NCBI RefSeq assembly: GCF_000702425.1
Contig: NZ_JNIE01000004.1
Span: forward strand, 62,001 to 126,000
Reading direction: 5' to 3'
Source: Thermocrinis jamiesonii
GTDB taxonomy: Bacteria; Aquificota; Aquificia; Aquificales; Aquificaceae
DNA: 64,000 bases
Shown: one piece after another, positions 1-64,000 of the stretch
Layout: the number at the start of each line of letters is the position of its first letter
How positions within the stretch are numbered: the stretch's first letter is position 1
Program-made: the position numbers and the translations under genes
The notes under the pieces: model-generated
Told to the model about the DNA's origin: nothing
The model's database searches: none
What the model saw: the letters and a program-made list of their open reading frames with translations, nothing else

Positions 1-421
1 TTTTTGGGTCTCCACCCACGAGCTTGCCTTCCCTTTCAGTATGGGGGTCAAATCTTACCCTTATGCTCTTTGCTTTTTGAACCACGTGATTGTTGGTAAG
101 TATGTAAAACCTATCATCCTTCAGAGCCATGATAACTCCCGACCCTAAGGACCTTCTTTCTTGGGGTATCTGAAAGGGAAAGAAAAAAGGAAACTCATCT
201 TCAGGACTAACCAAAACCTCCTGAGTGGAGTATATGGCTACTACGGAGGGAGAAACTTTTTCTACAAGCTCTGTAAGCTCTTTCTCAAACTGAGCCAGCG
301 CGCCAGACCCATAAGTGACAGTTTGAACATCGGTTTGTAGTTGAGAAGTTTGGACCTTCTGTGCTTTACAACCTTCTATACCAACGAGTAATATTAGAAT
401 GAGCAAAGAAATAAAGACCAT
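1..421 (-). CDS. HtrA/DegP-like serine protease, N-terminal part (runs off the left edge)
   Basis: This is the N-terminal 140 codons of a trypsin-like periplasmic protease; the rest lies beyond base 1. Reading leftward from ATG 421, there is a hydrophobic leader followed by I-E-G-C (Cys18), a plausible lipobox, so the protein may be lipid-anchored. Then come V-S-P-S-V-V-A-I, the G-S-G-V turn, and L-T-N-N-H-V-V, which carries the expected catalytic His (about residue 112). The catalytic Asp, Ser and PDZ domains would be off-window. An AGGAGG ribosome site precedes the start, overlapping the end of the upstream methyltransferase gene 11 nt away. HtrA proteases degrade misfolded envelope proteins. 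Assignment to the family is firm; Deg subtype cannot be told. Confidence 0.85.
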   Translation of the reverse strand, partial: MVFISLLILILLVGIEGCKAQKVQTSQLQTDVQTVTYGSGALAQFEKELTELVEKVSPSVVAIYSTQEVLVSPEDEFPFFFPFQIPQERRSLGSGVIMALKDDRFYILTNNHVVQKAKSIRVRFDPHTEREGKLVGGDPK

Positions 422-432
422 GGGGATCCTCC

Positions 433-1092
433 TCATTTGCAGACCTCGCAAGAAAAGAATAACACTACAAAACTTGGTTTGTCAATGGAAGAAAGTATCG
501 TTTCAATAGACTTTTTTGATCTAAAAATTTCTCCATTAGACGGATTGTAAGAGCTACCAGTATAGTGAAAAAACCTAAGGAGATCCCATCTTTTAAATGG
601 TATATCTATGTTTTTTATTTCAACCTTTCTTAGTTTGCCTCCCAAGTTTTGCACACTTTCAAGCACCTTTTCCGCAGGATAGAAAGGGAATTTGAGCTCT
701 TTTAAACTGCCTTCAACAGGCATTGCACAAAGAAATCTTCTTTTGCAAACCCTGAAGATCTCTTTAAAGACCACACCTATATCCGTCCAATGCAGGGCAA
801 AATTGCTAATAACACAGTCAAAGCTTTTATCCTTGAAAGGCATGAAGTTAGCATCGGCACATATCCCTAAGAACCCCTTACTCTTGTATACCCTTAGCAT
901 GTTCAAAGACAGATCAATGCCCACAACGTTTTTTAATCCCACACTGCTAAAGCCAGTGCCACATCCCACATCCAACACGGAACCTTCAATGGCGTCCAGC
1001 TGTTTTAGAATCTCCGCACTCAGTCTTTGGGGAATGGCCCAGTCTTCGTAAGTTTTAGAGGCCCTTGAGAACCTCAAGGATAATACCTTCAT
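433..1092 (-). CDS. BioC-like SAM-dependent methyltransferase (possible malonyl-ACP O-methyltransferase)
   Basis: A 219-residue class I methyltransferase. Motif I (V-L-D-V-G-C-G-T-G, residues 39-47) binds S-adenosylmethionine and the following V-V-G-I-D-L-S is the acidic-loop motif. The later S-N-F-A-L-H-W-T-D segment is very like BioC, which methylates malonyl-ACP to start pimelate synthesis for biotin. The start lies 38 nt inside the upstream alpha/beta hydrolase gene, so the two are translationally coupled. Pairing a BioC-type methyltransferase with an esterase fits the BioC/BioH logic of making and then removing a methyl ester. The biotin role is inference; other small-molecule methyltransferases share these motifs. 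Confidence 0.7.
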   Translation of the reverse strand: MKVLSLRFSRASKTYEDWAIPQRLSAEILKQLDAIEGSVLDVGCGTGFSSVGLKNVVGIDLSLNMLRVYKSKGFLGICADANFMPFKDKSFDCVISNFALHWTDIGVVFKEIFRVCKRRFLCAMPVEGSLKELKFPFYPAEKVLESVQNLGGKLRKVEIKNIDIPFKRWDLLRFFHYTGSSYNPSNGEIFRSKKSIETILSSIDKPSFVVLFFSCEVCK

Positions 1093-1672
1093 CTTTTGGA
1101 AAGTGTCCTCCGTGGAACGTTATTAATTTAGCCTTCTTTGTTAAATTGTAAAGTTCTACGCAGGCTCTAAAAGGAACCACCTTATCGTCTGTGCCGTGCA
1201 AAAGAGTAATGGGAGTTTTTATGTATGGAACATAGCTTCTTATGTCCGTAAGGAAGTAATCCTCAAGAAGCTTGGCGGATTTGTCTATGTCTATAAAATC
1301 CTCAAAGAGTTTTGGATAAGCCCTTGACCTAAATTCCTTTAAAAATCCCTCCCTTTCCCTTCTGAGCCTAAAAAGAAAGCCCCTTAATTCTTTTCTATCC
1401 CAAAGACAGTTAAAACAAGCGGTTGAACCCAAAAGCACCAAATGGCGAACTTTTGAAGGATAAAAAAAAGCTATCAAAAGGGCTAAGGTTCCTCCCAAGG
1501 ACCAAGCGATAAGGATGGAATTGATTGGGATAGTAAGAGCGATCTCTTGGGCAAGTGCTCTTAAGTTTAAACTCCTGAAATTAGACCTTCCGTGGTAGGG
1601 AAGTTCTAACTTGAGCCCAGGGAAGTTTTTGAAGACTTTAGAAGAAAAACCCCAACCGTGTATAAAAACAAG
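1055..1672 (-). CDS. Alpha/beta hydrolase, BioH-like carboxylesterase candidate; start codon unresolved
   Basis: About 205 residues of alpha/beta hydrolase fold. The oxyanion motif H-G-W-G lies almost at the N terminus, the nucleophile elbow is A-W-S-L-G-G, the Asp is in H-G-T-D-D-K-V-V-P and the His in F-H-G-G-H-F-P. These match BioH-type pimeloyl-ACP methyl ester esterases, and the gene overlaps a BioC-like gene. The oddity is the 5' end. In frame there is no ATG, GTG or TTG between the 3' end of tRNA-Arg (1673) and H-G-W-G; the next in-frame start is a GTG inside tRNA-Pro (1804). I list the coding frame from the first codon past the tRNA. It could use a rare start such as ATA at 1663, or contain a sequence error. 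Confidence 0.7.
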   Translation of the reverse strand, partial: LVFIHGWGFSSKVFKNFPGLKLELPYHGRSNFRSLNLRALAQEIALTIPINSILIAWSLGGTLALLIAFFYPSKVRHLVLLGSTACFNCLWDRKELRGFLFRLRREREGFLKEFRSRAYPKLFEDFIDIDKSAKLLEDYFLTDIRSYVPYIKTPITLLHGTDDKVVPFRACVELYNLTKKAKLITFHGGHFPKDEGIILEVLKGL

Positions 1673-1746
1673 CGGGCCCGGAGGGACTCGAACCCCCGAC
1701 CTAGGGATTAGAAATCCCTTGCTCTGTCCAGCTGAGCTACGGGCCC
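1673..1746 (-). tRNA. tRNA-Arg (anticodon TCT)
   Basis: The minus strand folds into a full cloverleaf: 7-bp acceptor GGGCCCG/CGGGCCC, D arm GCTC, anticodon stem AGGGA/TCCCT with loop TTTCTAA, T arm GGGGG-TTCGAGT-CCCTC, discriminator G73. The anticodon TCT reads AGA, the preferred arginine codon here (with AGG). CCA is not encoded. Its G1 directly follows A73 of the upstream tRNA-Pro, and the hydrolase frame begins immediately after it, so it lies in a tRNA-tRNA-mRNA transcript. Confidence 0.96.
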
Positions 1747-1819
1747 TCGGGGCGACAGGACTTGAACCTGCGACCTCTGGCTCCCAAAGCCAGCGCTCTA
1801 CCACCTGAGCTACACCCCG
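1747..1819 (-). tRNA. tRNA-Pro (anticodon TGG)
   Basis: The minus strand forms acceptor CGGGGTG/CGCCCCG with one G-T pair, a D arm, anticodon stem CTGGC/GCCAG with loop TTTGGGA, T arm GCAGG-TTCAAGT-CCTGT and discriminator A73. TGG reads CCA and other CCN codons. CCA is not encoded. The gene ends exactly where tRNA-Arg begins, and its 5' end is 19 nt from the divergent rdgB start. Confidence 0.96.
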
Positions 1820-1838
1820 TGCTAATATATTTTAATTT

Positions 1839-2474
1839 ATGGAGCTTCTCCTTGCAACTCAGAACAAAGGGAAGATAGAAGAAATAAGCAGAATGCTAAG
1901 GCCCTTGGGTGTGGATGTTATACCTCCAAAGGAGGAAGTGCCTGTGGAGGAAGAGGGCAGATCCTTTATGGAAAACGCTTATCTAAAAGCTCTGGCTTAC
2001 TTTAAAAGGTATGGCATACCAACCCTTGCGGACGATTCTGGGTTAGTGGTTCCCTCCTTGGAAGGCTATCCCGGCATATACTCCAGCAGGTTTTACTCCT
2101 TAGAGTGGGGCGGTAAGGAAGAGGTAGAAACATCCAAAGATCAGGCAAACATAAAGAAACTCCTAAGGCTTTTGGAAGGCACTTCAGACAGGAGGGCATA
2201 CTTCAAGGCGGTTGTTTGTTTAATGATAGATGAAGAGCTTTACATCTTTGCGGAGGGGATTTGCCATGGAGAAATCGTAAAAAGTCCAAGGGGTTCAGGG
2301 GGTTTTGGGTATGATCCTGTATTTAAGCCCATCGGTTATGAAAAAACCATGGCAGAGCTTTCTCCGGAAGAAAAGGACAGCCTGTCTCACAGAGGAAAGG
2401 CTATAAGAAAACTTTTCCAGCTCTTAGAAAAATGCAAACATTCTATCTTTTACCAGAAAGCAAGTTTAGCCTAA
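1839..2474 (+). CDS. rdgB: XTP/dITP diphosphatase (RdgB/HAM1 family)
   Basis: A 211-residue Ham1-family pyrophosphatase that hydrolyses dITP, XTP and related deaminated purine nucleotides to keep them out of nucleic acids. The N-terminal phosphate-binding signature A-T-Q-N-K-G-K (residues 6-12), the catalytic L-A-D-D-S-G-L (about 65-71), the G-F-G-Y-D-P-V-F motif and the C-terminal S-H-R-G-K-A motif are all present. No Shine-Dalgarno sequence precedes ATG 1839; an AT-rich TATATT box lies 7 nt upstream (1826-1831). The last 43 nt overlap the helicase gene, implying coupled expression of two genome-maintenance functions. Confidence 0.95.
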   Translation: MELLLATQNKGKIEEISRMLRPLGVDVIPPKEEVPVEEEGRSFMENAYLKALAYFKRYGIPTLADDSGLVVPSLEGYPGIYSSRFYSLEWGGKEEVETSKDQANIKKLLRLLEGTSDRRAYFKAVVCLMIDEELYIFAEGICHGEIVKSPRGSGGFGYDPVFKPIGYEKTMAELSPEEKDSLSHRGKAIRKLFQLLEKCKHSIFYQKASLA

Positions 2475-4645
2475 GCCCACCTGAGGGTAAGGTAGTTTAT
2501 AGGAAAGAGGGCGAAGCTAAGATCAGATTTCTTGATTTAGTGCCAGCCAATCAGGTGGATGAAAAAATACCTTACCCTTTACTTAACCCACTGCAGACCC
2601 TTTTTTATCACACTTACAGCTTTGGCAGTGCGGTAGTTTCCGCTCCAACCTCTGCGGGGAAAAGTTTGATCGCCTATTTGTTTTTTAAAAGACACACAGG
2701 AAGGAAGATCTACACAGCTCCCACAAGGTCACTGGTTTATGAAAAGGCTACCGAACTTCGCAAGTATTACAAAAAGGTGGATATTAGGACAGGAGATAGG
2801 GTGGTGGAAAGTTTTAAAGAAGTTTCCGCTGAGGTAGTAGTATGCACGTATGAGAGTTTGGTTCAAGCTTTCAGAAACTCAGCAAGGTGGATAAAAGATA
2901 TTGAAGCGGTAGTGGTAGATGAGATCCACCAGATAAAAAAAAGGTGGGTTGTGGAAGAACTTTTAGCCTATGCTATAAGTGAGGGCATAAACATCTTAGG
3001 TCTTTCTGCAACCATGCCTGGGGTTGAGGAGCTATCCAACTGGATAAAAGCCGAACTGCTTATAAAGAGTCAGTGGCGTCCCGTTCCATTGGAAAGACAC
3101 TATCACCTTTTGAGCGAATTTGTAGGAATAAAAAGCGACGAAGATAAAACTTTGGGAAAGCTTTGGGATGCCCTTTGGCAGTTAAGCAAAAAAGACGAAA
3201 AGGTTATTCTTTTTGTCCCTCAAAAACGCCTTGGATGGCAACTTTTGGAGCTTGCCGACAAAGAAAAGGTGGGTGTGATGAACCAAACCTTGCCCTTTGA
3301 GAAAACCGAGGAAAGGGAACCTGAGATCGCCTTTCACAACGCAGATGTGCCAAAAGAAGAAAGAGAAACCATAGAAAAAGAGTTTAGAGAGGGCAACCTT
3401 AGGTTTTTGATAGCTACGCAGACCTTAGCCTATGGGGTTAATCTTCCCGCAGACAGGGTGCTGATACTGGTAAAGATGTTTAAAAACAGAAAATGGACAT
3501 GCATACCAGATGAGCTTGATATACTCCAAATGGAAGGAAGGGTAGGAAGGCTCGGACTGAAAGAAAAAGGCTATTCCCACATTCTCATTCAGGGCGGAAA
3601 AAAAGAAATGCTGGAGGACTTTATACAAAGAACATTCTTGAGAGGTTTTACGACGAGTTTAGAAGAAGAAAAGAGTACGGATGCACTGAGTTTTTTCATC
3701 CTGCTTGGCTATTTATACGAAGGTGCCAACTATAGGAAATTTTTGAAAAATTTCTACTCTTTTAGTAAAGTTAGCTGGAAGTTATGTCAGCAAGTGGAAA
3801 GGTTTTTGAGGGAAAGGTCTTACATTGAAAGAAATTCCATAACTCCCAAAGGTGTTCTTTGTGTAAAAACGGGTGTGCCACCTACAAAGCTGGAAGAGTT
3901 TATCCGTCGGCAAGACCTAAAACTCCCAAAAGAAGCTATAGTAAGACCTCTCTTATACACAAAACGCTTTGATACCCTTTATGACTTTGTTCAAAAGGGC
4001 GAAAGCTTCAAAGAAGACGACTACTTCATAAGAGGCAAACTTGTGGTGTGTGGCAAAAATTGTCTTGAGGACAACACCCACCAGTTTCTTTTTTACACAG
4101 AGGGATTAACCTTTAAGTATCCAAACTTAAAGAACCCACCGGGGGAGTTTTCTTACCTTGGCACCGATGCCCTGCATCTTTTAAGAACACTGTGGGAACT
4201 CAAAAAGGGCGGTTTTATCTCAATGAACAGCTTAGAGCTACTGTCAATAGCTCACTCCGTAAAGTTTGGTATAAGCGTAGATTATGCATCCTTATCAGGC
4301 ATTAAAGGTGTAGGGCACCTTAGGGCTAATCTCTTAAAAAGAACCCTTCAGAGAGAAAACCTAAAAGCTCCTCCACTGTTTGGACAAGCTTCTGAGCTTT
4401 TGGAAATGGTTTTACCACTTGAAGGGCTTATGTTAGAAGTGCTGATGGAGGACAGAAAACTGGATAGAAAAAAAGCGGAAGATGAGCTCAAAAAACTTAT
4501 GAAAGTCCTCAAGAACAACGAAAAAGGTAGATTGATAGACGATAAGATCCTTCTTATGTTTGGTTTTTTGAACTTTGGACCAAAGGTCCTGAGCATGAAA
4601 AAAGGAGATATCATAAACGAGCTAATCTCTATGGTATATTTTTAA
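2432..4645 (+). CDS. Ski2/Hel308-like superfamily 2 helicase with HhH C-terminus
   Basis: A 737-residue ATP-dependent helicase. Motif I A-P-T-S-A-G-K-S is near residue 70, Ia T-A-P-T-R-S-L-V near 90, II D-E-I-H near 162, III L-S-A-T-M-P near 190, V with A-Y-G-V-N-L-P near 330 and VI Q-M-E-G-R-V-G-R near 364. The A-P-T-S-x-G-K-S form and D-E-I/V-H box are typical of Ski2-like and archaeal Hel308 enzymes. A helix-hairpin-helix (G-I-K-G-V-G, about 622) sits in the C-terminal region as in Hel308. A role at stalled replication forks or in recombination is inferred from those relatives. Long Ski2-like helicases of this shape are more usual in archaea, so an old transfer is possible. Confidence 0.85.
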   Translation: MQTFYLLPESKFSLSPPEGKVVYRKEGEAKIRFLDLVPANQVDEKIPYPLLNPLQTLFYHTYSFGSAVVSAPTSAGKSLIAYLFFKRHTGRKIYTAPTRSLVYEKATELRKYYKKVDIRTGDRVVESFKEVSAEVVVCTYESLVQAFRNSARWIKDIEAVVVDEIHQIKKRWVVEELLAYAISEGINILGLSATMPGVEELSNWIKAELLIKSQWRPVPLERHYHLLSEFVGIKSDEDKTLGKLWDALWQLSKKDEKVILFVPQKRLGWQLLELADKEKVGVMNQTLPFEKTEEREPEIAFHNADVPKEERETIEKEFREGNLRFLIATQTLAYGVNLPADRVLILVKMFKNRKWTCIPDELDILQMEGRVGRLGLKEKGYSHILIQGGKKEMLEDFIQRTFLRGFTTSLEEEKSTDALSFFILLGYLYEGANYRKFLKNFYSFSKVSWKLCQQVERFLRERSYIERNSITPKGVLCVKTGVPPTKLEEFIRRQDLKLPKEAIVRPLLYTKRFDTLYDFVQKGESFKEDDYFIRGKLVVCGKNCLEDNTHQFLFYTEGLTFKYPNLKNPPGEFSYLGTDALHLLRTLWELKKGGFISMNSLELLSIAHSVKFGISVDYASLSGIKGVGHLRANLLKRTLQRENLKAPPLFGQASELLEMVLPLEGLMLEVLMEDRKLDRKKAEDELKKLMKVLKNNEKGRLIDDKILLMFGFLNFGPKVLSMKKGDIINELISMVYF
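4635..4640 (+). promoter_or_regulatory. Putative -10 box for the thioredoxin-like lipoprotein gene
   Basis: TATATT lies inside the last helicase codons, 9 nt before ATG 4650. No Shine-Dalgarno sequence lies between, so a leaderless or nearly leaderless transcript is suggested. No clear -35 box is visible. Confidence 0.4.
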
Positions 4646-4649
4646 TACT

Positions 4650-5138
4650 ATGTTAAGGACTGCCCTAAGTGCGCTTTTGCTTGGAATACTCTTCATACTG
4701 TCTTGCCAAAACAAAGAAGTTCAAACTTCCTCCGAAGTTAAAGACCTTATTCCTAAATCCCAGTATGCCATGCTTATAGTGGAAAGTGAGAGCTGTATAT
4801 ACTGTAAGCAGTTAGATAAGGACCTGAGGAACGACCCGAGGCTAAAAAACGCACTGAAAGGAATGGATGTTTTGAGGTTGTTGGCAGAAAGCAATGCAAG
4901 GGTAAGGTATAGATTGGATGGTAAAGAAGGCGAAACGACGGAAGAAGAGTTAGCCAGAGCACTAAACGTAAGGGCTTATCCTCACATAATCTTTTACGAT
5001 TCAAAGGGGAACATAGTTCTGAGAATACCAGGATACGCACCACCAAAAACCCTTGCCTGCGCTATAGAATATGTGAAAAACGAACTATACAACAAAGAGA
5101 ACATAAACCAGTATCTTAAAAGAGAAAACTGCGTTTGA
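4650..5138 (+). CDS. Thioredoxin-fold lipoprotein
   Basis: A 162-residue exported protein. A hydrophobic leader ends in the lipobox L-S-C (Cys19), predicting a lipid-anchored periplasmic protein. The mature part has an E-S-x-S-C-I-Y-C redox site (Cys49 and Cys52) and a likely cis-proline in A-Y-P-H-I, both hallmarks of the thioredoxin fold. About 25 residues between the CxxC helix and the cis-Pro strand form an insertion with E-T-T-E-E-E-L, as in DsbC/SoxW-like oxidoreductases. It probably reduces or isomerises disulfides of periplasmic proteins. The gene follows the helicase stop by 4 nt but may have its own promoter. Substrate is unknown. Confidence 0.8.
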   Translation: MLRTALSALLLGILFILSCQNKEVQTSSEVKDLIPKSQYAMLIVESESCIYCKQLDKDLRNDPRLKNALKGMDVLRLLAESNARVRYRLDGKEGETTEEELARALNVRAYPHIIFYDSKGNIVLRIPGYAPPKTLACAIEYVKNELYNKENINQYLKRENCV

Positions 5139-5209
5139 GTTCAACTATTGGTTATAGCTTTTTTAGAAAGAGCTGTATGGTAATTTCTCATACAACGTAA
5201 GAAATGTTT

Positions 5210-5215
5210 TATAAT
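5210..5215 (+). promoter_or_regulatory. Putative -10 box for the S1 gene
   Basis: A perfect TATAAT 9 nt before ATG 5225. It lies after an earlier in-frame ATG (5204), so that codon is unlikely to be in the mRNA. No SD sequence is visible, and the -35 region is poor. Confidence 0.5.
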
Positions 5216-5224
5216 AATCTTCCT

Positions 5225-6805
5225 ATGGGTGAATTAGAAAGGTTTGAGAATCTTTTGGAGACAACGCTGGGTATAAACAAGACCCTGAAAAGAGGAGAAG
5301 TTGTAAGGGGGAGGATAGTAAAAATAGATGAAAGGACCGCATACATAGATATAGGTTATAAAGTGGAAGCCATAATGCCCAAAGAAGAACTTCCCGAAGG
5401 AGTAAAGGAAGGTGATGAGATAAAGGGAATTCTCGTGAAATTCTCAAACGGCATACCTATACTATCCTTCAAAAGGTATTTAAAGGAGAGGTTGTATGGA
5501 TTTCTCAGATCTGCTTATGAAAAGGGCAAGCTTGTGGAAGGTAGGGTGGAAGAAGATCTGGGGAACGAATACATAGTGAATATAAGTGGGCTTAAAGCAA
5601 TTCTGCCCAAGTCAGAAGCTAGGCAAGGCCTGAGAAAGAATTCAAGAGTAATAGCAAAGATTAAAGAATTTTCAGCATCAGGAGATAGTTTGAAGGTTGT
5701 TCTGAGTGAAAAAGACTTCATAGAACAGCGTAGAAAAAGGAGAAAAGAGCGGATACTTGCTAAATTAAAGGTTGGAGATGTGGTAGATGGAAAAGTTATA
5801 AAAATAGATCCAGAAAAAGGTGTAACCCTGTTGGTAAAGAACATACTGAGGGCCTTTTTACCTAAGGAAGAACTGTCTTGGGGTAGAGACAAAAACCCCT
5901 ACAACTACACCGAAGTGGGAGAAAGGTTAAGGGTAAAGGTAAAGAGAATCCCAAAGGATGGGGAGTTTATCTTTGTAAGTCTTAGGGAATTGAAGGGTAA
6001 TCCGTGGGAAAAGGCTAAGGAATCCATAAGCAAAGGGCAAATTCTCAGTGGGAAAGTAGTGGATATTACGGATAAAGGAGTAATAGTGGAGATCTTTGAA
6101 GGAGTAGAGGGATTCGTTCCAAAGGACGAGGTATCTTATGACAACACAATGCCAAGTAAATGGGACAGGGTAAATGTTAAAGTTTTGGAGTTTGAACCAA
6201 ATCAGAGAAAACTTATTCTAAGTATAAAAAGGACCCTTCCTAAGCCTTGGGAAGAATACTTGAAGAAACATCCTGTGGGTAGCAGGGTAAAAGGCAAAGT
6301 TGAGAGGTTTGAGGGTATGTCTGCAATAATAGACTTGGGAGAAGTCAAGGGTATAATTCACAGGAGTGATCTTTCTTGGACAAGACCAAGTAGGATAGAG
6401 GAGGCGCTCAAGATAGGAGAAGAGAGAGAATTTGCGGTTTTGGGATTGGAGGGTAAATACGTAAAACTCGGAATAAAGCAGTTACAAGAAAATCCTTGGG
6501 ATGTTTTTGTTAAAAAGTATAAGGTTGGAGATAAGGTTAAATTGAAGGTAAAATCTGTGCATTCCTTTGGAGCCTTTTTAGAATTTCCCGAAGGATTGGA
6601 AGGACTGCTTCCTGTATCTGAAATGGAAAATATAGAAAACATAAAGGTTGGGGATGAGGTTGAAGTGCGTATAATTGACATAATACCCAATTCAAAGATA
6701 ACTTTAAGTGCAAAGGAAGAAAAGAAAACAGAAGAAATTATCACCGAAAGCTCTGAAAGCGGTTTTACTTTGGGAGAACTGCTAAGGAAAAAAATGAAGC
6801 TGTAA
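5225..6805 (+). CDS. rpsA: 30S ribosomal protein S1 homologue
   Basis: A 526-residue chain of six S1 (OB-fold) RNA-binding repeats, starting roughly at residues 20, 100, 185, 270, 355 and 440. Each carries a G-x-V-x-G-x-V core followed by a G-x-x-G-F/L-x-P-x-x-E segment, for example G-V-E-G-F-V-P-K-D-E. This is the normal number of repeats for bacterial S1, which binds mRNA upstream of start codons on the 30S subunit. I chose ATG 5225 over ATG 5204 because a TATAAT box lies between them. HU follows 2 nt after the stop, then a tRNA. If many mRNAs here lack SD leaders, the exact role of S1 is of interest. Confidence 0.9.
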   Translation: MGELERFENLLETTLGINKTLKRGEVVRGRIVKIDERTAYIDIGYKVEAIMPKEELPEGVKEGDEIKGILVKFSNGIPILSFKRYLKERLYGFLRSAYEKGKLVEGRVEEDLGNEYIVNISGLKAILPKSEARQGLRKNSRVIAKIKEFSASGDSLKVVLSEKDFIEQRRKRRKERILAKLKVGDVVDGKVIKIDPEKGVTLLVKNILRAFLPKEELSWGRDKNPYNYTEVGERLRVKVKRIPKDGEFIFVSLRELKGNPWEKAKESISKGQILSGKVVDITDKGVIVEIFEGVEGFVPKDEVSYDNTMPSKWDRVNVKVLEFEPNQRKLILSIKRTLPKPWEEYLKKHPVGSRVKGKVERFEGMSAIIDLGEVKGIIHRSDLSWTRPSRIEEALKIGEEREFAVLGLEGKYVKLGIKQLQENPWDVFVKKYKVGDKVKLKVKSVHSFGAFLEFPEGLEGLLPVSEMENIENIKVGDEVEVRIIDIIPNSKITLSAKEEKKTEEIITESSESGFTLGELLRKKMKL

Positions 6806-6807
6806 AG

Positions 6808-7077
6808 ATGACCAAAAGGGATATAATACAGAAATGTTATAATCGTATGCCTAATTTCTCAAAATCTCTAATTGAGAAAGCCTTAAACCTTATGCTTAAA
6901 GAAATATGCCTAAGCTTGAGCAAGGGTGAAAATGTTAAAATATACGGCTTTGGCACATGGAAGAGGGTAAAAGTAAAAAGGAAGGGTAAAAAAGAATTTG
7001 GTGTTAAGTTCAAACTTAGCAGGAAACTGCTATTATACTTGAATACTCCGAATGTAAGTACTAAAATAAGAAAATAA
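6808..7077 (+). CDS. HU/IHF-family DNA-binding protein
   Basis: An 89-residue member of the bacterial histone-like family, which bends and compacts DNA as a dimer. The N-terminal helical part (M-T-K-R-D-I-I through the S-K-G-E-N turn) and the G-F-G-T-W-K-R signature (residues about 48-54) match HU/IHF, where G-F-G-x-F is usual. The arm region is shortened and the tail is lysine-rich, so it is not a textbook HU. It starts 2 nt after the S1 stop. Its TAA stop codon directly abuts the first base of tRNA-Pro at 7078, so tRNA processing would cut the mRNA exactly behind the stop codon. Confidence 0.85.
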   Translation: MTKRDIIQKCYNRMPNFSKSLIEKALNLMLKEICLSLSKGENVKIYGFGTWKRVKVKRKGKKEFGVKFKLSRKLLLYLNTPNVSTKIRK

Positions 7078-7150
7078 CGGGGTGTGGCGCAGGTGGAAGC
7101 GCGCTGGCATGGGGGGCCAGAGGTCACGGGTTCAAGTCCCGTCACCCCGA
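7078..7150 (+). tRNA. tRNA-Pro (anticodon GGG)
   Basis: Cloverleaf with acceptor CGGGGTG/CACCCCG, anticodon stem CTGGC/GCCAG with loop ATGGGGG, T arm ACGGG-TTCAAGT-CCCGT and discriminator A73. GGG reads CCC and CCT. CCA is not encoded. It sits inside the S1-HU-HTH-TamB gene string: 0 nt after the HU stop codon and 28 nt before the next start codon. Confidence 0.96.
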
Positions 7151-7178
7151 TTCTTAAAGGATTATTATAGGAGTAAGT

Positions 7179-7796
7179 ATGAATATAAATTTCAAACTGT
7201 TGGACGAGGATGTTGAAACACTCGTCCTAAGAGTTTTCCTAAAAAGTATAGACCTCCTGGGTGGTTTGCAAAATTTTGTTGAGCACAGAAGGATAAACTG
7301 GTTACCTTCACTTCTTCTGGCTTGCTATTCCGTTGTTCTTAAAGAAGAGTATATGAAAACAGAACAGGAGATAGCTCAGCGCTTGAAGATAACTCCTCAA
7401 ACAGTAAAGAACATACTAAGAGCTGATCCGTCAGTGGAGATAGTTAAGACGGAAAAAGAGGGAAAGGATATAAGTGTTCATACCGCAGGGAGCATAGCAA
7501 AAATAGCTTACAGATTGGTAAAGTATGGTTTGGATGACGTTAGAATATCCTTAGAGTTTTCTAAGAGCACTGTGAAGGCTTTGGATATAACTTGGGCATA
7601 CGTAATTCTAAAAAAGCTTAAATGGAATGACTTTCCCATAGCATCCCCTCAGGACATAAAAGAAAGGCTTAAAAAAATTTACATAAAGGGAAGGCTGGCG
7701 GAAGAAATATTAGAGGATCTTGATTATCCTATAAATACCCCTGTTGAGCTGATAAAACTCATAAAAGAAAACCTAAAAATGTATGGTCTTGAATGA
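7179..7796 (+). CDS. Predicted HTH transcriptional regulator
   Basis: A 205-residue protein of unknown target. Residues about 62-85 (T-E-Q-E-I-A-Q-R-L-K-I-T-P-Q-T-V-K-N) form a clear helix-turn-helix. It is preceded by a helical stretch L-P-S-L-L-L-A-C-Y-S that resembles cyclin-fold repeats of archaeal TFB and the archaeal COG1318-type regulators. That resemblance is by eye only. An AGGAG site precedes ATG 7179, unlike its leaderless neighbours, fitting an internal operon position after tRNA processing. The stop overlaps the tamB-like start by ATGA. Regulation of envelope genes is a guess from the neighbour. Confidence 0.6.
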   Translation: MNINFKLLDEDVETLVLRVFLKSIDLLGGLQNFVEHRRINWLPSLLLACYSVVLKEEYMKTEQEIAQRLKITPQTVKNILRADPSVEIVKTEKEGKDISVHTAGSIAKIAYRLVKYGLDDVRISLEFSKSTVKALDITWAYVILKKLKWNDFPIASPQDIKERLKKIYIKGRLAEEILEDLDYPINTPVELIKLIKENLKMYGLE

Positions 7797-10700
7797 AGTA
7801 TGTTGGATATTTACTTTTGCTTATTCTGTTTATCTACTTTGTATTCATAAAGCCCTACATAATACTTTACAAAATTGAATTCAAACTTGAAGGAATTGAA
7901 ATAAACCTAAGGCAAAGAAGTCTCAAATTAAGAGAATTTCTACTTTTCATTCCCAAATTCAGAGACAGTATTTACTTTCTTAGGATAAACGGATTTAGTA
8001 TGTACGGAAGTAAATTAGAAGCTAAGGAATTATCCGTTATAACAGTATCCCTAAGAACTGCTGAAAAACCTTTTGATTATGATTTTACACATCTCACAAG
8101 AATTCTAAATAAGCTTAACATTAGCTTAGAGAGAGCTTACGTTTCTGTAAATTCACCAAAAAACTTTGAAAGTATAACTGTATTCATCAGCAATACTTAT
8201 TTGAATAACAGAAGGCTTTTTTCTGAAAGGCCCACAATTGTTTATCACATAAGAAATAGTAAATCAGAAAAAATTGAAATATTTGTCAAGGAAGCCTATT
8301 TGGATGGACCGGTTTTTAACTTGGTGTCAGCACAAGTTGCAAGCGAAAGGTACTTTTTTAACTTAGAAGGAAAGTGGAAAGGTAAAAAAGGAAACTTTAC
8401 CGCCACAGGTTTTATAAACAAGCTTTCTGGAAACATTTTTAGTATTGATCCCATAAAGGTTAAGGCAAGCGGTTATATAGATTACACGAGCATAAAAGCA
8501 AACTTAGAAGTTCAAACTGACAATCTGAAAATAAGAGAAAAGTCTTATAGAGACCTAAAAGGTAAGGGTAGTTATACCTACATCTGGCGCAAAAAGAACT
8601 ACATTTCACTCAAGTTTGATGGTGCTGGTTTGGAAGGAATTCTAAAATACGACATAAGCAAAAATACTTTGGAGTCTGTGTTAGACAGGTTATCCGTTGA
8701 TAAAAGCTTACTTTCTGTAAAAAGAAACATTGCAGGGGTGTTTTCTGGAAACATTTTTGTGGATATTCAAAACAAAAGTGTTAAATTGGATGGGAATATA
8801 AAAAATTTAGTATTAGATAAAATACACCTTGGAACTGCAATAATAAGGTCAAAAGCTACCTATGGTCAAAAAAATCAAGGAGACATTGAGTTCCTTTCCA
8901 AAATGTTTGATATAAGGGGAAGGTTTTATGAAAGGGATTTTGCGGGGAAACTGCGTGTAAAGGGTTTTCCGTATGCGGACGACAGGTTGAGTGCAAAGGT
9001 TTTTTATGAAGGAAGTCTATACTACCTAAGGGGTATTCTGCAAAGTGTAGGGAGAGGTTCCGCTATAGACGTATCTGTAAGTGGCATAAATATAGGAAAT
9101 TTAACGTTTGACTTAAACCTTATTAATCCTAAATATCAGATTGTAGCAAAGGGTCATAACTTCCAATTACATGGAACAGGAAGCATTTTAGAGAAGTCTT
9201 TTGATGGTAATATAAATCTAAGTAGATTTAGCTTAAAAGAAAGAGAGTTAGAGATTTCTGATTTAATCGGTCGTGTGTTTGTTCAAGCATATGGAGAAAA
9301 AATTAATTTAAATGGCAAAGTGGAGGGAAAACTAAGAAGGGAAGATTTGGAAGTGCAAGGTGTATCGGAGTTCTATCTTAGCAAGTCGGAAGGCAAACTT
9401 GGTGGGGAATTTGTTAGTAACCTAAGGAACATAAAATATGGAGATTTTGAATTTAAAAGTGGTTTGCTTACGGGAATAATAAAGAACGAAGAAGTAAGTT
9501 TTAGCTACAAGATAGAAGAAAAGCTAAAAGGTTCAGGGAAAATCTCTTTTAAAGATTTTAGCTTTAGCACTCAAGGACAATGGCAAGATAAAGTAGGAGA
9601 AACCCTATTAAATCTGGCATACAAAATACAAAAGTCTGGTGACTTTATTGTGGGAAGCGCTAAAGGAGAGGCTAAGATCAAGGACTTTCTAATTCCGGTA
9701 GATACCAACCTACAGATTAGGAAAGATAAAATAAAGGTAACTTTCAAGGAATTTAGAACTCGTAAGGGAATTCTAACTATGGACTTTGGAAGAATAAACT
9801 TAGAGGACGGAAAGATAAACTTTGAAGGTGCAAGTATTAGGTTTAACTCTGAAGAGATAATAAAGATACCTCCTTCAGAAGGTTATTTTAACCTTAAGGC
9901 AAGGAATCTTGAGTCCGAGATTAACATAAGGGGCTATGCTTACGGACAAGCCAAACTTCTTTATAGTCCTACTTCTGGTTTTAACTTGGTCTCCGAAGGC
10001 AGCATTGATTTGGGAAAGGTGTCTAAGCTAATTCGGAGCAAAATTAAAAGCACTCTGGTAGGAAATATTTATTACTACCTAAATACAGACGGAAAGAAGT
10101 GGAACCTGGTCCTTTTGTCAAAGGAACCGATTAAGCTTAGATCCAGATACTTGGGCTTGCCATTGGTAGGAAACGCTTACTTTTTTGGGGATGGAAAGGT
10201 ATTCAAGGGGTCTGCAAACTTTGTGGGAAATGGATCCTACTTTAGAATGGAGGCAGAGGGAACGGAGAAGAGGTTGACCGCAGAGTTTCGTTTAGAAAAA
10301 ATTCCTGTAATGTATAAGGACGCAAGCCTTAGGGGGAATGTGTTTCTAAACGGTAAAGGTAGTTTAGAAACAGATTACAGCAATCTTAAGCTAACTTCAG
10401 AACTTAGCTTGGGTGGCATGGTAGATGTGCAAAGTTTTCCAAAGGAGAAACAGCACAAGAAGGATGGATTTAGTGAGAGGATAAGCCTTGACCTAAAAAT
10501 TTCTTCTTATGAGCCACTCAGAGTGTATTTGCCTGAAGGATACATCTACTGTTTCTTGGATGGGTATGTGAAAGGAACGCTGGGTGATCCCGACTACAAA
10601 ATTAAATTCTCTTTCTCCGGTGGGGAGTTGAGGTATTTCAACAGAAAATTCCATGTAAAGTCGGGTAGTTATGAGTTTGACAAAAAAAGAAAAGAGATGG

Positions 10701-11185
10701 ACCTTGTAATAGCATCTTCATTACCTGAGTTTGTGGTGTTGATAGACCTAAAAGGTGATCCAGATTATCCTAAGGTTACTCTGCGGTCTGAACCACCAAA
10801 GGAACCAAGACAAATACTAACCAGCCTGATCTCGGGCGGTGGAAGTGCGGAAGGTTTGATTTCTTTTGGAGACGTGCTAACTTCCCAAATGCCCCAAATG
10901 GCTGGTCTTACAAAAGGTTTAGAAAAAACCTTAGGCACGGAGATAAGCATTTCTGTTTCTCCCAAACTCGATAGCTCTGGGGAAATAGGTGTTTCAACAA
11001 AAATCTCGAAGGATGTAACGGACAGATTGTCTGTGGAATATCAGTATAGCAGTTTAAAAAACCCAAAAGAAAGCTATGTGGGTGGTGGTGCAAAAATCTC
11101 AAGCGGTGTTTCAATAGGTGGGCGTATCAATTCTGATAGATCTAAGGAGGTTAAGTTAAGGATTAGGGGTAAATTCGGCTTTTGA
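7793..11185 (+). CDS. TamB-like translocation and assembly protein (DUF490 C-terminus)
   Basis: An 1130-residue AsmA/TamB-type protein. One membrane helix at residues about 4-24 anchors it in the inner membrane. The rest is a long run of alternating beta strands with little else, as expected of the beta-taco groove that spans the periplasm and carries lipids or assists outer-membrane protein assembly. The C-terminal section with E-P-P-K-E-P-R-Q-I-L-T-S-L-I and the closing strands E-V-K-L-R-I-R-G-K-F-G-F match the TamB/DUF490 domain. It overlaps the HTH gene by 4 nt at the 5' end and converges on pgsA with a 30-nt overlap. No TamA homologue is seen in the window. Confidence 0.85.
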   Translation: MKYVGYLLLLILFIYFVFIKPYIILYKIEFKLEGIEINLRQRSLKLREFLLFIPKFRDSIYFLRINGFSMYGSKLEAKELSVITVSLRTAEKPFDYDFTHLTRILNKLNISLERAYVSVNSPKNFESITVFISNTYLNNRRLFSERPTIVYHIRNSKSEKIEIFVKEAYLDGPVFNLVSAQVASERYFFNLEGKWKGKKGNFTATGFINKLSGNIFSIDPIKVKASGYIDYTSIKANLEVQTDNLKIREKSYRDLKGKGSYTYIWRKKNYISLKFDGAGLEGILKYDISKNTLESVLDRLSVDKSLLSVKRNIAGVFSGNIFVDIQNKSVKLDGNIKNLVLDKIHLGTAIIRSKATYGQKNQGDIEFLSKMFDIRGRFYERDFAGKLRVKGFPYADDRLSAKVFYEGSLYYLRGILQSVGRGSAIDVSVSGINIGNLTFDLNLINPKYQIVAKGHNFQLHGTGSILEKSFDGNINLSRFSLKERELEISDLIGRVFVQAYGEKINLNGKVEGKLRREDLEVQGVSEFYLSKSEGKLGGEFVSNLRNIKYGDFEFKSGLLTGIIKNEEVSFSYKIEEKLKGSGKISFKDFSFSTQGQWQDKVGETLLNLAYKIQKSGDFIVGSAKGEAKIKDFLIPVDTNLQIRKDKIKVTFKEFRTRKGILTMDFGRINLEDGKINFEGASIRFNSEEIIKIPPSEGYFNLKARNLESEINIRGYAYGQAKLLYSPTSGFNLVSEGSIDLGKVSKLIRSKIKSTLVGNIYYYLNTDGKKWNLVLLSKEPIKLRSRYLGLPLVGNAYFFGDGKVFKGSANFVGNGSYFRMEAEGTEKRLTAEFRLEKIPVMYKDASLRGNVFLNGKGSLETDYSNLKLTSELSLGGMVDVQSFPKEKQHKKDGFSERISLDLKISSYEPLRVYLPEGYIYCFLDGYVKGTLGDPDYKIKFSFSGGELRYFNRKFHVKSGSYEFDKKRKEMDLVIASSLPEFVVLIDLKGDPDYPKVTLRSEPPKEPRQILTSLISGGGSAEGLISFGDVLTSQMPQMAGLTKGLEKTLGTEISISVSPKLDSSGEIGVSTKISKDVTDRLSVEYQYSSLKNPKESYVGGGAKISSGVSIGGRINSDRSKEVKLRIRGKFGF

Positions 11186-11671
11186 ATTCATGAGTCTCAG
11201 ATAAACCATTAGATAATCAAAAAATGACAAAACTAATAAAAAGTATGCTACGTAAAGTGTGATTTTTATGTTAAACAACACTACAAAAGGGATTACGACG
11301 CATATGTAAGCGGTGGTTAGCTTACCTAAGGGTCTAGACTTTGGTATAGTCTTTTTGATTAAAGATATGTGAATGCTACCAAGTAATATGAGCACATCCC
11401 TTAAGAACAACACAAATAAAAGATTTGGAGGAATAATGTAAAATTTGTAAGTAAATACATATAAGGCTGTAAGTATAAGTATTTTGTCTGCAAGAGGATC
11501 AAGAATCATACCTAAATTGGTTTCTTGCTTGAACTTTCTTGCAATGTAGCCATCTATAGCGTCTGTTGTTGATAAAACAACAAATAAAACAAGAGCTTTG
11601 TAAAAATCAAGAAACAGCATCAACGGGCTTAGCAAAAGTCTGGTTAAGGAAAGTAGATTAGGTAGATTCAT
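11156..11671 (-). CDS. pgsA: CDP-alcohol phosphatidyltransferase (phosphatidylglycerophosphate synthase-like)
   Basis: A 171-residue integral membrane enzyme that transfers a phosphatidyl group from CDP-diacylglycerol to an alcohol, most likely glycerol-3-phosphate. The signature D-x2-D-G-x2-A-R-x8-G-x3-D-x3-D is complete (D-A-I-D-G-Y-I-A-R through L-D-P-L-A-D, about residues 40-66), and several membrane helices follow. I chose M-N-L-P-N-L-L at 11671, matching the family N terminus; upstream codons read through the divergent promoter. A -10-like TATTAT 7 nt before ATG suggests a leaderless mRNA. The family also contains PssA-type enzymes, but the short length and M-N-L-P-N start favour PgsA. 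Confidence 0.88.
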   Translation of the reverse strand: MNLPNLLSLTRLLLSPLMLFLDFYKALVLFVVLSTTDAIDGYIARKFKQETNLGMILDPLADKILILTALYVFTYKFYIIPPNLLFVLFLRDVLILLGSIHISLIKKTIPKSRPLGKLTTAYICVVIPFVVLFNIKITLYVAYFLLVLSFFDYLMVYLRLMNSKAEFTPNP

Positions 11672-11675
11672 AAGT

Positions 11676-11684
11676 GTTATAATA
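11676..11684. promoter_or_regulatory. Overlapping divergent -10 boxes (pgsA and CysO-like gene)
   Basis: On the plus strand TG-T-TATAAT (extended -10, hexamer 11678-11683) lies 30 nt before the SD-led ATG 11714. On the minus strand TATTAT (11684-11679) lies 7 nt before pgsA ATG 11671. The two hexamers overlap, so the genes may compete for RNA polymerase. Confidence 0.5.
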
Positions 11685-11713
11685 ACTGAATATAGCCCAT
11701 TTAGGAGGATGCT

Positions 11714-11992
11714 ATGGCTGTGGTGGTTAGGATTCCTACACCTCTTAGAAGGTTGACAAACGGACAAGGTGAAGTTCAAGTAGAGGCACGTACAATTAGA
11801 GAAGCTATAGAAAAGTTAGAAGAACTGTATCCTGGCTTTAAAGAGCGTTTGCTTGATGAAAACGGTGAGCTTAGAAAATTTGTAAATCTATATCTCAACG
11901 ATGAAGACATAAGGTTTTTAAAAGGTATAGATTCTGAGCTGAAGGATGGAGACATAATCTCTGTGGTGCCAGCCATTGCTGGAGGCTTTTAA
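11714..11992 (+). CDS. Ubiquitin-fold sulfur carrier, MoaD/ThiS family, CysO-like
   Basis: A 92-residue beta-grasp protein. Its opening V-V-V-R-I-P-T-P-L-R, the F-V-N-L-Y-L-N-D-E-D-I-R-F core and the V-V-P-A-I-A-G-G end resemble mycobacterial CysO, the sulfur carrier for cysteine synthesis. Such proteins are adenylated and thiocarboxylated on a C-terminal Gly-Gly. Here an extra Phe follows the Gly-Gly, which would have to be removed first, as a JAMM protease could do. A good AGGAGG site sits 5 nt before ATG. The stop shares TTAA with the stop of the convergent TtuB-like gene. Family is firm; pathway is inferred. Confidence 0.8.
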   Translation: MAVVVRIPTPLRRLTNGQGEVQVEARTIREAIEKLEELYPGFKERLLDENGELRKFVNLYLNDEDIRFLKGIDSELKDGDIISVVPAIAGGF

Positions 11993-12192
11993 CCTCCCGA
12001 AATTGCATTAACTACTCTTATCTCATCCTGCGCTGAAACTACTTGATTCTCGTCTGCTATTTCTCCATTCACTATCACAAAGGCATAATCCCTTGATAGA
12101 TTTAGCTTCTTAAGTATATCCCTAACTGTGACTTCTTCTTTATCAAAATTAAGGTCTATTAATTTTCCTCTGTAGTGCAAAGATAGCCTCAT
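11989..12192 (-). CDS. TtuB-like ubiquitin-fold sulfur carrier
   Basis: A 67-residue beta-grasp protein ending in N-A-I-S-G-G. Thermus TtuB, which carries sulfur for 2-thiolation of ribothymidine 54 in tRNA, ends in S-A-I-S-G-G and has a similar size and strand pattern (M-R-x-x-L start, V-x-V-N-G-E centre). That modification stabilises tRNA at high temperature, which fits this organism. I chose ATG 12192 because AGGA lies 6 nt upstream and the product has normal carrier length; the frame is open to 12264 but codes a poor N terminus. It lies downstream of the radical SAM gene. ThiS or another carrier role is the alternative. Confidence 0.72.
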   Translation of the reverse strand: MRLSLHYRGKLIDLNFDKEEVTVRDILKKLNLSRDYAFVIVNGEIADENQVVSAQDEIRVVNAISGG

Positions 12193-12265
12193 TGTTTCCT
12201 GCTCACACCTTACTCTGATAATGTAATGCAGCGGAAGAGGAAATGCAAGAGGAAGGCTGAACAAT

Positions 12266-13282
12266 CTAGAAAACTCCAGCTATCTGAAAACCACAATTTT
12301 CACATTTACCCTCTTTCAGATAGGTTTTTACCTTTTCTCCCAAATAACCACTCCTTTCTATAACAATGGATCTACAGGAAGGGCAGTAGGTGGAGGTTAA
12401 GGAAGGATCTGGGTAGTTTCCCACATATACGTAGTTAAGACCTTCCTCTTTGCCTATTTCGTATGCTTTTTTAAGGGTTGATACAGGTGTGGGTGGAACG
12501 CCTGTCATAAGGTATGCGGGGAAAAACCTTGAAATGTGCCAGGGAATGTCTGGAGAGATATCTCTAATAAATCTTGCTATGCTTCTTATCTCACTCTCCG
12601 AATCGTTATAACCTGGTATAAGAAGGGTCGTTATTTCTATCCATATACCGAGCTTGTATGCTTTTTCTATGGTTTTAAGCACGGGCTTTAGCCTTGCATT
12701 GCATATGTTTCTATAGAACTCATCCGAGAAGGCTTTGAGATCTATGTTCATGGCGGAAAGAAAAGGCACAGAGGCCTCTAAAACCTCTTCAGTTTCATAT
12801 CCACTGGTGACAAAGATATTCTTTATGCCTTTTTCGTAAGCCAGCTTCATTGTATCATAGGCAAACTCAAAGAAAATGACCGGTTCGTTGTAGGTGTATG
12901 ATATGGAGGGTATTTGAAACCTCTCTGCGATCTGTATTAGGTCCTCCGGTGTATAGCTATCACCAAAAACTCTATAATTATTCAACTTCGGATACTGGGA
13001 AATCTCCCAGTTTTGGCAAAACTTACAGGAGAAATTACAACCTACGGTGCCAATAGACAAGGTTTTTGTGCCGGGTAAAAAGTGATAAAGGGGCTTTTTT
13101 TCCACAGGGTCTATGTGAATGGCAGATACTAAGCTATAAACAGTTAGGTATAACTTCCCCCCTTCATTTACGCGCACCCCACATTTTCCATACTCTCCGT
13201 CATCCAGCATGCATCTTTGTTTACAAGCTTTGCACAAAACTTTACCGTTTTTCTTCTCAGACATCCAAGCTAAAGCTTTCAT
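12266..13282 (-). CDS. amrS: AmmeMemoRadiSam system radical SAM enzyme
   Basis: A 338-residue radical SAM protein of the pyruvate-formate-lyase-activase-like group. The [4Fe-4S] motif C-x3-C-x2-C (G-C-N-F-S-C-K-F-C) lies near residues 80-87 and is followed by Q-N-W-E-I-S-Q, typical of the AmrS family. An N-terminal cysteine set (C-K-A-C-K-Q-R-C) and a C-terminal pair of CxxC motifs (C-P-S-C and C-E-N-C) may bind further metal. The partner MEMO gene diverges 19 bp away. The chemical reaction of this three-gene set (AMMECR1, MEMO, radical SAM) is not established; an AMMECR1 gene is not in the window. Confidence 0.87.
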   Translation of the reverse strand: MKALAWMSEKKNGKVLCKACKQRCMLDDGEYGKCGVRVNEGGKLYLTVYSLVSAIHIDPVEKKPLYHFLPGTKTLSIGTVGCNFSCKFCQNWEISQYPKLNNYRVFGDSYTPEDLIQIAERFQIPSISYTYNEPVIFFEFAYDTMKLAYEKGIKNIFVTSGYETEEVLEASVPFLSAMNIDLKAFSDEFYRNICNARLKPVLKTIEKAYKLGIWIEITTLLIPGYNDSESEIRSIARFIRDISPDIPWHISRFFPAYLMTGVPPTPVSTLKKAYEIGKEEGLNYVYVGNYPDPSLTSTYCPSCRSIVIERSGYLGEKVKTYLKEGKCENCGFQIAGVF

Positions 13283-13301
13283 AAGTTTTAAATTTATCTT
13301 T

Positions 13302-14078
13302 GTGAGGATAAGAAAGCCGGCAGTTGCAGGGAGTTTTTATCCAAAGGATCCAGAAAAGCTGAGAGAAGTGGTAAATAGACTGCTTGGAAATCCTACATCA
13401 AAAGTGCCACTGGGAGTAATAGCTCCTCATGCTGGTTATGCCTACAGTGGAAAGGTAGCAGGTAAGATCTATGGGCTTTTTAAAGGTTTTAAAGGTCTGA
13501 GTTTTCTGCTTATAGGTCCATCCCACTTTGTAGATTTTGTAGGTATTTCCTTTGGAGACTACGAATTTTTTGAAACCCCCTTAGGGCTGGTTAAGGTTGA
13601 CAAGGATAGAATAGAGGCATTTCTTAAAAGATTCAACCTTCCGCAAGCCTTGGACAACCTACCACACTTAATGGAACATTCCTTAGAGGTTCAGCTACCC
13701 TTTTTACAGGTAGCTGTGGAAGAATTTTCCATAATACCAGTCCTTTACGGAAGGGTTAGGCCAGAATTCTTGTTGGAAGTCATAGAGTTTTTCTGTGAGG
13801 ATGAAACTCGGTTTATTGTGAGTTCGGACCTAAGTCACTACTATCCAGACGAAATAGCAAGGCGCATAGACGCTTATTGCCATGAGGGTATTATCAAGTT
13901 GGACCAAAAGATTATGAAAAACTGCGAAGCCTGTGGAAAGGTTGGGATTTTAGCTTCTTTGATGTGGAGTAAAAGGAAAAACTTAAAACCAGAGCTTATA
14001 GCTTATGCTACATCTGCAGAAGCCTATGGGGATAGGGATATGGTGGTAGGATACGGCGGTTATGCCTTCTTTTCCTGA
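13302..14078 (+). CDS. amrB: AmmeMemoRadiSam system protein B (MEMO1 family)
   Basis: A 258-residue MEMO-family protein, related in fold to LigB-type extradiol dioxygenases. The opening R-K-P-A-V-A-G-S-F-Y-P, the A-P-H-A-G-Y-A-Y-S-G segment, G-P-S-H, and S-S-D-L-S-H-Y carry the conserved His and Asp residues that bind metal in relatives. I chose GTG 13302 because the product then starts just before the conserved R-K-P-A-V-A-G motif; the frame is open upstream but enters the divergent amrS gene. No SD sequence is present. The 3' end overlaps ispF by 19 nt convergently. Role: unknown, linked to amrS. Confidence 0.87.
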   Translation: MRIRKPAVAGSFYPKDPEKLREVVNRLLGNPTSKVPLGVIAPHAGYAYSGKVAGKIYGLFKGFKGLSFLLIGPSHFVDFVGISFGDYEFFETPLGLVKVDKDRIEAFLKRFNLPQALDNLPHLMEHSLEVQLPFLQVAVEEFSIIPVLYGRVRPEFLLEVIEFFCEDETRFIVSSDLSHYYPDEIARRIDAYCHEGIIKLDQKIMKNCEACGKVGILASLMWSKRKNLKPELIAYATSAEAYGDRDMVVGYGGYAFFS

Positions 14079-14533
14079 AGTAATACTACACAAAAACAAG
14101 CTATACCTTCCGATTGGCAAAAACCTTCTCTTGTTTTGCCTTTTACAGATATGCGCTCCTGCTCTATTCCCAAAAGCAAGGAAAGATTCTGTATTATCTT
14201 GTTTTTGATAGGTGCAATCTTTGGCTCGTCTGCAATTAAAGTGCAATCCACATTGACGATCATGTATCCTTTTTTTGAAACCTTCTCAAGGGCAGACTTT
14301 AAAAAGAGGCTAGATTGGGCTAATTTCCACCTCGGGTCTTTGTCCGAAAAGAGCTGACCTATATCTTCTTCTCCTACCGCTGAAAGAAGAGCGTCCGTTA
14401 AAGCATGAAGCAGAACATCTCCGTCAGAGTGTCCTTTAAGTCCCTTTGGAAAGTCTATTAGCACTCCTCCCAAAACTAAAGGCTTTCCTTCCTCAAAGTC
14501 GTGCGAATCAAACCCAAAACCTATCCTAAACAT
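14060..14533 (-). CDS. ispF: 2-C-methyl-D-erythritol 2,4-cyclodiphosphate synthase
   Basis: A 157-residue enzyme of the non-mevalonate isoprenoid pathway, forming the cyclic diphosphate from CDP-ME 2-phosphate with release of CMP. The zinc motif G-F-D-S-H (Asp9, His11), the G-H-S-D-G-D-V-L-L-H motif (about 34-43) and the C-terminal K-T-R-E-G-F-C-Q-S-E-G-I-A segment are all typical (K-T-N-E-x-x-G in most members). Length is normal. It overlaps argD by 1 nt, so it is the last gene of a minus-strand string beginning with an aminotransferase. No link between those pathways is known beyond co-expression. Confidence 0.95.
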   Translation of the reverse strand: MFRIGFGFDSHDFEEGKPLVLGGVLIDFPKGLKGHSDGDVLLHALTDALLSAVGEEDIGQLFSDKDPRWKLAQSSLFLKSALEKVSKKGYMIVNVDCTLIADEPKIAPIKNKIIQNLSLLLGIEQERISVKGKTREGFCQSEGIACFCVVLLQEKKA

Positions 14534-15657
14534 CAGAGTATATCCTTAAGGATATCTATCGCAAAATCTACATGCTGTTTTTGGATTATTAAAGGTGGAA
14601 CAAACCTTATAACCCGCTCGGAAGTGCAGTTTATAAGCAGTCCCCTTTCTAAAGCCTTTAGGACCACCTCTTGGCAGTTTTCATTCCTTTCCAGTCCAAG
14701 CATAAGACCCTTTCCCTTTACTTTCCCAAAGGTGCTAAGCCTTTCTTTAAAATACTGTCCTACCTGTTCCACGTGATCCAAAAGCTTGGAAACCTTTTCT
14801 ATAACTACCTTTGCGCAGGCACAGGCTAAAGGATTTCCCCCAAAGGTAGAGCCGTGACTCCCGGGCTTGAAAGCTTGGGCTATCTCCTCTTTTGCCAACA
14901 CACAACCTATGGGAAAACCACCCCCAAGCCCCTTTGCCAAGGTGATAATGTCCGGTTCTATTCCATAATGCTCGTAAGCGTAAAACCTTCCAGTCCTTCC
15001 CACACCAGTTTGAACTTCATCCACTATAAGAAGAATACCTTCCCTTTTGCAGATTTCTTGAACTTCTTGAAGAAATTCCACATCAGCTTCGTTTATACCA
15101 CCTTCTCCCTGTATAACTTCTAACATTATGCCAGCCGTTTCCTTTTTCAAAAGTCTTTTTACCGATTCTATGTTGTTAAACTCTGCGTAATCAAAACCTT
15201 CCAGCAATGGCTCAAAACCTGTATGGATCTTTTCTTGTGCAGTAGCGGACATAGCTCCAAAGGTCCTTCCGTGGAAACCATTTTTAAATGTTATTATCCT
15301 GTATCTTTTTTCTCCTTTTTCCCAAAAAAACCTTCTAACCAGCTTTATGGCTCCTTCGTTTGCTTCCGCCCCGCTGTTGCAGAAAAACACCTTTGCACTT
15401 GTCCAAAACCTCTCCACCAAAAGTTTTGCCACTTCCTCTTGCCATGGATTTTGGTATAGGTTGGAAACATGCCACAGTTTTCTTGTTTGCTCGCAAAGGG
15501 CATTTATCAAGTCTTCGTCCGAATGTCCAAGCACATTTACCGCCACACCCCCCACAAGGTCCAAGTATGCTTTACCCTTATCGTCATACAGATATACCCC
15601 CTTTCCGTAAACAAAGGAAACTGGAAGCCTTTTGTAGGTATCCATCAAAAAGCTCAT
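14533..15657 (-). CDS. argD: Acetylornithine aminotransferase
   Basis: A 374-residue class III PLP aminotransferase. The N-terminal Y-L-D-L-V-G-G-V-A-V-N, the S-G-A-E-A-N-E-G-A-I-K-L motif, V-D-E-V-Q-T-G-V-G-R-T-G and the PLP lysine in T-L-A-K-G-L-G-G-G are all diagnostic of ArgD/OAT enzymes. It converts N-acetylglutamate semialdehyde to N-acetylornithine in arginine synthesis and may also serve lysine synthesis. It overlaps the upstream aminotransferase gene by 4 nt and ispF by 1 nt. GABA or ornithine aminotransferases are longer, making ArgD the best call. Confidence 0.93.
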   Translation of the reverse strand: MSFLMDTYKRLPVSFVYGKGVYLYDDKGKAYLDLVGGVAVNVLGHSDEDLINALCEQTRKLWHVSNLYQNPWQEEVAKLLVERFWTSAKVFFCNSGAEANEGAIKLVRRFFWEKGEKRYRIITFKNGFHGRTFGAMSATAQEKIHTGFEPLLEGFDYAEFNNIESVKRLLKKETAGIMLEVIQGEGGINEADVEFLQEVQEICKREGILLIVDEVQTGVGRTGRFYAYEHYGIEPDIITLAKGLGGGFPIGCVLAKEEIAQAFKPGSHGSTFGGNPLACACAKVVIEKVSKLLDHVEQVGQYFKERLSTFGKVKGKGLMLGLERNENCQEVVLKALERGLLINCTSERVIRFVPPLIIQKQHVDFAIDILKDIL

Positions 15658-16763
15658 GAAAGATACTCCTTCAGTCTTTCTAATGCAAGCTTTAGCTCAT
15701 CTTCCTTTCTTGTGTATGCAAGCCTGACAAATTTGTGCGTGTTGTTTTTTCCAAAATCTACACCGGGGGTAAGGGCTACCTTTGCTTTTTTGAGTAGCTC
15801 AAATGCAAACTGGTATGAGTCTTGGGTGTATTCAGAAACATCCGCCCAAAGGTAAAAAGCGCCTTCCGGCTTTGCATCTATCTTTAAGAAATCCTTTACA
15901 CCTTGGTAAAGCAAGTCCCTTCTTCTTTTAAAAGTTTGTTTTACTTGGGATAAGTAGTTGTAATCAAAGGCTCCCAAGGCAGCGTATTGACTAAGCGTTG
16001 GAGCACATATAAATACATTCTGAATAACAACCTCTGCGGGCCTTATAAGCTCCTCCGGAAGCACCATCCAACCAAGCCTAAACCCAGGCATGCAGAAAAA
16101 CTTAGAAAATCCATTTATCACAATAGCTTTGTCCCAAAATTCAAGGGCAGTTCTTTCTTTTTTCTCATAAACCAGTCCATGGTAAATCTCGTCCGAAATC
16201 AGATATATCCCTCTCTCCTTGCAGTATTCGCAAAGATTTTTTAAATTCTCCTCATCGTACAAAGTGCCAGTGGGATTAGAGGGGGAAGAAATATGCACCG
16301 CTTTTACTTCCAAACCTTCCAAATGTTCTGGCGTTATCTGATAGTTGGTGCTTGCATCCACGTTTATAAAAACAGGCTCTATGTTTAGTAGGTTAGCAAA
16401 GTTTTTGTAGCAAGGATAAGACGGGTCCGCAAGGGCTATCTTATCGGAAGGTTCAAGAATTATAGAATAAGCAACCAAAAAAGCTCCAGAGGTGCCAGTG
16501 GTAATAACTATCCTGTTGGGTGAAACTTCTAAACCGTAATAATCCAAGTAATGCTTGGCTATTCTTTCTCTGAGTTCCCAAAGGCCCAAGGCGGGTGTAT
16601 AGTTAAAAAGATTGTTCTTTATTGCAAAGTTTAGCCTTTCTATTACCTCCGGCGGAGGCTTTAGGTCCGGTTCTCCTATCTCCAAATGGGTCACATCGGG
16701 AATGTTTTGGGCTTCTCTAAGAAGATCCATTACTATGAAGGGGCTTATGTTTCTGTTGAACAC
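15654..16763 (-). CDS. Class I/II PLP-dependent aminotransferase
   Basis: A 369-residue fold-type I aminotransferase. The conserved pattern E-I-G-E-P-D near the N terminus, T-G-T-S-G-A-F, S-P-S-N-P-T-G, D-E-I-Y-H and the PLP lysine in G-F-S-K-F-F-x-M-P-G-F-R-L-G-W are all present. Substrate cannot be set by eye; aspartate, aromatic or N-succinyl-diaminopimelate types share these motifs. A second enzyme of this superfamily is at the right edge of the window. The gene starts a minus-strand operon (aminotransferase, argD, ispF) diverging from metK with 34 bp between the starts. No SD sequence is visible before ATG 16763. Confidence 0.85.
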   Translation of the reverse strand: MFNRNISPFIVMDLLREAQNIPDVTHLEIGEPDLKPPPEVIERLNFAIKNNLFNYTPALGLWELRERIAKHYLDYYGLEVSPNRIVITTGTSGAFLVAYSIILEPSDKIALADPSYPCYKNFANLLNIEPVFINVDASTNYQITPEHLEGLEVKAVHISSPSNPTGTLYDEENLKNLCEYCKERGIYLISDEIYHGLVYEKKERTALEFWDKAIVINGFSKFFCMPGFRLGWMVLPEELIRPAEVVIQNVFICAPTLSQYAALGAFDYNYLSQVKQTFKRRRDLLYQGVKDFLKIDAKPEGAFYLWADVSEYTQDSYQFAFELLKKAKVALTPGVDFGKNNTHKFVRLAYTRKEDELKLALERLKEYLS

Positions 16764-16785
16764 AATAAAATTATTTTAAATGTGA

Positions 16786-16791
16786 TAGAAT
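16786..16791 (+). promoter_or_regulatory. Putative -10 box for metK
   Basis: TAGAAT lies 6 nt before ATG 16798 and no SD sequence follows. The whole divergent gap is 34 bp, so there is no room for a SAM riboswitch or other long leader. Confidence 0.4.
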
Positions 16792-16797
16792 AATTTC

Positions 16798-17940
16798 ATG
16801 CAAATTAGAATGGCGGAGTCTCCCACAGAGGGACACCCGGACAAGCTGGCAGACTTGATTGCAGATGCCCTTTTGGATGAGTTTATAAAGAAAGACCCTT
16901 ACAGTAGAGTTTCCTTAGAAGTTATGGTAATTTCAGGCATGACCTTTGTGGCGGGCCATGTATCAACGGAAGGTTATGTGGATATTCCAGGGGTGGTAAG
17001 GTCCATAATAAAAGAAGTAGGATATAACAAACCTGAACTTGGTTTTGATGCGGATGCTTCGGCGGTGATAATTTCCATAGAAGAGCAAAGCCCAGACATA
17101 GTCTTGGGACTATCTCAGGAAGGAGCGGGGGATACCGCTACGGTGGTTGGTTATGCCTGCAACGAAACAGAAAACTACATGCCCCTTCCCATAACCGTTG
17201 CCCATAGCTTAGCTAAAAAGATAGCGGAGTTAAGAAAGTTAGGAAAAGCACCGTTTATAAGACCGGACGGAAAGGCTTTGGTAACGGTAGCATACGAAGG
17301 CAACTCTCCTATCTTTGTAAAGGATATCATTCTCTTTGTTCAGCATGACCCAGACGTGTCCCTTGAAAAGCTAAGAGATTTCCTTATAGAGGAAGCGGTA
17401 AAAAAGGTTGTGCCAAGTAGATACATCAGCAAAGAAACGAGGATAATGGTAAATCCTTCTGGAAGGTTTGTTTTGGGAGGTCCTGTTGCAGACGTGGGGC
17501 AAACAGGTAGGAAAATAGTATCCGACGCATACGGAGATACCGCCTATTCTGGAGGAAGTGCCTTTTCCGGAAAGGATCCTACAAAGACTGACAGAAGCGC
17601 TTCTTATTTGGCAAGGATGATGGCAAAGCACGTGGTAGCCGGTGGCTACGCAGACAGGTGTTTGGTTCAGCTTGCTTATGCCTTTGGTGTTAGCGAGCCT
17701 ATAGCCTTTGACATAGAAACTTATGGAACAGAAAGAATAGAAAAGGAAAGAATAAAAAAGGCCCTTCTTGAAATCTTTCCGCTTAACCCAAGGAGAATGA
17801 TAGAGTTTTTGGATCTGAGAAAACCCATATACAAAAAGACCGCATGTTATGGGCACTTTGGCAAAGAAGAATTACCTTGGGAAAAGCTTACCAAGTTGGA
17901 GGAGTTAGCAGAAAAGTTAGGAGGAAGCATAAACTCATGA
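16798..17940 (+). CDS. metK: S-adenosylmethionine synthetase
   Basis: A 380-residue MAT enzyme making S-adenosylmethionine from methionine and ATP. The opening A-E-S-P-T-E-G-H-P-D-K-L-A-D matches the family start (S-E-S-V-x-E-G-H-P-D-K), G-A-G-D matches the ATP motif G-A-G-D-Q-G in shortened form, and G-G-x-A-F-S-G-K-D-P-T-K-x-D-R-S-A-x-Y contains the P-loop-like signature with catalytic Lys and Asp. Length is normal for bacteria. It feeds the BioC-like methyltransferase and several radical SAM enzymes in this window. The stop overlaps the HDAC-family start (ATGA), so both genes form one transcript. Confidence 0.97.
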   Translation: MQIRMAESPTEGHPDKLADLIADALLDEFIKKDPYSRVSLEVMVISGMTFVAGHVSTEGYVDIPGVVRSIIKEVGYNKPELGFDADASAVIISIEEQSPDIVLGLSQEGAGDTATVVGYACNETENYMPLPITVAHSLAKKIAELRKLGKAPFIRPDGKALVTVAYEGNSPIFVKDIILFVQHDPDVSLEKLRDFLIEEAVKKVVPSRYISKETRIMVNPSGRFVLGGPVADVGQTGRKIVSDAYGDTAYSGGSAFSGKDPTKTDRSASYLARMMAKHVVAGGYADRCLVQLAYAFGVSEPIAFDIETYGTERIEKERIKKALLEIFPLNPRRMIEFLDLRKPIYKKTACYGHFGKEELPWEKLTKLEELAEKLGGSINS

Positions 17941-18866
17941 AAACTGGACTGATATACGATGACATATACTTGGAACACAACCAAAGGGGGCACCCGGAAA
18001 ACAAAGACAGACTCATATGCATAGTGCAGGAGTTAGAAGCAAGAGGCCTATTCAAACACGTAATAAAGATAAAGCCAAGAAGGGCTTCTGTAGAAGAGGT
18101 TAGCCTAAACCACGATATAGGCTACATCCAAGAGATTCACGACTTTTGTTTGGCTGGAGGTGGATACTTAGACCCAGACACATACGCATACGGCCCATCT
18201 TACGAAGTAGCGCTCCACGCTGTAGGTGCGGTATTGGAAGGCATAGACAGCCTGCTCTCAAAAGAGGTGGAAGCGGTTTTTTGTGCTATAAGACCACCAG
18301 GGCACCATGCGGAGAGGTCAAAGGCTATGGGATTTTGCCTATTTAACAACATAGCAATCGGGGCTCACTACCTTTTGAAAAAGGGTCTAAGCAGGGTATT
18401 TATCATAGACTTTGATGCCCACCATGGAAACGGCACGCAAAGAAGTTTTTACGAAGAGGATAGAGTTTTTTACTTTTCCTCTCACGAGTATCCCTTCTAT
18501 CCAGGCACAGGTTCAGCAGAAGAAAGGGGAGTAGGCAAAGGCTATGGATATACTTACAACGTTCCTCTTAGTGCAGGAGCAGGAGACAAGGAGTTTGAAG
18601 AGATATACTCAAAACTTGTCCCGAAGCTCATAAGAGAATACTCACCGGAGTTCCTCTTAGTTTCCGCAGGGTATGACATACACAAAGATGATCCCCTAAC
18701 CTTTTTGAACGTAAGCACAGAAGGTATAGGAAAGATCGTGGAAAACATCTTAAAAACCGCAAAGGATTTAAACATTCCAATTCTCTTCGCCCTTGAAGGA
18801 GGATACAACCTAAAAGCCTTAGCCCAATCGGTAGCTTTGACCATAGAGAAGATGCTGGAGGCATAA
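17937..18866 (+). CDS. Histone deacetylase superfamily protein (AcuC/acetylpolyamine amidohydrolase type)
   Basis: A 309-residue zinc hydrolase. The R-P-P-G-H-H-A motif holds the catalytic His pair, I-D-F-D-A-H-H-G-N-G-T-Q binds zinc through Asp and His, and S-A-G-Y-D-x-H gives the last Asp. These are the standard HDAC residues. In bacteria such proteins remove acetyl groups from proteins, polyamines or small amides. I chose ATG 17937, which overlaps the metK stop by 4 nt and starts with the family-typical T-G-L-I-Y-D-D; an earlier ATG in frame lies inside metK. Substrate is unknown. Cotranscription with metK might point to polyamine metabolism, but that is speculation. Confidence 0.88.
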   Translation: MKTGLIYDDIYLEHNQRGHPENKDRLICIVQELEARGLFKHVIKIKPRRASVEEVSLNHDIGYIQEIHDFCLAGGGYLDPDTYAYGPSYEVALHAVGAVLEGIDSLLSKEVEAVFCAIRPPGHHAERSKAMGFCLFNNIAIGAHYLLKKGLSRVFIIDFDAHHGNGTQRSFYEEDRVFYFSSHEYPFYPGTGSAEERGVGKGYGYTYNVPLSAGAGDKEFEEIYSKLVPKLIREYSPEFLLVSAGYDIHKDDPLTFLNVSTEGIGKIVENILKTAKDLNIPILFALEGGYNLKALAQSVALTIEKMLEA

Positions 18867-19073
18867 ATGCTAAAACGGATAAAACATTATCTTTTTCAAT
18901 TCCTCTCTTTCCTCTTAGTTGCTTATGGCTTTTACCTTCTGTTTCTTTTGCTCCTTGATACGTTCCTCAGAATAAATAGACCATTAGCTTTCCCAATAGC
19001 AGGTTTGATTACCTTAACTTTGGTCATCCTCACCTTACTTTACTACCTTAAGCACAAAAGATTTCCTCTATGA
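18867..19073 (+). CDS. Small membrane protein, two predicted helices
   Basis: A 68-residue protein I do not recognise. It has two hydrophobic segments, about residues 9-31 and 38-60, separated by a short basic loop (R-I-N-R), with a lysine/arginine-rich N terminus and C terminus, so both ends are probably cytoplasmic. The ATG follows the HDAC-family stop with no gap, so it is the last gene of the metK operon. The clean reading frame, the coupling and the two-helix pattern support a real gene; function is unknown. Confidence 0.6.
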   Translation: MLKRIKHYLFQFLSFLLVAYGFYLLFLLLLDTFLRINRPLAFPIAGLITLTLVILTLLYYLKHKRFPL

Positions 19074-19151
19074 GAATATTCTAAAAAGGTTATATAAGTT
19101 TTTTTAAAACCAGTATAAGAAAAAATTAATGAAGCTCTTTTAGCATGCTTT

Positions 19152-19159
19152 TATATTAT
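19152..19159 (+). promoter_or_regulatory. Putative -10 region for the sox cluster
   Basis: TATATTAT contains two overlapping -10-like hexamers and ends 5 nt before ATG 19165. There is no SD sequence. The roughly 90 bp before it is AT-rich and gene-free and is the likely control region for thioredoxin-soxYZAX; I see no recognisable operator. Confidence 0.4.
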
Positions 19160-19164
19160 TTTTT

Positions 19165-19566
19165 ATGATAAGCATTATCATCAAGCTGCTGGTTGTGGGA
19201 TTGCTCTTATATGGAAATGCTTTTGCCGATGATAAAATAAATAGGGCTATATCTGAAAACAAGTTGGTTGTATTCTACTTTAAAAGCCAGTTTTGTTCTT
19301 ACTGTGCGCAGGTAGAGGACTTTGTTTTTTCAGATGAGGAAGTGTTTAAAAAGCTCTCCAACTTCGTGTTTGTAGAGTTAGACATAAGGTCAGATGAAGG
19401 AAGCAAGTTAGCCAGAAAGTTTGGTGTGCCAGGAACTCCCACCGTTGTGATATATGACCCAAAAACAGATAAGGTAGTTGGTTTGATCTTTGGTAGCAGA
19501 CCAAAAGAGGACTATCTGAAAACCATAAACAAAGCTTGCAAGCTTTATAACATAAAAACCTGTTAG
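19165..19566 (+). CDS. Periplasmic thioredoxin-like protein of the sox cluster (SoxW-like)
   Basis: A 133-residue protein with a signal peptide (hydrophobic residues about 3-19, then A-F-A for cleavage). The redox site is S-Q-F-C-S-Y-C near residues 45-51 and the cis-Pro motif is G-T-P-T-V-V. These are thioredoxin features. SoxW-type thioredoxins in sox operons are thought to keep the SoxY cysteine usable or reduce it; this role is inferred from position 11 nt before soxY. A second, lipid-anchored thioredoxin is encoded at 4650. DsbD/CcdA, the usual electron donor, is not in the window. Confidence 0.8.
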   Translation: MISIIIKLLVVGLLLYGNAFADDKINRAISENKLVVFYFKSQFCSYCAQVEDFVFSDEEVFKKLSNFVFVELDIRSDEGSKLARKFGVPGTPTVVIYDPKTDKVVGLIFGSRPKEDYLKTINKACKLYNIKTC

Positions 19567-19577
19567 GAGGTTAAGCC

Positions 19578-20021
19578 ATGAACAGAAGGAAGTTTTTACT
19601 GCTAAGTGCAGTGGCGGTAGCTGGGCTAACCCTAGCGCCAGCAATCAAGCCAGCCTTTGCCTCTTCCAAGTTAGAGGAAGAGATTAAGAAAAGGATAGGG
19701 GTTGATCTAAGTGCCATCAAAGAAAGTGCAGATATCAAGCTAACCGCCCCAACCATCGCAGAATCTGGAGCGAACGTGCCAATAACGGTAGAATCCACCA
19801 TTCCTGTAGATAAGGTAGAAAGGCTTTGGATCTTTGTGGACAAAAATCCCGTACCGTGGATCGCAGATGTAAAGTTTACTCCAGAAAATGGAAAGGTTTA
19901 TCTTTCTACAAGGATAAAGATGGGAGGAACTTCCAACGTTAGAGCTATTCTTCAGCTAAAGGACGGAACCTTTGTAATGGCAACAAAAGAGGTTAAGGTT
20001 ACCGCCGGAGGTTGTGGTTAA
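19578..20021 (+). CDS. soxY: Sulfur-oxidation carrier subunit SoxY
   Basis: A 147-residue periplasmic carrier. A twin-arginine-type leader (N-R-R-K-F-L-L-L) is followed by a hydrophobic stretch and an A-F-A site. The sulfur-carrying cysteine is in the C-terminal G-G-C-G. Most SoxY proteins end G-G-C-G-G, so one glycine is absent here; the flexible arm is otherwise intact. SoxYZ holds the oxidising sulfur atoms of thiosulfate while SoxXA, SoxB and others act. An AGGAGG site precedes ATG. soxZ follows after 36 nt. Confidence 0.93.
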   Translation: MNRRKFLLLSAVAVAGLTLAPAIKPAFASSKLEEEIKKRIGVDLSAIKESADIKLTAPTIAESGANVPITVESTIPVDKVERLWIFVDKNPVPWIADVKFTPENGKVYLSTRIKMGGTSNVRAILQLKDGTFVMATKEVKVTAGGCG

Positions 20022-20057
20022 TAAAGTTTTTTAAATCAAACATAAAGGAGGTGTGGT

Positions 20058-20384
20058 ATGGCTATAGGGACCGCTATAGTTCGTGTGCCAAAGGAAGCAA
20101 AAAAGGGTGAAATCATCAGAGTCCAAATGGTTATTACCCATCCTATGACGCCACCGAGGAAGGACCCGCAAACTGGGCAAGAAGTGCCTCCCCACAACTT
20201 AACCAAGCTCGTCCTTCTTTACAACGACAGAGTAGTTAGCGAGATGAACATGGGAGCGGGAGTGAGTGCCAATCCCTTTATAGCACTGCCTCTTAAGGTG
20301 GAGGAATCTGGGGTAATAAAGATAGCCTATGAAGACAACAAAGGAGGCAAATGGGAAAAAACCGCAGATATAAAAGTGGTGTAA
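20058..20384 (+). CDS. soxZ: Sulfur-oxidation carrier subunit SoxZ
   Basis: A 108-residue beta-sandwich partner of SoxY. The A-K-K-G-E-I-I-R-V-Q-M-V-I-T-H-P-M segment and the later L-V-L-L-Y-N-D-R-V-V motif are typical. Like other SoxZ proteins it has no signal peptide, so it is expected to cross the membrane together with SoxY by the Tat route. A strong AGGAGGTG site precedes the ATG. It stands between soxY and soxA, 14 nt before the latter, in the common Y-Z-A-X order. Confidence 0.93.
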   Translation: MAIGTAIVRVPKEAKKGEIIRVQMVITHPMTPPRKDPQTGQEVPPHNLTKLVLLYNDRVVSEMNMGAGVSANPFIALPLKVEESGVIKIAYEDNKGGKWEKTADIKVV

Positions 20385-20398
20385 AGGAGGTTTAAACC

Positions 20399-21238
20399 AT
20401 GGGTAAGAAAGCTATTCTTCTGAGTGCTGTCCTCACCAGCCTTTTGGGGGCTGGCTTTGTAGGTTATAAGCACGCAAAAGCCCAAGACCAAGAGCTTTCC
20501 CCTGAAGAGGAAATAAGGCTTGTTCAGGAGTTCAACAGAATGCTGGCCGAAGGGATAAACCCAGGGGAGATATGGGCTGAAATGGGTAAGGAAGCGTTCA
20601 AGAAGTATAATCTTGACAAGTGTGATTTTGGTTTGGGACCAGGAAAGATAGAGGGAGCCCTTGCCCAACTTCCACGATACTTTCCAGATGCCAAAAAGGT
20701 AATGGACCTTGAGACAAGGATTGGTTGGTGTCTACAGCAGTATGCAGGTATGACACCAGACCAGGTTAAAAAGTTTGCAAAAGAGTGCTGGGGTAAAAGG
20801 CAGTGTATGGGAGAGTATGATGCAATAGTTATGTATATCTCCATGGCTTCCAACGGATATAAGATAAACGTAAATCTCAAGGATCCTCAAGTTAAGAGAA
20901 TGTACGAGATAGGAAAGAGGATCTACTATACAAGGCTTGGACCTTGGGACTTTAACTGCGCTACCTGTCATGCGGGGCAAAAAGAAGCGAGAATAAGAGC
21001 AACCCGTCTTTGGAGTGCGGACAGACCAGGGGAAGCTGGAAAGGCTGTCTCTATATTCCCCAAATACTTGGTAAGATGGTCTCAGCCTATGACCATGCAT
21101 TACAGATATGCGGAGTGTATAAGACAGATGAGATGGCCCACCTTTGAACCCCATTCGGACTTAGCAGTTGCTCTATCCACATTCCTGTATGCTACCGGCA
21201 ACGGCACCGAAATAAAAGTACCAGGTATAGGGAGGTAA
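20399..21238 (+). CDS. soxA: Cytochrome c subunit SoxA (single heme site)
   Basis: A 279-residue periplasmic c-type cytochrome. It has a signal peptide (residues about 1-28) and one heme-binding site C-A-T-C-H near residue 190. The later A-E-C-I-R-Q-M-R segment holds the cysteine that serves as heme ligand and site of thiosulfate conjugation in known SoxA. The N-terminal half has several cysteines (C-D-F-G, W-C-L-Q, E-C-W-G, Q-C-M-G) but no second CxxCH, so this is a monoheme form in which cysteines may pair as disulfides. With SoxX it attaches thiosulfate to SoxY. SD AAAGGAGG precedes ATG; soxX starts 3 nt after the stop. Confidence 0.93.
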   Translation: MGKKAILLSAVLTSLLGAGFVGYKHAKAQDQELSPEEEIRLVQEFNRMLAEGINPGEIWAEMGKEAFKKYNLDKCDFGLGPGKIEGALAQLPRYFPDAKKVMDLETRIGWCLQQYAGMTPDQVKKFAKECWGKRQCMGEYDAIVMYISMASNGYKINVNLKDPQVKRMYEIGKRIYYTRLGPWDFNCATCHAGQKEARIRATRLWSADRPGEAGKAVSIFPKYLVRWSQPMTMHYRYAECIRQMRWPTFEPHSDLAVALSTFLYATGNGTEIKVPGIGR

Positions 21239-21241
21239 AAG

Positions 21242-21904
21242 ATGAGGAAAAGAGTTTTGATTGCAAGCTTGTTAATAGCTGGTTTGCCACTTATCGCTGT
21301 ATCTAAGCAAAAACAAAAAGAATCTGTGAAAGAAGAAGAAGTAATGGCAGTGCTAAAAAGTGGGCTAGATCAGGATCCAAGGTTTGCGTGGAAGCTCAAT
21401 CAAGACGAATCCCAAAAAATATGCTCTAAGTATCCATCCAGAGAGGCAATGCCTGCAAAGGAAATTCAAAGGGTGATGGAGCTTGAAGCAAAAAATATAA
21501 AGTATCCACAGTGGGGTATATACTGGGGAGATTGGAATGAGGGTAAAAAGCTCGTGAATAGTTCAAGGGGTGGAAGGTTTGCAACTTATGGTTTTTCCGA
21601 CAAACCTACAGATAAGGGTGGAAACTGCTATGCTTGCCACCTTATAGAAAAGGGAGTTCCCGGTGGAACGATGGGTCCCCAGCTTACAGGTTATGGCAAA
21701 AGGTATGGCATTACCAAAGAGAATATGAACACACCCGAAGGCTTGGAAAAGCTGAAAACCGTGTATAACATCATCTACAACGCTTGGTCTTTGTATCCCT
21801 GCTCGTCTATGCCCAGGTTTGGGTATCACGGCGCTCTTACCCCAGAGGATATAATAAATATAGCGACTTTCTTACTACATCCTGACTCTCCTGTAAACAA
21901 GTAA
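21242..21904 (+). CDS. soxX: Cytochrome c subunit SoxX
   Basis: A 220-residue c-type cytochrome with a signal peptide, one heme site (N-C-Y-A-C-H, near residue 130) and a methionine ligand in S-S-M-P-R-F-G. These define SoxX, the electron-accepting partner of SoxA. It is longer than the smallest SoxX proteins because of an N-terminal extension of about 90 residues before the heme domain, as seen in other epsilonproteobacterial and Aquificales types. It starts 3 nt after soxA. An intrinsic terminator follows the stop and separates it from soxB. Confidence 0.92.
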   Translation: MRKRVLIASLLIAGLPLIAVSKQKQKESVKEEEVMAVLKSGLDQDPRFAWKLNQDESQKICSKYPSREAMPAKEIQRVMELEAKNIKYPQWGIYWGDWNEGKKLVNSSRGGRFATYGFSDKPTDKGGNCYACHLIEKGVPGGTMGPQLTGYGKRYGITKENMNTPEGLEKLKTVYNIIYNAWSLYPCSSMPRFGYHGALTPEDIINIATFLLHPDSPVNK

Positions 21905-21913
21905 AGCACCTTT

Positions 21914-21935
21914 GCGGGGCTACTCCCCGCTTTTT
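21914..21935 (+). terminator. Intrinsic terminator between soxX and soxB
   Basis: GCGGGG and CCCCGC form a 6-bp stem around the 5-nt loop CTACT, followed by TTTTT. It begins 9 nt after the soxX stop and lies 23 nt before the soxB start. It should reduce, not necessarily stop, transcription of soxB, setting different levels of carrier/cytochrome genes and hydrolase. Confidence 0.8.
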
Positions 21936-21957
21936 AAACTAAAAAGAGGAGGCGAAC

Positions 21958-23700
21958 ATGGCAATCTCAAGAAGGGAATTGCTGAAAAGTTCTGCTTTTT
22001 TGGGTTTAATCGCTCTTGGTGGAACGTCTTTTGCAAAAAGGAGAAAGCCCTCTTTTGAAGAACTATTAGACTTTAAAAGTTACGGAAACCTTACTTTGAT
22101 CTTTACTTCGGATATTCATGGACACTTAAAGCCAGTATATTTCCCAGAGCCCATGAATTTGTTAGCTCCCAACGAGCTAAGGGGAACGCCTGGTTTTCTA
22201 ACTGGAACGGAATTTATGAAGTATTACAACATAAAACCCGGCAGTGTGGAAGCTTACACTATGACTTGCAGTAGCTTTATAAGGCTTGCAAGAGAATACG
22301 GAAAGACGGGTGGTGCTCCACAAATGGCTACTGTGATAAAGACCATTGTGCAACAAAGGGGAAGGGACAAGTGTCTCATTCTTGACGGTGGAGACACTTG
22401 GGTTACATCCGGTATATCCCTAAAAACAGATGGAATGGCAGTAGTAGATTGGCTAAACTACATAGGTTATGACTACATAGTGGGGCACTGGGACTTTACA
22501 GTAGGAAAGGAAAAGTTTTTGGAAATTGTCAATAAACACCTGAAGGCAAAGTTTATTTCCTACAACATAACTGATGACCTTTTTGGAGACCTTATATTCC
22601 CCCCATACGATGTAAGGGAGGTAAATGGTGTTAAGGTTGGAATAATAGGTAGCTCGTTCCCATTCACTCCCATAGCTAATCCAAGGGTTTACACAGAAGG
22701 TTGGAGGTTTGGAGTAAGACCAGAGGAGCTTCAAAATTACGTAAATGAGCTGAGGGAAAAGCACAAAGTAGATTTGGTCATTCTACTGTCCCACGATGGA
22801 CTACCCTTAGACATAGCGCTGATGAAAATAGTAAAAGGAATAGACATAGTTATTTCTGGACATACCCACGATGTAACACCTGCGCCTGTGAAAGTTGGGG
22901 ACACGCTTATAGTATCTCCGGGTAGCCATGGAAAGTTTGTGGGAAGAATGGACTTGGAAGTCAGTAAAGGTAAGCTTGTAGGATACAGGTTTAAGCTAAT
23001 ACCTGTTCTGTCGGAGGTAATACCCGAGGACAAAGGAGCTAAGGAGCTTGTGCAAAAGTGGTATAAGCCTTACGAAAAGGAATTCAACACAGTAATAGGC
23101 ACAACGCGCACGTTCCTTTACAAGAGAGACACACTTTACAGCACTTGGGACAGGTTGATAGGAGAAGCTTTGGCAGATTATTTCCATGGAGTGGATGCGG
23201 TAATGTCCTTGGACGTCGCAACTTCTCCGGGCTATAGATGGGGTCCTGCAGTTCTTCCCAACAGTCCCATCAGAGTGGAGGACGTGTATAATGTGCTTGG
23301 TATAACTTACCCTGAGGTTTTCCTCCTAAGGAGAAAGGGAAGAGACCTTTTGGTGCTTTGGGAGGACATAGCGGATAACGTATTCAACCCAAACCCACTC
23401 TATCAGCAAGGTGGAGATATGTCAAGGATATATGGAGTGGAGTACGAACTGAAGATAAATGCCAAGCAAGGGGAAAGAATAAGAAACGTGAGAATAAAGG
23501 GCAAACCTCTTGAAGCGGACAAGGAATACCTTGTAGCAGTTTATGGCGGACCACCACCTCCAGGAGTGGAACCAGAAAAGGTAAATATCAGAGATATCGT
23601 GATAAACTACATAAAGAAAAAGAGGGAGATAGTGGTTGAGAGGAAGCCAAACGTGAAGGTTTTAGACCATCCCTACAACACAGATTGCTTTTGGAGGTAA
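21958..23700 (+). CDS. soxB: Thiosulfohydrolase SoxB
   Basis: A 580-residue dimanganese hydrolase of the 5'-nucleotidase-like metallophosphatase family. It begins with a twin-arginine leader (S-R-R-E-L-L-K) for export. Metal-binding motifs are T-S-D-I-H-G-H (about residue 51), D-G-G-D-T-W, G-H-W-D-F (where nucleotidases have G-N-H-E/D) and S-G-H-T-H-D. SoxB cleaves the terminal sulfone from SoxY-bound S-thiosulfonate as sulfate. A GAGGAGG site precedes ATG 21958. It lies after the terminator, 2 nt before the tandem DUF302 gene. soxCD is not found here. Confidence 0.95.
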   Translation: MAISRRELLKSSAFLGLIALGGTSFAKRRKPSFEELLDFKSYGNLTLIFTSDIHGHLKPVYFPEPMNLLAPNELRGTPGFLTGTEFMKYYNIKPGSVEAYTMTCSSFIRLAREYGKTGGAPQMATVIKTIVQQRGRDKCLILDGGDTWVTSGISLKTDGMAVVDWLNYIGYDYIVGHWDFTVGKEKFLEIVNKHLKAKFISYNITDDLFGDLIFPPYDVREVNGVKVGIIGSSFPFTPIANPRVYTEGWRFGVRPEELQNYVNELREKHKVDLVILLSHDGLPLDIALMKIVKGIDIVISGHTHDVTPAPVKVGDTLIVSPGSHGKFVGRMDLEVSKGKLVGYRFKLIPVLSEVIPEDKGAKELVQKWYKPYEKEFNTVIGTTRTFLYKRDTLYSTWDRLIGEALADYFHGVDAVMSLDVATSPGYRWGPAVLPNSPIRVEDVYNVLGITYPEVFLLRRKGRDLLVLWEDIADNVFNPNPLYQQGGDMSRIYGVEYELKINAKQGERIRNVRIKGKPLEADKEYLVAVYGGPPPPGVEPEKVNIRDIVINYIKKKREIVVERKPNVKVLDHPYNTDCFWR

Positions 23701-23702
23701 AA

Positions 23703-24590
23703 ATGGTAAAGGTGCTTTTAATTACCCTCCTGCTCTTTCTCTTTTCTTTTGCCAAAGACCCTATAAGGGCAATGTATCTGACCTATCCCCTAAGGGAAAA
23801 GGACTTCAAAAAGGCGGTGGATAAGTTAAAAGAAGGAATGGAAGGAAGACAGGTAAAAGTTATAAGAGTTTTAACCATCTCCGATGCTATAAGGGCGAGA
23901 GGTTCTACCGAATTTCCAAACTACTATGTTATCTTTGGTTGTGAAACGCCCAAGATGAAGGAAATTCTCACAAAAGCGCCAGCTTTGAGCAACGTCATTC
24001 CCTGTAGCATTGCGGTTCATCAATCAAAGGAGAATGGTAAAATATACGCTACGATAATAAACGAGAATATGTTTCTTTCTAAGTATGGACACAAGCTTAC
24101 CAAAGAGGAAAGGATGGAGATAAAAAAGACTTATAGAAATATTAGGCTTGTCTTAACCCAAATGAGCGGTGTAAGGTTAAAACCTGCTAAGATGCAAGCT
24201 ATAAACCAAGAACTGGTTTATGAAGAGGAAGTTAAAAATTTAGCCTACGACGATTTCAAGATACTTTTTAAGACATCCCTTGACGGGGTAAATATGAACG
24301 TGTTGGATGTGTTGGATGTTAGCGAAGAATCTCCAAAGTTTTCCATATTCTTAGCGTGTAACCTATCTTACGGAGAGGCAATACTTAAGGATATTCCCCA
24401 ATTTGGCACTTTAGCACCCTGCAGGGTTTATGTTTACGAAAAACCTGACGGTTCGGTGGGTGTGGGATACATAAACATACCTTTCCTTTTAAAGTCTTAC
24501 GAAAAACACATGAGCAAAGAGAAGGCTGAGATATTCCGCAAAGCGGATCAAGATATAAAATCTGCCATAAAAGAAGCAAAGGGTGAGTAA
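23703..24590 (+). CDS. Exported protein with two DUF302-type domains
   Basis: A 295-residue protein with a signal peptide (L-L-L-F-L-F-S-F-A). The mature part is a duplication: each half has a cysteine in F-G-C-E-T-P-K-M or L-A-C-N-L-S-Y-G, then a leucine-rich stretch, then a second cysteine in I-P-C-S-I-A-V or A-P-C-R-V-Y-V, then a G-K-I-Y-A-T-I-I-N or G-S-V-G-V-G-Y-I-N strand. This C-x-n-C-x-V-Y-x-n-N/I-x-x pattern is DUF302. I chose ATG 23703, since GGAGG at the soxB 3' end is well placed. Position suggests a periplasmic accessory to sulfur oxidation; the four cysteines could bind sulfur or metal. No function is established. Confidence 0.8.
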   Translation: MVKVLLITLLLFLFSFAKDPIRAMYLTYPLREKDFKKAVDKLKEGMEGRQVKVIRVLTISDAIRARGSTEFPNYYVIFGCETPKMKEILTKAPALSNVIPCSIAVHQSKENGKIYATIINENMFLSKYGHKLTKEERMEIKKTYRNIRLVLTQMSGVRLKPAKMQAINQELVYEEEVKNLAYDDFKILFKTSLDGVNMNVLDVLDVSEESPKFSIFLACNLSYGEAILKDIPQFGTLAPCRVYVYEKPDGSVGVGYINIPFLLKSYEKHMSKEKAEIFRKADQDIKSAIKEAKGE

Positions 24591-24607
24591 CCTTAAAATA
24601 AATACTT

Positions 24608-27043
24608 GTGAAGGTTGTCATTTTAGAAGAGGGGGCAGACTTGGATGCCCTCTCTACCGCTTACGGCGTTTTGCTTCTTTACGATGATGCTTATCTTTTG
24701 AAACCCTCTTTGCTTTCAAGAAAAGCAAGTGAGGTATTCAAGAGGTTCAGAGATAGGTTCAGGGTAGTGGAGGAACTGCCACAGAAGTTTGACTTAGTGT
24801 TGGTGGATAGCCACAACTTACAGGATTATAAATCTTTTCAAGTAGAAGAGATCTACATATACGACCATCATCCCAAGGCTCCAAAAGGGTTTAAAGGTAA
24901 AGTGGATATGGTAGGAAGTGCAACAACGCTTATTGTAGAAGAGCTTCAGAGGTTAAACAAAAGAATATCTCCAGAAGATGCAACCATATTAGCCTTTGGC
25001 ATATACGAGGATACGGGTAGTTTGACTTATGAGGGCACCACAGAAAGAGATGCGTTGGCTTTAGCTTGGCTTTTGAAAATGGGTGCCTCTTTGAGAACTA
25101 TAAGAGAATACCTTAGGGAAAGCTTAAGTAGAGATGAGATAGATTTTTTAGCTAAGAGTTTGACTGCAGTTGAAAAACTTTTCTTAAATGATTCCAAGAT
25201 AACGATCTTTGTTCTAAAGTCCGAAGACTATAATCCAGAATTTTTGCAGGTCATATACAGGTTAGAGGACATAAAAGATTCAGACGCCTTTTTCGTCATA
25301 GTTTCTGCGGGAAGTAAAACTTACCTTTTTGGAAGAGGATTAAAAGATAAATTTGACACTTCAAAGGTTTTGGAAGTGTTTGGAGGAGGAGGTCATTCCT
25401 TTGCCAGTGCAGTAAAGTTAGAAAATGTGGAGGCAGAGAGAGTCAAAACTATCTTGGTGCAGGTGCTAAAAGGAGAAAACCCTGCCATAAAGGTAAAGGA
25501 TATTATGAACACTCCAGCTTTTGCAGTCAAAGAAGATCTTACAGTAGAGCAGGCTCTTTTTGAACTTACGAAAAGAAACTATGCAGGTGCTCCTGTAGTA
25601 GACGAGAAGGGTAGATTGGTAGGTGTGGTTTATAAGAAAGTGCTTTTGAAGGTTCATAAGCTCTTTCCTTCAAGGCAAGTAAAGGACTTTATGCAGTCTG
25701 ACTTTCACACTCTCTCCACAGAAGATTTTATATGGGATGCGGAAAAGATCCTTTCTACTTTTGGTGAAAAGTTAATACCGGTGTTAGAAAATGGTAAGTT
25801 GGTTGGTGTGGTTACCCGGTTAGATCTGATGCAAGCTATAAGAAAACAAACTCAGCCCTTAAAGTCTTTGCATAAAAAGGTAAAGCTTCCTTCAAAGGTG
25901 GAAGAAATAGCAAAGAAGGTGGGCGAAGTTTGTAAAGAGCTTGGCTTTAGAGGATACCTTGTGGGGGGAGTGGTCAGGGACATACTTATGGGAAAAAATA
26001 TATGGGACCTGGACTTTGTTATAGAAGGGAATGGCTTAGAAGTTGCCAAAAAGGTAGCAGAGCTTTATGGTGTAAATATCCATCCCTTTCCCCAGTTTGG
26101 AACAGCCCACTTGAAAGTGGGAGATTTTAAGCTTGAGTTTGCCACCACAAGAAGGGAAACCTATCCCCATCCCGGCGCATATCCCGAAGTGGAACCAGCT
26201 TCCATAAAAGAGGACCTTCTAAGAAGGGACTTTACCATAAACGCTATGGCCATATCAATCATGGAAGATGATTTTGGAACATTAATAGACTACTTTGGCG
26301 GGCTAAGGGACCTAAAGAACAAGTTAATAAGAATACTACATCCCCTTAGCTTCATAGAGGACCCAGTTAGAATACTCAGAGCCTTGCGCTTTGCAGGTAG
26401 GTTTGATTTCAAGTTGTCCAAAAGCACTGAGAAAGCTCTAAAAAATGCTTTATCCTTAGGTATTATCAAGCATGCGCCAAAAGGCAGACTTTTAAACGAG
26501 TTAAAGCTTGTGTTCAGAGAGGAAAAACTTCTCAACATCTTAAGGCTATACAGAGAGTATAGGATCTTAGAACAGTTGATAGAAGACTTCCAATGGACAC
26601 CTAACTTAGAAGAAAAACTTGAAAAGTTGAGGGAAATTATCGTATGGCATCGCATAGAATTCCCAGACAGGGTTATAGAGTATGGATGGTTATACCTGAT
26701 AATACTTTTGCAAAATGTAAAAGGGGAAGATTTTTTGATAAGGATGAGCGCACCCGGTTGGGTAAGGGAGCTATACACCCTTTATAAAACACAAGCTAAC
26801 GAAATAATAAGAAAACTCCAACAAGCTAACAAAAATTCCGAAATCTACTTAACCCTCAAAGGATTCCACGAACCCTTTTATCTACTTATTGCGCTTGACG
26901 ACAGGGTAAGACAAAAAGTAGTTCTATACATGGAAAAGCTCAGTAAGGTCAAGGTAGATGTATCAAAATTTGCGGGTTTGAAAGGCAAAGAGTTAGGAAT
27001 GGCTATAGAATCGGAAAAGCTAAAACTAATGGATAGTATATAA
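24608..27043 (+). CDS. DHH-CBS-CBS-tRNA nucleotidyltransferase fusion (A-adding/CCA-type enzyme)
   Basis: An 811-residue multidomain protein. Residues 1-290 are a DHH/DHHA1 phosphoesterase (D-H-H near 86, G-G-G-G-H near 258). Residues 295-415 are two CBS domains. Residues 430-811 are a class II poly(A)/CCA nucleotidyltransferase with V-G-G-V-V-R-D near 450, catalytic D-L-D in I-W-D-L-D-F-V, R-R-D-F-T-I-N-A-M and E-D-P-V-R-I-L-R-A-L-R-F. In Aquifex, CCA is added by separate CC- and A-adding enzymes; this architecture resembles the A-adding one, but by eye A- and CC-adding cannot be told apart. The start is GTG with a TAAAAT box 8 nt upstream and no SD. The four tRNAs here lack CCA and need such activity. 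Confidence 0.87.
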   Translation: MKVVILEEGADLDALSTAYGVLLLYDDAYLLKPSLLSRKASEVFKRFRDRFRVVEELPQKFDLVLVDSHNLQDYKSFQVEEIYIYDHHPKAPKGFKGKVDMVGSATTLIVEELQRLNKRISPEDATILAFGIYEDTGSLTYEGTTERDALALAWLLKMGASLRTIREYLRESLSRDEIDFLAKSLTAVEKLFLNDSKITIFVLKSEDYNPEFLQVIYRLEDIKDSDAFFVIVSAGSKTYLFGRGLKDKFDTSKVLEVFGGGGHSFASAVKLENVEAERVKTILVQVLKGENPAIKVKDIMNTPAFAVKEDLTVEQALFELTKRNYAGAPVVDEKGRLVGVVYKKVLLKVHKLFPSRQVKDFMQSDFHTLSTEDFIWDAEKILSTFGEKLIPVLENGKLVGVVTRLDLMQAIRKQTQPLKSLHKKVKLPSKVEEIAKKVGEVCKELGFRGYLVGGVVRDILMGKNIWDLDFVIEGNGLEVAKKVAELYGVNIHPFPQFGTAHLKVGDFKLEFATTRRETYPHPGAYPEVEPASIKEDLLRRDFTINAMAISIMEDDFGTLIDYFGGLRDLKNKLIRILHPLSFIEDPVRILRALRFAGRFDFKLSKSTEKALKNALSLGIIKHAPKGRLLNELKLVFREEKLLNILRLYREYRILEQLIEDFQWTPNLEEKLEKLREIIVWHRIEFPDRVIEYGWLYLIILLQNVKGEDFLIRMSAPGWVRELYTLYKTQANEIIRKLQQANKNSEIYLTLKGFHEPFYLLIALDDRVRQKVVLYMEKLSKVKVDVSKFAGLKGKELGMAIESEKLKLMDSI

Positions 27044-27044
27044 T
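27039..27044 (+). promoter_or_regulatory. Putative -10 box for the FAD/NAD oxidoreductase gene
   Basis: A perfect TATAAT overlaps the TAA stop of the nucleotidyltransferase gene (27041-27043) and lies 7 nt before ATG 27052. No SD sequence is present. Confidence 0.5.
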
Positions 27045-27051
27045 TTCATCC

Positions 27052-27789
27052 ATGGAACTTAAAAAGCTTCCCATAGTCGAATTTGAAGCGCCAATAGTTG
27101 AAATTAAAACTGAAACGCCCACCACAAAGACCCTTGTTTTCGCTCTAAACGGCATAGAGTTTAACTTTTATCCCGGACAGTACGTTATGCTTCAGGTTCC
27201 TTATCCAAACACAGGAGAAATATTAAAAAGGGCATATTCTATAGCTAATCCTCCCACTAAAAAAAACGTATTAGAGCTTACCATAAAGCGCACACCACAA
27301 GGAAAGGCTTCTGTTGTTCTTACACAGGAAGTTAAGGTAGGAGACAGGTTTAAAATAAAGGGTCCCTACGGGAAGTTTGTATGGTTACCAGAAATTTCCA
27401 AAAACATAGTGCTCATAGGAGCAGGTAGTGGTATAGTGCCCCTTATGTGTATGCTAAGGTATATAGTAGATGCAGGCCTTTCTGATGTGTTTGCTACGCT
27501 CCTTTATTCAAACACCCATTACGAAGAGATCATATACAGGGATGAGCTTGAGGCTATGAAAAAACACCGAAACATCAAGATTGTTCATACTCTTACAAGG
27601 GGCGCACCTGAAGGTTGGAATGGTTATACTGGAAGAATAAACGAGGATATGATAAAAAAGGAAGTTGGGGAATTAAGCGGTAAAGTCTATTATCTGTGTG
27701 GCCCACCAGCTTTTGTGGACGATATGAGCTGTATTCTTGAAAGGTTGGGTGTGGATAAAGAAAGCATAAAGAAGGAAAAGTATGATTAA
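27052..27789 (+). CDS. Ferredoxin reductase-type FAD/NAD(P)-binding oxidoreductase
   Basis: A 245-residue member of the ferredoxin-NADP reductase superfamily. R-A-Y-S-I-A-N-P is the FAD motif (R-x-Y-S) near residue 62, G-P-Y-G-K-F the FAD-phosphate loop, and L-I-G-A-G-S-G-I-V-P the nucleotide-binding G-x-G-x-x-P near 122-131. Y-L-C-G-P-P-A-F-V is the C-terminal NAD(P) motif. There is no ferredoxin-like 2Fe-2S domain. It would pass electrons between NAD(P)H and an unidentified partner. Start ATG 27052 matches the promoter position. The redox partner cannot be inferred from neighbours. Confidence 0.85.
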   Translation: MELKKLPIVEFEAPIVEIKTETPTTKTLVFALNGIEFNFYPGQYVMLQVPYPNTGEILKRAYSIANPPTKKNVLELTIKRTPQGKASVVLTQEVKVGDRFKIKGPYGKFVWLPEISKNIVLIGAGSGIVPLMCMLRYIVDAGLSDVFATLLYSNTHYEEIIYRDELEAMKKHRNIKIVHTLTRGAPEGWNGYTGRINEDMIKKEVGELSGKVYYLCGPPAFVDDMSCILERLGVDKESIKKEKYD

Positions 27790-27831
27790 ATTTCAATTAA
27801 TTTCAATAATAGTAAATAAGGAGGTAGAAGA

Positions 27832-28497
27832 ATGAGAAAGCTATCTTTAGCACTACTACTAATGGGTGGGGTGGTGTTTGCTGAAAGCGCGCAAGAAAAG
27901 CAGTTGGACCCATGCGGTAGCCCAAAGGAAGTTTATTCAAAGTATATGCTGGACAAGTGCTATGAGGGATACTTTAAAGCTATAATGGAGGCGAAAAAAT
28001 CTGCAGAAGAAGCTCTGAAAGTTGCGAATGAAGCAAACAAAAAGGTTAGCGATTTAGAAAGAAGGGTGGGGAAACTGGAAGGGATAGCAGACGATCATGA
28101 AAGGAGAATAAAAGCATTGGAGGGAAGAAGAGTGGAAGCGCCTAAACCCGAAGTGGGACCTTATAAGTGGCAATTGGAAGAGGTAGGCACCGTGTATTTT
28201 GATTTTAACAAGTTCAAAATAAAACCTTCGGAGGCAAGTAAATTAGACGAAATAGCTGGAAAAGTAAAAGAATCGGGTAAAGAAGTGTTGGTGGTTGGGT
28301 TTGCGGACAAAAGAGGACCATCCAACTACAACTTTAATCTTTCAATGTGGAGAGCACAGATGGTTGCCAGCTACTTAGCCCAAAAAGGCGTAGATATAGG
28401 CAAAATGAGGATAGCATCTTACGGAAAAGAAGTAGCAGATTTATTGGGTAAAAAATACTCTGATCAGAGAGCTGTTAAGGTATTCATAATACACTAA
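27832..28497 (+). CDS. OmpA-domain outer-membrane/peptidoglycan-linked protein
   Basis: A 221-residue exported protein. The signal peptide ends at V-F-A. The middle (residues about 45-105) is a charged heptad-like coiled coil (A-N-E-A-N-K-K-V-S-D-L-E-R-R-V). The C-terminal OmpA domain has V-Y-F-D-F-N-K-F near 122 and F-A-D-K-R-G-P-S-N-Y-N, the peptidoglycan-binding loop, where most members read D-x-x-G-x-x-x-Y-N. It is not a lipoprotein by leader sequence. The likely role is anchoring the outer envelope to the wall. A GGAGG site precedes ATG 27832. Confidence 0.83.
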   Translation: MRKLSLALLLMGGVVFAESAQEKQLDPCGSPKEVYSKYMLDKCYEGYFKAIMEAKKSAEEALKVANEANKKVSDLERRVGKLEGIADDHERRIKALEGRRVEAPKPEVGPYKWQLEEVGTVYFDFNKFKIKPSEASKLDEIAGKVKESGKEVLVVGFADKRGPSNYNFNLSMWRAQMVASYLAQKGVDIGKMRIASYGKEVADLLGKKYSDQRAVKVFIIH

Positions 28498-28547
28498 AAA
28501 GAAATTGGGGCGAATGCCTCACTTTATGCCCTTTTCTTTCAAATTGG

Positions 28548-28553
28548 TATAAT
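28548..28553 (+). promoter_or_regulatory. Extended -10 promoter of lepA
   Basis: TGG-TATAAT is an extended -10 element 10 nt before ATG 28564. There is no SD sequence between, predicting a 5' leader of only a few bases. Confidence 0.55.
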
Positions 28554-28563
28554 TTTTAACTTC

Positions 28564-30345
28564 ATGCTGGATAAGATCAGGAACTTTTCCATTATTGCCC
28601 ACGTTGATCATGGTAAATCCACTTTGGCAGACAGGCTGTTGGAATTTACGGGCGCTGTCTCAAGGAGGGAACTAAAAGAACAGATGCTAGATACCTTAGA
28701 GATAGAGAGGGAAAGGGGGATAACAATAAAGCTTCAAGCGGTTAGGATGGAATACAAGGGATACGTTCTTCACCTTATAGACACACCGGGGCATGTGGAT
28801 TTTTCTTATGAAGTTTCTCGTGCCTTAGCTGCTTGCGAAGGGGCCTTACTCTTGGTAGATGCGACTCAGGGCATAGAAGCCCAAACTGTAGCCAACTTTT
28901 GGAAGGCTGTGGAGCAAGACTTGGTTATCATACCGGTCATAAACAAAATAGACCTTCCCGCAGCTCAGCCTGAGAGGGTAAAAAAACAAATAGAGGATAT
29001 ATTAGGATTGGACCCAAATGAAGTTATCCTTGCCTCTGCGAAGGAAGGTATAGGTATAGAGGAGATCTTAGATGCAATAATAAAGCGCATTCCACCTCCA
29101 AAGGGTGATCCTCAGGCACCTTTAAAGGCTCTTATTTTTGACTCTTACTATGATCCCTACAGAGGAGCGGTAGCCTTTGTCAGAATTTTTGACGGAGAGG
29201 TAAAGCCTGGCACGAAGATAAGACTTTTTTCAACGGGCAAAGAGTTTGAAGTAACAGAAGTGGGTGCACAGACGCCCAAAATGACCAAGTTTGAAAAGTT
29301 ATCCGCAGGTGAGGTAGGATACATTGCAGCATCTATAAAGGATGTGAGGGATATAAGGGTGGGGGATACGATAACTGACGCCAAAAGACCTGCAAAGGAG
29401 GCAGTGCCAGGATTTAGGCCTGCCAAACCCATGGTCTTTGCGGGACTTTACCCTTCTGAAGGATACACCTTTGAAGAGCTGAGGGATGCTTTGGAAAAGT
29501 ATGCTATAAACGACGCTGCGCTGTATTATGAGCCAGAAAGTTCTCCAGCCTTGGGCATGGGCTTTAGGGTTGGTTTTCTGGGACTTTTGCACATGGAGAT
29601 CGTGCAGGAAAGGTTGGAAAGAGAATACGGTGTAGGTTTGATTACAACCGCACCAAGCGTCGTATACAGGGTTAGATTTAAGAACGGAACAGTGAAGGAG
29701 ATAAAAAATCCATCTGAGCTTCCGGAAAACTGGGGCCTTATAGAAGCCATAGAGGAACCCTTTGTAAGCATAACCATAATCACACCAAAGGAATATGTAG
29801 GAAGCATTATGAACCTGTGTCAGGAAAAGAGAGGGATACAAAAGAGCTTTAGGTATTTGGACCCTAACACCGCTATATTAGAGTATGAAATGCCGCTTAG
29901 TGAAATACTTCTTGATTTTCACGACAAGGTAAAAAGCCTCTCTAAGGGATATGCTTCTTACGATTATGAGTTTATAGGCTTTAGAAAGGAAGATTTGGTA
30001 AGGCTAAACGTATTTATAAACAACGAACCGGTGGATGCCCTATCTTTCATAGTTCATAGAGATAAGGCTTATAGAAGGGCTCGGCAGATCGTAGAAAAGC
30101 TAAAGGATGTAATTCCAAGACAGCTTTTTGAGGTTAAAGTGCAGGCAGGGATAGGCAGTAAAATAATAGCTTCTGAGAGAATACCACCACTGCGTGCCAA
30201 TGTAACTGCCAAGTGTTATGGGGGGGATGTAACGAGGAAGAAGAAGCTTTTGGAAAAACAAAAAGAAGGTAAAAAGAGGCTAAAGCAGTTTGGAAAGGTA
30301 GAGCTTCCTCAGGAAGCCTTCCTAAGTGTGCTAAGGGTGGACTGA
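28564..30345 (+). CDS. lepA: Elongation factor 4 (LepA)
   Basis: A 593-residue translational GTPase that back-translocates ribosomes. G1 is A-H-V-D-H-G-K-S-T (residues 12-20), followed by R-G-I-T-I-K in switch I, D-T-P-G-H-V-D-F in G3 and N-K-I-D in G4. EF-G-like domains follow, and the unique LepA C-terminal tail is marked by [14 protein letters not shown]. Length is normal. It heads a string with moaD (2 nt after the stop) and a glycosyltransferase, apparently a random housekeeping operon. Confidence 0.97.
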
Positions 30346-30347
30346 CG

Positions 30348-30584
30348 ATGATAAAACTTCTCTACTTTGCCATCTTAAAGGAGAAGATAGGCAAGCAAGA
30401 GGAAGACTTAGATTTTGTAGGAAGTGTAAAAGAGCTCAGGGAAAGGCTTATTGAGCTATACCCCCAGCTGAAAGATGTTTTAAAGGTTTGCCTTTTTGCG
30501 GTAGATTACGAATATATTGGAGAAGATTTCATACTCAAAGGGGGAGAAAAGGTTGCAGTAATACCCCCAGTTAGCGGTGGATAA
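30348..30584 (+). CDS. moaD: Molybdopterin synthase sulfur carrier subunit (MoaD)
   Basis: A 78-residue beta-grasp protein opening I-K-L-L-Y-F-A-I-L-K-E-K-I-G and ending I-P-P-V-S-G-G, the MoaD signature. The terminal Gly-Gly is thiocarboxylated and gives sulfur to molybdopterin. Its partner MoaE is not in the window. It starts 2 nt after lepA and overlaps the glycosyltransferase gene by 8 nt. This is the third ubiquitin-fold carrier in the window and the most typical. Confidence 0.9.
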   Translation: MIKLLYFAILKEKIGKQEEDLDFVGSVKELRERLIELYPQLKDVLKVCLFAVDYEYIGEDFILKGGEKVAVIPPVSGG

Positions 30585-31503
30585 AAAAGCTCTAATAATC
30601 AGATTTTCCTCTTTGGGTGATGTAGTCCTAACTTCCTGCCTTTTTGAACCGTTGATAAAAAGAGGTTTTAAACCACACCTGCTTACCTACACCCCCTACG
30701 GAGAAATCTTCAAGGACGATCCCAGGGTTGAAGTAATAGAGTTAAGAAAGGATGAACTTTTCAAAAACTTGGAAAGGCTTAAAGGTTTTGACCTGTATTT
30801 GGACATGCACAAAAATCTAAAAACTTTTATGCTTAGATTACTGTTAGGAGGCTTTTGGAGAAGCTATCCAAAAGAGAGTATAAGAAGAAGGCTTGCTATT
30901 AAGTTTAAAGCGCTTAGAACTTCCTACAGCGTGGTAGATTCTTACCTAAGAGCCATAGGGGAAAAGGGATATAGACCTTCCATCATCCTATCTGAAAATA
31001 GGCTCAATAGGTTAAAGCAAATTTACGGGGAAGGTTTTGTAGCCATATCTCCAGGAGCTAGGTATAAGAAAAAGAGATATCCACATTTCGTAAAAGTAGC
31101 GGAAAGGTTAAGGGAAAAGGGCATTAGGGTAGTTTTTGTAGGAGCCCAAGGAGAGTGTGAAGGAATGGATGGTTTTGAAAACCTCTGTGGAAAGCTTTCC
31201 CTCTTAGATACTGCGGGTATCATAAAGCTCGCCAAGGTTTTTGTTGGAAATGATTCTGGGCTTTTGCACATAGCAAGGGCTGTAAAAACCAAAGCGGTGC
31301 AAATATACGGGGGAACCCATCCTACCCTTGGTTTTTCCCTCTTTCCAGAAGAAGGAAAAGTTCTTGTGAAAAACTTACCATGTCAGCCTTGCACCCTCCA
31401 CGGAAAGGGAAAATGTAAGTATGGAACTTATGAATGCTTAAACATCCCTCCAGAGGAGGTAGCAAGTGAAGTGCTTAAACTAATCTCTCAAGAAGGGCAT
31501 TAG
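30577..31503 (+). CDS. Glycosyltransferase family 9 (heptosyltransferase-like)
   Basis: A 308-residue GT-B enzyme. The N terminus I-I-R-F-S-S-L-G-D-V-V-L-T matches the heptosyltransferase opening (I-R-x-x-x-x-G-D), and the C-terminal F-V-G-N-D-S-G-L-L-H-I-A-R motif binds the ADP-sugar. A C-Q-P-C-T-L-H-G-K-G-K-C cluster near residue 270 is common in the family. It probably adds heptose or a related sugar to lipopolysaccharide core. The start is GTG 30577, inside the end of moaD. It converges on the hypothetical gene at 31475 with a 29-nt overlap. Confidence 0.87.
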   Translation: MDKKALIIRFSSLGDVVLTSCLFEPLIKRGFKPHLLTYTPYGEIFKDDPRVEVIELRKDELFKNLERLKGFDLYLDMHKNLKTFMLRLLLGGFWRSYPKESIRRRLAIKFKALRTSYSVVDSYLRAIGEKGYRPSIILSENRLNRLKQIYGEGFVAISPGARYKKKRYPHFVKVAERLREKGIRVVFVGAQGECEGMDGFENLCGKLSLLDTAGIIKLAKVFVGNDSGLLHIARAVKTKAVQIYGGTHPTLGFSLFPEEGKVLVKNLPCQPCTLHGKGKCKYGTYECLNIPPEEVASEVLKLISQEGH

Positions 31504-31828
31504 CACCACTTATCTTTTGATAGGCAGAGGAGATAACGTAATAGAGCTGTTCGCCTTCCGCTATAGTCAGATCATACAAAGTAAGACCAAGGTCCTTTAG
31601 TAGGTAGTATAGGGTTGAATACAGGTTATCATCGAGCTTTTTTGTTGGGTCTGGAATGTTTTTGTAAATTTCAAGTACGTAATCGCACAGTCTCTTTATG
31701 GTGTTGGCTATGTTTTTTATTTCAGGATCGTGCTTGTATAGAGAAATCACCTCTTCGTATCTTTCTTCTATCTCTTTTGAAAGAGTTCTAAATAGCATAT
31801 CCTCCAATATCAAAACACTTCTATCCAT
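31475..31828 (-). CDS. Hypothetical helical protein
   Basis: A 117-residue protein I do not recognise. It is predicted almost wholly helical with charged and leucine-rich segments, no cysteine apart from one in L-C-D-Y, no signal peptide and no membrane segment. A good AGGAGAT ribosome site precedes ATG 31828. It lies 33 nt downstream of the LOG-like gene and may be its operon partner. The 3' end overlaps the convergent glycosyltransferase gene. Function unknown. Confidence 0.6.
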   Translation of the reverse strand: MDRSVLILEDMLFRTLSKEIEERYEEVISLYKHDPEIKNIANTIKRLCDYVLEIYKNIPDPTKKLDDNLYSTLYYLLKDLGLTLYDLTIAEGEQLYYVISSAYQKISGANALLERLV

Positions 31829-31861
31829 GAATATCTCCTAACTGAGAAAGATAATCAAGTT

Positions 31862-32317
31862 CTACAAATTTGCAAGTATAGACTCTATACGGTTTAATAG
31901 TGCCTCTAAGCTTTCTGTTTGTTCCACCCCTTCCATACTGTATGTTTTGTAACCTAGAATCCTCTTATTAAGTATAAGAGCGTAGGCTATTTCAGAGAGC
32001 GTTCCCCAATGTCCTCCTATGGCTATAACAAACTCTCCGCTGGCGACAACTATGGGATTTCTGTTCCAGTTCATACCCGTATTTATCTTGATATCCACGT
32101 AAGGATTTGCCTCCTCTCCAGTGTAGGTAGTCATTATGCCTACAGTCAGACCCCCTTCCTCCTTTGCCCCTTTGCAAACCGCCTCCATAACACCACCCCT
32201 TCCACCACAGACCACTACCAAACCTTTTTTAGCTAAAAATCTACCCACCTGATATGCCACTTCGTATTCTTCTTCATTTGCCTGAGAGGATCCTATTACA
32301 GCAACAACTCTAAACAT
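31862..32317 (-). CDS. SLOG/LOG-family nucleotide-binding protein (TIGR00725 type)
   Basis: A 151-residue Rossmann-like protein. A-V-I-G-S-S opens the fold, and G-G-R-G-G-V-M-E-A-V is the LOG-type P-G-G-x-G-T/V-x-x-E motif in its short form. I-A-I-G-G-H-W-G-T-L-S-E-I supplies the second half. Proteins of this class bind nucleotides or cleave the N-glycosidic bond of nucleoside monophosphates (as plant LOG does), though TIGR00725 members are biochemically uncharacterised to my knowledge. It overlaps the DinG-like helicase gene by 8 nt. Confidence 0.8.
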   Translation of the reverse strand: MFRVVAVIGSSQANEEEYEVAYQVGRFLAKKGLVVVCGGRGGVMEAVCKGAKEEGGLTVGIMTTYTGEEANPYVDIKINTGMNWNRNPIVVASGEFVIAIGGHWGTLSEIAYALILNKRILGYKTYSMEGVEQTESLEALLNRIESILANL

Positions 32318-34211
32318 GTCTTATATATTTTATCTTCATCCCAAGACCTTCCACCGCCTGCCTAAACTCCTTGAACTTGAAAATTCTTCTATCGCACAGA
32401 ATGATTGTGCCAAAGTCTTGAGAGCTTCTCATCATCCTTCCAAGTCCCTGCCTAAACTTTATAAGCGCCTTCATCTTTTGATATTCAAAAGGTTCTTCCC
32501 CAATCTCTTTTAAGTATCTTATTCTGTGATAAATAAGTGGATCTTCTGGGCTGTCAAAGGGAAGTTTAGCCATCAGTATTCCCTTTTCCCCCTTAACATC
32601 AATCCCAAACCAAAGACTTTCCAATCCAATAAGCGCCTTTATCTGTCCCTTTCTTAGAGCTTCAACGAGAAGAGACAATCTGTCTTCTCCTTGAATAGCT
32701 ACACCTTCTTCGTCTTTAAAAAGTCCTAACTGTTCTTTATTTGTCAGCAAGACCAAAACCCTATCGTGGAGAGTCCTTAATCTTTTGTATGCCAGTTTTA
32801 AGCACTGTTCCCACTCTTCTTTCTCCTTTGGGTTTGCGTTATAAACTACAAACTCCACTCTGTGATATGGAAATGTGTGAGGAAGGTCGTAAAACTCCCC
32901 CACTATGCCCATAGTTTGGTAAAGATCCTCTGGGTCAACTGTAGCGGAGGTTATGATCACTCCCTTATAACCACTAAGGTCAAAGTATCCAGCTGGGAAG
33001 ACGGGAAATTTTTCCAATCTGTAGTTAAAAGCCTTGAGCCTACTGCTCCACCTTCTGCTAACAGAAAATCCCATGTCTGCGGGAGGCGATTTCATAACTT
33101 TGTAAAAGTCCTTCAATCTTTGAATTTTTTTCTCCAAGAGTTCGTAAGTTTTTAGCTTTTTTATGACCCTTTCCTCTTCTTCTGTAGGTTCATCAAAGCT
33201 TACGTTAAGCTGAAAGTATTCTTCCCAGTTTAATAGACTGGACCGCTGAAGGTAATCCCTAAGTCTTAGACTGATCCACAGTTTAGAGATAAGGTAGTTT
33301 TTGATCTCTGATATGAGCTTTTCCTTTATTCTTTTGTAATAGAGGTTTATTGGTCTTATTATCAGCTCTTCAAAGTCCCTTAAGTAGGGGCTTAGGTCTT
33401 TAAGTGGTATTTGCTGTGTATCTTCGTTAAACATCTTTGAAAAATGGCGTTCAAAGAACTCTTCCACGTCCGCCTTTGCCTCCGGCAAAAACTGAGCTAT
33501 TCTTTCCATTATCTCCACCCTTAAGGTGTAAGTAGATACACCGTCTGTTAAAGAGGAAGTTACGTATTTATCAAGCTCGTGGGCTTCATCTATTACCAAA
33601 AGTCTATCCTCTGGATTTTCAAACTCCTTAAGTGCCAAGAGGGCATGGTTTACTATAATGATCCTTGCCTTCCTCTCCCTTCTTTTTAACCTACTCCAAT
33701 AATAACACTCTTCCCTGTATTTACAAATACCTCTGTAATGAGGAGTGCAGTAATCATCCTCTACGCAGATCTCTTTCCAAAGTTCCGCATCCACATGCGC
33801 GAATTCCCAATCTCCATCCCACTCACCTTTCAGCATATCTTCTATCTGGGAAGGTCTCTTATCGGATTGCAGTTGGTAGAACCTATCAAGGCACAGGTAA
33901 TTACTCTTTCCTTTCAAAACCAAGTAGTCCAATTCCTCTCCTGTTAGGTAAGAGTGATAGACTTTTAGAGTTTCAATGTCCCTTCTTAACTGCTCCTGCA
34001 AAAGTTTGGTGCCTGTTGAGATTATGGCTTTCTGTCCTTTTTCCAGTATAGGTATAAGATAGCCGTATGTTTTACCTGTACCCGTTGGTGCTTGAATTAT
34101 GCTTATTCCACCCTTTTCTATGGTATGGGATACAATTTGAAAAAACCTCTCCTGTGCTGGCCTTCTTTCAAGTCCTTTCTTTAACAGAAAGTTGTAAAGT
34201 TGGAAAGGCAT
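32310..34211 (-). CDS. DinG/XPD-family ATP-dependent helicase
   Basis: A 633-residue superfamily 2 helicase. Walker A is A-P-T-G-T-G-K-T (near residue 42), the DEAH box is V-I-D-E-A-H (near 208) and motif III-like S-A-T-V-D-P and C-terminal Q-G-L-G-R-M-M-R-S are present. Between motifs Ia and II are clustered cysteines (C-L-D-R, then C-V-E-D-D-Y-C, G-I-C-K-Y and E-E-C-Y-Y-W), consistent with the 4Fe-4S cluster of XPD/DinG. It likely unwinds damaged or R-looped DNA 5' to 3'. It overlaps the HIT gene by 1 nt and the LOG gene by 8 nt. Confidence 0.88.
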   Translation of the reverse strand: MPFQLYNFLLKKGLERRPAQERFFQIVSHTIEKGGISIIQAPTGTGKTYGYLIPILEKGQKAIISTGTKLLQEQLRRDIETLKVYHSYLTGEELDYLVLKGKSNYLCLDRFYQLQSDKRPSQIEDMLKGEWDGDWEFAHVDAELWKEICVEDDYCTPHYRGICKYREECYYWSRLKRRERKARIIIVNHALLALKEFENPEDRLLVIDEAHELDKYVTSSLTDGVSTYTLRVEIMERIAQFLPEAKADVEEFFERHFSKMFNEDTQQIPLKDLSPYLRDFEELIIRPINLYYKRIKEKLISEIKNYLISKLWISLRLRDYLQRSSLLNWEEYFQLNVSFDEPTEEEERVIKKLKTYELLEKKIQRLKDFYKVMKSPPADMGFSVSRRWSSRLKAFNYRLEKFPVFPAGYFDLSGYKGVIITSATVDPEDLYQTMGIVGEFYDLPHTFPYHRVEFVVYNANPKEKEEWEQCLKLAYKRLRTLHDRVLVLLTNKEQLGLFKDEEGVAIQGEDRLSLLVEALRKGQIKALIGLESLWFGIDVKGEKGILMAKLPFDSPEDPLIYHRIRYLKEIGEEPFEYQKMKALIKFRQGLGRMMRSSQDFGTIILCDRRIFKFKEFRQAVEGLGMKIKYIRHV

Positions 34212-34570
34212 TAGCCAGGAGGCCAGCTCATAGATCTTCCACCTATTAGGTGGAGGTGCAGATGAAACACACTCTGACCTGCGTGCTCACCAACGTTAAA
34301 GACCAACCTGTAACCACCTTTTGTGCTGTCTGGAGAAGCTAATCCAAACTCTTCCCCTATTTTCCTTGCTACGTAGAACATGTGTCCCACAATGTGTTCA
34401 TCTTCCTGTTCCAAAGACTGAATGCCAAATATGTGCTTTTTGGGGACTATCAGTATGTGAATAGGTGCCACAGGGTTTATGTCGTGGAAGGCATACACCA
34501 AATCGTCCTCATACACACCCTTTGAAGGCGCTTCCTTTTTGATAATCTTACAAAATATACAGTCCTTCAT
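34211..34570 (-). CDS. HIT family (HinT-like) nucleotide hydrolase
   Basis: A 119-residue histidine-triad protein. The C-I-F-C-K-I-I opening with a possible zinc Cys pair, the D-I-N-P-V-A-P-I-H-I-L-I-V-P segment and the triad F-H-L-H-L-H-L are complete. HinT enzymes split AMP from adenosine phosphoramidates and from aminoacyl-adenylates. A full AGGAGG precedes ATG 34570. The stop overlaps the DinG-like start. Confidence 0.95.
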   Translation of the reverse strand: MKDCIFCKIIKKEAPSKGVYEDDLVYAFHDINPVAPIHILIVPKKHIFGIQSLEQEDEHIVGHMFYVARKIGEEFGLASPDSTKGGYRLVFNVGEHAGQSVFHLHLHLIGGRSMSWPPG

Positions 34571-34658
34571 CTTCTTTTACCTCCTATGTTGAATTTTTAT
34601 CTGAACACCTCCGCCAACTTCTACATTGCTGGCTGATACAAAGACGCACGAACTCAAA

Positions 34659-35213
34659 CTAATCAAGCAAAAACTTAAGGACACGATCAGTTTTGGATGC
34701 AGGAAGACCCATAACCGTGTAAAAGTCTCCCCTGATCCTTTCCACAAACTTAGCACCCAATCCTTGCACACCATAAGCGCCAGCCTTGTCCAATGGTTCT
34801 CCTGTTTTAATGTATTCATCAATCTCTTCATCGTCAATGTTTGTGAATTTAACCCAAGCGATGTCGTGGAATAGAACTTTGCCTTTGGGAGATAGAATGG
34901 CTACCGCAGTTATAACTTTGTGCCATCTACCAGACAATTCTCTTAGCATACTTTTTGCTTCCCTTTCGTCTTTTGGTTTTCCAAGAATTTTATTGTCCAA
35001 CACCACTATTGTGTCTGCACCCAAAACTGTGGAAAATTTGTACTCCTTCCACACCTTAAACGCCTTTTTGTATGCCAATCTTCTTGCGTTTATCAGTGGA
35101 TTCCCTTTGTATTCTTCTTCAATTCTCGATGGAATAACAAAGAAGTGATAGCCGAGCATTTTAAGTATTTCCACTCTTCTTTTAGACTCTGAAGCCAGTA
35201 TGAGAAACCTCAC
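34659..35213 (-). CDS. maf: Maf-family nucleoside triphosphate pyrophosphatase
   Basis: A 184-residue house-cleaning enzyme that hydrolyses non-canonical or pyrimidine NTPs (dTTP/UTP type). L-A-S-E-S-K-R-R-V-E-I-L is the substrate-binding start motif (S-x-S-x-R-R), with K-A/V near 50, G-A-D-T-I-V containing the catalytic Asp, and the Y-G-V-Q-G-L-G motif at the C-terminal side. It heads a minus-strand run Maf, HIT, DinG-like. The first base lies 62 bp from the divergent membrane-protein start. Subtype YhdE is favoured over YceF by eye only. Confidence 0.92.
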   Translation of the reverse strand: MRFLILASESKRRVEILKMLGYHFFVIPSRIEEEYKGNPLINARRLAYKKAFKVWKEYKFSTVLGADTIVVLDNKILGKPKDEREAKSMLRELSGRWHKVITAVAILSPKGKVLFHDIAWVKFTNIDDEEIDEYIKTGEPLDKAGAYGVQGLGAKFVERIRGDFYTVMGLPASKTDRVLKFLLD

Positions 35214-35242
35214 GAAATTAACCCCTTGTTTAATTTAAGTCT

Positions 35243-35272
35243 TTGCTTGCGCATCTTATGTTAAATTATAAC
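35243..35272 (+). promoter_or_regulatory. Putative promoter of the membrane protein gene at 35276
   Basis: TTGCTT (35243-35248) and TATAAC (35267-35272) are 18 bp apart, a good sigma-70-like arrangement. The -10 ends 3 nt before GTG 35276, making earlier ATGs at 35243 and 35258 unlikely starts. Confidence 0.45.
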
Positions 35273-35275
35273 ATT

Positions 35276-36136
35276 GTGCAGTTTGACAAATCGTTTTTGA
35301 CAGCCGGTTTAAGATTTTTGTTATTTTTCTTCTTTACAACATATGCTCTGTTCTATGTTTCAGATTACATTACGAAGGCAGTTATAATAGTCCTTTCTGC
35401 AATTTACATAACTCTTTCCTTAACCGCCTACTTTTATCCTTGGACGTTAAAAAAAATAAAAGACTACTTTGACTATGTTTTTATCCTCCCCTTAGCTTTT
35501 CTATCAGGGGAGCCTGTGGCGGTTTTATCACTGCTGGTGCCAGCCCTATATACTTTTCCAAAAAGCTTAGTTCCTTTTTTAATTTCCGTTGTCTCCACCT
35601 GCTTTTTGCTCTGGTTTAACCTTGGTTTTAAGGGACTTTTATTCATACCTTTAGTCTTAGCTTTATCTATATCCCCCTCTTCTGTAGACCTTCTGAGAAG
35701 TCTTCAAAAAGAAAGGAAATACATCAAAAAACTAAGAGATTCCTACAGATCAATCCAAAGTGATTTAATGTCCCTTGAAAAGGAAAAAAGGGAAAAGGAA
35801 AGGCTGTTAGAACTGTTCAAACTGCTTGACAGACGAACACCAGAAGAGTATCTTAAGGGTATTAAGGAAATGTATGGTCTAAGGGCGATTAAAGTGTTAG
35901 CGCTTAAGGATAATTCTACCGAAGAGGTGTTAGCAGATTACCAAAAAATGGTATTTTCTGTGCCTGTAAAGTTAGAGCAGGGGAAAGCACTCGTGGTCTT
36001 TTATGTCAATCATCCTGCTGAACTGATGGATGAATCTCTTAAAAAAGAGCTGATTCAGTGTGCAAAACTGTTAAGTCTTTACATAGCAGGCTTTGAAGAC
36101 AATTTAAGCAAAGAACAAGTTAAAATTGCAGTGTGA
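35276..36136 (+). CDS. Membrane protein with coiled coil and C-terminal sensor-like domain
   Basis: About 286 residues from GTG 35276 (297 from the first ATG). Five or six hydrophobic helices fill roughly the first 145 residues, then a charged coiled coil (K-E-R-K-Y-I-K-K-L-R through E-K-E-K-R-E-K-E-R) and an alpha/beta tail of about 100 residues with a GAF-like look. This is the shape of a membrane-bound sensor without an output domain. I see no kinase, cyclase or HTH motif. It stands 9 nt before the TusA fusion. Function is unknown; start choice rests on the promoter position. Confidence 0.6.
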   Translation: MQFDKSFLTAGLRFLLFFFFTTYALFYVSDYITKAVIIVLSAIYITLSLTAYFYPWTLKKIKDYFDYVFILPLAFLSGEPVAVLSLLVPALYTFPKSLVPFLISVVSTCFLLWFNLGFKGLLFIPLVLALSISPSSVDLLRSLQKERKYIKKLRDSYRSIQSDLMSLEKEKREKERLLELFKLLDRRTPEEYLKGIKEMYGLRAIKVLALKDNSTEEVLADYQKMVFSVPVKLEQGKALVVFYVNHPAELMDESLKKELIQCAKLLSLYIAGFEDNLSKEQVKIAV

Positions 36137-36145
36137 GGTAAAGCT

Positions 36146-36733
36146 ATGGAAGTTTTGGAAAGGGAAGAAAAAAAGATTTTAGATCTGTCTGGTCTTATGT
36201 GTCCCTTGCCTATAGTGATAACTTCAGAAAACGTTAAAAGATTAAAGGAAGGTGATGTTATAAAGGTGATATCCACAGATCCCGGCTTTGAAAGGGACAT
36301 ATACAACTGGTGCAAGCAAACGGGAAACCAACTCCTAAGTATAAAAAAGGAAGATGGAAAGGTTATAGTGGAAATAAGGAAGATGTCCCATACATCAGAA
36401 CCTTCCCTATGGTATTGGATAAAATTCCACTCCTTAGGAGTAAAGCTTCACGTGAGGCAGTTTCTAATGATGATAAACCCCTTTTCGGAAAAGCCAGATC
36501 ATTTTATAACTTTTTCCGCAATATCGGAAGGAGTTAGGGCAGAAAAGTATCTGAAAGGAAGGGCAAAGCTAATACCCATACCGGACGAAATAGACCCAAG
36601 GTGTGGTGTGGTGCTTGCGGTAAAGGGAGAAGAGAAAGCAAAAAAAATATACCAAGAGCTTTCCAAGGAGGGCTTTTTTGTGGAAGCAATATACAGGAAA
36701 GAGGGTAAAAATTACAGGAGGATATACCCCTGA
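36146..36733 (+). CDS. TusA-DUF3343 fusion protein (predicted sulfur/selenium carrier)
   Basis: A 195-residue two-part protein. Residues about 8-78 are a TusA/SirA domain with the sulfur-carrying cysteine in L-M-C-P-L-P (Cys19) and a D-P-G-F-E-R-D-I-Y-N-W-C second motif. Residues about 115-190 match DUF3343: I-T-F-S-A-I-S-E-G-V-R-A-E-K-Y-L-K, then L-I-P-I-P-D-E-I-D-P-R-C-G-V-V-L with a conserved Cys near 153. DUF3343 proteins are putative Se/S carrier-like proteins. Fusion suggests persulfide passes from Cys19 to the second Cys. It sits between a membrane protein and trpC. Confidence 0.85.
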   Translation: MEVLEREEKKILDLSGLMCPLPIVITSENVKRLKEGDVIKVISTDPGFERDIYNWCKQTGNQLLSIKKEDGKVIVEIRKMSHTSEPSLWYWIKFHSLGVKLHVRQFLMMINPFSEKPDHFITFSAISEGVRAEKYLKGRAKLIPIPDEIDPRCGVVLAVKGEEKAKKIYQELSKEGFFVEAIYRKEGKNYRRIYP

Positions 36734-36738
36734 GCTTC

Positions 36739-37509
36739 TTGCAAGAAGTCCTTCTACATAAGAAAAGGACATTAAGAAAAGACAGAGATTACATAGACCT
36801 TTTGCAGGAAAAGATAAAAAGAAGGGATAGGTTTTTCTCCTTTGAAAGGGTGCTCAAAAGCTGTAGGACAAGGATAATAGCAGAGGTAAAAAAGGCGTCC
36901 CCCTCTGCAGGACTCATCAAAGAGGTTTCTCCAAGTGAGCAAGCTAAACTTTATCAAGAGGGTGGAGCGGTAGCCATTTCTGTCCTAACTGAAGACAAGT
37001 TCTTCAATGGTTCCTTGGAGGACTTAGAAGAGGTAAGAAACACTGTTTCTCTTCCCCTTTTGAGAAAGGACTTCATCTTTGATCCGGTGCAGGTTTTAGA
37101 AGCAAAAGCCTTTGGAGCGGATGCCATCCTTCTTATTGTTAGGATACTTGAGTATGAACGTTTGAGGGACCTTTTGGCTTACGCAGAAAGCTTAGGATTG
37201 GATGTCCTTGTGGAAGTTTTCAGTATAAAAGAGGCAGAAAGGGCCCTAAAGGCTGGAGCCAAGATCATAGGCATTAACAACAGAGACCTAAATACGCTTA
37301 AGGTGGATCTGAACCTTTCTAAGGAACTCGCTCCTAAGATCAAGCAGATGGGAGCAAAGTTTTTGATAGTGGAAAGCGGGATAGAAAACAGGGAACAGAT
37401 CCTTGAGTTTGAGTCCTTAGGAGTGGATGCCTTTTTGGTCGGCACTGCTCTGATGAGGGAAAAGGATCCAGTTAGAAAGCTCAGGGAACTGCTCGGTTTT
37501 GTGGTATAA
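36739..37509 (+). CDS. trpC: Indole-3-glycerol phosphate synthase
   Basis: A 256-residue TIM-barrel enzyme of tryptophan synthesis. I-A-E-V-K-K-A-S-P-S-A-G (the E-x-K-x-x-S-P-S substrate motif near 51), L-R-K-D-F-I-F-D and G-I-N-N-R-D-L-N-T are diagnostic. The start is uncertain. TTG 36739 lies 17 nt after the strong AGGAGG at 36716-36721, while CTG 36730 in the same frame lies at the ideal 8 nt. So a non-standard CTG start is possible. trpE and trpA are elsewhere in this window; the trp genes do not form an operon. Confidence 0.94.
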   Translation: MQEVLLHKKRTLRKDRDYIDLLQEKIKRRDRFFSFERVLKSCRTRIIAEVKKASPSAGLIKEVSPSEQAKLYQEGGAVAISVLTEDKFFNGSLEDLEEVRNTVSLPLLRKDFIFDPVQVLEAKAFGADAILLIVRILEYERLRDLLAYAESLGLDVLVEVFSIKEAERALKAGAKIIGINNRDLNTLKVDLNLSKELAPKIKQMGAKFLIVESGIENREQILEFESLGVDAFLVGTALMREKDPVRKLRELLGFVV

Positions 37510-37510
37510 T
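37505..37510 (+). promoter_or_regulatory. Extended -10 promoter of the acpP-fabF-rnc operon
   Basis: TGG-TATAAT lies at the very end of trpC and 33 nt before ATG 37544. Unlike most promoters in this window, a normal leader with AAAGGAGG follows, so acpP is translated by the SD route. Confidence 0.55.
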
Positions 37511-37543
37511 TGATTTACACCCAATTTCAAAGGAGGTTTTATC

Positions 37544-37780
37544 ATGGACCTAGAAAGTAGGATTAAAGAAATTATAGCGGACCAACTTGGTGTAGAGGTG
37601 GAAAAGCTCAGGGATGATGCAAACTTTGTTCAAGACCTGGGAGCGGACTCTTTGGATGTGGTGGAATTGATTATGGCCTTTGAAGAAGAGTTCGGTATAG
37701 AAATACCAGACGAAGACGCTGAAAAAATAAGGACGGTGGGAGACGTTATAAATTACCTTAAGGAGAGAGTAAAAACTTGA
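37544..37780 (+). CDS. acpP: Acyl carrier protein
   Basis: A 78-residue acidic helical protein. The phosphopantetheine serine lies in [11 protein letters not shown], the invariant ACP motif. It carries growing fatty acyl chains on a 4'-phosphopantetheine arm. AAAGGAGG sits 8 nt before ATG. The stop TGA overlaps the TTG start of fabF, a conserved gene pair. Both are followed by rnc, as in many bacteria. Confidence 0.98.
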
Positions 37781-39018
37781 ACCGGAGGGTGGTAATAACC
37801 GGCCTTGGAATTGTAAGTCCCATAGGAACGGGTGTAGATAAATTTTGGAAAAACCTTGTTGCAGGAGTAAGCGGTGTAGACAGAATAAAAAGGTTTGATC
37901 CAGAAGAGATAGGTCTTAGCGTTCATATAGCTGCCGAGGTGAAGGATTTCAATCCGGAGCTTTACTTTGACAAAAAGGAAGCCCAAAAGGTCTCAGACTT
38001 TATAAAGTATGCGGTCGCAGCAGCAGAAGAAGCTATAAAGGACAGCGGACTGCTGGAAGACAAGTTTGATCCTTACAAAGTGGGTGTGATAATAGGCACG
38101 GGCATAGGTGGGCTGAGAGATATTGAAGAACAGCAAAAGATCCTTATGGAGAAAGGTCCAAGAAGAGTCTCACCCTTTTTCATACCTTACGGCATATCCA
38201 ACATGGCAAGTGGGCTAATAGCCATAAGGTTTGGGCTAAAAGGTCCCAACTATTGCGTAGTCTCTGCCTGTGCTACCGGAAACCATTCTATAGGTGACGC
38301 CTTCAGGCTCATACAAAGGGGAGACATAGACATAGCCATAGCGGGTGGTTGTGAGAGTGCAATCACCCCCTTAGGTGTAGCTGGCTTTGCGTCCATGAGG
38401 GCATTATCTACCAGAAACCATGAACCACAAAAGGCTTCAAGACCCTTTGACGCAGAAAGAGATGGCTTTGTTATGGGAGAGGGCGCAGCCATACTGGTTT
38501 TGGAAGAGTATGAACACGCAAAAGCAAGGGGAGCAAAAATATACGCAGAGCTTGTGGGATACGGAGCAACAGACGATGCTTATCACATAACCGCTCCGTG
38601 TGCAGACGGAGAAGGCGCCTATATGTGTATGAAGCTTGCTTTAGAAGACGCAGGTATTCCGCCGGAAGAGGTAGATTACATAAACGCCCACGGAACTTCT
38701 ACGCCTCTGAACGACAGAGCTGAAACTCTTGCTATAAAAGCCCTTTTTAAGGAGCATGCCTACAGGCTAAAGATCAGCTCAAATAAATCTATGGTGGGTC
38801 ATCTTTTGGGAGCGGCGGGAGCATTAGAAGCGGTCGCTACGGTAAAAACCATTCAAGAAGGTATAATCCCACCTACGATAAATTTAGAAAATCCAGATCC
38901 GGAGTGTGATTTGGATTACACGCCAAACGTTGCAGTCAAAAAGGAGGTGAATGTGGCGATTTCCAATTCCTTTGGGTTTGGTGGCACTAATGCCTGCCTT
39001 GTTTTCAGAAAACTATAG
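37777..39018 (+). CDS. fabF: 3-oxoacyl-ACP synthase II (FabF)
   Basis: A 413-residue condensing enzyme extending acyl-ACP by malonyl-ACP. The [12 protein letters not shown] opening, catalytic Cys in V-S-A-C-A-T-G (near 163) and the two His in N-A-H-G-T-S-T and V-G-H-L-L-G-A-A-G are complete. The start is TTG 37777, overlapping the acpP stop. Its 3' end overlaps rnc by 29 nt, so acpP, fabF and rnc are coupled. Confidence 0.97.
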
Positions 39019-39676
39019 AGAACTGCAGGAAAAAATAGGCTATTGCTTCAAAAACGTAAAGTATTTAGAAACTGCCCTTACCCACAGGTCATACAAAAAC
39101 AGTGGAGAAAACTACGAGCTTTTGGAATTTCTGGGAGATTCTATAGTGAACTTCTTAGTAGTGTGTTTTCTGGTAGAAAATTTTCCTAACTACAAGGAGG
39201 GAACCTTGGCAAGCATAAAGGCATACCTTGTAAGTGAGGAGTTTCTCTCTTCCATATCGGAAGAACTGGGAATGCAAAATTACGTGAGAATATCGGGCAA
39301 AAGAAGGTTCATTAGTAGTTCTGTGTTGGCAGACTTATTTGAAGCACTTTTGGGTGCAATTTACATGGATTCTGGAGGAGACATGAACGGACTAAAGCAG
39401 TTGTTCTTTAAAAAGTACGGAGACAGACTAAGGGAGGTGGTGGAGAAGGAATTATACAAAAAAGACTACAAGACGCTCTTGCAAGAGCTTACGCAAAGCA
39501 AATGGAAAGAAAGACCCATTTACAGAGTGGTGGGAGTCAGTGGAAAAGAACACGAAAGGGTTTTTGAAGTTGAATGTTGTATAAGAGAATACAGAGCTAT
39601 AGGAAGGGGGCGTAATAAAAAGGAAGCTCAACAAGAGGCAGCCAAAAAGGTTTATGAAATGCTTCAGAACGCATAA
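38990..39676 (+). CDS. rnc: Ribonuclease III
   Basis: A 228-residue double-strand RNA endonuclease used in rRNA and mRNA processing. The signature [10 protein letters not shown] (family E-R-L-E-F-L-G-D-S/A) near residue 42 and [15 protein letters not shown] near 115 hold the Mg ligands. The C-terminal dsRNA-binding domain ends in [12 protein letters not shown] chose ATG 38990; an ATG at 38951 in frame has AAGGAGGTG but only 3 nt spacing and would add 13 odd residues. It overlaps fabF. Confidence 0.93.
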
Positions 39677-39696
39677 AAAGGTTTTGCCTATTTTAT

Positions 39697-40416
39697 TTAT
39701 AAACCAAACACTACAGGTTTGCCTTCTGCTACCTTTATCGGTGTTTTGTGTCTTAAAAGGTTCAAGGAAAATTCTAAGTTGTTGTATAAGGTTATGGAGT
39801 AGTTGTCCCAAAAAACACAGGTGCCTGCAAGGCAAAAGTAGCCTCCGCTTGTGGGAGCTATTTGTTCTGCAATCAAAAGGGTGTAGTTTCCCATATTAGA
39901 AACTGCGCTGTCTTCTGCTCTTACCACCACCTTTATATCCGGCATTAAAGGCTTTATGGACGCACTGCAGGCAAGCATAACCTTTTCTACATTCACCTCG
40001 TTTTTCTCATTTTTGTTATACCTTCTTATCTTTGAAGTGACTAAAAAGTATTTGTCTCCGTTGTGGTTGTTTATCTCATCTATTACTTCGTCTGGATTTA
40101 GCTCCATCCCAAATCTTCTGGCAAGGGAGTTGCAAGTATCTGCAATGTGGTCTTCGTTCTTGTAATATCCTCCCAGTATTACCTTCTTTCCCAGCTCCCA
40201 CACCCAGCTTTCCACATCTTGCGCTTCTTTTTCCGTAAAGGGAATTTCTGGATAGTTAAACACTATGGTGTCATACTCTTTTAGCTTTTCCCAGTTATCT
40301 ACTTCCTCTATGATTATGCCATTCTTTTCTGCTTCTTTTTGTAGTATTGAAAAGTAGTAATGGTCCGTGACAGTAAATTCTTGGTGAGTAATGCTCCAAG
40401 CGACTCTGGTTTCCAT
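39697..40416 (-). CDS. Hypothetical protein, possible glutamine-amidotransferase-like fold
   Basis: A 239-residue protein I cannot name. The first 130 residues look like alternating alpha/beta with H-Q-E-F-T-V-T-D-H-Y-Y-F-S near the start, D-T-I-V-F-N-Y-P and W-V-W-E-L-G-K-K-V-I-L-G-G, a pattern seen in DUF4350/IFT52-type amidotransferase-like domains that often bind carbohydrate or form scaffold pieces. The C-terminal part has several strands and two cysteines. It has no signal peptide and starts 11 nt after the trpE stop, so it may be the tail of the rplT-pheS-trpE string. Evidence is pattern only. Confidence 0.6.
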   Translation of the reverse strand: METRVAWSITHQEFTVTDHYYFSILQKEAEKNGIIIEEVDNWEKLKEYDTIVFNYPEIPFTEKEAQDVESWVWELGKKVILGGYYKNEDHIADTCNSLARRFGMELNPDEVIDEINNHNGDKYFLVTSKIRRYNKNEKNEVNVEKVMLACSASIKPLMPDIKVVVRAEDSAVSNMGNYTLLIAEQIAPTSGGYFCLAGTCVFWDNYSITLYNNLEFSLNLLRHKTPIKVAEGKPVVFGL

Positions 40417-40427
40417 AGAGAAATATT

Positions 40428-41906
40428 TTAAAACATCTTTTCTGCCATATCTACCGCTTTAATAAGAGCCTTTGCTTTATTAACAGTTTCCAACCATTCT
40501 TTGTGCGGTTCTGAATCTGCCACAATGCCCGCACCCGCTTGGACAAAAACCTCTCCATTTATGCACACAAGGGTCCTTATGGCTATTGCCATGTCCATAT
40601 TGCCTTCAAAAGATACATACCCTACGCTTCCTGCGTATATACCCCTTCTTTCTGGCTCTAATTCTTCTATTATTTGCATAGCTCTTACCTTTGGTGCGCC
40701 AGAGACAGTCCCTGCAGGAAAACAAGCTTTCAGAATGTCAAAGGGAGAAAGCCCTTCCAAAGCTTCCCCCTCTACATCGCTAACCAAATGCATGACATGA
40801 GAATATCGTTCCACCCTCATAAAGTCTTTTACCACCACAGTTCCCGGCTTGCAAACCCTTCCCAAATCGTTCCTACCCAAATCAACAAGCATCAGGTGTT
40901 CGGCCCTTTCCTTTTCATCCTTTAACAGCTCTTCCTCCAAAAGCTTATCTTCTTCTTCGTTTTTTCCTCTTCTTCTGGTGCCTGCTATGGGTCTTGTGAG
41001 CACTTTTCTTTGTTCTACTCTAACAAGAACTTCGGGAGAGGAACCCACTACCTGATATTCCAAAAAGTCCAGATAAAACATATAAGGTGAAGGGTTTAAA
41101 AATCTTAGCACCCTGTATATGTCCTCTGGATCTACCTTAAAACTTCTTTTGAACCTTTGAGATAGCACTACCTGTATTACATCGCCTTGAGCTATGTATT
41201 CCTTAGCTTTAAGCACAGCCTTTTCAAACTCTTCCTTTTTAAAGTTTGACTGCCAGATTGAAAGGTCAGGTTCCCTATCCTCGTAATGCTTCGGATAAAC
41301 ACATTCGTTATAGACCCTTTCTAAGACGTTTTCCACAAGGTCTTTTGCCTTGGAGTAACTTTCCTGCGCATCCTCTCCAACAAAGATGGGAGCCACCACC
41401 TTTATCTTACCGCTTAAGTTATCGTGTATCAAAACGCAGTCCGTCATAAAAAAGAAAACTTCCGGAAGATCCATAACCTTTGGCTTTTCAATCTTTATAG
41501 GCTCAAAAAACCTTATCACGTCGTAAGATACATAGCCCACCAACCCTCCCCAAAACCTTGGCAATCTTTGATCCTTATAAACTCTTAGATTTCTTAAAAG
41601 CTCCCTTGGATACTCAAAAGGATCCTTAGTTTCAAACTCTAACTTTTTACCTCCATCCCATACTTCAGCCCTTCCGTCTTTGAACTTGTAATACAGCCTT
41701 GAGCCAAAGGCTATGAAGGAAAACCTTCCCCACTTTACTCCACCTTCCGCACTTTCCAAAAGAGCCCTATACTGCCCTACACCCTTTAGCTTTAAAAAAA
41801 GACTAAGGGGTGTGTCTGTGTCTGCCAACCTTTCCACAAAAATTGGTATTACATCGTATTCCTTTGAGAGACTTTTAAACTCTTCAAAGCTTAAACTTAG
41901 CTCCAC
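40428..41906 (-). CDS. trpE: Anthranilate synthase component I
   Basis: A 492-residue chorismate-using enzyme. The tryptophan feedback motif region (L-F-L-K-L-K-G near 37), P-S-P-Y-M-F-Y-L-D, G-S-S-P-E-V-L-V, R-P-I-A-G-T-R-R-R-G and C-F-P-A-G-T-V-S-G-A-P-K-V-R-A are typical of TrpE. The glutaminase partner TrpG is not in the window. It overlaps pheS by 10 nt, so its control follows rplT-pheS rather than a trp attenuator. Confidence 0.95.
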   Translation of the reverse strand: MELSLSFEEFKSLSKEYDVIPIFVERLADTDTPLSLFLKLKGVGQYRALLESAEGGVKWGRFSFIAFGSRLYYKFKDGRAEVWDGGKKLEFETKDPFEYPRELLRNLRVYKDQRLPRFWGGLVGYVSYDVIRFFEPIKIEKPKVMDLPEVFFFMTDCVLIHDNLSGKIKVVAPIFVGEDAQESYSKAKDLVENVLERVYNECVYPKHYEDREPDLSIWQSNFKKEEFEKAVLKAKEYIAQGDVIQVVLSQRFKRSFKVDPEDIYRVLRFLNPSPYMFYLDFLEYQVVGSSPEVLVRVEQRKVLTRPIAGTRRRGKNEEEDKLLEEELLKDEKERAEHLMLVDLGRNDLGRVCKPGTVVVKDFMRVERYSHVMHLVSDVEGEALEGLSPFDILKACFPAGTVSGAPKVRAMQIIEELEPERRGIYAGSVGYVSFEGNMDMAIAIRTLVCINGEVFVQAGAGIVADSEPHKEWLETVNKAKALIKAVDMAEKMF

Positions 41907-42916
41907 CTAAACTGCCTCAAAAATCTCAGATCGTTTTCGTAAAAAAGCTTTATGTTGTCTATCCCAAAGTAAAGCATGCACAATCTCTCCACTCCCATCC
42001 CAAAGGCAAAGCCTTGATAAAGCTCGCTGTCTATTCCGCAGTTTTCCAACACCTGAGGATGAACCATACCACAGCCCATAACTTCCAGCCAACCGCTACC
42101 CTTACAAACTCTACAACCTTTTCCACCACATACCAAACAACCAATATCTACCTCCGCTGAGGGTTCTGTAAAGGGAAAGTAAGAAGCCCTAAACCTTACG
42201 GGCACATCCGCCTCAAAAAACTCCCTCAAAAATTCCTCTATGGTATGCTTCATGTGTTTGAAGTTTGCACTCTCATCTACCACAAGCCCTTCCACCTGAT
42301 GAAAGACGGGGGAATGGGTTGGGTCATCGTCCCTTCTATAAACCCTTCCGGGTGCTATCATATATATTGGCGGTTTTTGAGAAAGCATTACCCTTATTTG
42401 AACCGGAGAGGTGTGGGTCCTTAGAAGGTATCCTTCTTTATTTACATAGAATGTGTCTTGCATGTCCCTTGCGGGATGCTCCTTTGGAATGTTCAGGAAG
42501 TCAAAGTTATAGCTTTCAAGCTCCACCTCTGGACCTTCCTCCACAGAAAAACCCATACCCACAAATATGTCCTGAATTCTTTGCAAGGTTTGGGTTATAG
42601 GATGGATAGCTCCCGCATACTTAGGAAGACTAACGGTTAATTCTTGCCACTGTAAAGAAAGTTCTTTTTCTACTTTCTCCCTCCTAAGCCTATCCTCTGC
42701 ACGCTTGAGGAGTTCTTCTACAAATTCCTTTATCCTGTTTAGCTTGGCTCCCTGTTCCCTTCTCTCTTCTGGAGATAGACTTACGATCTCCTTAAGTGCT
42801 AAGGTTATAAGCCCCTTTTTACCCAAGTATTTAGACTTCACTTGCTGAAGCTCTTGAAGGTTGGATACTTTGCCTATATCTTCTTGAGCTTGTTTTTCAA
42901 TATCTTCTGGGTTCAT
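41897..42916 (-). CDS. pheS: Phenylalanyl-tRNA synthetase alpha chain
   Basis: A 339-residue class II synthetase subunit. Motif 2 region ([21 protein letters not shown]) and motif 3 ([11 protein letters not shown]) are plain, with the substrate-binding F-T-E-P-S-A-E-V-D and a CxxC zinc-like pair ([12 protein letters not shown]). N-terminal coiled coil binds tRNA. It overlaps rplT by 4 nt. The beta chain gene is not in this window. Confidence 0.97.
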
Positions 42917-43269
42917 GCGGTAGCTAACGCTTGTTTAGCGATTTCCACTATTTTAGAAAAACCTTCTGGATCCCTTATTGCCATCTCTGCTAACATCTTC
43001 CTGTTTAGCGTTATTCCCGCTTTTTTCAGACCATTCATAAACTTGCTGTAAGAAAGCCCGTAAGCTCTTACTGAAGCGTTGATTCTGGCTATCCAAAGTC
43101 TTCTGAACTGTCTTTTCCTTTGGCGCCTGTCTCTGTATTGATACTGCAGAGCTCTAAATACATACTCCTTTGCCCTTCTGTAGCTTGTGTGCTTTTTACC
43201 TCTAAATCCTTTAGCAAGCTTTAGGATCTTCTTCTTAAACTTTTTAGAGGATGGTCCCTTTACTCTCAT
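42913..43269 (-). CDS. rplT: 50S ribosomal protein L20
   Basis: A 118-residue basic protein binding 23S rRNA, needed early in 50S assembly. The [36 protein letters not shown] and G-L-S-Y-S-K-F-M-N segments are diagnostic. AGGAGGCG precedes ATG. It begins a new transcript here, without infC or rpmI upstream, and the leader is too short (about 22 nt) for the L20 autoregulatory pseudoknot known in other bacteria. Confidence 0.98.
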
Positions 43270-43297
43270 AGTCGCCTCCTATAAATCAAGGGATTAA

Positions 43298-43303
43298 ATT
43301 ATA
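43298..43303 (-). promoter_or_regulatory. -10 box for rplT operon
   Basis: Minus-strand TATAAT 28 nt before ATG 43269, giving a short leader with AGGAGG. It faces the divergent herA-like promoter. Confidence 0.55.
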
Positions 43304-43316
43304 ACACACTGTGTAT

Positions 43317-43322
43317 TATAAT
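43317..43322 (+). promoter_or_regulatory. -10 box for the HerA-like gene
   Basis: Perfect TATAAT 8 nt before ATG 43331 with no SD; a weak TTAAAT lies 17 bp upstream. The two opposed promoters share 60 bp. Confidence 0.55.
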
Positions 43323-43330
43323 CATTCCCT

Positions 43331-44974
43331 ATGAAAAAAGTAGGGATAGTATTAGGAACAAAGCCCATAACACCCTTGGAGTTTTGGGTGGGAGTGGAAG
43401 CGGAAAGCTTGGTTCAGTTGGATGATGTGCTTTATGCAGAGTCGGAGGTCGGAAGCCAAAAGGTTAAATACTACGGCATAGTGCAAGAGGTGCAGAAATT
43501 TTTAGAAGGTGCTCAGTGGGTTTACGATGCCTATCTTGCAACGCAGGGCGTGATACCAATAAACATAGCTTACGTAGCAAAGGTATCTTTGACCAGGGTT
43601 GAGCCGGAAATCTTTATTCCACCCACACCGGGGGATCCTGTTTATATAGCCGAAGGTGAAGAGTTTGAAAAAGCCCTCTATTACGATCAGATGAAGGTAA
43701 AAATACCTGCAGGTCTTTCTCGGTCCGGAAAGGTAATATACCTCAATTATCACTTTTTGGACGGCACGGAAGGTGCTCATGTTTCTATCTCCGGCATGTC
43801 CGGTGTCGCAACTAAAACCTCCTATGCTCTGTTTTTGCTTTACTCCATCCTATACCACAGCAACGAAAGAAGGATAAACGCCATCATATTTAACGTAAAA
43901 GGCAAAGACCTTCTGTGGATAGACAAGAAAAACAAAAAACTCTCAAAAGAGGATGAGGAAGCTCTAAGAAAAATGGGCATGAAACCAGAACCGTTTAAAG
44001 ACGTAAAGTTTTATGTCCCACCACACCCTGGAAACTACTCTAACCCAGACCCTGAACGTGATGACTTTATTCCGTTTTACTGGAGTATGCGGGAGTTTGC
44101 GCAGGAAGGACTCCTTAGGTTTATGTTCGTAGAAGAAGAAGAAACAAAGTCCCAGGTACCATACATTGTAGAGAGGATTGCAAACAAGCTTTACTACTTG
44201 GCAAAAGAAAGCCCAGAAGGCAGACTCTTAGACAGTTATGGCAGAGACATTGAATCACTTCAGGACTTAGAAGATAGACTTACGGAAGCAATAGAACAAG
44301 CAGAAGCGGGTGAAAGAGATTTATACAGGAAGTGGTTCGGTGATGCATCCATACAAACTGCCAGAGCCTTTCTTAGAAGGTTTTCAAGGTCCGCATTTCA
44401 CATCAAAAGATTTATCCATCCTACCCAATCCAGTCCTATAAAATGGGAAGAAAACAAAGTCTCTGTTATAGATATAAGCGGTCTTCACAGCATAGCCCAG
44501 ATGTTCATAGTGGGTGCTGTTCTGAAAAAGCTCTTTGAAGAGAAGGAAAATAGGTCTCATCCGTTCCCTAAGGTTTTTGTCGTTTTGGACGAATTAAACA
44601 AGTATGCACCTAAGGATGGGTGGAGTCCCATAAAGGATGTGGTTTTGGACATAGCGGAAAGGGGTAGAAGCTTGGGTGTTATACTAATAGGAGCTCAGCA
44701 AACCGCCAGCGAGATAGAAAAGAGGGTTCTTGCTAATTCCGCAATCAAGGTGGTAGGCCGTATGGATAGCAGTGAGCTTTTAAGTAAAGAGTATGAGTTT
44801 CTCACAAATAACTTCAGACAAAGGGCTTTGATTCTCAAAAAAGGGACTATGATACTGTGTCAGCCGGACATTCCTACGCCTCTGATGGTAAAATTTCCTA
44901 AGCCTCCTTGGGCAACAAGGAAACAGGAAGTGGAGGAGGAGGTGTATGTTCCAGAAGATTTTAATAATTTTTAG
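43331..44974 (+). CDS. HerA-like (DUF87) hexameric ATPase
   Basis: A 547-residue FtsK/HerA-type ATPase. An N-terminal beta-barrel (HAS-like, residues about 1-125) is followed by the motor domain. The P-loop is unusual: G-M-S-G-V-A-T-K-T-S near residue 155, where G-x-x-x-x-G-K-T is expected; this variant has Thr before the Lys and one more residue. Walker B is V-F-V-V-L-D-E-L-N-K-Y near 420, and a later G-A-Q-Q-T-A-S-E is the sensor. Archaeal HerA works with nuclease NurA in end resection; no NurA is next to it. It overlaps the amidase gene by 29 nt. Confidence 0.85.
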   Translation: MKKVGIVLGTKPITPLEFWVGVEAESLVQLDDVLYAESEVGSQKVKYYGIVQEVQKFLEGAQWVYDAYLATQGVIPINIAYVAKVSLTRVEPEIFIPPTPGDPVYIAEGEEFEKALYYDQMKVKIPAGLSRSGKVIYLNYHFLDGTEGAHVSISGMSGVATKTSYALFLLYSILYHSNERRINAIIFNVKGKDLLWIDKKNKKLSKEDEEALRKMGMKPEPFKDVKFYVPPHPGNYSNPDPERDDFIPFYWSMREFAQEGLLRFMFVEEEETKSQVPYIVERIANKLYYLAKESPEGRLLDSYGRDIESLQDLEDRLTEAIEQAEAGERDLYRKWFGDASIQTARAFLRRFSRSAFHIKRFIHPTQSSPIKWEENKVSVIDISGLHSIAQMFIVGAVLKKLFEEKENRSHPFPKVFVVLDELNKYAPKDGWSPIKDVVLDIAERGRSLGVILIGAQQTASEIEKRVLANSAIKVVGRMDSSELLSKEYEFLTNNFRQRALILKKGTMILCQPDIPTPLMVKFPKPPWATRKQEVEEEVYVPEDFNNF

Positions 44975-46094
44975 CTTACTATTTTGCTCATTTTCTTTTG
45001 GTGTTCAGGTAAGCTACAGAGAAGGAAATTATCCGGATAAAAAGCGTTTGGTTTTAGAGTTTGAAAAGAGGGTAGATTATAGAGTATTGCTCTTGGAGAA
45101 TCCCAAAAGGATAGTCGTAGATGTTATGGAAGAGGTAAGACCACCCACAAACATAAAAGCGCGAGTTGGAAAGCACCCTTGGGGTACGCGCTTTGTCTTT
45201 GACACAGAATACTCTGAGGTAAAGGCCTTTTCTTTGGAAGATCCTTTTAGAATAGTCATAGATGTTTATAAAAACACGATTCCGGATGATGATCCACTCA
45301 TAGCTATACTTGATCCAGTTGTGCTTAAGGTTATTGCTTATAGGGATACTAAAAACGTTGAAGGAAGGCTGATTTCTGAAAGAGCTAAAGGGACTATAAT
45401 TACTCAAAGGAGAGTGATAGTTTTGGATGCGGGACACGGAGGACGTGATCCTGGTGCCATAGGATACAAAGGTATAAAGGAAAAGGATATAAACTTAGCC
45501 ATTACTTTAAAGCTTGCTCAGCTTTTAAACAAAGATGGAAGGTTCAAAGTTATCTTAACCAGAAAAGACGATACATTTGTTGGGCTGGAGGAAAGGGCAA
45601 AGAAAGCTTTACGCAACAGGGCAGACCTGTTTGTAAGTATTCACGCTAATGCATCTCCAAAGGGAATTTCAGAACACGCTAAGGGAACAATGGTCTTTGC
45701 CATATCTTCCGAAGCAGCACAGAAGAAAAAGGAAGCTATTGTTAATAACGATAACTACGCTAAGCTTGCAATAGGAGTTTCTGACGTTCCCCTTAGTGTT
45801 AGGAGGATCATGGCGGATTTGGCGCTAGATGTAACGCTTTATGAAAGCGTCCAATTCGGAAACATACTCTCAAAAAAACTTAAAGCGCAGTTGGGGAGAG
45901 AAGTTGAGTTTAAGGGTATCCAAAGGGCTGGCTTTGCAGTGCTTAAAACACCTGGCATACCCTCTGTATTGGTAGAGGTAGGTTTCATAACCAACCCACA
46001 GGAGGCCCTTTTAATGAGTGATCCACAATTTCAGGAAAAATTCGCCAAAGCCATGTACGATGCAATCGTAGAATATTTCTTTCCAAACATTTAA
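44946..46094 (+). CDS. N-acetylmuramoyl-L-alanine amidase with AMIN domain
   Basis: A 382-residue exported zinc amidase that splits peptidoglycan cross-bridges during cell separation. The signal peptide (residues about 1-19) leads to an AMIN domain (residues about 20-115), which targets the septum. The amidase_3 domain begins at V-L-D-A-G-H-G-G-R-D-P-G-A-I-G near 160 and has S-I-H-A-N-A and V-E-V-G-F-I-T-N-P. The start overlaps the HerA-like gene by 29 nt. Convergent queE ends 4 nt away. Confidence 0.93.
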   Translation: MFQKILIIFSLLFCSFSFGVQVSYREGNYPDKKRLVLEFEKRVDYRVLLLENPKRIVVDVMEEVRPPTNIKARVGKHPWGTRFVFDTEYSEVKAFSLEDPFRIVIDVYKNTIPDDDPLIAILDPVVLKVIAYRDTKNVEGRLISERAKGTIITQRRVIVLDAGHGGRDPGAIGYKGIKEKDINLAITLKLAQLLNKDGRFKVILTRKDDTFVGLEERAKKALRNRADLFVSIHANASPKGISEHAKGTMVFAISSEAAQKKKEAIVNNDNYAKLAIGVSDVPLSVRRIMADLALDVTLYESVQFGNILSKKLKAQLGREVEFKGIQRAGFAVLKTPGIPSVLVEVGFITNPQEALLMSDPQFQEKFAKAMYDAIVEYFFPNI

Positions 46095-46098
46095 ATAA

Positions 46099-46758
46099 CT
46101 AAGGAATCCCAAAGAGCTTATGAACCTGAGGTAGAACTCTTACAGTAAAGCCAAGTTTTAGCAAAGCGGTTTGCAGATTTAGAGCCTTTTCAAAAAAGAC
46201 TAACTTATTTCCTTCCGGCTGAAGAACTACCTTTCCTTCTTCAAGTAGTCTTCTAAACTCTTCCTTCAGTAACACATCTTGACTTAACACATCATCAACC
46301 ACAAACTTAAGCTCTTTGGCATACTGAATTATCTTTGGATGAACGAACCAGTTGGCTGTCCATTTGGGAGAACACGTTATATGGAGCTGTTCTGCAAATC
46401 TCTCCAAACCTTTTTGCCACAGAGTTCCATTTGTTTCTATCTGCACGAAGTATCCCTTTGATATTAGCTCTTCCACCAAGAAAGTTAGTCCCTCTTGCGC
46501 TAATGGCTCTCCACCTGTGATCACCACGTGTTTGATCGGATATTCGGACAGATGAGCCAGAAGGCTGTCTATTGGCACAGACTGTTCTTTTGAAAAAGGT
46601 AAAGCTGAAGGTTGATCACACCAAGGACACCTTAAGTTGCACCCTTGGAATCTCACAAACAAAGCGGGAAGGCCCATAAGGAGCCCTTCACCTTGTATAG
46701 ATGCATAAACTTCATTTATGTTTAAATAGATGGTTTTTCCAGTTTCACTTCGTAGCAT
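46099..46758 (-). CDS. queE: 7-carboxy-7-deazaguanine synthase (QueE)
   Basis: A 219-residue radical SAM enzyme forming the deazaguanine ring for queuosine. The [12 protein letters not shown] motif is the CxxxCxxC cluster site, preceded by [10 protein letters not shown], and the V-I-T-G-G-E-P-L glycine motif follows. I chose ATG 46758, which overlaps the end of infB by 37 nt; the frame runs further upstream but only inside infB. queC, which acts next, is 10 kb away. Confidence 0.9.
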
Positions 46759-48938
46759 TCTATTATGTCTCCTACTTTTACGTCGTTGTAATCTTTGAGT
46801 TTTACTCCGCATTCAAAACCTCTTGCGACCTCTTGCACATCTTCTTTGAACCTTTTGAGACTCTCTATCTTGCCTGTGTAGATCACAACTCCGTTTCTCA
46901 CAAGCCTTGCGTTAGCATTGCGCACTATTTTGCCTTCAAGCACGTAACAACCTGCTACAGTTCCCACTCCCTTTATCTTGAAGGTCGCTCTGACTTCCGC
47001 TGAACCAAGGGTAACTTCCTTTTCTACAGGTTTTAGCATACCTTTGAGAGCATTTTTGACATCCTCTATAGCCTCGTATATGATGCTGTACAGTTTGATA
47101 TCCACCTTCTCCTTTTCCGCTGCTTCCTTAGCCTTTACGTCTGGCCTTACGTTAAAGCCTATTATCACCGCTTGGCTTGCCTTTGCCAGCATAACGTCGC
47201 TCTCCGTGATTCCCCCAACCGCACCGTGTATTATCTTTACTCCAACTTCAGGAGTTGATAATTCTGTTAAAGACTTCTTCAATGCTTCCAAGGATCCCAC
47301 CGTGTCAGTTTTGAGGATCACCTTCAGCTCTTTTAGTTCTCCCTCCTGTATTTTCTTAAATACATCCTCAAGCATAATGCCTTTAGATAGCTTTTCCTGT
47401 TGCTCTTTCTTGATTTTTCTCATCTCAGCTATCTGTCTTGCCTTTTTCTCGTTCTCCACCACTCTAAAGGTATCACCAGCCATAGGCAAATCTTCAAAGC
47501 CAAGCACCTCCACTGGCATAGAGGGACCTGCTTCTTTTACCCTCCTTCCCTTATCGTCAAACATTGCCCTTATCTTACCATAAACTGTACCAGCTACTAT
47601 AACATCCCCCACCTTCAAAGTCCCTTCTTGAACTAACAAGGTTGCCACAGGCCCCTTCTGTTTGTCCAGCTTAGACTCTATAACCGTTCCCTTAGCAGGT
47701 CCTTCATACCTTGCCTTTAGCTCCAAAATTTCTGCCAACAAAAGTATGTATTCCAAAAGACTGTCTATGTTCTGTCCTGTTTTTGCGGAAACATCCACAA
47801 AGATAGTATCACCTCCCCATTCCTCGGGAATTAGTCCAAGTTCAGAAAGTTCTCTGCGCACCCTCTGAGGATCCGCTTCAGGCTTATCTATCTTATTTAC
47901 CGCTACTATTATGGGCACATTAAAGGCTCTGGCGTGGTTTATAGCTTCAACAGTTTGAGGCATAACTCCGTCATCAGCTGCAACCACCAAAACCGCAATA
48001 TCGGTTACCTGCGACCCTCTTGCCCTCAAAGAGGTAAAAGCTTCATGTCCAGGTGTATCCAAGAAGGTTATCTTTCTACCGTCCTGCAGTTCCACTACAG
48101 AAGCACCTATATGCTGAGTTATTCCACCCTTTTCTCTTTGGGCTACGTTAGTCTTTCTTATTGCATCAAGCAAAGTAGTCTTTCCGTGATCCACGTGTCC
48201 CATAACAACCACTATAGGTGGCCTGGGAAGTTTTTCCCCCTCTTCGATTGTCTCTTCCTCTAAAACCTCTTGCTCTTCTTTTTTTATCTCTGCTAAGAAA
48301 CCAAGAGATTCAGCAATTTGAACCGCCAATTCTGGAGGAACACTTTGATTTATCGTAGCAAGCACTCCCCTTTTTAGTAACTCTGTTATGATTACGTTGG
48401 GAGAAGTTTTTAAAAGCTCCGAAAGTTCCCTTACTGTGATGATCTCTGGAATTTGCACGATCTTAATCTCCTCTTCTTTTTCTTCCTTTTTCTTTTTTTC
48501 AACCTTTTTTTCAATCTGCTGTTCCAACTTCTTTAAAGCCTGCTGTTCCTCCTTGCTTATCTTTTTCTCCTCTCTTTTTGGTTTTTCTTCTGCCTTTTCC
48601 TCTTTTGGTGGTGGAGGTGGAGGTGGAGACATTGTCTGCTGGAAGGTTTGCATAGGCTTTTCCGCAGGGGCAGTCTTTCTTTTCTCCTTAATTTCTGTCT
48701 TTGCTGGGGACTTTTGTTTTTCCTCCGCAGAAGGTTCTTGGAAAATCTTTTGTTCTTCCTCTAATTTTTGTTGTTCGGACTTTTCCTTTTCAAAGTAGTC
48801 CAGTATTATCTGGACTTCTTCATCTTCTAAGTAAGCAAAGTTTCCCTTGTTTATGCCCCATTCCTTTAGAACCTTTTGTATTTCCTTTACTTTTACACCT
48901 AAGTTCTTAGCTAACTCTTGCACTCTAATTTTTCCCAT
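46722..48938 (-). CDS. infB: Translation initiation factor IF-2
   Basis: A 738-residue GTPase that brings fMet-tRNA to the ribosome. The N-terminal 160 residues are low complexity, with a proline run after T-M-S and long K/E stretches. G1 is [10 protein letters not shown], followed by [14 protein letters not shown] and N-K-I-D. C-terminal domains bind fMet-tRNA. Direct interaction with leaderless start codons is a known IF-2 activity, which is relevant here. It is the upstream partner of queE. Confidence 0.98.
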
Positions 48939-49001
48939 ACCATATAATTCTAAACCAGAGTTTGATGTTGTTCAAAAAACTCATCGGGGCATCCTCAAGT
49001 G

Positions 49002-49817
49002 CTACTGAAGTTTGCGATATAGCACAAACAAAGAAAACATTCCAAAAATCGCGGAAGACAACAACAAAAACACATGAAAGACAAAGGCAAGCTTTATCCC
49101 GCCCATCAAAGACTCTCCGAAAAGTTTTTGGGGTATGGAAAAACTAAGCTCATACGTGCCAAATCCGCCAAAGCTATGAATTGGTAGGATCGTGCTTAGC
49201 TCTCCACCTAAAAAGCTTAAAAACAGCATCACAGAAGGCTCCAAACTCACCAAAAAAACAAGGCTTGAGAATTTCAAAAGGCTGGAGCAAAGAGAAAGAA
49301 AAAAGCTAATCGCAAAGTTAAAAAAACCTACCTGAAGGCTTTTGAGCTTTGCAAGTGGAAAATAGGAAAGAAAAGAAAAAAACACAAGCAAGAAAGGGAC
49401 CAAGTAAAGGTTTAGCCTGCCTTCTTTCAAAGCATAAAAAAAAGAAAGGAGCACAAACAAAGCAAGCAAGTCCATAAGTCTTCCCAACAGAAAAACTCCA
49501 AGAGACCTTTTGAACTCCACACCCATAGCTTTTGAGTAGTAAAACCAGCTTAGCTCTCCAGTCCTTGCGGGTAGTAAGTTGTTCAAAAACACGTTAGCAC
49601 TGTTCACAAGAAAGGTCTGAAAAAAAGACAGGTCTTTCAGAAGAAGCTTCCACCTTATGGTCCTTGCAAGATGGCTTAGTCCATAAAAGGCAAAGGCAAT
49701 AGCAAGGTTTTGCAAAGAGACAAGGCTCAAAAAGTTAAAAATTTCCTCCGGTGGAAGAAAGTAAAAAAGTAATACAAAAAAGGTTAAAGAAACTAAAAAC
49801 GGAGAGAGCTTTTTCAA
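49002..49817 (-). CDS. Flippase-like membrane protein (lysylphosphatidylglycerol synthase transmembrane family)
   Basis: A 271-residue integral membrane protein with about seven helices. The N-N-L-L-P-A-R-T-G-E-L segment near 88 and the G-G-F-G-T-Y-E motif near 225 are the hallmarks of the LPG_synthase_TM/AglD-like family, whose members move or modify lipids. I chose TTG 49817, which overlaps the stop of the upstream flavoprotein gene (TTGA) and has AGAGGA before it; the longer frame lies inside that gene. Substrate unknown. Confidence 0.8.
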   Translation of the reverse strand: MKKLSPFLVSLTFFVLLFYFLPPEEIFNFLSLVSLQNLAIAFAFYGLSHLARTIRWKLLLKDLSFFQTFLVNSANVFLNNLLPARTGELSWFYYSKAMGVEFKRSLGVFLLGRLMDLLALFVLLSFFYALKEGRLNLYLVPFLLVFFSFLSYFPLAKLKSLQVGFFNFAISFFLSLCSSLLKFSSLVFLVSLEPSVMLFLSFLGGELSTILPIHSFGGFGTYELSFSIPQKLFGESLMGGIKLAFVFHVFLLLSSAIFGMFSLFVLYRKLQ

Positions 49818-50410
49818 TCCTCTGGCACGTCGTGGATCACTATTCTCTTTCCAGCCATTCTTGAAAGAATTTCTACTGCTACCTCTACACCAGAGCCTGC
49901 GCAAGAGGTAAAGTGGGAGCTGATCCCAGCCAAGGTTCCAACCACAAACAGGTTTGGCATTACTTCGTAGTTTTCGTGCTTTATCATCACCCTTCCTGGT
50001 TTTGGAGACTTAGGATTTTCCAATACCTCAAAGTCTATACCTTTTATGCTAAACTCCTTAAACCCACCCGCAAGCACAACGTACCTGCCTACGTATTCCT
50101 TACCCTCTTCTGTGATTACTCTGTAAGCTTCTCCATCCCTTCTTATCTCCACCACCTTCTCCTGCAAGAATTCCACACCACCCCATTCTTCTATTTGCTT
50201 TCTAATAACCTGCAAAAGTTCTGTACCGCGCATTGGCTGGAGTCCTGGGACGTTTTTCAAGTACGCTTTGTGTAGGTCTGACTCGTTTTTATCAAAAATT
50301 AGATATTTTTTGTCTTCTGCCCAGCTCCAACCTCTTCCTCTTGAAGAGACCAAGGTTAAAGCACAAGCTAACCCACTTGCTCCACCACCAACTATGATCA
50401 CATCATACAT
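49814..50410 (-). CDS. Small FAD-dependent oxidoreductase (thioredoxin-reductase-like)
   Basis: A 198-residue flavoprotein. V-I-I-V-G-G-G-A-S-G-L-A near the start is the FAD dinucleotide motif, V-V-L-A-G-G-F is the second motif and N-L-F-V-V-G-T-L-A-G the C-terminal FAD segment. There is no CxxC redox pair and no separate NADPH domain, so it is shorter than thioredoxin reductase (about 310 residues). Substrate unknown. It has its own -10 box overlapping the clpB stop. Confidence 0.8.
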   Translation of the reverse strand: MYDVIIVGGGASGLACALTLVSSRGRGWSWAEDKKYLIFDKNESDLHKAYLKNVPGLQPMRGTELLQVIRKQIEEWGGVEFLQEKVVEIRRDGEAYRVITEEGKEYVGRYVVLAGGFKEFSIKGIDFEVLENPKSPKPGRVMIKHENYEVMPNLFVVGTLAGISSHFTSCAGSGVEVAVEILSRMAGKRIVIHDVPED

Positions 50411-50417
50411 GATAAAT

Positions 50418-50423
50418 ATTATA
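50418..50423 (-). promoter_or_regulatory. -10 box for the small flavoprotein gene
   Basis: Minus-strand TATAAT overlaps the clpB stop codon region and lies 7 nt before ATG 50410. No SD sequence. Confidence 0.5.
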
Positions 50424-53373
50424 CCCTTTCAAACACAAGATTTCCATTTTCATATTCCACACGCACTCTGTCCCCTTCCTTTATTTCACCCTTTATTATC
50501 TTCTCTGCCAAAGGATTCTCTAAGTATCTCTGAAGGGTTCTCTTCAAGGGCCTTGCGCCGTAAGCAGGTTCGTATCCTAACTTAACCAAATGTTTCTTAG
50601 CTTCTTCCGATAGCTCTATACTTATGTTCTTCTCCGCAAGACGTTTGTTAATGTTGGCTATTAGCAGGTCTATTATCTGAAGTAGTTCCTTCATGGTCAA
50701 AGGCTTGAAGACTATAATCTCGTCTATCCTGTTTAGAAACTCTGGCCTAAAGTAGTATCTCAGTTCCTCTAACACTTTTTCTTTGGCCTTTTCAAACTCC
50801 TCCTCTATCTTCTTTTCTTCTCCATCAAGGGGAAGGCTGAGAAGATATTGGGAGCCTATGTTGGAGGTCATGATGATAACCGTATTTCTAAAATCTACCG
50901 TTCTTCCGTGTGAATCTGTCAGCCTTCCGTCGTCCAGCACTTGCAAAAATAGGTCAAAGACCCTGGGATGAGCTTTTTCTACTTCGTCTAAAAGAAGCAC
51001 AGAGTATGGTTTTCTTCTTACTGCTTCTGTGAGTTTTCCGCCTTCTTCATAGCCCACGTATCCTGGAGGAGCGCCTATGAGCTTTGCTACGCTATGTTCT
51101 TCTTTAAACTCAGACATATCAAGTCTTATAAGAGCGTCCTCTTCTCCAAAAAGAAGTTCTGCCAGTGCTTTTGAAAGCTCCGTCTTTCCTACACCGGTGG
51201 GACCCAAAAACAGGAAACTGGCTATGGGTCTCTTTGGATCCTTCAGTCCTGCCCTTGCCCTTCTTATAGCCTGTGCTACCGCCCTAACCGCATGTTCTTG
51301 GTCTATAACTCTTTTGTGAAGCTCTTCTTCAAGCCTTAACAGCCTTTCCATCTCTTCTTCTTTTAGCTTGGAGAGGGGAATTCCGGTCCATTCAGAAACC
51401 ACTTGGGCAACGTCTTCTGCACTAACTACCAACTGTTGGCTTTTGGCACTTTCTAACTCTTTAAGTTCCTTTTCAAGTTTGATCTTTTCTATCTTTAAGT
51501 TTGCTTCTCTTTCGTAGTCTCCCTTTTCGGAAGCTTTGATAATTTCGCTGTCTAACTCTTCCATCCTTCTTTTGATTTCTTGGATCCTAAGGTCCGCGCT
51601 TCCCAATTTGGAAAGTAGATCCTGCTTTTCCTTCTCAAGCTGGACTTTCTTTATCTTCAGTTGGGCTTCCTTTTCGTAGTCTCCTTCAAGAAAAGCCTTT
51701 TGGATCTCCTCATCAAGAGCTTTTATCTTTCTTTCAAGCTCTTGAACCTCCGGAGGGACAGAAATCACCGAAAGCTTTTTCCTTGCGCAGGCCTGATCCA
51801 AAGCATCTATAGCTTTGTCCGGTAGTTTTCTAAAGGTAACAAACCTTTTGGTTAGCTTTACCGCACTCTCTATGGCTTCATCCGATATTTTCACCTTGTG
51901 ATGGTTTTCCAATCTTGGGCGCAGACCTTTAAGGATCTCTATAGTTTCTTCTTCGCTGGGTTCATCTACGTATATAGGTTGGAACCTCCTTTCCAAAGCA
52001 GGGTCCTTTTCTATGTACTTTCTGTATTCATCTACGGTAGTAGCACCAATAAGCCTTATCTCACCCCTTGCCAAGGCAGGCTTTAGCATGTTCCCTGCAT
52101 CCAAAGAACCCTCAGCCCTTCCAGCACCAACCACCGTGTGAATTTCATCTATAAACAGTATTACGTTAGACTTCTGTTTTACTTCTTCCAAAAGGCTTTT
52201 CAGCCTCTCTTCAAACTCACCCCTATATTTGGAACCTGCCACCAAGGAACCCATGTCTATGGCTATAATCTCTTTGTCCTGTAGCTCTGCTGGAACCTCC
52301 TTGTTGGCTATTCTTTGGGCCAGTCCTTCCACTATGGCAGTTTTTCCCACACCTGGGTCACCCACCAAAACTGGATTGTTTTTGGACTTCCTCAAAAGCA
52401 CTTCTATAACCTGATTTATCTCCCTTTCTCTGCCTATAACCGGGTCCAACTTACCTTCCTTGGCAAGCTGAGTCAGGTTTGTACCAAACCTTTCCAACGC
52501 AGAGCGTTCTTCCTCTTTCAACTCTTGGCTTACGTCCTTCATCTTTTCACCTCCTAAGCTTTCTTTTAATAGTTTATTACCTACCGATTCCTCCACTTCA
52601 AGCAAAGCGCTGGCTATGTGATAGGGTTCTACCTGTGCCTTTCCCTCTTCCACCGCAAGGTCCTGCGCTCTTTCCATCACCTTTACGAGGTTCTGAGAAT
52701 AGTCAAAAGCTGGCACAATACCAAACACCTTCTGATAGACTATGTCTTTGAACCTCTCAGGAGACAACCCAATCTCTTTTAGCTGTTCCAAAACAGGAGA
52801 TTGTTCTAAAGCCTTTTTAACCAAACCATCTATGGAAAGTTTATTTTCCAAGAAAGCTTTAACATCCTCCTGTCTAAAGACTCCAGTCAAACTCTTCTCT
52901 ACGCTATCCAACTGAGCCCTATATTGGGATTCTATCCTTTCAAGCCTTGCGTATTCTACCTCCAACTCCCTAAGGCTCCAGTAGTCCCCATACCTTCTTG
53001 CCCTATCTAACTCCCTTTTTAGCTCCTCTTTTGCCCTTTTTAGCCTTTCCAACTCTATTTGAACTTGTCCTATGTCCGACTTTATCTGCATTATCTTGCT
53101 TCTTAGGTCTATAAGGTGCTTAGCTTCTTGTTCCGCTACCTTTTGAATTTGGGACTTTACCTTGTTTAGATAATCTCCGATCCTTTTGAGAAACTCTTTT
53201 GGCTCAATCCCCCTCCTTTCAAGATATTTTCTAAGAGCGGACTTCTCATCAGCAAGCATTACCAAAAGCAGATGGTCTGTATCCACTTTAGTGTCCTGCT
53301 GAGATCTTGCCAACTCCTTTGCTCTGTTTAGGTATTCCAAAGACTTTGCAGAAAGCATATTTTCACTGAACAT
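50419..53373 (-). CDS. clpB: ClpB disaggregase with expanded coiled coils
   Basis: A 984-residue AAA+ protein, longer than the usual 850-870. The N-terminal Clp repeats (residues 1-85) are split by an inserted charged coiled coil (about 90-160). NBD1 has G-D-P-G-V-G-K-T-A and NBD2 has G-P-T-G-V-G-K-T-E. The middle region (about 580-690) carries two near-repeats, [11 protein letters not shown] and [11 protein letters not shown]. No ClpP-binding I-G-F/L loop is evident, supporting a chaperone. It rescues aggregated proteins with DnaK. GGAGG lies before ATG 53373. Confidence 0.92.
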
Positions 53374-53397
53374 CCTTATCCTCCAAATTGATATTAC

Positions 53398-53415
53398 TGT
53401 TAATAATTGTTAATA
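53398..53415. repeat. Direct repeat TGTTAATA x2 near the clpB start site
   Basis: Two perfect copies of TGTTAATA (53398-53405 and 53408-53415, plus strand) are 2 bp apart, one helical turn in period. They overlap the clpB -10 box and likely +1, a position expected for a repressor site. In an AT-rich region this can arise by chance. Confidence 0.35.
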
Positions 53416-53440
53416 ATAATCTTTAGTGAGTTATTGTCAA
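53413..53440 (-). promoter_or_regulatory. Sigma-70-type promoter of clpB
   Basis: Minus strand: TTGACA (53440-53435), 16 bp spacer, TATTAT (53418-53413). This is the best full -35/-10 promoter I see in the window. No CIRCE repeat is visible, so HrcA control is not suggested. Confidence 0.65.
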
Positions 53441-53445
53441 GTTTT

Positions 53446-55038
53446 TCAGACTGTCACCTGTTTTACAAACAAGATCTCCGGAAGCTTTTTAATTTCCTCC
53501 AGCACCTCTTCTGGCACTTGATCATCCAAGTTTAGAATCCCAAGGGCTATCCCACCTTTTCTTTCTCTTCCAAGCCTAAATCCTGCAATATTTACATTTG
53601 CTTTTCCAAGCATGGTCCCTATCTTTCCTATTACCCCTGGCACGTCTTTGTTTTCAAACAAAAGCATTATCCCTTCAGGCTCTACATCCACTCTGTATTT
53701 GTCTATCTGCACGATGCGTGGAATATTGCCTTCCAACACAGTGCCAACTACTACCTTTTCAGTGCCATCTGACTTGGCAACAACTTTTACGTAGTGCTTA
53801 AAATCTACCGTTTCCGTAGATGTTAGTTCCTCAACTTTTAAACCTCTGTCTCTGGCTACATAGCTTGCATTTATTATGTTTATTGGAAAATCCACAATCT
53901 CTTTTAGGATCCCCATCAAAACCGCAGAAGCTATGGGATGAAAGTGTTCTGCAATGTCTCCTCTAACCTCTATATGCACCTCCTTTATTCCTTCTTCAGC
54001 CCATTGCACCAAAAATTTACCCATTTTCTCAGCCAGATCCAAGTGAGGCTTTATGAGAGTAAGCACAGAAAGGTCTGGAAAGGGAGCATTCACCGCATAT
54101 TCTACTGTTTGACCCCTAAGGGCTTTAACAACCTGCTGAGCTATTATAACTGCCACATTTTCTTGAGATTCGTAAGTATTAGCTCCTATGTGAGGTGAGA
54201 GGGAAACGTTGGGAAATTTTTTGAGCTTTTCTATAAACTCATAAGGTGGAGGTTCCACTGAATAGACATCCAGTCCTACTCCCCCAAGCTTACCTGTCTC
54301 TAAAGCCCAAATTAAATCTTCGTCCTTTACTATTCCACCTCTTGCACAGTTGATCAATATGGCTCCATCCTTCATCAGTTCAAACTCTTTCCTCGTTATC
54401 ATATGTTTGGTTTCGTGTGTCAGCGGAGCGTGAATAGTTAGAATATCCACCTGTTTTAACATTTCTCTCAAATCATCAAAGAGTTTTACCCCAAGTCTTT
54501 CGGCCTTTTCCTTTGGAATGTATGGATCATAAGCAAAAACCTTCATTCCGAAGGCTTTGCACCTGATAGCTACCTGAGAACCGATATTTCCCAAACCTAT
54601 TATTCCTAAGGTTTTTCCGTATAACTCTGTTCCCATAAACTTCTTTCTATCCCACTTCCCCTCCAGCATGGAGTTATGAGCCATATGAAAGTTTCTTATA
54701 ACGCATAACATGTGGGCTATGGTAAGCTCTGTAGCACCTATAGTATTTGCACCGGGTGTGTTTATAACTAAAATGCCCCTTTTTGAAGCTTCCTCAATAT
54801 CTATGTTATCCACACCTACGCCAGCTCTTCCAATCACCTTCAAGTTTTCTGCTCTTTCCAGAAGCTCCGCAGTAACCGGTGTTCTGCTTCTTGTTATTAT
54901 GCAGTCATATCCCTTTACCACCTCCAAAAGCTCCTGATAGGTAATATCCGGTTCATAATCTACCTCAAAGTCTTGTTCCCTTCTCAGTATCTCAATACCC
55001 TTTTCTGAAATGGGATCTGTAATAAGAATTCTAAACAT
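53446..55038 (-). CDS. serA: D-3-phosphoglycerate dehydrogenase
   Basis: A 530-residue long-form SerA starting serine synthesis from 3-phosphoglycerate. The NAD motif G-L-G-N-I-G-S near 147, catalytic N-C-A-R-G-G near 230, and His in S-P-H-I-G-A-N-T near 280 are present. An intervening domain (about 320-450) and C-terminal ACT domain (about 455-530, N-K-D-V-P-G-V-I-G) bind serine for feedback. AGGAGG precedes ATG 55038. clpB follows 72 bp downstream with its own promoter. Confidence 0.96.
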   Translation of the reverse strand: MFRILITDPISEKGIEILRREQDFEVDYEPDITYQELLEVVKGYDCIITRSRTPVTAELLERAENLKVIGRAGVGVDNIDIEEASKRGILVINTPGANTIGATELTIAHMLCVIRNFHMAHNSMLEGKWDRKKFMGTELYGKTLGIIGLGNIGSQVAIRCKAFGMKVFAYDPYIPKEKAERLGVKLFDDLREMLKQVDILTIHAPLTHETKHMITRKEFELMKDGAILINCARGGIVKDEDLIWALETGKLGGVGLDVYSVEPPPYEFIEKLKKFPNVSLSPHIGANTYESQENVAVIIAQQVVKALRGQTVEYAVNAPFPDLSVLTLIKPHLDLAEKMGKFLVQWAEEGIKEVHIEVRGDIAEHFHPIASAVLMGILKEIVDFPINIINASYVARDRGLKVEELTSTETVDFKHYVKVVAKSDGTEKVVVGTVLEGNIPRIVQIDKYRVDVEPEGIMLLFENKDVPGVIGKIGTMLGKANVNIAGFRLGRERKGGIALGILNLDDQVPEEVLEEIKKLPEILFVKQVTV

Positions 55039-55090
55039 AGGAAACCTCCTTCAGTTTAAAATAAGTTATTATATTACATAGTTTTAATAG

Positions 55091-56068
55091 ATGCTTAAAA
55101 TAGGCATAACCATCGGAGACCCCGCAGGTGTAGGGCCGGAGCTCATAATTAAACTAAGCGAACACTTTGATAAAGAAAAGGCTTACATCATATATGGAGA
55201 AGAAAAAATACTAAGAGCCTGTGCAAGGGAATTGGGTAAAAGCTTTGAAGCGAACCTGATAAATACTCCTGAGGAGGTTGAAAAACCCGGCGTTTATATC
55301 GTTGATCTAAACATCTCCGAAGTGGAGAAACCTGAGCCTTCTTTTACCTCCGGAAAGGTGGCGGTAGCTTACTTGGGAAGGATAGCAGTAGATGCGGTTT
55401 ATGGAAAGATAGATGGTCTTCTTACTATGCCTATAAGCAAGTTTTGGGCTAAGTTAGCGGGGTTTTCTTTTGAAGGTCAAACTGAATTTTTAGCTCAGGC
55501 CTTTGGTATCAAAGACTACGCCATGCTGATGTATTCGGAAAAGTTAAAAGTGTGCCTGCTTTCAACCCACCTTTCTTTGAAGGAAGCCATAGAAAAGGTT
55601 ACAAAACAAAACATTGTCAGTAAGGTAAAGCTTATAGCTAAGGAGTATGAAAAATGGTTTGGTTATGAGCCTTCCGTTGGAATACTTGGCTTGAACCCCC
55701 ATGCGGGAGAAGGTGGGCTTATAGGAGAGGAAGAAGTTAAGGAGATCCTTCCTGCAATAGAGGAGTTAAGATCGGAAGGTTACAAAGTGGAGGGACCTTT
55801 GTCTCCAGATTCTGCCTTTTTAAGCAAAAGCTGTGATGTGTTTTTGTGTATGTATCACGACCAAGGGCTTATACCCTTTAAGCTTTTGGCTTTTAAAGAT
55901 GGAGTTAATATGACACTTGGCATTCCTATCCCTCGCACCTCTCCAGATCACGGAACCGCCTACGACATAGCCTGGAAAGGGATAGCAGACCTTTCTCCTT
56001 CCTTACACGCCCTAAGGCTTTGCGAAGAGCTTGCCAAACTAAGAAAACAGGGCAGAGCCAATCCTTAA
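55091..56068 (+). CDS. pdxA: 4-hydroxythreonine-4-phosphate dehydrogenase
   Basis: A 325-residue enzyme of pyridoxal phosphate synthesis by the DXP-dependent route. I-T-I-G-D-P-A-G-V-G-P-E-L near the start, G-Q-T-E-F-L, L-N-P-H-A-G-E-G-G, H-D-Q-G-L-I-P-F-K and T-S-P-D-H-G-T-A-Y-D are typical with the metal-binding His residues. No SD precedes ATG 55091. It converges with yggS, a PLP-handling gene, with a 30-nt overlap, a suggestive pairing. Several aminotransferases here need PLP. Confidence 0.95.
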   Translation: MLKIGITIGDPAGVGPELIIKLSEHFDKEKAYIIYGEEKILRACARELGKSFEANLINTPEEVEKPGVYIVDLNISEVEKPEPSFTSGKVAVAYLGRIAVDAVYGKIDGLLTMPISKFWAKLAGFSFEGQTEFLAQAFGIKDYAMLMYSEKLKVCLLSTHLSLKEAIEKVTKQNIVSKVKLIAKEYEKWFGYEPSVGILGLNPHAGEGGLIGEEEVKEILPAIEELRSEGYKVEGPLSPDSAFLSKSCDVFLCMYHDQGLIPFKLLAFKDGVNMTLGIPIPRTSPDHGTAYDIAWKGIADLSPSLHALRLCEELAKLRKQGRANP

Positions 56069-56710
56069 AATGGTAGCTCCCTCTTCTACAGCTACTTCAA
56101 AATCATTTGACATACCCATGGAAAGGTGTGGAAGTTTAATCCCGTAGTCTTTTTCCAACATCTCCTTAAGCTTTCTCAGCTTTATAAAGTAAGGTCTTAC
56201 CTTTTCTGGGTCTTCTTCGTAAGGTGGTATGGCCATAAGTCCCAAAACCCTTATGTTTTTTAGGTTTAGACAGTATTCAAAGAGATTTTTTAGCTCTTCT
56301 GGGCTTACTCCACCCTTTGTTTCCTCACCACCCACATTAACTTCTATAAGCACGTCTTGGACCTTTTGTATTTTTTCTGCCCTCTTGTTTATTTCCTCCG
56401 CAAGGTTAGGTCTATCCACCGAATGGATAAGGGAAACTTTGTCTATGATGTATTTGACTTTGTTTGTTTGAAGTCTGCCTATGAAGTGCCAATCTATGGG
56501 TAAGTCTTTTAGAAGTTCCAGTTTCTTTAAAAAGTCCTGTGCCCTGCTTTCTCCAAAGACCTTAACACCACATTGATAAGCCTGTCTTATCTTTTCTGCG
56601 TCTGCATACTTGGATGCTCCAAGAAGGATTATTTCCTCTCTGCTTCTTCCGGACCTTTGGCAAGCTTGAAGGATTCGCTCTTCTATCCTTTGAACGTTTT
56701 GGCAAACCAC
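56039..56710 (-). CDS. yggS: YggS-family PLP homeostasis protein
   Basis: A 223-residue PLP-binding TIM barrel (COG0325). L-L-G-A-S-K-Y holds the PLP lysine (family A-V-S-K-x), G-E-S-R-A-Q-D-F matches G-E-N-x-x-Q, W-H-F-I-G-R-L-Q-T-N-K and M-G-M-S-N-D-F (family M-G-M-S-x-D) follow. I chose GTG 56710, directly preceded by tandem TATAAT boxes; the longer frame enters tRNA-Leu on the other strand. It controls intracellular PLP level. Its neighbour pdxA makes a PLP precursor. Confidence 0.92.
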   Translation of the reverse strand: MVCQNVQRIEERILQACQRSGRSREEIILLGASKYADAEKIRQAYQCGVKVFGESRAQDFLKKLELLKDLPIDWHFIGRLQTNKVKYIIDKVSLIHSVDRPNLAEEINKRAEKIQKVQDVLIEVNVGGEETKGGVSPEELKNLFEYCLNLKNIRVLGLMAIPPYEEDPEKVRPYFIKLRKLKEMLEKDYGIKLPHLSMGMSNDFEVAVEEGATILRIGSALFS

Positions 56711-56724
56711 ATTATAATTATAAT
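56711..56724. promoter_or_regulatory. Divergent overlapping TATAAT boxes (yggS and tRNA-Leu/queC)
   Basis: The near-palindrome holds TATAAT twice on each strand (plus 56713-56718 and 56719-56724; minus 56722-56717 and 56716-56711). Plus-strand use would start at about tRNA-Leu G1, minus-strand use at about GTG 56710. Both directions cannot be open at once. Confidence 0.55.
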
Positions 56725-56726
56725 TA

Positions 56727-56810
56727 GCCGGAGTGGCGGAACTGGCAGACGCGGGAGACTCAAAATCTCCTGCCCGCAAGGGCGTGGGGGTTCGAGTCCC
56801 TCCTCCGGCA
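56727..56810 (+). tRNA. tRNA-Leu (anticodon CAA)
   Basis: An 84-nt class II tRNA: acceptor GCCGGAG/CTCCGGC, anticodon stem GGAGA/TCTCC with loop CTCAAAA, long variable arm GCCC-GCAA-GGGC, T arm GGGGG-TTCGAGT-CCCTC, discriminator A73. CAA reads TTG. CCA is not encoded. queC starts 6 nt later, so both share a transcript. Confidence 0.97.
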
Positions 56811-56816
56811 TAAAAA

Positions 56817-57464
56817 ATGAAAAGCATAATAGTCCTACTCTCTGGTGGAATAGACAGCGCAGTTTTACTCTGGCTTTCAAAAAGGGAATACGAAAGGGTT
56901 TTGGCCCTTTCCTTCGATTATGGACAAAAACACAAAGTTGAGCTAAAGTATGCAAAAGAGCTTGCAAAAATAGCAGGGGTAGAACACATAATAGTGGAAT
57001 TGCCCTCCCTTAAAGGGATAAAAGGCTCAGCCCTTTTGGAAGGTGGTCCGGAGGTTCCCTCCGAAGAATACCACAAGGACACTCCACCCATAACCACCGT
57101 CCCTATGAGAAACTTGATCTTTTTAGCCATAGCGGGAGCTTATGCAGATGCTTACGAGATTGACACCATAGGCATTGCGGTTCATTCTTTGGACTCTCCC
57201 TATCCAGACTGTAGGCCAGAGTTTATAAGTGCTGCAGAGAGTGCATTGACCTGTGGTTCCACTTTAAGCGCAAAAAGGAAGGTAAGGCTTAAAGTTTATG
57301 CACCCTTTTTGGGTATGACAAAAAGGGATATTGTCAGTTTGGGTGTGTCCTTGGGCGTTCCCTTTGAGAAGACTTATTCCTGCTACAGGGGAACTGAGCC
57401 TCCCTGCGGAGAGTGTGCTACCTGCAGGCAAAGAGAAGAAGCTCTAAAAAGCATTCTGTTATAA
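56817..57464 (+). CDS. queC: 7-cyano-7-deazaguanine synthase (QueC)
   Basis: A 215-residue ATP-dependent enzyme making preQ0 from the QueE product. S-G-G-I-D-S-A-V is the PP-loop (residues 9-16), and the C-terminal C-x-n-C-G-E-C-A-T-C motif (C-Y-R-G onward) binds zinc. ATG 56817 lies 6 nt after the tRNA-Leu discriminator base, with no SD, so after 3' processing of the tRNA the mRNA would be almost leaderless. The stop overlaps the purL -10 box. Confidence 0.96.
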   Translation: MKSIIVLLSGGIDSAVLLWLSKREYERVLALSFDYGQKHKVELKYAKELAKIAGVEHIIVELPSLKGIKGSALLEGGPEVPSEEYHKDTPPITTVPMRNLIFLAIAGAYADAYEIDTIGIAVHSLDSPYPDCRPEFISAAESALTCGSTLSAKRKVRLKVYAPFLGMTKRDIVSLGVSLGVPFEKTYSCYRGTEPPCGECATCRQREEALKSILL

Positions 57465-57465
57465 T
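57460..57465 (+). promoter_or_regulatory. Extended -10 promoter of purL
   Basis: TGT-TATAAT (extended -10) overlaps the queC TAA stop (57462-57464) and lies 6 nt before TTG 57472 and 9 nt before GTG 57475. No SD sequence follows. Confidence 0.5.
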
Positions 57466-57471
57466 AACATC

Positions 57472-59703
57472 TTGGTGGTTGAAGCATACGAACTTCACGG
57501 ACTTTCTAAAGAAGAATATGAGAGGATAGTTGAAAGGCTCGGTAGAAAGCCCAATCACTTAGAGCTCGGCGTTTTGGGAGCTCTTTGGTCAGAACACTGC
57601 TCTTACAAGTCTTCAAAGAGACTTTTAAAACTCTTTCCTACGCAAGGGGAGCATGTTATTCAAGGACCGGGAGAAAACGCAGGTGTGGTTAAGCTTGACG
57701 ATCAGGTCTGGCTTGCCTTTAAGATAGAAAGCCACAACCATCCCTCTTTTATAGAGCCTTTCAACGGTTCCGCAACAGGTGTGGGAGGAATAATAAGGGA
57801 CATTCTTTCAATGGGTGCCCGTCCTATTGCTTTGATGGACTCTTTGCGCTTTGGTTTTCCGTTGGACGCAAAGACAAGGTATATAGTCAAAGGAGTGGTA
57901 AAAGGCATTTCTCATTATGGGAACTCCATAGGTGTTCCCACGGTGGGTGGGGAAACCTTTTTTGAAGAGTGTTATAAAACGAACCCGCTTGTGAATGCCT
58001 TCTGTCTTGGAATTATACCTGCGGGCAGAATGCTTAGGGCAAGAGGCACAAAGCCAGGCCAACTGCTTTTTCTTATAGGCTCTTCTACAGGTAGAGACGG
58101 CATTCACGGAGCGGTTATGGCTTCAGGTGAGTTTGGAGAGGACACGGAAAGCAAAAGACCAAACGTCCAAGTAGGAGACCCATACTTTGGAAAAAAGCTG
58201 ATAGAGGCAATAATGAGGATAGTAGAGGAGGGTCTTATTGTTGGTATGCAGGACTTAGGCGCTGCTGGTTTGGCAGGTGCATCTTCAGAGCTTGCCAGCA
58301 AGTCCAAAATGGGTGTAGAGCTATATCTGGAAAAGGTCCCCCTCAGAGAGCAAGGTATGACACCTTACGAAATACTCCTTTCAGAAAGTCAGGAGAGAAT
58401 GCTTTTGGTGGTAGAAGAAGAAAAGGTGGAAAGGCTTAGAGAGTTAGCCAAAGAGTTTCACTTAGAAGGGGAGGTGGTGGGAAGATTGACAGAAGATGGC
58501 ATTTTTAGAGCTTACTTTAATGGAGAGCTTGTAGCGGAACTTCCGGTAAGCTTGATAACCGAAGAGGCACCCATCTATCAAAGGCCAAGCAGGGAACCGG
58601 ATTACATAAAGGACTTGAGAGCTTTCAACGAGGATGAGCTAAAGGAAGCAGACTTAAGGGATGCCCTTTACAAGCTTTTGTCTTCTCCCAACGTGTGCTC
58701 AAAGGAGTGGATATACAGTCAGTATGATTATCAGGTGGGAACCAATACAGTCTTGGTGCCTGGGGCAGACAGTGCCATTTTAAGGGTCAAGTGGGTAGTC
58801 TATCCTGAGCTAAAAAGTGAAAAACTTATAGCTTTGAGCTGTGAAGGAAACGGTAGGATGGTCTTTCTGAACCCTTACGAAGGGGGTAAATACATAATTG
58901 CGGAAGTTCTCAGAAACCTTGCCTGCGTTGGCGCAAAACCCTTAGGAATAACTGACTGCTTAAACTTTGGAAATCCAGAAAGACCGGAAATTATGTGGCA
59001 GTTGGAAAAGGCAGTAAGCGGAATGGCTGACGCTTGTAAGTATTTTGGTGTGCCAGTAGTTAGCGGAAATGTATCTCTCTATAACGAAACTGTAGAAAGT
59101 AAAGAGATAAGAAACGTATATCCCACACCTATAGTGGTTGCGGTAGGCTACATTGAAGGAAAGACTTTTGTATCCCACAGGTTTGAAAAGGCAGGCAGTT
59201 TGATCTTTTTGATAGGAGACCTAAGAAGAAAGCTCAGCTTGGGTGGAAGCGAATACCTGAAGGTGGTTCATGGATTGGTCGCAGGGGATGTGCCAGCGGT
59301 GGATCTAAGGAAAGAAAAAGCTTTGCAAGAAGTGCTTATAAAACTCATAGAGGAACATGTTGTCCTTTCTGCCCACGACGTATCCACAGGAGGACTTTTG
59401 ATAGCTCTGCTAGAATGCGCCTTTGGAACTGGGCTTGGCCTTGAGCTTAATATATACACAGAGGAAAGGCTTGATAGATTTTTCTTTTCAGAAAGCCCAA
59501 CGAGGGTCATAGTAAGCGTAGAAAAGGGCAAAGAAGAACTCTTAAAGAACGCTGTAGAAGAGGCTGGCTTAGACTGGATGCTTTTGGGAAAGGTAAAGGA
59601 AGAACCAGAGCTTTCTATAAAGATCTATGAAGAGCTAATCTTAAAGGAAAAGGTCGAGGACTTAGAAAGGGTATGGAGAGAATACTTAACCAACACGCTT
59701 TGA
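57472..59703 (+). CDS. purL: Phosphoribosylformylglycinamidine synthase II
   Basis: A 743-residue small-type PurL, which works with separate PurQ and PurS to make FGAM in purine synthesis. L-W-S-E-H-C-S-Y-K near residue 36, K-I-E-S-H-N-H-P-S near 86, G-A-A-G-L-A-G-A-S-S-E and the C-terminal H-D-V-S-T-G-G-L motif are characteristic. The start may be TTG 57472 or GTG 57475; neither has an SD. The 3' end overlaps lspA by 31 nt. purQ and purS are not seen in this window. Confidence 0.96.
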   Translation: MVVEAYELHGLSKEEYERIVERLGRKPNHLELGVLGALWSEHCSYKSSKRLLKLFPTQGEHVIQGPGENAGVVKLDDQVWLAFKIESHNHPSFIEPFNGSATGVGGIIRDILSMGARPIALMDSLRFGFPLDAKTRYIVKGVVKGISHYGNSIGVPTVGGETFFEECYKTNPLVNAFCLGIIPAGRMLRARGTKPGQLLFLIGSSTGRDGIHGAVMASGEFGEDTESKRPNVQVGDPYFGKKLIEAIMRIVEEGLIVGMQDLGAAGLAGASSELASKSKMGVELYLEKVPLREQGMTPYEILLSESQERMLLVVEEEKVERLRELAKEFHLEGEVVGRLTEDGIFRAYFNGELVAELPVSLITEEAPIYQRPSREPDYIKDLRAFNEDELKEADLRDALYKLLSSPNVCSKEWIYSQYDYQVGTNTVLVPGADSAILRVKWVVYPELKSEKLIALSCEGNGRMVFLNPYEGGKYIIAEVLRNLACVGAKPLGITDCLNFGNPERPEIMWQLEKAVSGMADACKYFGVPVVSGNVSLYNETVESKEIRNVYPTPIVVAVGYIEGKTFVSHRFEKAGSLIFLIGDLRRKLSLGGSEYLKVVHGLVAGDVPAVDLRKEKALQEVLIKLIEEHVVLSAHDVSTGGLLIALLECAFGTGLGLELNIYTEERLDRFFFSESPTRVIVSVEKGKEELLKNAVEEAGLDWMLLGKVKEEPELSIKIYEELILKEKVEDLERVWREYLTNTL

Positions 59704-60149
59704 TATACTTGGCTTTTCTTTCTACTGTTTTCCTTTTGGACCTATTTACGAAACATTTGGCTGAATCGTTTATAAAGGAAGATATTCAAGTTCTGCCATT
59801 TCTAAAGCTGGTGCTTGTTTATAACAAGGGTGTTGCCTTTGGACTGCTTTCTGACGTTCCAGATTGGTTAAGGATACCAATATTGCTCGGGGTACCACCC
59901 ATTGTGATAGTTTTTACTTTTTTCTACACAGTCAAGAGTAGAGATTGGCTTGTATCTTTGTCTATGGGTGCCATAGGTGGTGGTGCGCTTGGAAACTTTT
60001 ACGACAGACTAATCCTTGGCGAGGTTAGAGATTTTATATACCTCTCTTACGGAAAGTTTTCTTATCCAGCCTTCAACTTAGCGGATGCTATGGTATCAAC
60101 AGGATTGGTTCTGTTTTTGCTAAGGGAGGTGTTCAGGAAGAAGGAATGA
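59673..60149 (+). CDS. lspA: Lipoprotein signal peptidase
   Basis: A 158-residue inner-membrane aspartyl protease with four helices that cleaves lipoprotein leaders. Y-N-K-G-V-A-F-G-L (family N-x-G-A-A-F), G-G-A-L-G-N-F-Y-D-R-L and F-N-L-A-D-A hold the two catalytic Asp residues. It starts inside purL. At least two lipoprotein candidates are encoded here (1-421 and 4650). The stop is directly followed, in the same frame, by the half GspF reading frame. Confidence 0.95.
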   Translation: MERILNQHALIYLAFLSTVFLLDLFTKHLAESFIKEDIQVLPFLKLVLVYNKGVAFGLLSDVPDWLRIPILLGVPPIVIVFTFFYTVKSRDWLVSLSMGAIGGGALGNFYDRLILGEVRDFIYLSYGKFSYPAFNLADAMVSTGLVLFLLREVFRKKE

Positions 60150-60233
60150 AAGTTTCAGTCTTTAATAACAAAAATTCTGCTTTTCTTTTCAAACCTTCTT
60201 GGCTATGCCTTTTACCTTTTACCCTTTGCCCTT

Positions 60234-60743
60234 GTGCTTTTGTTCCTCAGAAGAAGGTTAATAAGCAAGGAGAACTTAGACAGATACTTTTTGAAGATCC
60301 CCATATTTGGAAAAGTTTCCTTTTACTTTCAGCTTTCAAGGTTTGCGGGAAGTCTGAGGATGGCTCTCTTTTCTGGCATACCTATGGTCAGAGCCCTCTC
60401 TTTGAGCATAGGCAGTATAACCAACGAATATATCAGAAAAAAGTTGGAAGATTTGCCGGAGCAAGTAGCAAAGGGCAGAAGCCTTTCGGAAGTTCTAAGG
60501 TCCAAAGAAGTTTTCCCTCCACTCTTTGTTAGTCTTCTGGCGGTGGGCGAAAAGAGCGGAGAGCTGGAAAGGTCCCTTTCCCTTTTGGAAAGGGTCTATG
60601 ACCAGCAAGCCATGAGGGTTATAAACCTTTGGCTAAGGTTGGCTGAGCCTATTGCCATGCTGGTTATAGGTATTCTCGTAGCCTTTGTGGTGCTAAGCGT
60701 GATCTTGCCAATCTCTGAAATATCAGGAGGAGTAAGAAGGTAA
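60234..60743 (+). CDS. C-terminal half of a GspF/PilC-type membrane protein
   Basis: A 169-residue product from GTG 60234. K-I-P-I-F-G-K-V, F-A-G-S-L-R-M-A-L-F-S-G-I-P, the G-x-S-L-S-E-V-L region, G-E-K-S-G-E-L and the final membrane helix match the second GspF/T2SF domain, but full proteins have about 400 residues with two such domains. The same frame is open back to the lspA stop (60149) and codes a good membrane helix at about 60175-60235, but contains no ATG, GTG or TTG there. It may be a relic, a split form, or start at a rare codon. Confidence 0.7.
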   Translation: MLLFLRRRLISKENLDRYFLKIPIFGKVSFYFQLSRFAGSLRMALFSGIPMVRALSLSIGSITNEYIRKKLEDLPEQVAKGRSLSEVLRSKEVFPPLFVSLLAVGEKSGELERSLSLLERVYDQQAMRVINLWLRLAEPIAMLVIGILVAFVVLSVILPISEISGGVRR

Positions 60744-61538
60744 TAGCATGCTTTCTTTTAGCTCTCTCACCTTTTCTGCCAATTCCTCAAACCTTCTTTC
60801 TCCGCAGAGTTTAACAAGAGCACTTCCAACCACCACACCGTCAGACATTTTGGCAATTTCCCTTGCCTGCTCTCCCTTTGACACTCCAAACCCAACCACC
60901 ACAGGCTTTTGACATACTCTTCTGTAAAGACTTAGATTTTCCCTTAGCCTTTCCAAGGGCAGTTTTTCCCTTTCTCCTGTGGTTCCAGTTAAAGAAACAA
61001 AGTAAGTTAGATCATCTGTGTATTGACATATAAGCTTGAGCCTTTTTTCCGTGCTTGTAGGAGAAGCCAACAGCACCAAAGCCATAGATTCCTTTTCGCA
61101 CACCTTTTTTAACTCTTCGCACTCTTCCGGCGGAAGGTCCGGCACGATAAAACCATCTATGCCGTTATCCTTCGCAAGCTTTACAAACCTCTCAAGTCCA
61201 ATCCTAAATATGGGATTGTAGTAAGTCATAAGAAGAAAGGGCACCTCTTTGAACTCTTCTTTCAAAAGACTTGAAGCCCTAAAAACGTCCTTAGATTTTA
61301 TGCCATTGCTTAGGGCTACCTCGTGAGCCCTTTGAATTGTAGGACCATCCGCCACAGGGTCAGAAAAGGGAAAGCCTATCTCCAAAATATCCGTGCCTTC
61401 TTGGAGGACAACTCTAAAGGCTTCCAAAGAATCCTCAAAGGTGGGATAGCCCACCATAAGGTAAGAAACCAAAGCCTTTGCACCGCTTTTTTGTAAGTCT
61501 CTTAGCTTTTGTATCAACCTTTCCCTACCGTTTTCCAT
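60723..61538 (-). CDS. trpA: Tryptophan synthase alpha chain
   Basis: A 271-residue TIM barrel cleaving indole-3-glycerol phosphate. L-E-I-G-F-P-F-S-D-P-V-A-D-G-P holds the catalytic Glu and Asp; T-Y-Y-N-P-I and F-V-S-L-T-G-T-T-G-E-R-E follow (most members read S-x-x-G-V-T-G). Overlaps the gspF fragment by 21 nt convergently. It stands apart from trpC and trpE. Confidence 0.96.
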   Translation of the reverse strand: MENGRERLIQKLRDLQKSGAKALVSYLMVGYPTFEDSLEAFRVVLQEGTDILEIGFPFSDPVADGPTIQRAHEVALSNGIKSKDVFRASSLLKEEFKEVPFLLMTYYNPIFRIGLERFVKLAKDNGIDGFIVPDLPPEECEELKKVCEKESMALVLLASPTSTEKRLKLICQYTDDLTYFVSLTGTTGEREKLPLERLRENLSLYRRVCQKPVVVGFGVSKGEQAREIAKMSDGVVVGSALVKLCGERRFEELAEKVRELKESMLLPSYSS

Positions 61539-61551
61539 AGCACATTAAAGT

Positions 61552-62052
61552 TTATTCTATCCAAGGTTCATACTCAAGCACCTGTTCAAAGGTGTATGGA
61601 CATTTATCTGGGAAATCCTTCTCAGTGGGTATTCCACCAAAAAACTGTTTTGCTAAGGTTTTGTTTTCTGGATATTTAAACCAACCGATTAAGCTTTTGA
61701 CCGCATCTTCCCATGCTTCTTGAAGCTCTTCTTCGGATTTTTTTACCAAAGATGGGTTTTTTCTATAAAGCCTACTTAGTTCAAGTCTTGCGTTTATTGT
61801 GCTTTTTATCCAACTGTTTTCCATCTCTTGGCTGACCTTGAAGTTTTCTAACTTGTAAAGGTGTTCAAGGATTATGGAGATGTAACTTATCACGCTTCTT
61901 AGCTCACTTCTTCCCATGTCCTCTATTTCCTCCAAAAGGTTCTCCCAATCCACTTCTTCGTAGCGCCTCTCCTTCAAAAGCCTTAGGTTCTCCATAACCC
62001 AAAGGTAAAAGTCTTTTTCGTAAAGCTCTTTCCAGTTTGTTTTTTGAAGCAT
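61552..62052 (-). CDS. DUF29 family protein
   Basis: A 166-residue all-helical protein with the DUF29 pattern: Y-E-K-D-F-Y-L-W-V near the start, V-D-W-E-N-L-L-E-E-I-E-D-M-G-R-S-E, then L-E-H-L-Y-K-L-E and a C-terminal Y-P-E-N. Such proteins are common in cyanobacteria and thermophiles, often in several copies, and have no known function. It lies 13 nt upstream of trpA and 30 nt downstream of the CDGSH gene. Confidence 0.82.
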   Translation of the reverse strand: MLQKTNWKELYEKDFYLWVMENLRLLKERRYEEVDWENLLEEIEDMGRSELRSVISYISIILEHLYKLENFKVSQEMENSWIKSTINARLELSRLYRKNPSLVKKSEEELQEAWEDAVKSLIGWFKYPENKTLAKQFFGGIPTEKDFPDKCPYTFEQVLEYEPWIE

Positions 62053-62082
62053 CTTGGACCTCTTTCTTGGTTTTTATCCTGG

Positions 62083-62277
62083 TTAAATTTGTACCTCTAC
62101 CCTTCCGTTTTGGTCGTAAATATAGAGTTTTCCTTTTTCCTCATCCTTTGTCTTTTTGTGCGAGCCATCGCAGAAAGGTTTTTTGTTGGACAGACCGCAC
62201 ATGCATATGTAATACGTCTCTTCTCCAACTTCTAACTTATAAGGGCCGTTCTCCGTAAATACAACAAGTCTTGCCAT
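62083..62277 (-). CDS. CDGSH iron-sulfur domain protein
   Basis: A 64-residue protein with the full motif C-x-C-x2-S-x3-P-x-C-D-G-S-H (residues about 25-40), whose three Cys and one His hold a redox-active 2Fe-2S cluster. It is a minimal stand-alone domain without membrane anchor. Roles in electron or cluster transfer are proposed for the family. AGGAGG precedes ATG 62277. The C terminus adds a short strand hairpin. Confidence 0.92.
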   Translation of the reverse strand: MARLVVFTENGPYKLEVGEETYYICMCGLSNKKPFCDGSHKKTKDEEKGKLYIYDQNGRVEVQI

Positions 62278-62300
62278 AGAAATACCTCCTCAGTAAAAAT

Positions 62301-63581
62301 TTATACAACAGAATAGCTCTTTACAAGCTTGTGCACTTCTGTGTAGTTTATGTCCCCTGCAAGTATGTATGCTTTGTCTCCATATCTGAATTTGGAGGAA
62401 AGCGTTATACAAAAATCGTCGGTAGCTTGGGATATGTATATGTCAGATATGTATATTTCGCCTTCTTTTGCCAGTTTGTAGTAGGGTTTTTCTGTTCTAT
62501 CTGCCCCTTTTCTGCCCGTCTTTACAGGATACCTTATTCTTGGATTTATAACGTTGTTTGATATTTGTATACCTTTTTCGCTGATTATGTAAAAAATTTC
62601 AAAGTAGGGATACGTTTTAAACATCTCGTAAAGGGTATGTTCCCACATTTCCTTTTCTGTATGCCTTATCTTCCAGACTATCTGGGAAAAGTCCTCCTTT
62701 ATCTTTTCCACTACCCTGTTTATGTACTCCTTCCCTCTGTATTCGCATACCACAACGGAGGGCTGTATGCCGTGGTATATAAAAAAGGAAATGTCTGATA
62801 CGGACCTTAACCTTCCTTTAAGTTCGGCAATCACGCTGAAAAATTCTTCGTAGTTTTTCACGTTTTTTAGCTCCACACAAAAGCCAAGTATATGCACAGG
62901 TTTGGCTTCCGCATAAAGAAGAGAAAATTCTTTGTGAAACTCCTCCATGATTAGCTTGATCTTGTTTTCTTCTACGCGCGTGTGGGAAAGGGCATAAACC
63001 TCTCCTTCTTCTATTGAAAGAAAGGCATCTCCCTCCTCAATCTGGTCCTTTACGTTTTCCAAAAGAAGTTTGTAAAGGCTTTCTAACCTTGCAGTGCCCA
63101 TCTGTTCTTTGAACCTCTTGGCTTCCTTTAGTTGGAAGCTGTAGAAATAGCCCCCTTCACCAAAGTATTTTCTCAGCTTTTGGAAGATAGGATAGACTGT
63201 TTCTTTGACGTTGCTAAAGTAGTGCAAAAGCACATGGTAAAAAAGAAGACCTGCGTAAGTCCCATCCTTATTTACCACCACGAGCGGTTTTTTGCTAAAG
63301 GTAAAAAAGTCAAACAGACCTCCCAGCTTGTCCAAAGAGGACCTAAAGCTTTTAACCTTAGGCAAGGAATAAGCTATGTCTCCAACCTTTAGGTCAGATC
63401 TATGCTGAGCCATTAAAAGATCCTTTTTTGAAACCAAACCTATGGGCTTTTTGTCCTTAACTACCACCAGTATGTCGTATATACCGTATTCATCAAAAAC
63501 TTTGAGAGCTTCCTTTATGGAAAAGTCATACTCTATGGTTGGCACATAGGTAGCAATTTCTGAAAGCTCTACTTCCCTCAT
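62301..63581 (-). CDS. CBS-pair protein with degenerate GGDEF-like and PDC-like sensor domains
   Basis: A 426-residue soluble protein. Residues about 5-120 are two CBS repeats (G-I-Y-D-I-L-V-V and P-L-V-V-V-N-K-D-G-T-Y-A-G-L), likely binding adenine nucleotides. The middle (about 165-310) has a GGDEF-like order but the catalytic G-G-D/E-E-F is replaced by E-G-D-A-F, so cyclase activity is unlikely. The last 100 residues resemble a PDC/Cache sensor (I-S-N-N-V, K-P-Y-Y, Y-I-S-D-I-Y-I-S-x-A-T). It overlaps the aminotransferase start of the downstream reading by TAATG at 63581. Signal and output are unknown. Confidence 0.65.
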   Translation of the reverse strand: MREVELSEIATYVPTIEYDFSIKEALKVFDEYGIYDILVVVKDKKPIGLVSKKDLLMAQHRSDLKVGDIAYSLPKVKSFRSSLDKLGGLFDFFTFSKKPLVVVNKDGTYAGLLFYHVLLHYFSNVKETVYPIFQKLRKYFGEGGYFYSFQLKEAKRFKEQMGTARLESLYKLLLENVKDQIEEGDAFLSIEEGEVYALSHTRVEENKIKLIMEEFHKEFSLLYAEAKPVHILGFCVELKNVKNYEEFFSVIAELKGRLRSVSDISFFIYHGIQPSVVVCEYRGKEYINRVVEKIKEDFSQIVWKIRHTEKEMWEHTLYEMFKTYPYFEIFYIISEKGIQISNNVINPRIRYPVKTGRKGADRTEKPYYKLAKEGEIYISDIYISQATDDFCITLSSKFRYGDKAYILAGDINYTEVHKLVKSYSVV

Positions 63582-64000
63582 TACAGCTTAAGCTTCTTTA
63601 TTCTTTCCGAAGCTTCCAAAAGCCTTTCTGTGCTAACGGTTAGGGATATTCTAAAGTAGCCTTCCCCGTGTTCTCCAAAACCGTTGCCCGGTGTGCAGAC
63701 TATGGCGCACTCTTCTAACAAGCGCTCCACAAACTGAGCAGAGCTATAACCCTTTGGAACCTTTACCCAAAGGTAGAAGGTAGCATCAGAAGGGTATACT
63801 TCAAGACCTGCTCGCTCAAGAGCCTCCACCATAACTTTCCTTCTTTCTCTGTATAAGTCCCTTATGCTTTGCAGCTCTTGCTCGGGCAAGTTCAGTGCAG
63901 TAATAGCTGCTTCTTGAATAGCCTGAAACTGTCCAGAATCTACGTTGGTCTTTATCTTGCCCAAACCTGCTATCAGCTTTTCGTTTCCAACTGCCATACC
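63581..64000 (-). CDS. PLP aminotransferase, C-terminal part (DapL/aspartate aminotransferase type; runs off right edge)
   Basis: The last 139 codons of a fold-type I aminotransferase; the reading frame continues past base 64000 and its true start lies there. G-M-A-V-G-N-E-K-L-I at the edge follows the usual PLP-lysine region R-x-G-W/F. F-Y-L-W-V-K-V-P, G-N-G-F-G and G-Y-F-R-I-S-L-T are the family C-terminal motifs. The G-Y-S-S-A-Q-F-V-E-R-L-L-E segment resembles LL-diaminopimelate aminotransferase. Substrate call is tentative. Confidence 0.8.
   Translation of the reverse strand, partial: GMAVGNEKLIAGLGKIKTNVDSGQFQAIQEAAITALNLPEQELQSIRDLYRERRKVMVEALERAGLEVYPSDATFYLWVKVPKGYSSAQFVERLLEECAIVCTPGNGFGEHGEGYFRISLTVSTERLLEASERIKKLKL

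Follow-up and report, generated by a model that had tools for sequence, protein, structure and literature searches.

In all 71 fetched sox clusters of Aquificota in which the position could be judged (71/71), a gene for a DUF302 protein lies directly downstream of soxB on the same strand. It does so too in the window (the whole stretch of 64,000 nucleotides analysed here), where two DUF302 domains are joined in one protein. Our preferred reading, held tentatively, is that this protein may assist the carrier cycle of Sox in the periplasm, where its cysteine pair would handle sulfane sulfur or thiol near the SoxB step. According to an excerpt of PMC6335251, SoxXA loads thiosulfate on SoxY and SoxB frees sulfate, and in truncated Sox systems SoxYZ is inferred to lose the sulfane atom through a mechanism not yet known. 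The clearing of SoxYZ without SoxCD is, in that excerpt, an acknowledged gap, for which a DUF302 gene that follows soxB, is kept in two families, and carries paired cysteines is a concrete, testable candidate. SoxYZ carrying sulfane sulfur has been proposed as the true working carrier (excerpt of PMC5336275). The additions to published work are the fixed coupling to soxB, the gene pair A-B with its fusion, the cysteines that are either both present or both absent, and the negative result of the SoxCD test.

The sox cluster of the window and its DUF302 protein

The cluster has the gene order thioredoxin-soxY-soxZ-soxA-soxX-soxB, followed by the two-domain DUF302 gene, all on the forward strand. 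Its first gene (19165..19566) encodes an exported thioredoxin-fold protein (Pfam Thioredoxin_2, E 1.2e-13), which from its position would be SoxW-like. Then come soxY, with the C-terminal GGCG carrier arm (19578..20021; TIGR04488, 159 bits, cut-off 125), soxZ (20058..20384; TIGR04490, 89.2 bits, cut-off 76), soxA (20399..21238; TIGR04484, 218.4 bits, cut-off 110), soxX (21242..21904; TIGR04485, 87.4 bits, cut-off 61), and soxB (21958..23700; TIGR04486, 715.7 bits, cut-off 550). The host is a sulfur oxidiser and probably loves heat. Its best match to the SoxC model TIGR04555, for which the cut-off is 420 bits, reaches 38.7 bits, and no SoxC over the cut-off was found in any of 136 Aquificota genomes, this one included. 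The absence of SoxCD that the earlier note had asserted thus holds as far as SoxC is concerned.

The DUF302 gene (23703..24590, forward strand) is an uninterrupted reading frame for 295 amino acids that starts 2 nt past the soxB stop. Its Shine-Dalgarno sequence GGAGG (23693..23697, forward strand) is contained in the 3' end of soxB, and the translation of the two genes is therefore probably coupled. The whole protein matches Pfam PF03625 in two stretches (78.6 bits, cut-off 23, E 3.2e-22), and the two domains scored separately in the genome search reach 36.1 and 47.9 bits, both over the cut-off. Judged by eye, the protein begins with what looks like a Sec-type signal peptide, which points to export. 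The Pfam matches, the coordinates, and this signal confirm the earlier description of an exported protein with two DUF302-like halves, 2 nt after soxB.

We call the halves domain A (about residues 22-160; 23766..24182) and domain B (about residues 168-293; 24204..24581), because the corresponding halves of related fused proteins cluster with stand-alone A and B genes in a tree from which the window protein itself is absent. Domain A carries Cys80 (23940..23942) and, in a PC motif, Cys101 (24003..24005); domain B carries Cys219 (24357..24359) and, again in a PC motif, Cys240 (24420..24422), all on the forward strand. The spacing is 21 residues in each half (CX20C), and the two cysteines per half at matching positions, claimed before, are therefore real for this protein.

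An AlphaFold model of the protein (pLDDT 90.1, pTM 0.85) was used for a fold search, in which the second domain matched the solved DUF302 structures 1q9u, with Z 13.7 over 120 residues, and 1j3m, with Z 12.1 over 119; the Brucella entry 7tj1 gave Z 13.0. All clear matches of the model are DUF302 structures. Those beyond the family (KA1, Flpp3, PR-10, and others) stay at Z < 8, and we took them as a common arrangement only. The entry 7tj1 is titled CrcB fluoride transporter and has the DUF302 fold; the title looks wrong. A search of NCBIfam with the protein gave no match at E<=0.1, so that the SoxC model TIGR04555 is not matched either. The sequence contains no CXXCH heme motif, no CXXC by its cysteine positions, and no cofactor motif that we could see. 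A plasmid search with the protein as query returned no match; this search was insensitive, because two-domain DUF302 proteins do exist in plasmids.

The genome holds a second, single-domain DUF302 gene (L140:9455-9835), with no evident signal peptide. Such a gene stands beside a ribD-like gene in four of the five loci read from family f1 of Aquificota (L140, L141, L143, and L145, not L142), with a prfB-like gene nearby in L140 and L141 (ribD-like and prfB-like are names given by eye).

A DUF302 gene pair tied to soxB in Aquificota

The sample comprised 136 Aquificota genomes, 76 of which have SoxB over the cut-off, at 77 places; 13 genomes with SoxB matches only under the cut-off were left out. 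Of the 77 places, 72 were fetched (L068-L139) and the window is one more; the remaining places (G011, G012, G013:C79, and G074) were left out, although the genome search shows a DUF302 match beside soxB in G011 and G074. DUF302 proteins were called with an HMM seeded with the halves of the window protein, and L079 was dropped from the count of adjacency because its contig stops within soxB. The gap between soxB and the DUF302 gene ranges from -44 to +19 nt in 70 loci and is 319 nt in one; these values use longest-ORF starts and may overstate the overlaps. The arrangement occurs in both families sampled, labelled here by the codes f1 (47 loci) and f2 (24 loci), as genera are by g1 and so on. 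Among soxB-less genomes with a completeness of 99% or more, DUF302 is missing from G030 and G104, and G092 has one in a 173-aa frame that resembles one lying away from soxB in G082.

An adjacency shared by every judgeable cluster is not chance. That a general DUF302 protein merely sits in the operon is accordingly very unlikely: the linkage runs through two families, and the stand-alone DUF302 of the window's own genome belongs to another tree group than the sox-linked type (SH-aLRT 100). This alternative draws on how common the family is, with DUF302 in 184 of 398 Pseudomonadota genomes (41 of the 60 with SoxB and 143 of the 338 others, a split counted by hand). So common a family is, taken overall, not specific to sulfur, which also weighs against our preferred reading, as does the second own copy beside a ribD-like gene.

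The tandem protein is one form of a DUF302 gene pair, A-B. In f1, 24 loci have a fused A-B gene (genera g1, g4, g5, g7, and g9), 20 have separate genes, two lack a called B, and one is cut; no B was called in L105 and L117. The 20 separate pairs have A followed by B with an overlap of 4 nt in 17 and of 28 nt in three. In a quick tree of chosen rows (reduced from 175 to 116), the N-terminal halves of 11 of 14 fused proteins cluster with the 12 A genes that stand alone (SH-aLRT 98), and the C-terminal halves of 11 of 14 cluster with 11 of 12 such B genes (SH-aLRT 99). Long-branched rows of g5 and one B row of g10 fall outside the two groups. The clustering of fused halves with separate A and B genes argues that A and B may act together as a heterodimer, of which the tandem would be a fused version, a pseudo-heterodimer of two old partners.

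In f2, an A gene is present in all 24 loci and a distant B-like gene in 22. One clear DUF302 gene follows soxB, often with a lipoprotein-type start (by eye), and four loci read gene by gene (L070, L082, L083, and L087) have a gene of about 425 aa after it and the distant B-like gene beyond. The one such protein of about 425 aa that was tested (L083:6194-7474) matches Porin_O_P. Because the B-like proteins of f2 were called by a purpose-built iterated HMM only, and both of the two tested fail Pfam DUF302, the A-B pairs of this family are uncertain. A Porin_O_P gene also adjoins sox genes in L127.

The cysteines are kept or lost together. The column of Cys80 is a cysteine in 67 of 71 A domains, each with a partner at one of three places (as PC in 46, as CP in 13, and as C+5, five residues past the first, in 8); the other four have neither cysteine, and none has the first alone. 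Among 66 B domains, 41 have both cysteines by column (40 by motif) at the positions of Cys219 and Cys240, and 25 have neither (22 of f2 and three of g10). At least one domain with a pair is found in 70 of 71 loci, eight of them solely through the C+5 partner; the exception, L133, is cut by a contig end. Both domains carry pairs in 38 of the 66 loci with two called domains, and three fusions of g5 have one half with a pair and one without, as do the two-domain proteins near sox genes in other phyla (L148 and L149). The wider rule across loci is therefore at least one pair, not pairs in both domains. The second cysteine would have moved in few events, about two within f2 by the tree plus one for a CPY form in Alphaproteobacteria, and this small number is a point against the preferred reading.

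A pair that comes and goes as a unit fits the handling of sulfur or thiols as judged from the sequences. It also agrees with a reductant or shuttle for thiols and disulfides that would keep the cysteine of SoxY in a usable state; the thioredoxin-fold gene in the same cluster could be adduced for such a role as well. Yet that cluster then already has a thioredoxin, a second pair-bearing domain would be superfluous, and CXXC is missing, so we consider this role quite unlikely.

Sox-linked DUF302 genes with and without SoxC

The earlier note had suggested that the protein possibly replaces SoxCD, had asked for a survey of DUF302 against soxCD status, and had named equal co-occurrence with soxCD-positive clusters as evidence against its idea. 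The survey found DUF302 at about equal frequency with and without SoxC. Of the 398 Pseudomonadota genomes, which were drawn evenly from the phylum, 60 have SoxB, and 38 of these have SoxC over the cut-off. DUF302 near soxB (within 8 kb, less where contigs end) occurs in 8 of the 38 genomes with SoxC and in 3 of the 22 without (Fisher p 0.73). A second set of 80 mostly alphaproteobacterial soxB loci has DUF302 in 16 of 67 with SoxC in the locus and in 2 of 13 without; a genome check of these 13 located a complete SoxC outside the locus in three cases and partial matches in another two, which changes the counts to 16/72 and 2/8. DUF302 calls in the surveys were made with our own HMM or phmmer, and Pfam confirms all five that were tested (L249, L268, L274, L278, and L286). 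One of the eight cases with SoxC, L289 (genome G467), has no Pfam match at genome level, and two cases with SoxC, L225 of the 80-locus set and L286 of the even draw, lack the cysteine pair and lie upstream of soxX. Two further cases join DUF302 to SoxC: Allomeiothermus silvanus (L148), with a two-domain DUF302 one gene away from soxC, and Methylosinus, with SoxC on the same plasmid as DUF302 near soxB.

An analogue of SoxCD should be restricted to genomes without SoxC. This is not the case for DUF302 near soxB, and holds only for the subtype directly after soxB, which we found in the 71 Aquificota loci and the window, in 3 of 22 pseudomonadotan genomes without SoxC, and in 0 of 38 with it. That distribution, the lack of SoxC over the cut-off throughout the Aquificota sample, and the earlier report of DUF302 in soxCD-less clusters (excerpt of PMC5037610) are what speaks for a protein that oxidises or removes SoxY-bound sulfane sulfur in place of SoxCD. 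Besides the two surveys and the two-domain form near soxC in L148, this idea is opposed by the missing cofactor motif, by the sHdr-type genes of the window's own genome (below), and by Thiobacillus thioparus, whose soxXYZAB operon, as given in an excerpt of PMC5248467, has no soxCD and no DUF302. We rejected it as the main reading after the surveys and regard it as highly improbable. The surveys thereby correct an idea that had been published and then proposed anew: a DUF302 gene in the vicinity of sox genes does not mark the absence of SoxCD.

The same excerpts (PMC5037610 and PMC5248467) describe DUF302 beside sox genes without soxCD in Acidithiobacillia and, from a comparison with trithionate-using organisms, offer the speculation that it takes part in trithionate use. 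A trithionate or polythionate enzyme is scarcely credible given that DUF302 occurs in SoxC-containing clusters too and that the clear fold matches are all to DUF302 structures.

The position of the gene bears on another alternative, in which the protein helps to fold or metal-load SoxB, or tethers SoxB and SoxYZ, and the cysteines are a structural disulfide or metal ligands. The strict coupling to soxB in Aquificota speaks for it, and cysteines that are either both present or both absent fit a structural disulfide too. However, DUF302 in SoxC-containing clusters sits downstream of soxC (14 of 16 in the 80-locus set and 7 of 8 in the even draw, with the other three upstream of soxX) and not beside soxB, and 49 of the 60 pseudomonadotan genomes with SoxB have no DUF302 near it. 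We regard this alternative as unlikely, though with a real chance of being right. Because 18 of 21 SoxC-lacking pseudomonadotan regions and the region of G137 (read as L170) also have none near soxB, many Sox systems run without DUF302, which counts against the preferred reading as well.

Some records deserve mention in their own right. In two Pseudomonadota genomes (G259:C102:18158-20088 and G483:C1:5602501-5604428), a DUF302 gene and the gene of a SoxC-like dehydrogenase (485 bits in the first, 483 in the second) are some 0.7 kb apart, at a site distant from soxB. The sox clusters of L193 (titled Oceanobacillus) and L184 (titled Stygiobacter) are near alphaproteobacterial ones, and both records are probably contaminated or mislabelled.

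A proposed role on the carrier, and comparison with known systems

The window's own genome has an sHdr-type cluster (L308). It includes a DsrE gene, two ferredoxin-type HdrC-like genes, two CCG-domain HdrB-like genes, an FAD (HdrA-like) gene, two LbpA-type genes (GcvH-like), a second DsrE gene, and one for a radical-SAM protein; we assigned the terms sHdr and LbpA from domain order, and domain tests covered all but two of its ORFs. Routes of the sHdr type are of the kind by which organisms lacking SoxCD oxidise sulfane sulfur, and from these genes it is likely the downstream route of this genome, in which we found no match to the YeeE family and none to DsrA. sHdrB matches at E<=1e-30 occur in 19 of 20 tested f1 genomes (the match in G001 carries six in-frame stops), in 0 of 15 tested f2 genomes, and in 2 of 22 pseudomonadotan genomes without SoxC. 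DsrA over the cut-off was found in none of 11 tested Aquificota genomes (five of them of f2) and in 12 of 22 tested SoxC-lacking Pseudomonadota, including all three with DUF302 after soxB. No single route fits these distributions, and we discarded a tie of DUF302 to one of them. The presence of DUF302 beside soxB both in f1, with sHdrB, and in f2, without it, suggests that its role likely lies at SoxYZ/SoxB, before the routes part.

YeeE/SoxT was also dropped as a partner: the own genome has no match, and 7 of 15 tested Aquificota genomes match, six of them over the cut-off. DsrE proteins occur in 15 of 15 tested Aquificota genomes. One of them in the own genome, off the sox contig (L309:1355-1861 on G000:C7), has an exported-type, twin-arginine-like start (by eye). 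Family f2 (part of G064-G102) has soxB, but neither SoxC over the cut-off, nor sHdrB at E<=1e-30 (0/15), nor DsrA over its cut-off (0/5).

In the reading that we prefer, that of an accessory of the carrier cycle, the protein would be made together with SoxB, and A-B would dock on SoxYZ near SoxB. The cysteine pair would accept, park, or exchange sulfane sulfur (or a thiol or disulfide) at the arm of SoxY, close to the SoxB step, and SoxYZ would thereby be either cleared or held in its active, sulfane-carrying state. The protein would thus act upstream of the final oxidation of sulfane sulfur, probably by sHdr here, and not in place of SoxCD. We infer from sequence the heterodimer, the exchange of sulfane sulfur or thiol by the cysteine pair, and the exact step. 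That DUF302 turns up both in the presence and in the absence of SoxCD is easier to reconcile with an action on the carrier than with one in oxidation. Of the earlier suggestion of sulfane-sulfur handling or SoxY protection, the handling of sulfur or thiols is in keeping with an exported protein tied to soxB whose cysteines come in pairs, and the part of a stand-in for SoxCD is unsupported.

A bolder version would make the A-B pair the missing acceptor to which, in truncated Sox systems, SoxYZ passes its sulfane sulfur once SoxB has acted; the sulfur would be parked on CX20C (or the moved variants) and handed to a route of import or sulfur deposition. We hold this to be unlikely; if true, it would reveal a periplasmic sulfur carrier of a new class and the step that regenerates SoxYZ.

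In the literature searched, which covered few subscription journals, we found no account of the A-B pair of Aquificota, of its fused form, or of the shifts of the second cysteine. Excerpts of PMC9068703 and PMC7760498 held no relevant statement. Excerpts of published work call DUF302 a sox operon protein (PMC10512742), report a hypothetical gene adjoining soxB in both sox clusters of Acidithiobacillus (PMC6335251), and place DUF302 in an arsenic or sulfide-quinone-reductase setting (PMC5061849) and beside ccoG (PMC6515984); these last two settings count against the preferred reading. The SoxT (YeeE-like) importers and sHdr, as presented in an excerpt of PMC11582611, handle sulfane sulfur downstream of SoxYZ and are unrelated proteins. 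The second domain of the window protein shares its fold with TT1751 of Thermus thermophilus (1j3m), which has a C...PC motif, and with 1q9u; unlike the window protein, both are single-domain and are listed as of unknown function.

Other DUF302 proteins near sox genes resemble the window protein in part. Those of Acidithiobacillia and Thiohalorhabdus lie, like it, beside soxB in a cluster without soxCD (excerpts of PMC5037610 and PMC5248467), a setting that the window gene shares as judged by the SoxC model only. The protein of T. tepidarius, as the same excerpts give it, has 191 aa and is encoded between soxA and soxB, whereas the window has two fused domains after soxB. The Sulfitobacter DUF302 between soxF and soxH (excerpt of PMC11034169; compare L224, L277, and L278) is, like that of the window, an exported protein that bears a cysteine pair and is encoded among sox genes; SoxC is present in L224, the Sulfitobacter locus. 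The alphaproteobacterial sox-linked proteins, often near a YeeE gene, differ from the window protein in their single domain, in a CPY motif in place of PC, in the presence of SoxC at most loci, and in a tree group of their own (SH-aLRT 94).

The plasmids of Sulfurovum mangrovi and Allomeiothermus silvanus call for remarks on their records. In the former (L149:11700-17000), the two-domain DUF302 gene is flanked by two DsrE genes and follows MBL and DUF255 genes as well as fragments that resemble a porin, and soxB and the porin-like stretch are split over several frames. In the latter (L148:13502-14356, NC_014213.1), the DUF302 protein is annotated as 'translation initiation factor 2'; one of its domains passes Pfam (25.1 bits), and the second is called by our own HMM only. 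Both proteins, like that of the window, join two DUF302 domains near sox genes, and they differ from it in a first half without the cysteine pair, in a position several genes downstream of soxB, and, for L148, in the presence of soxC.
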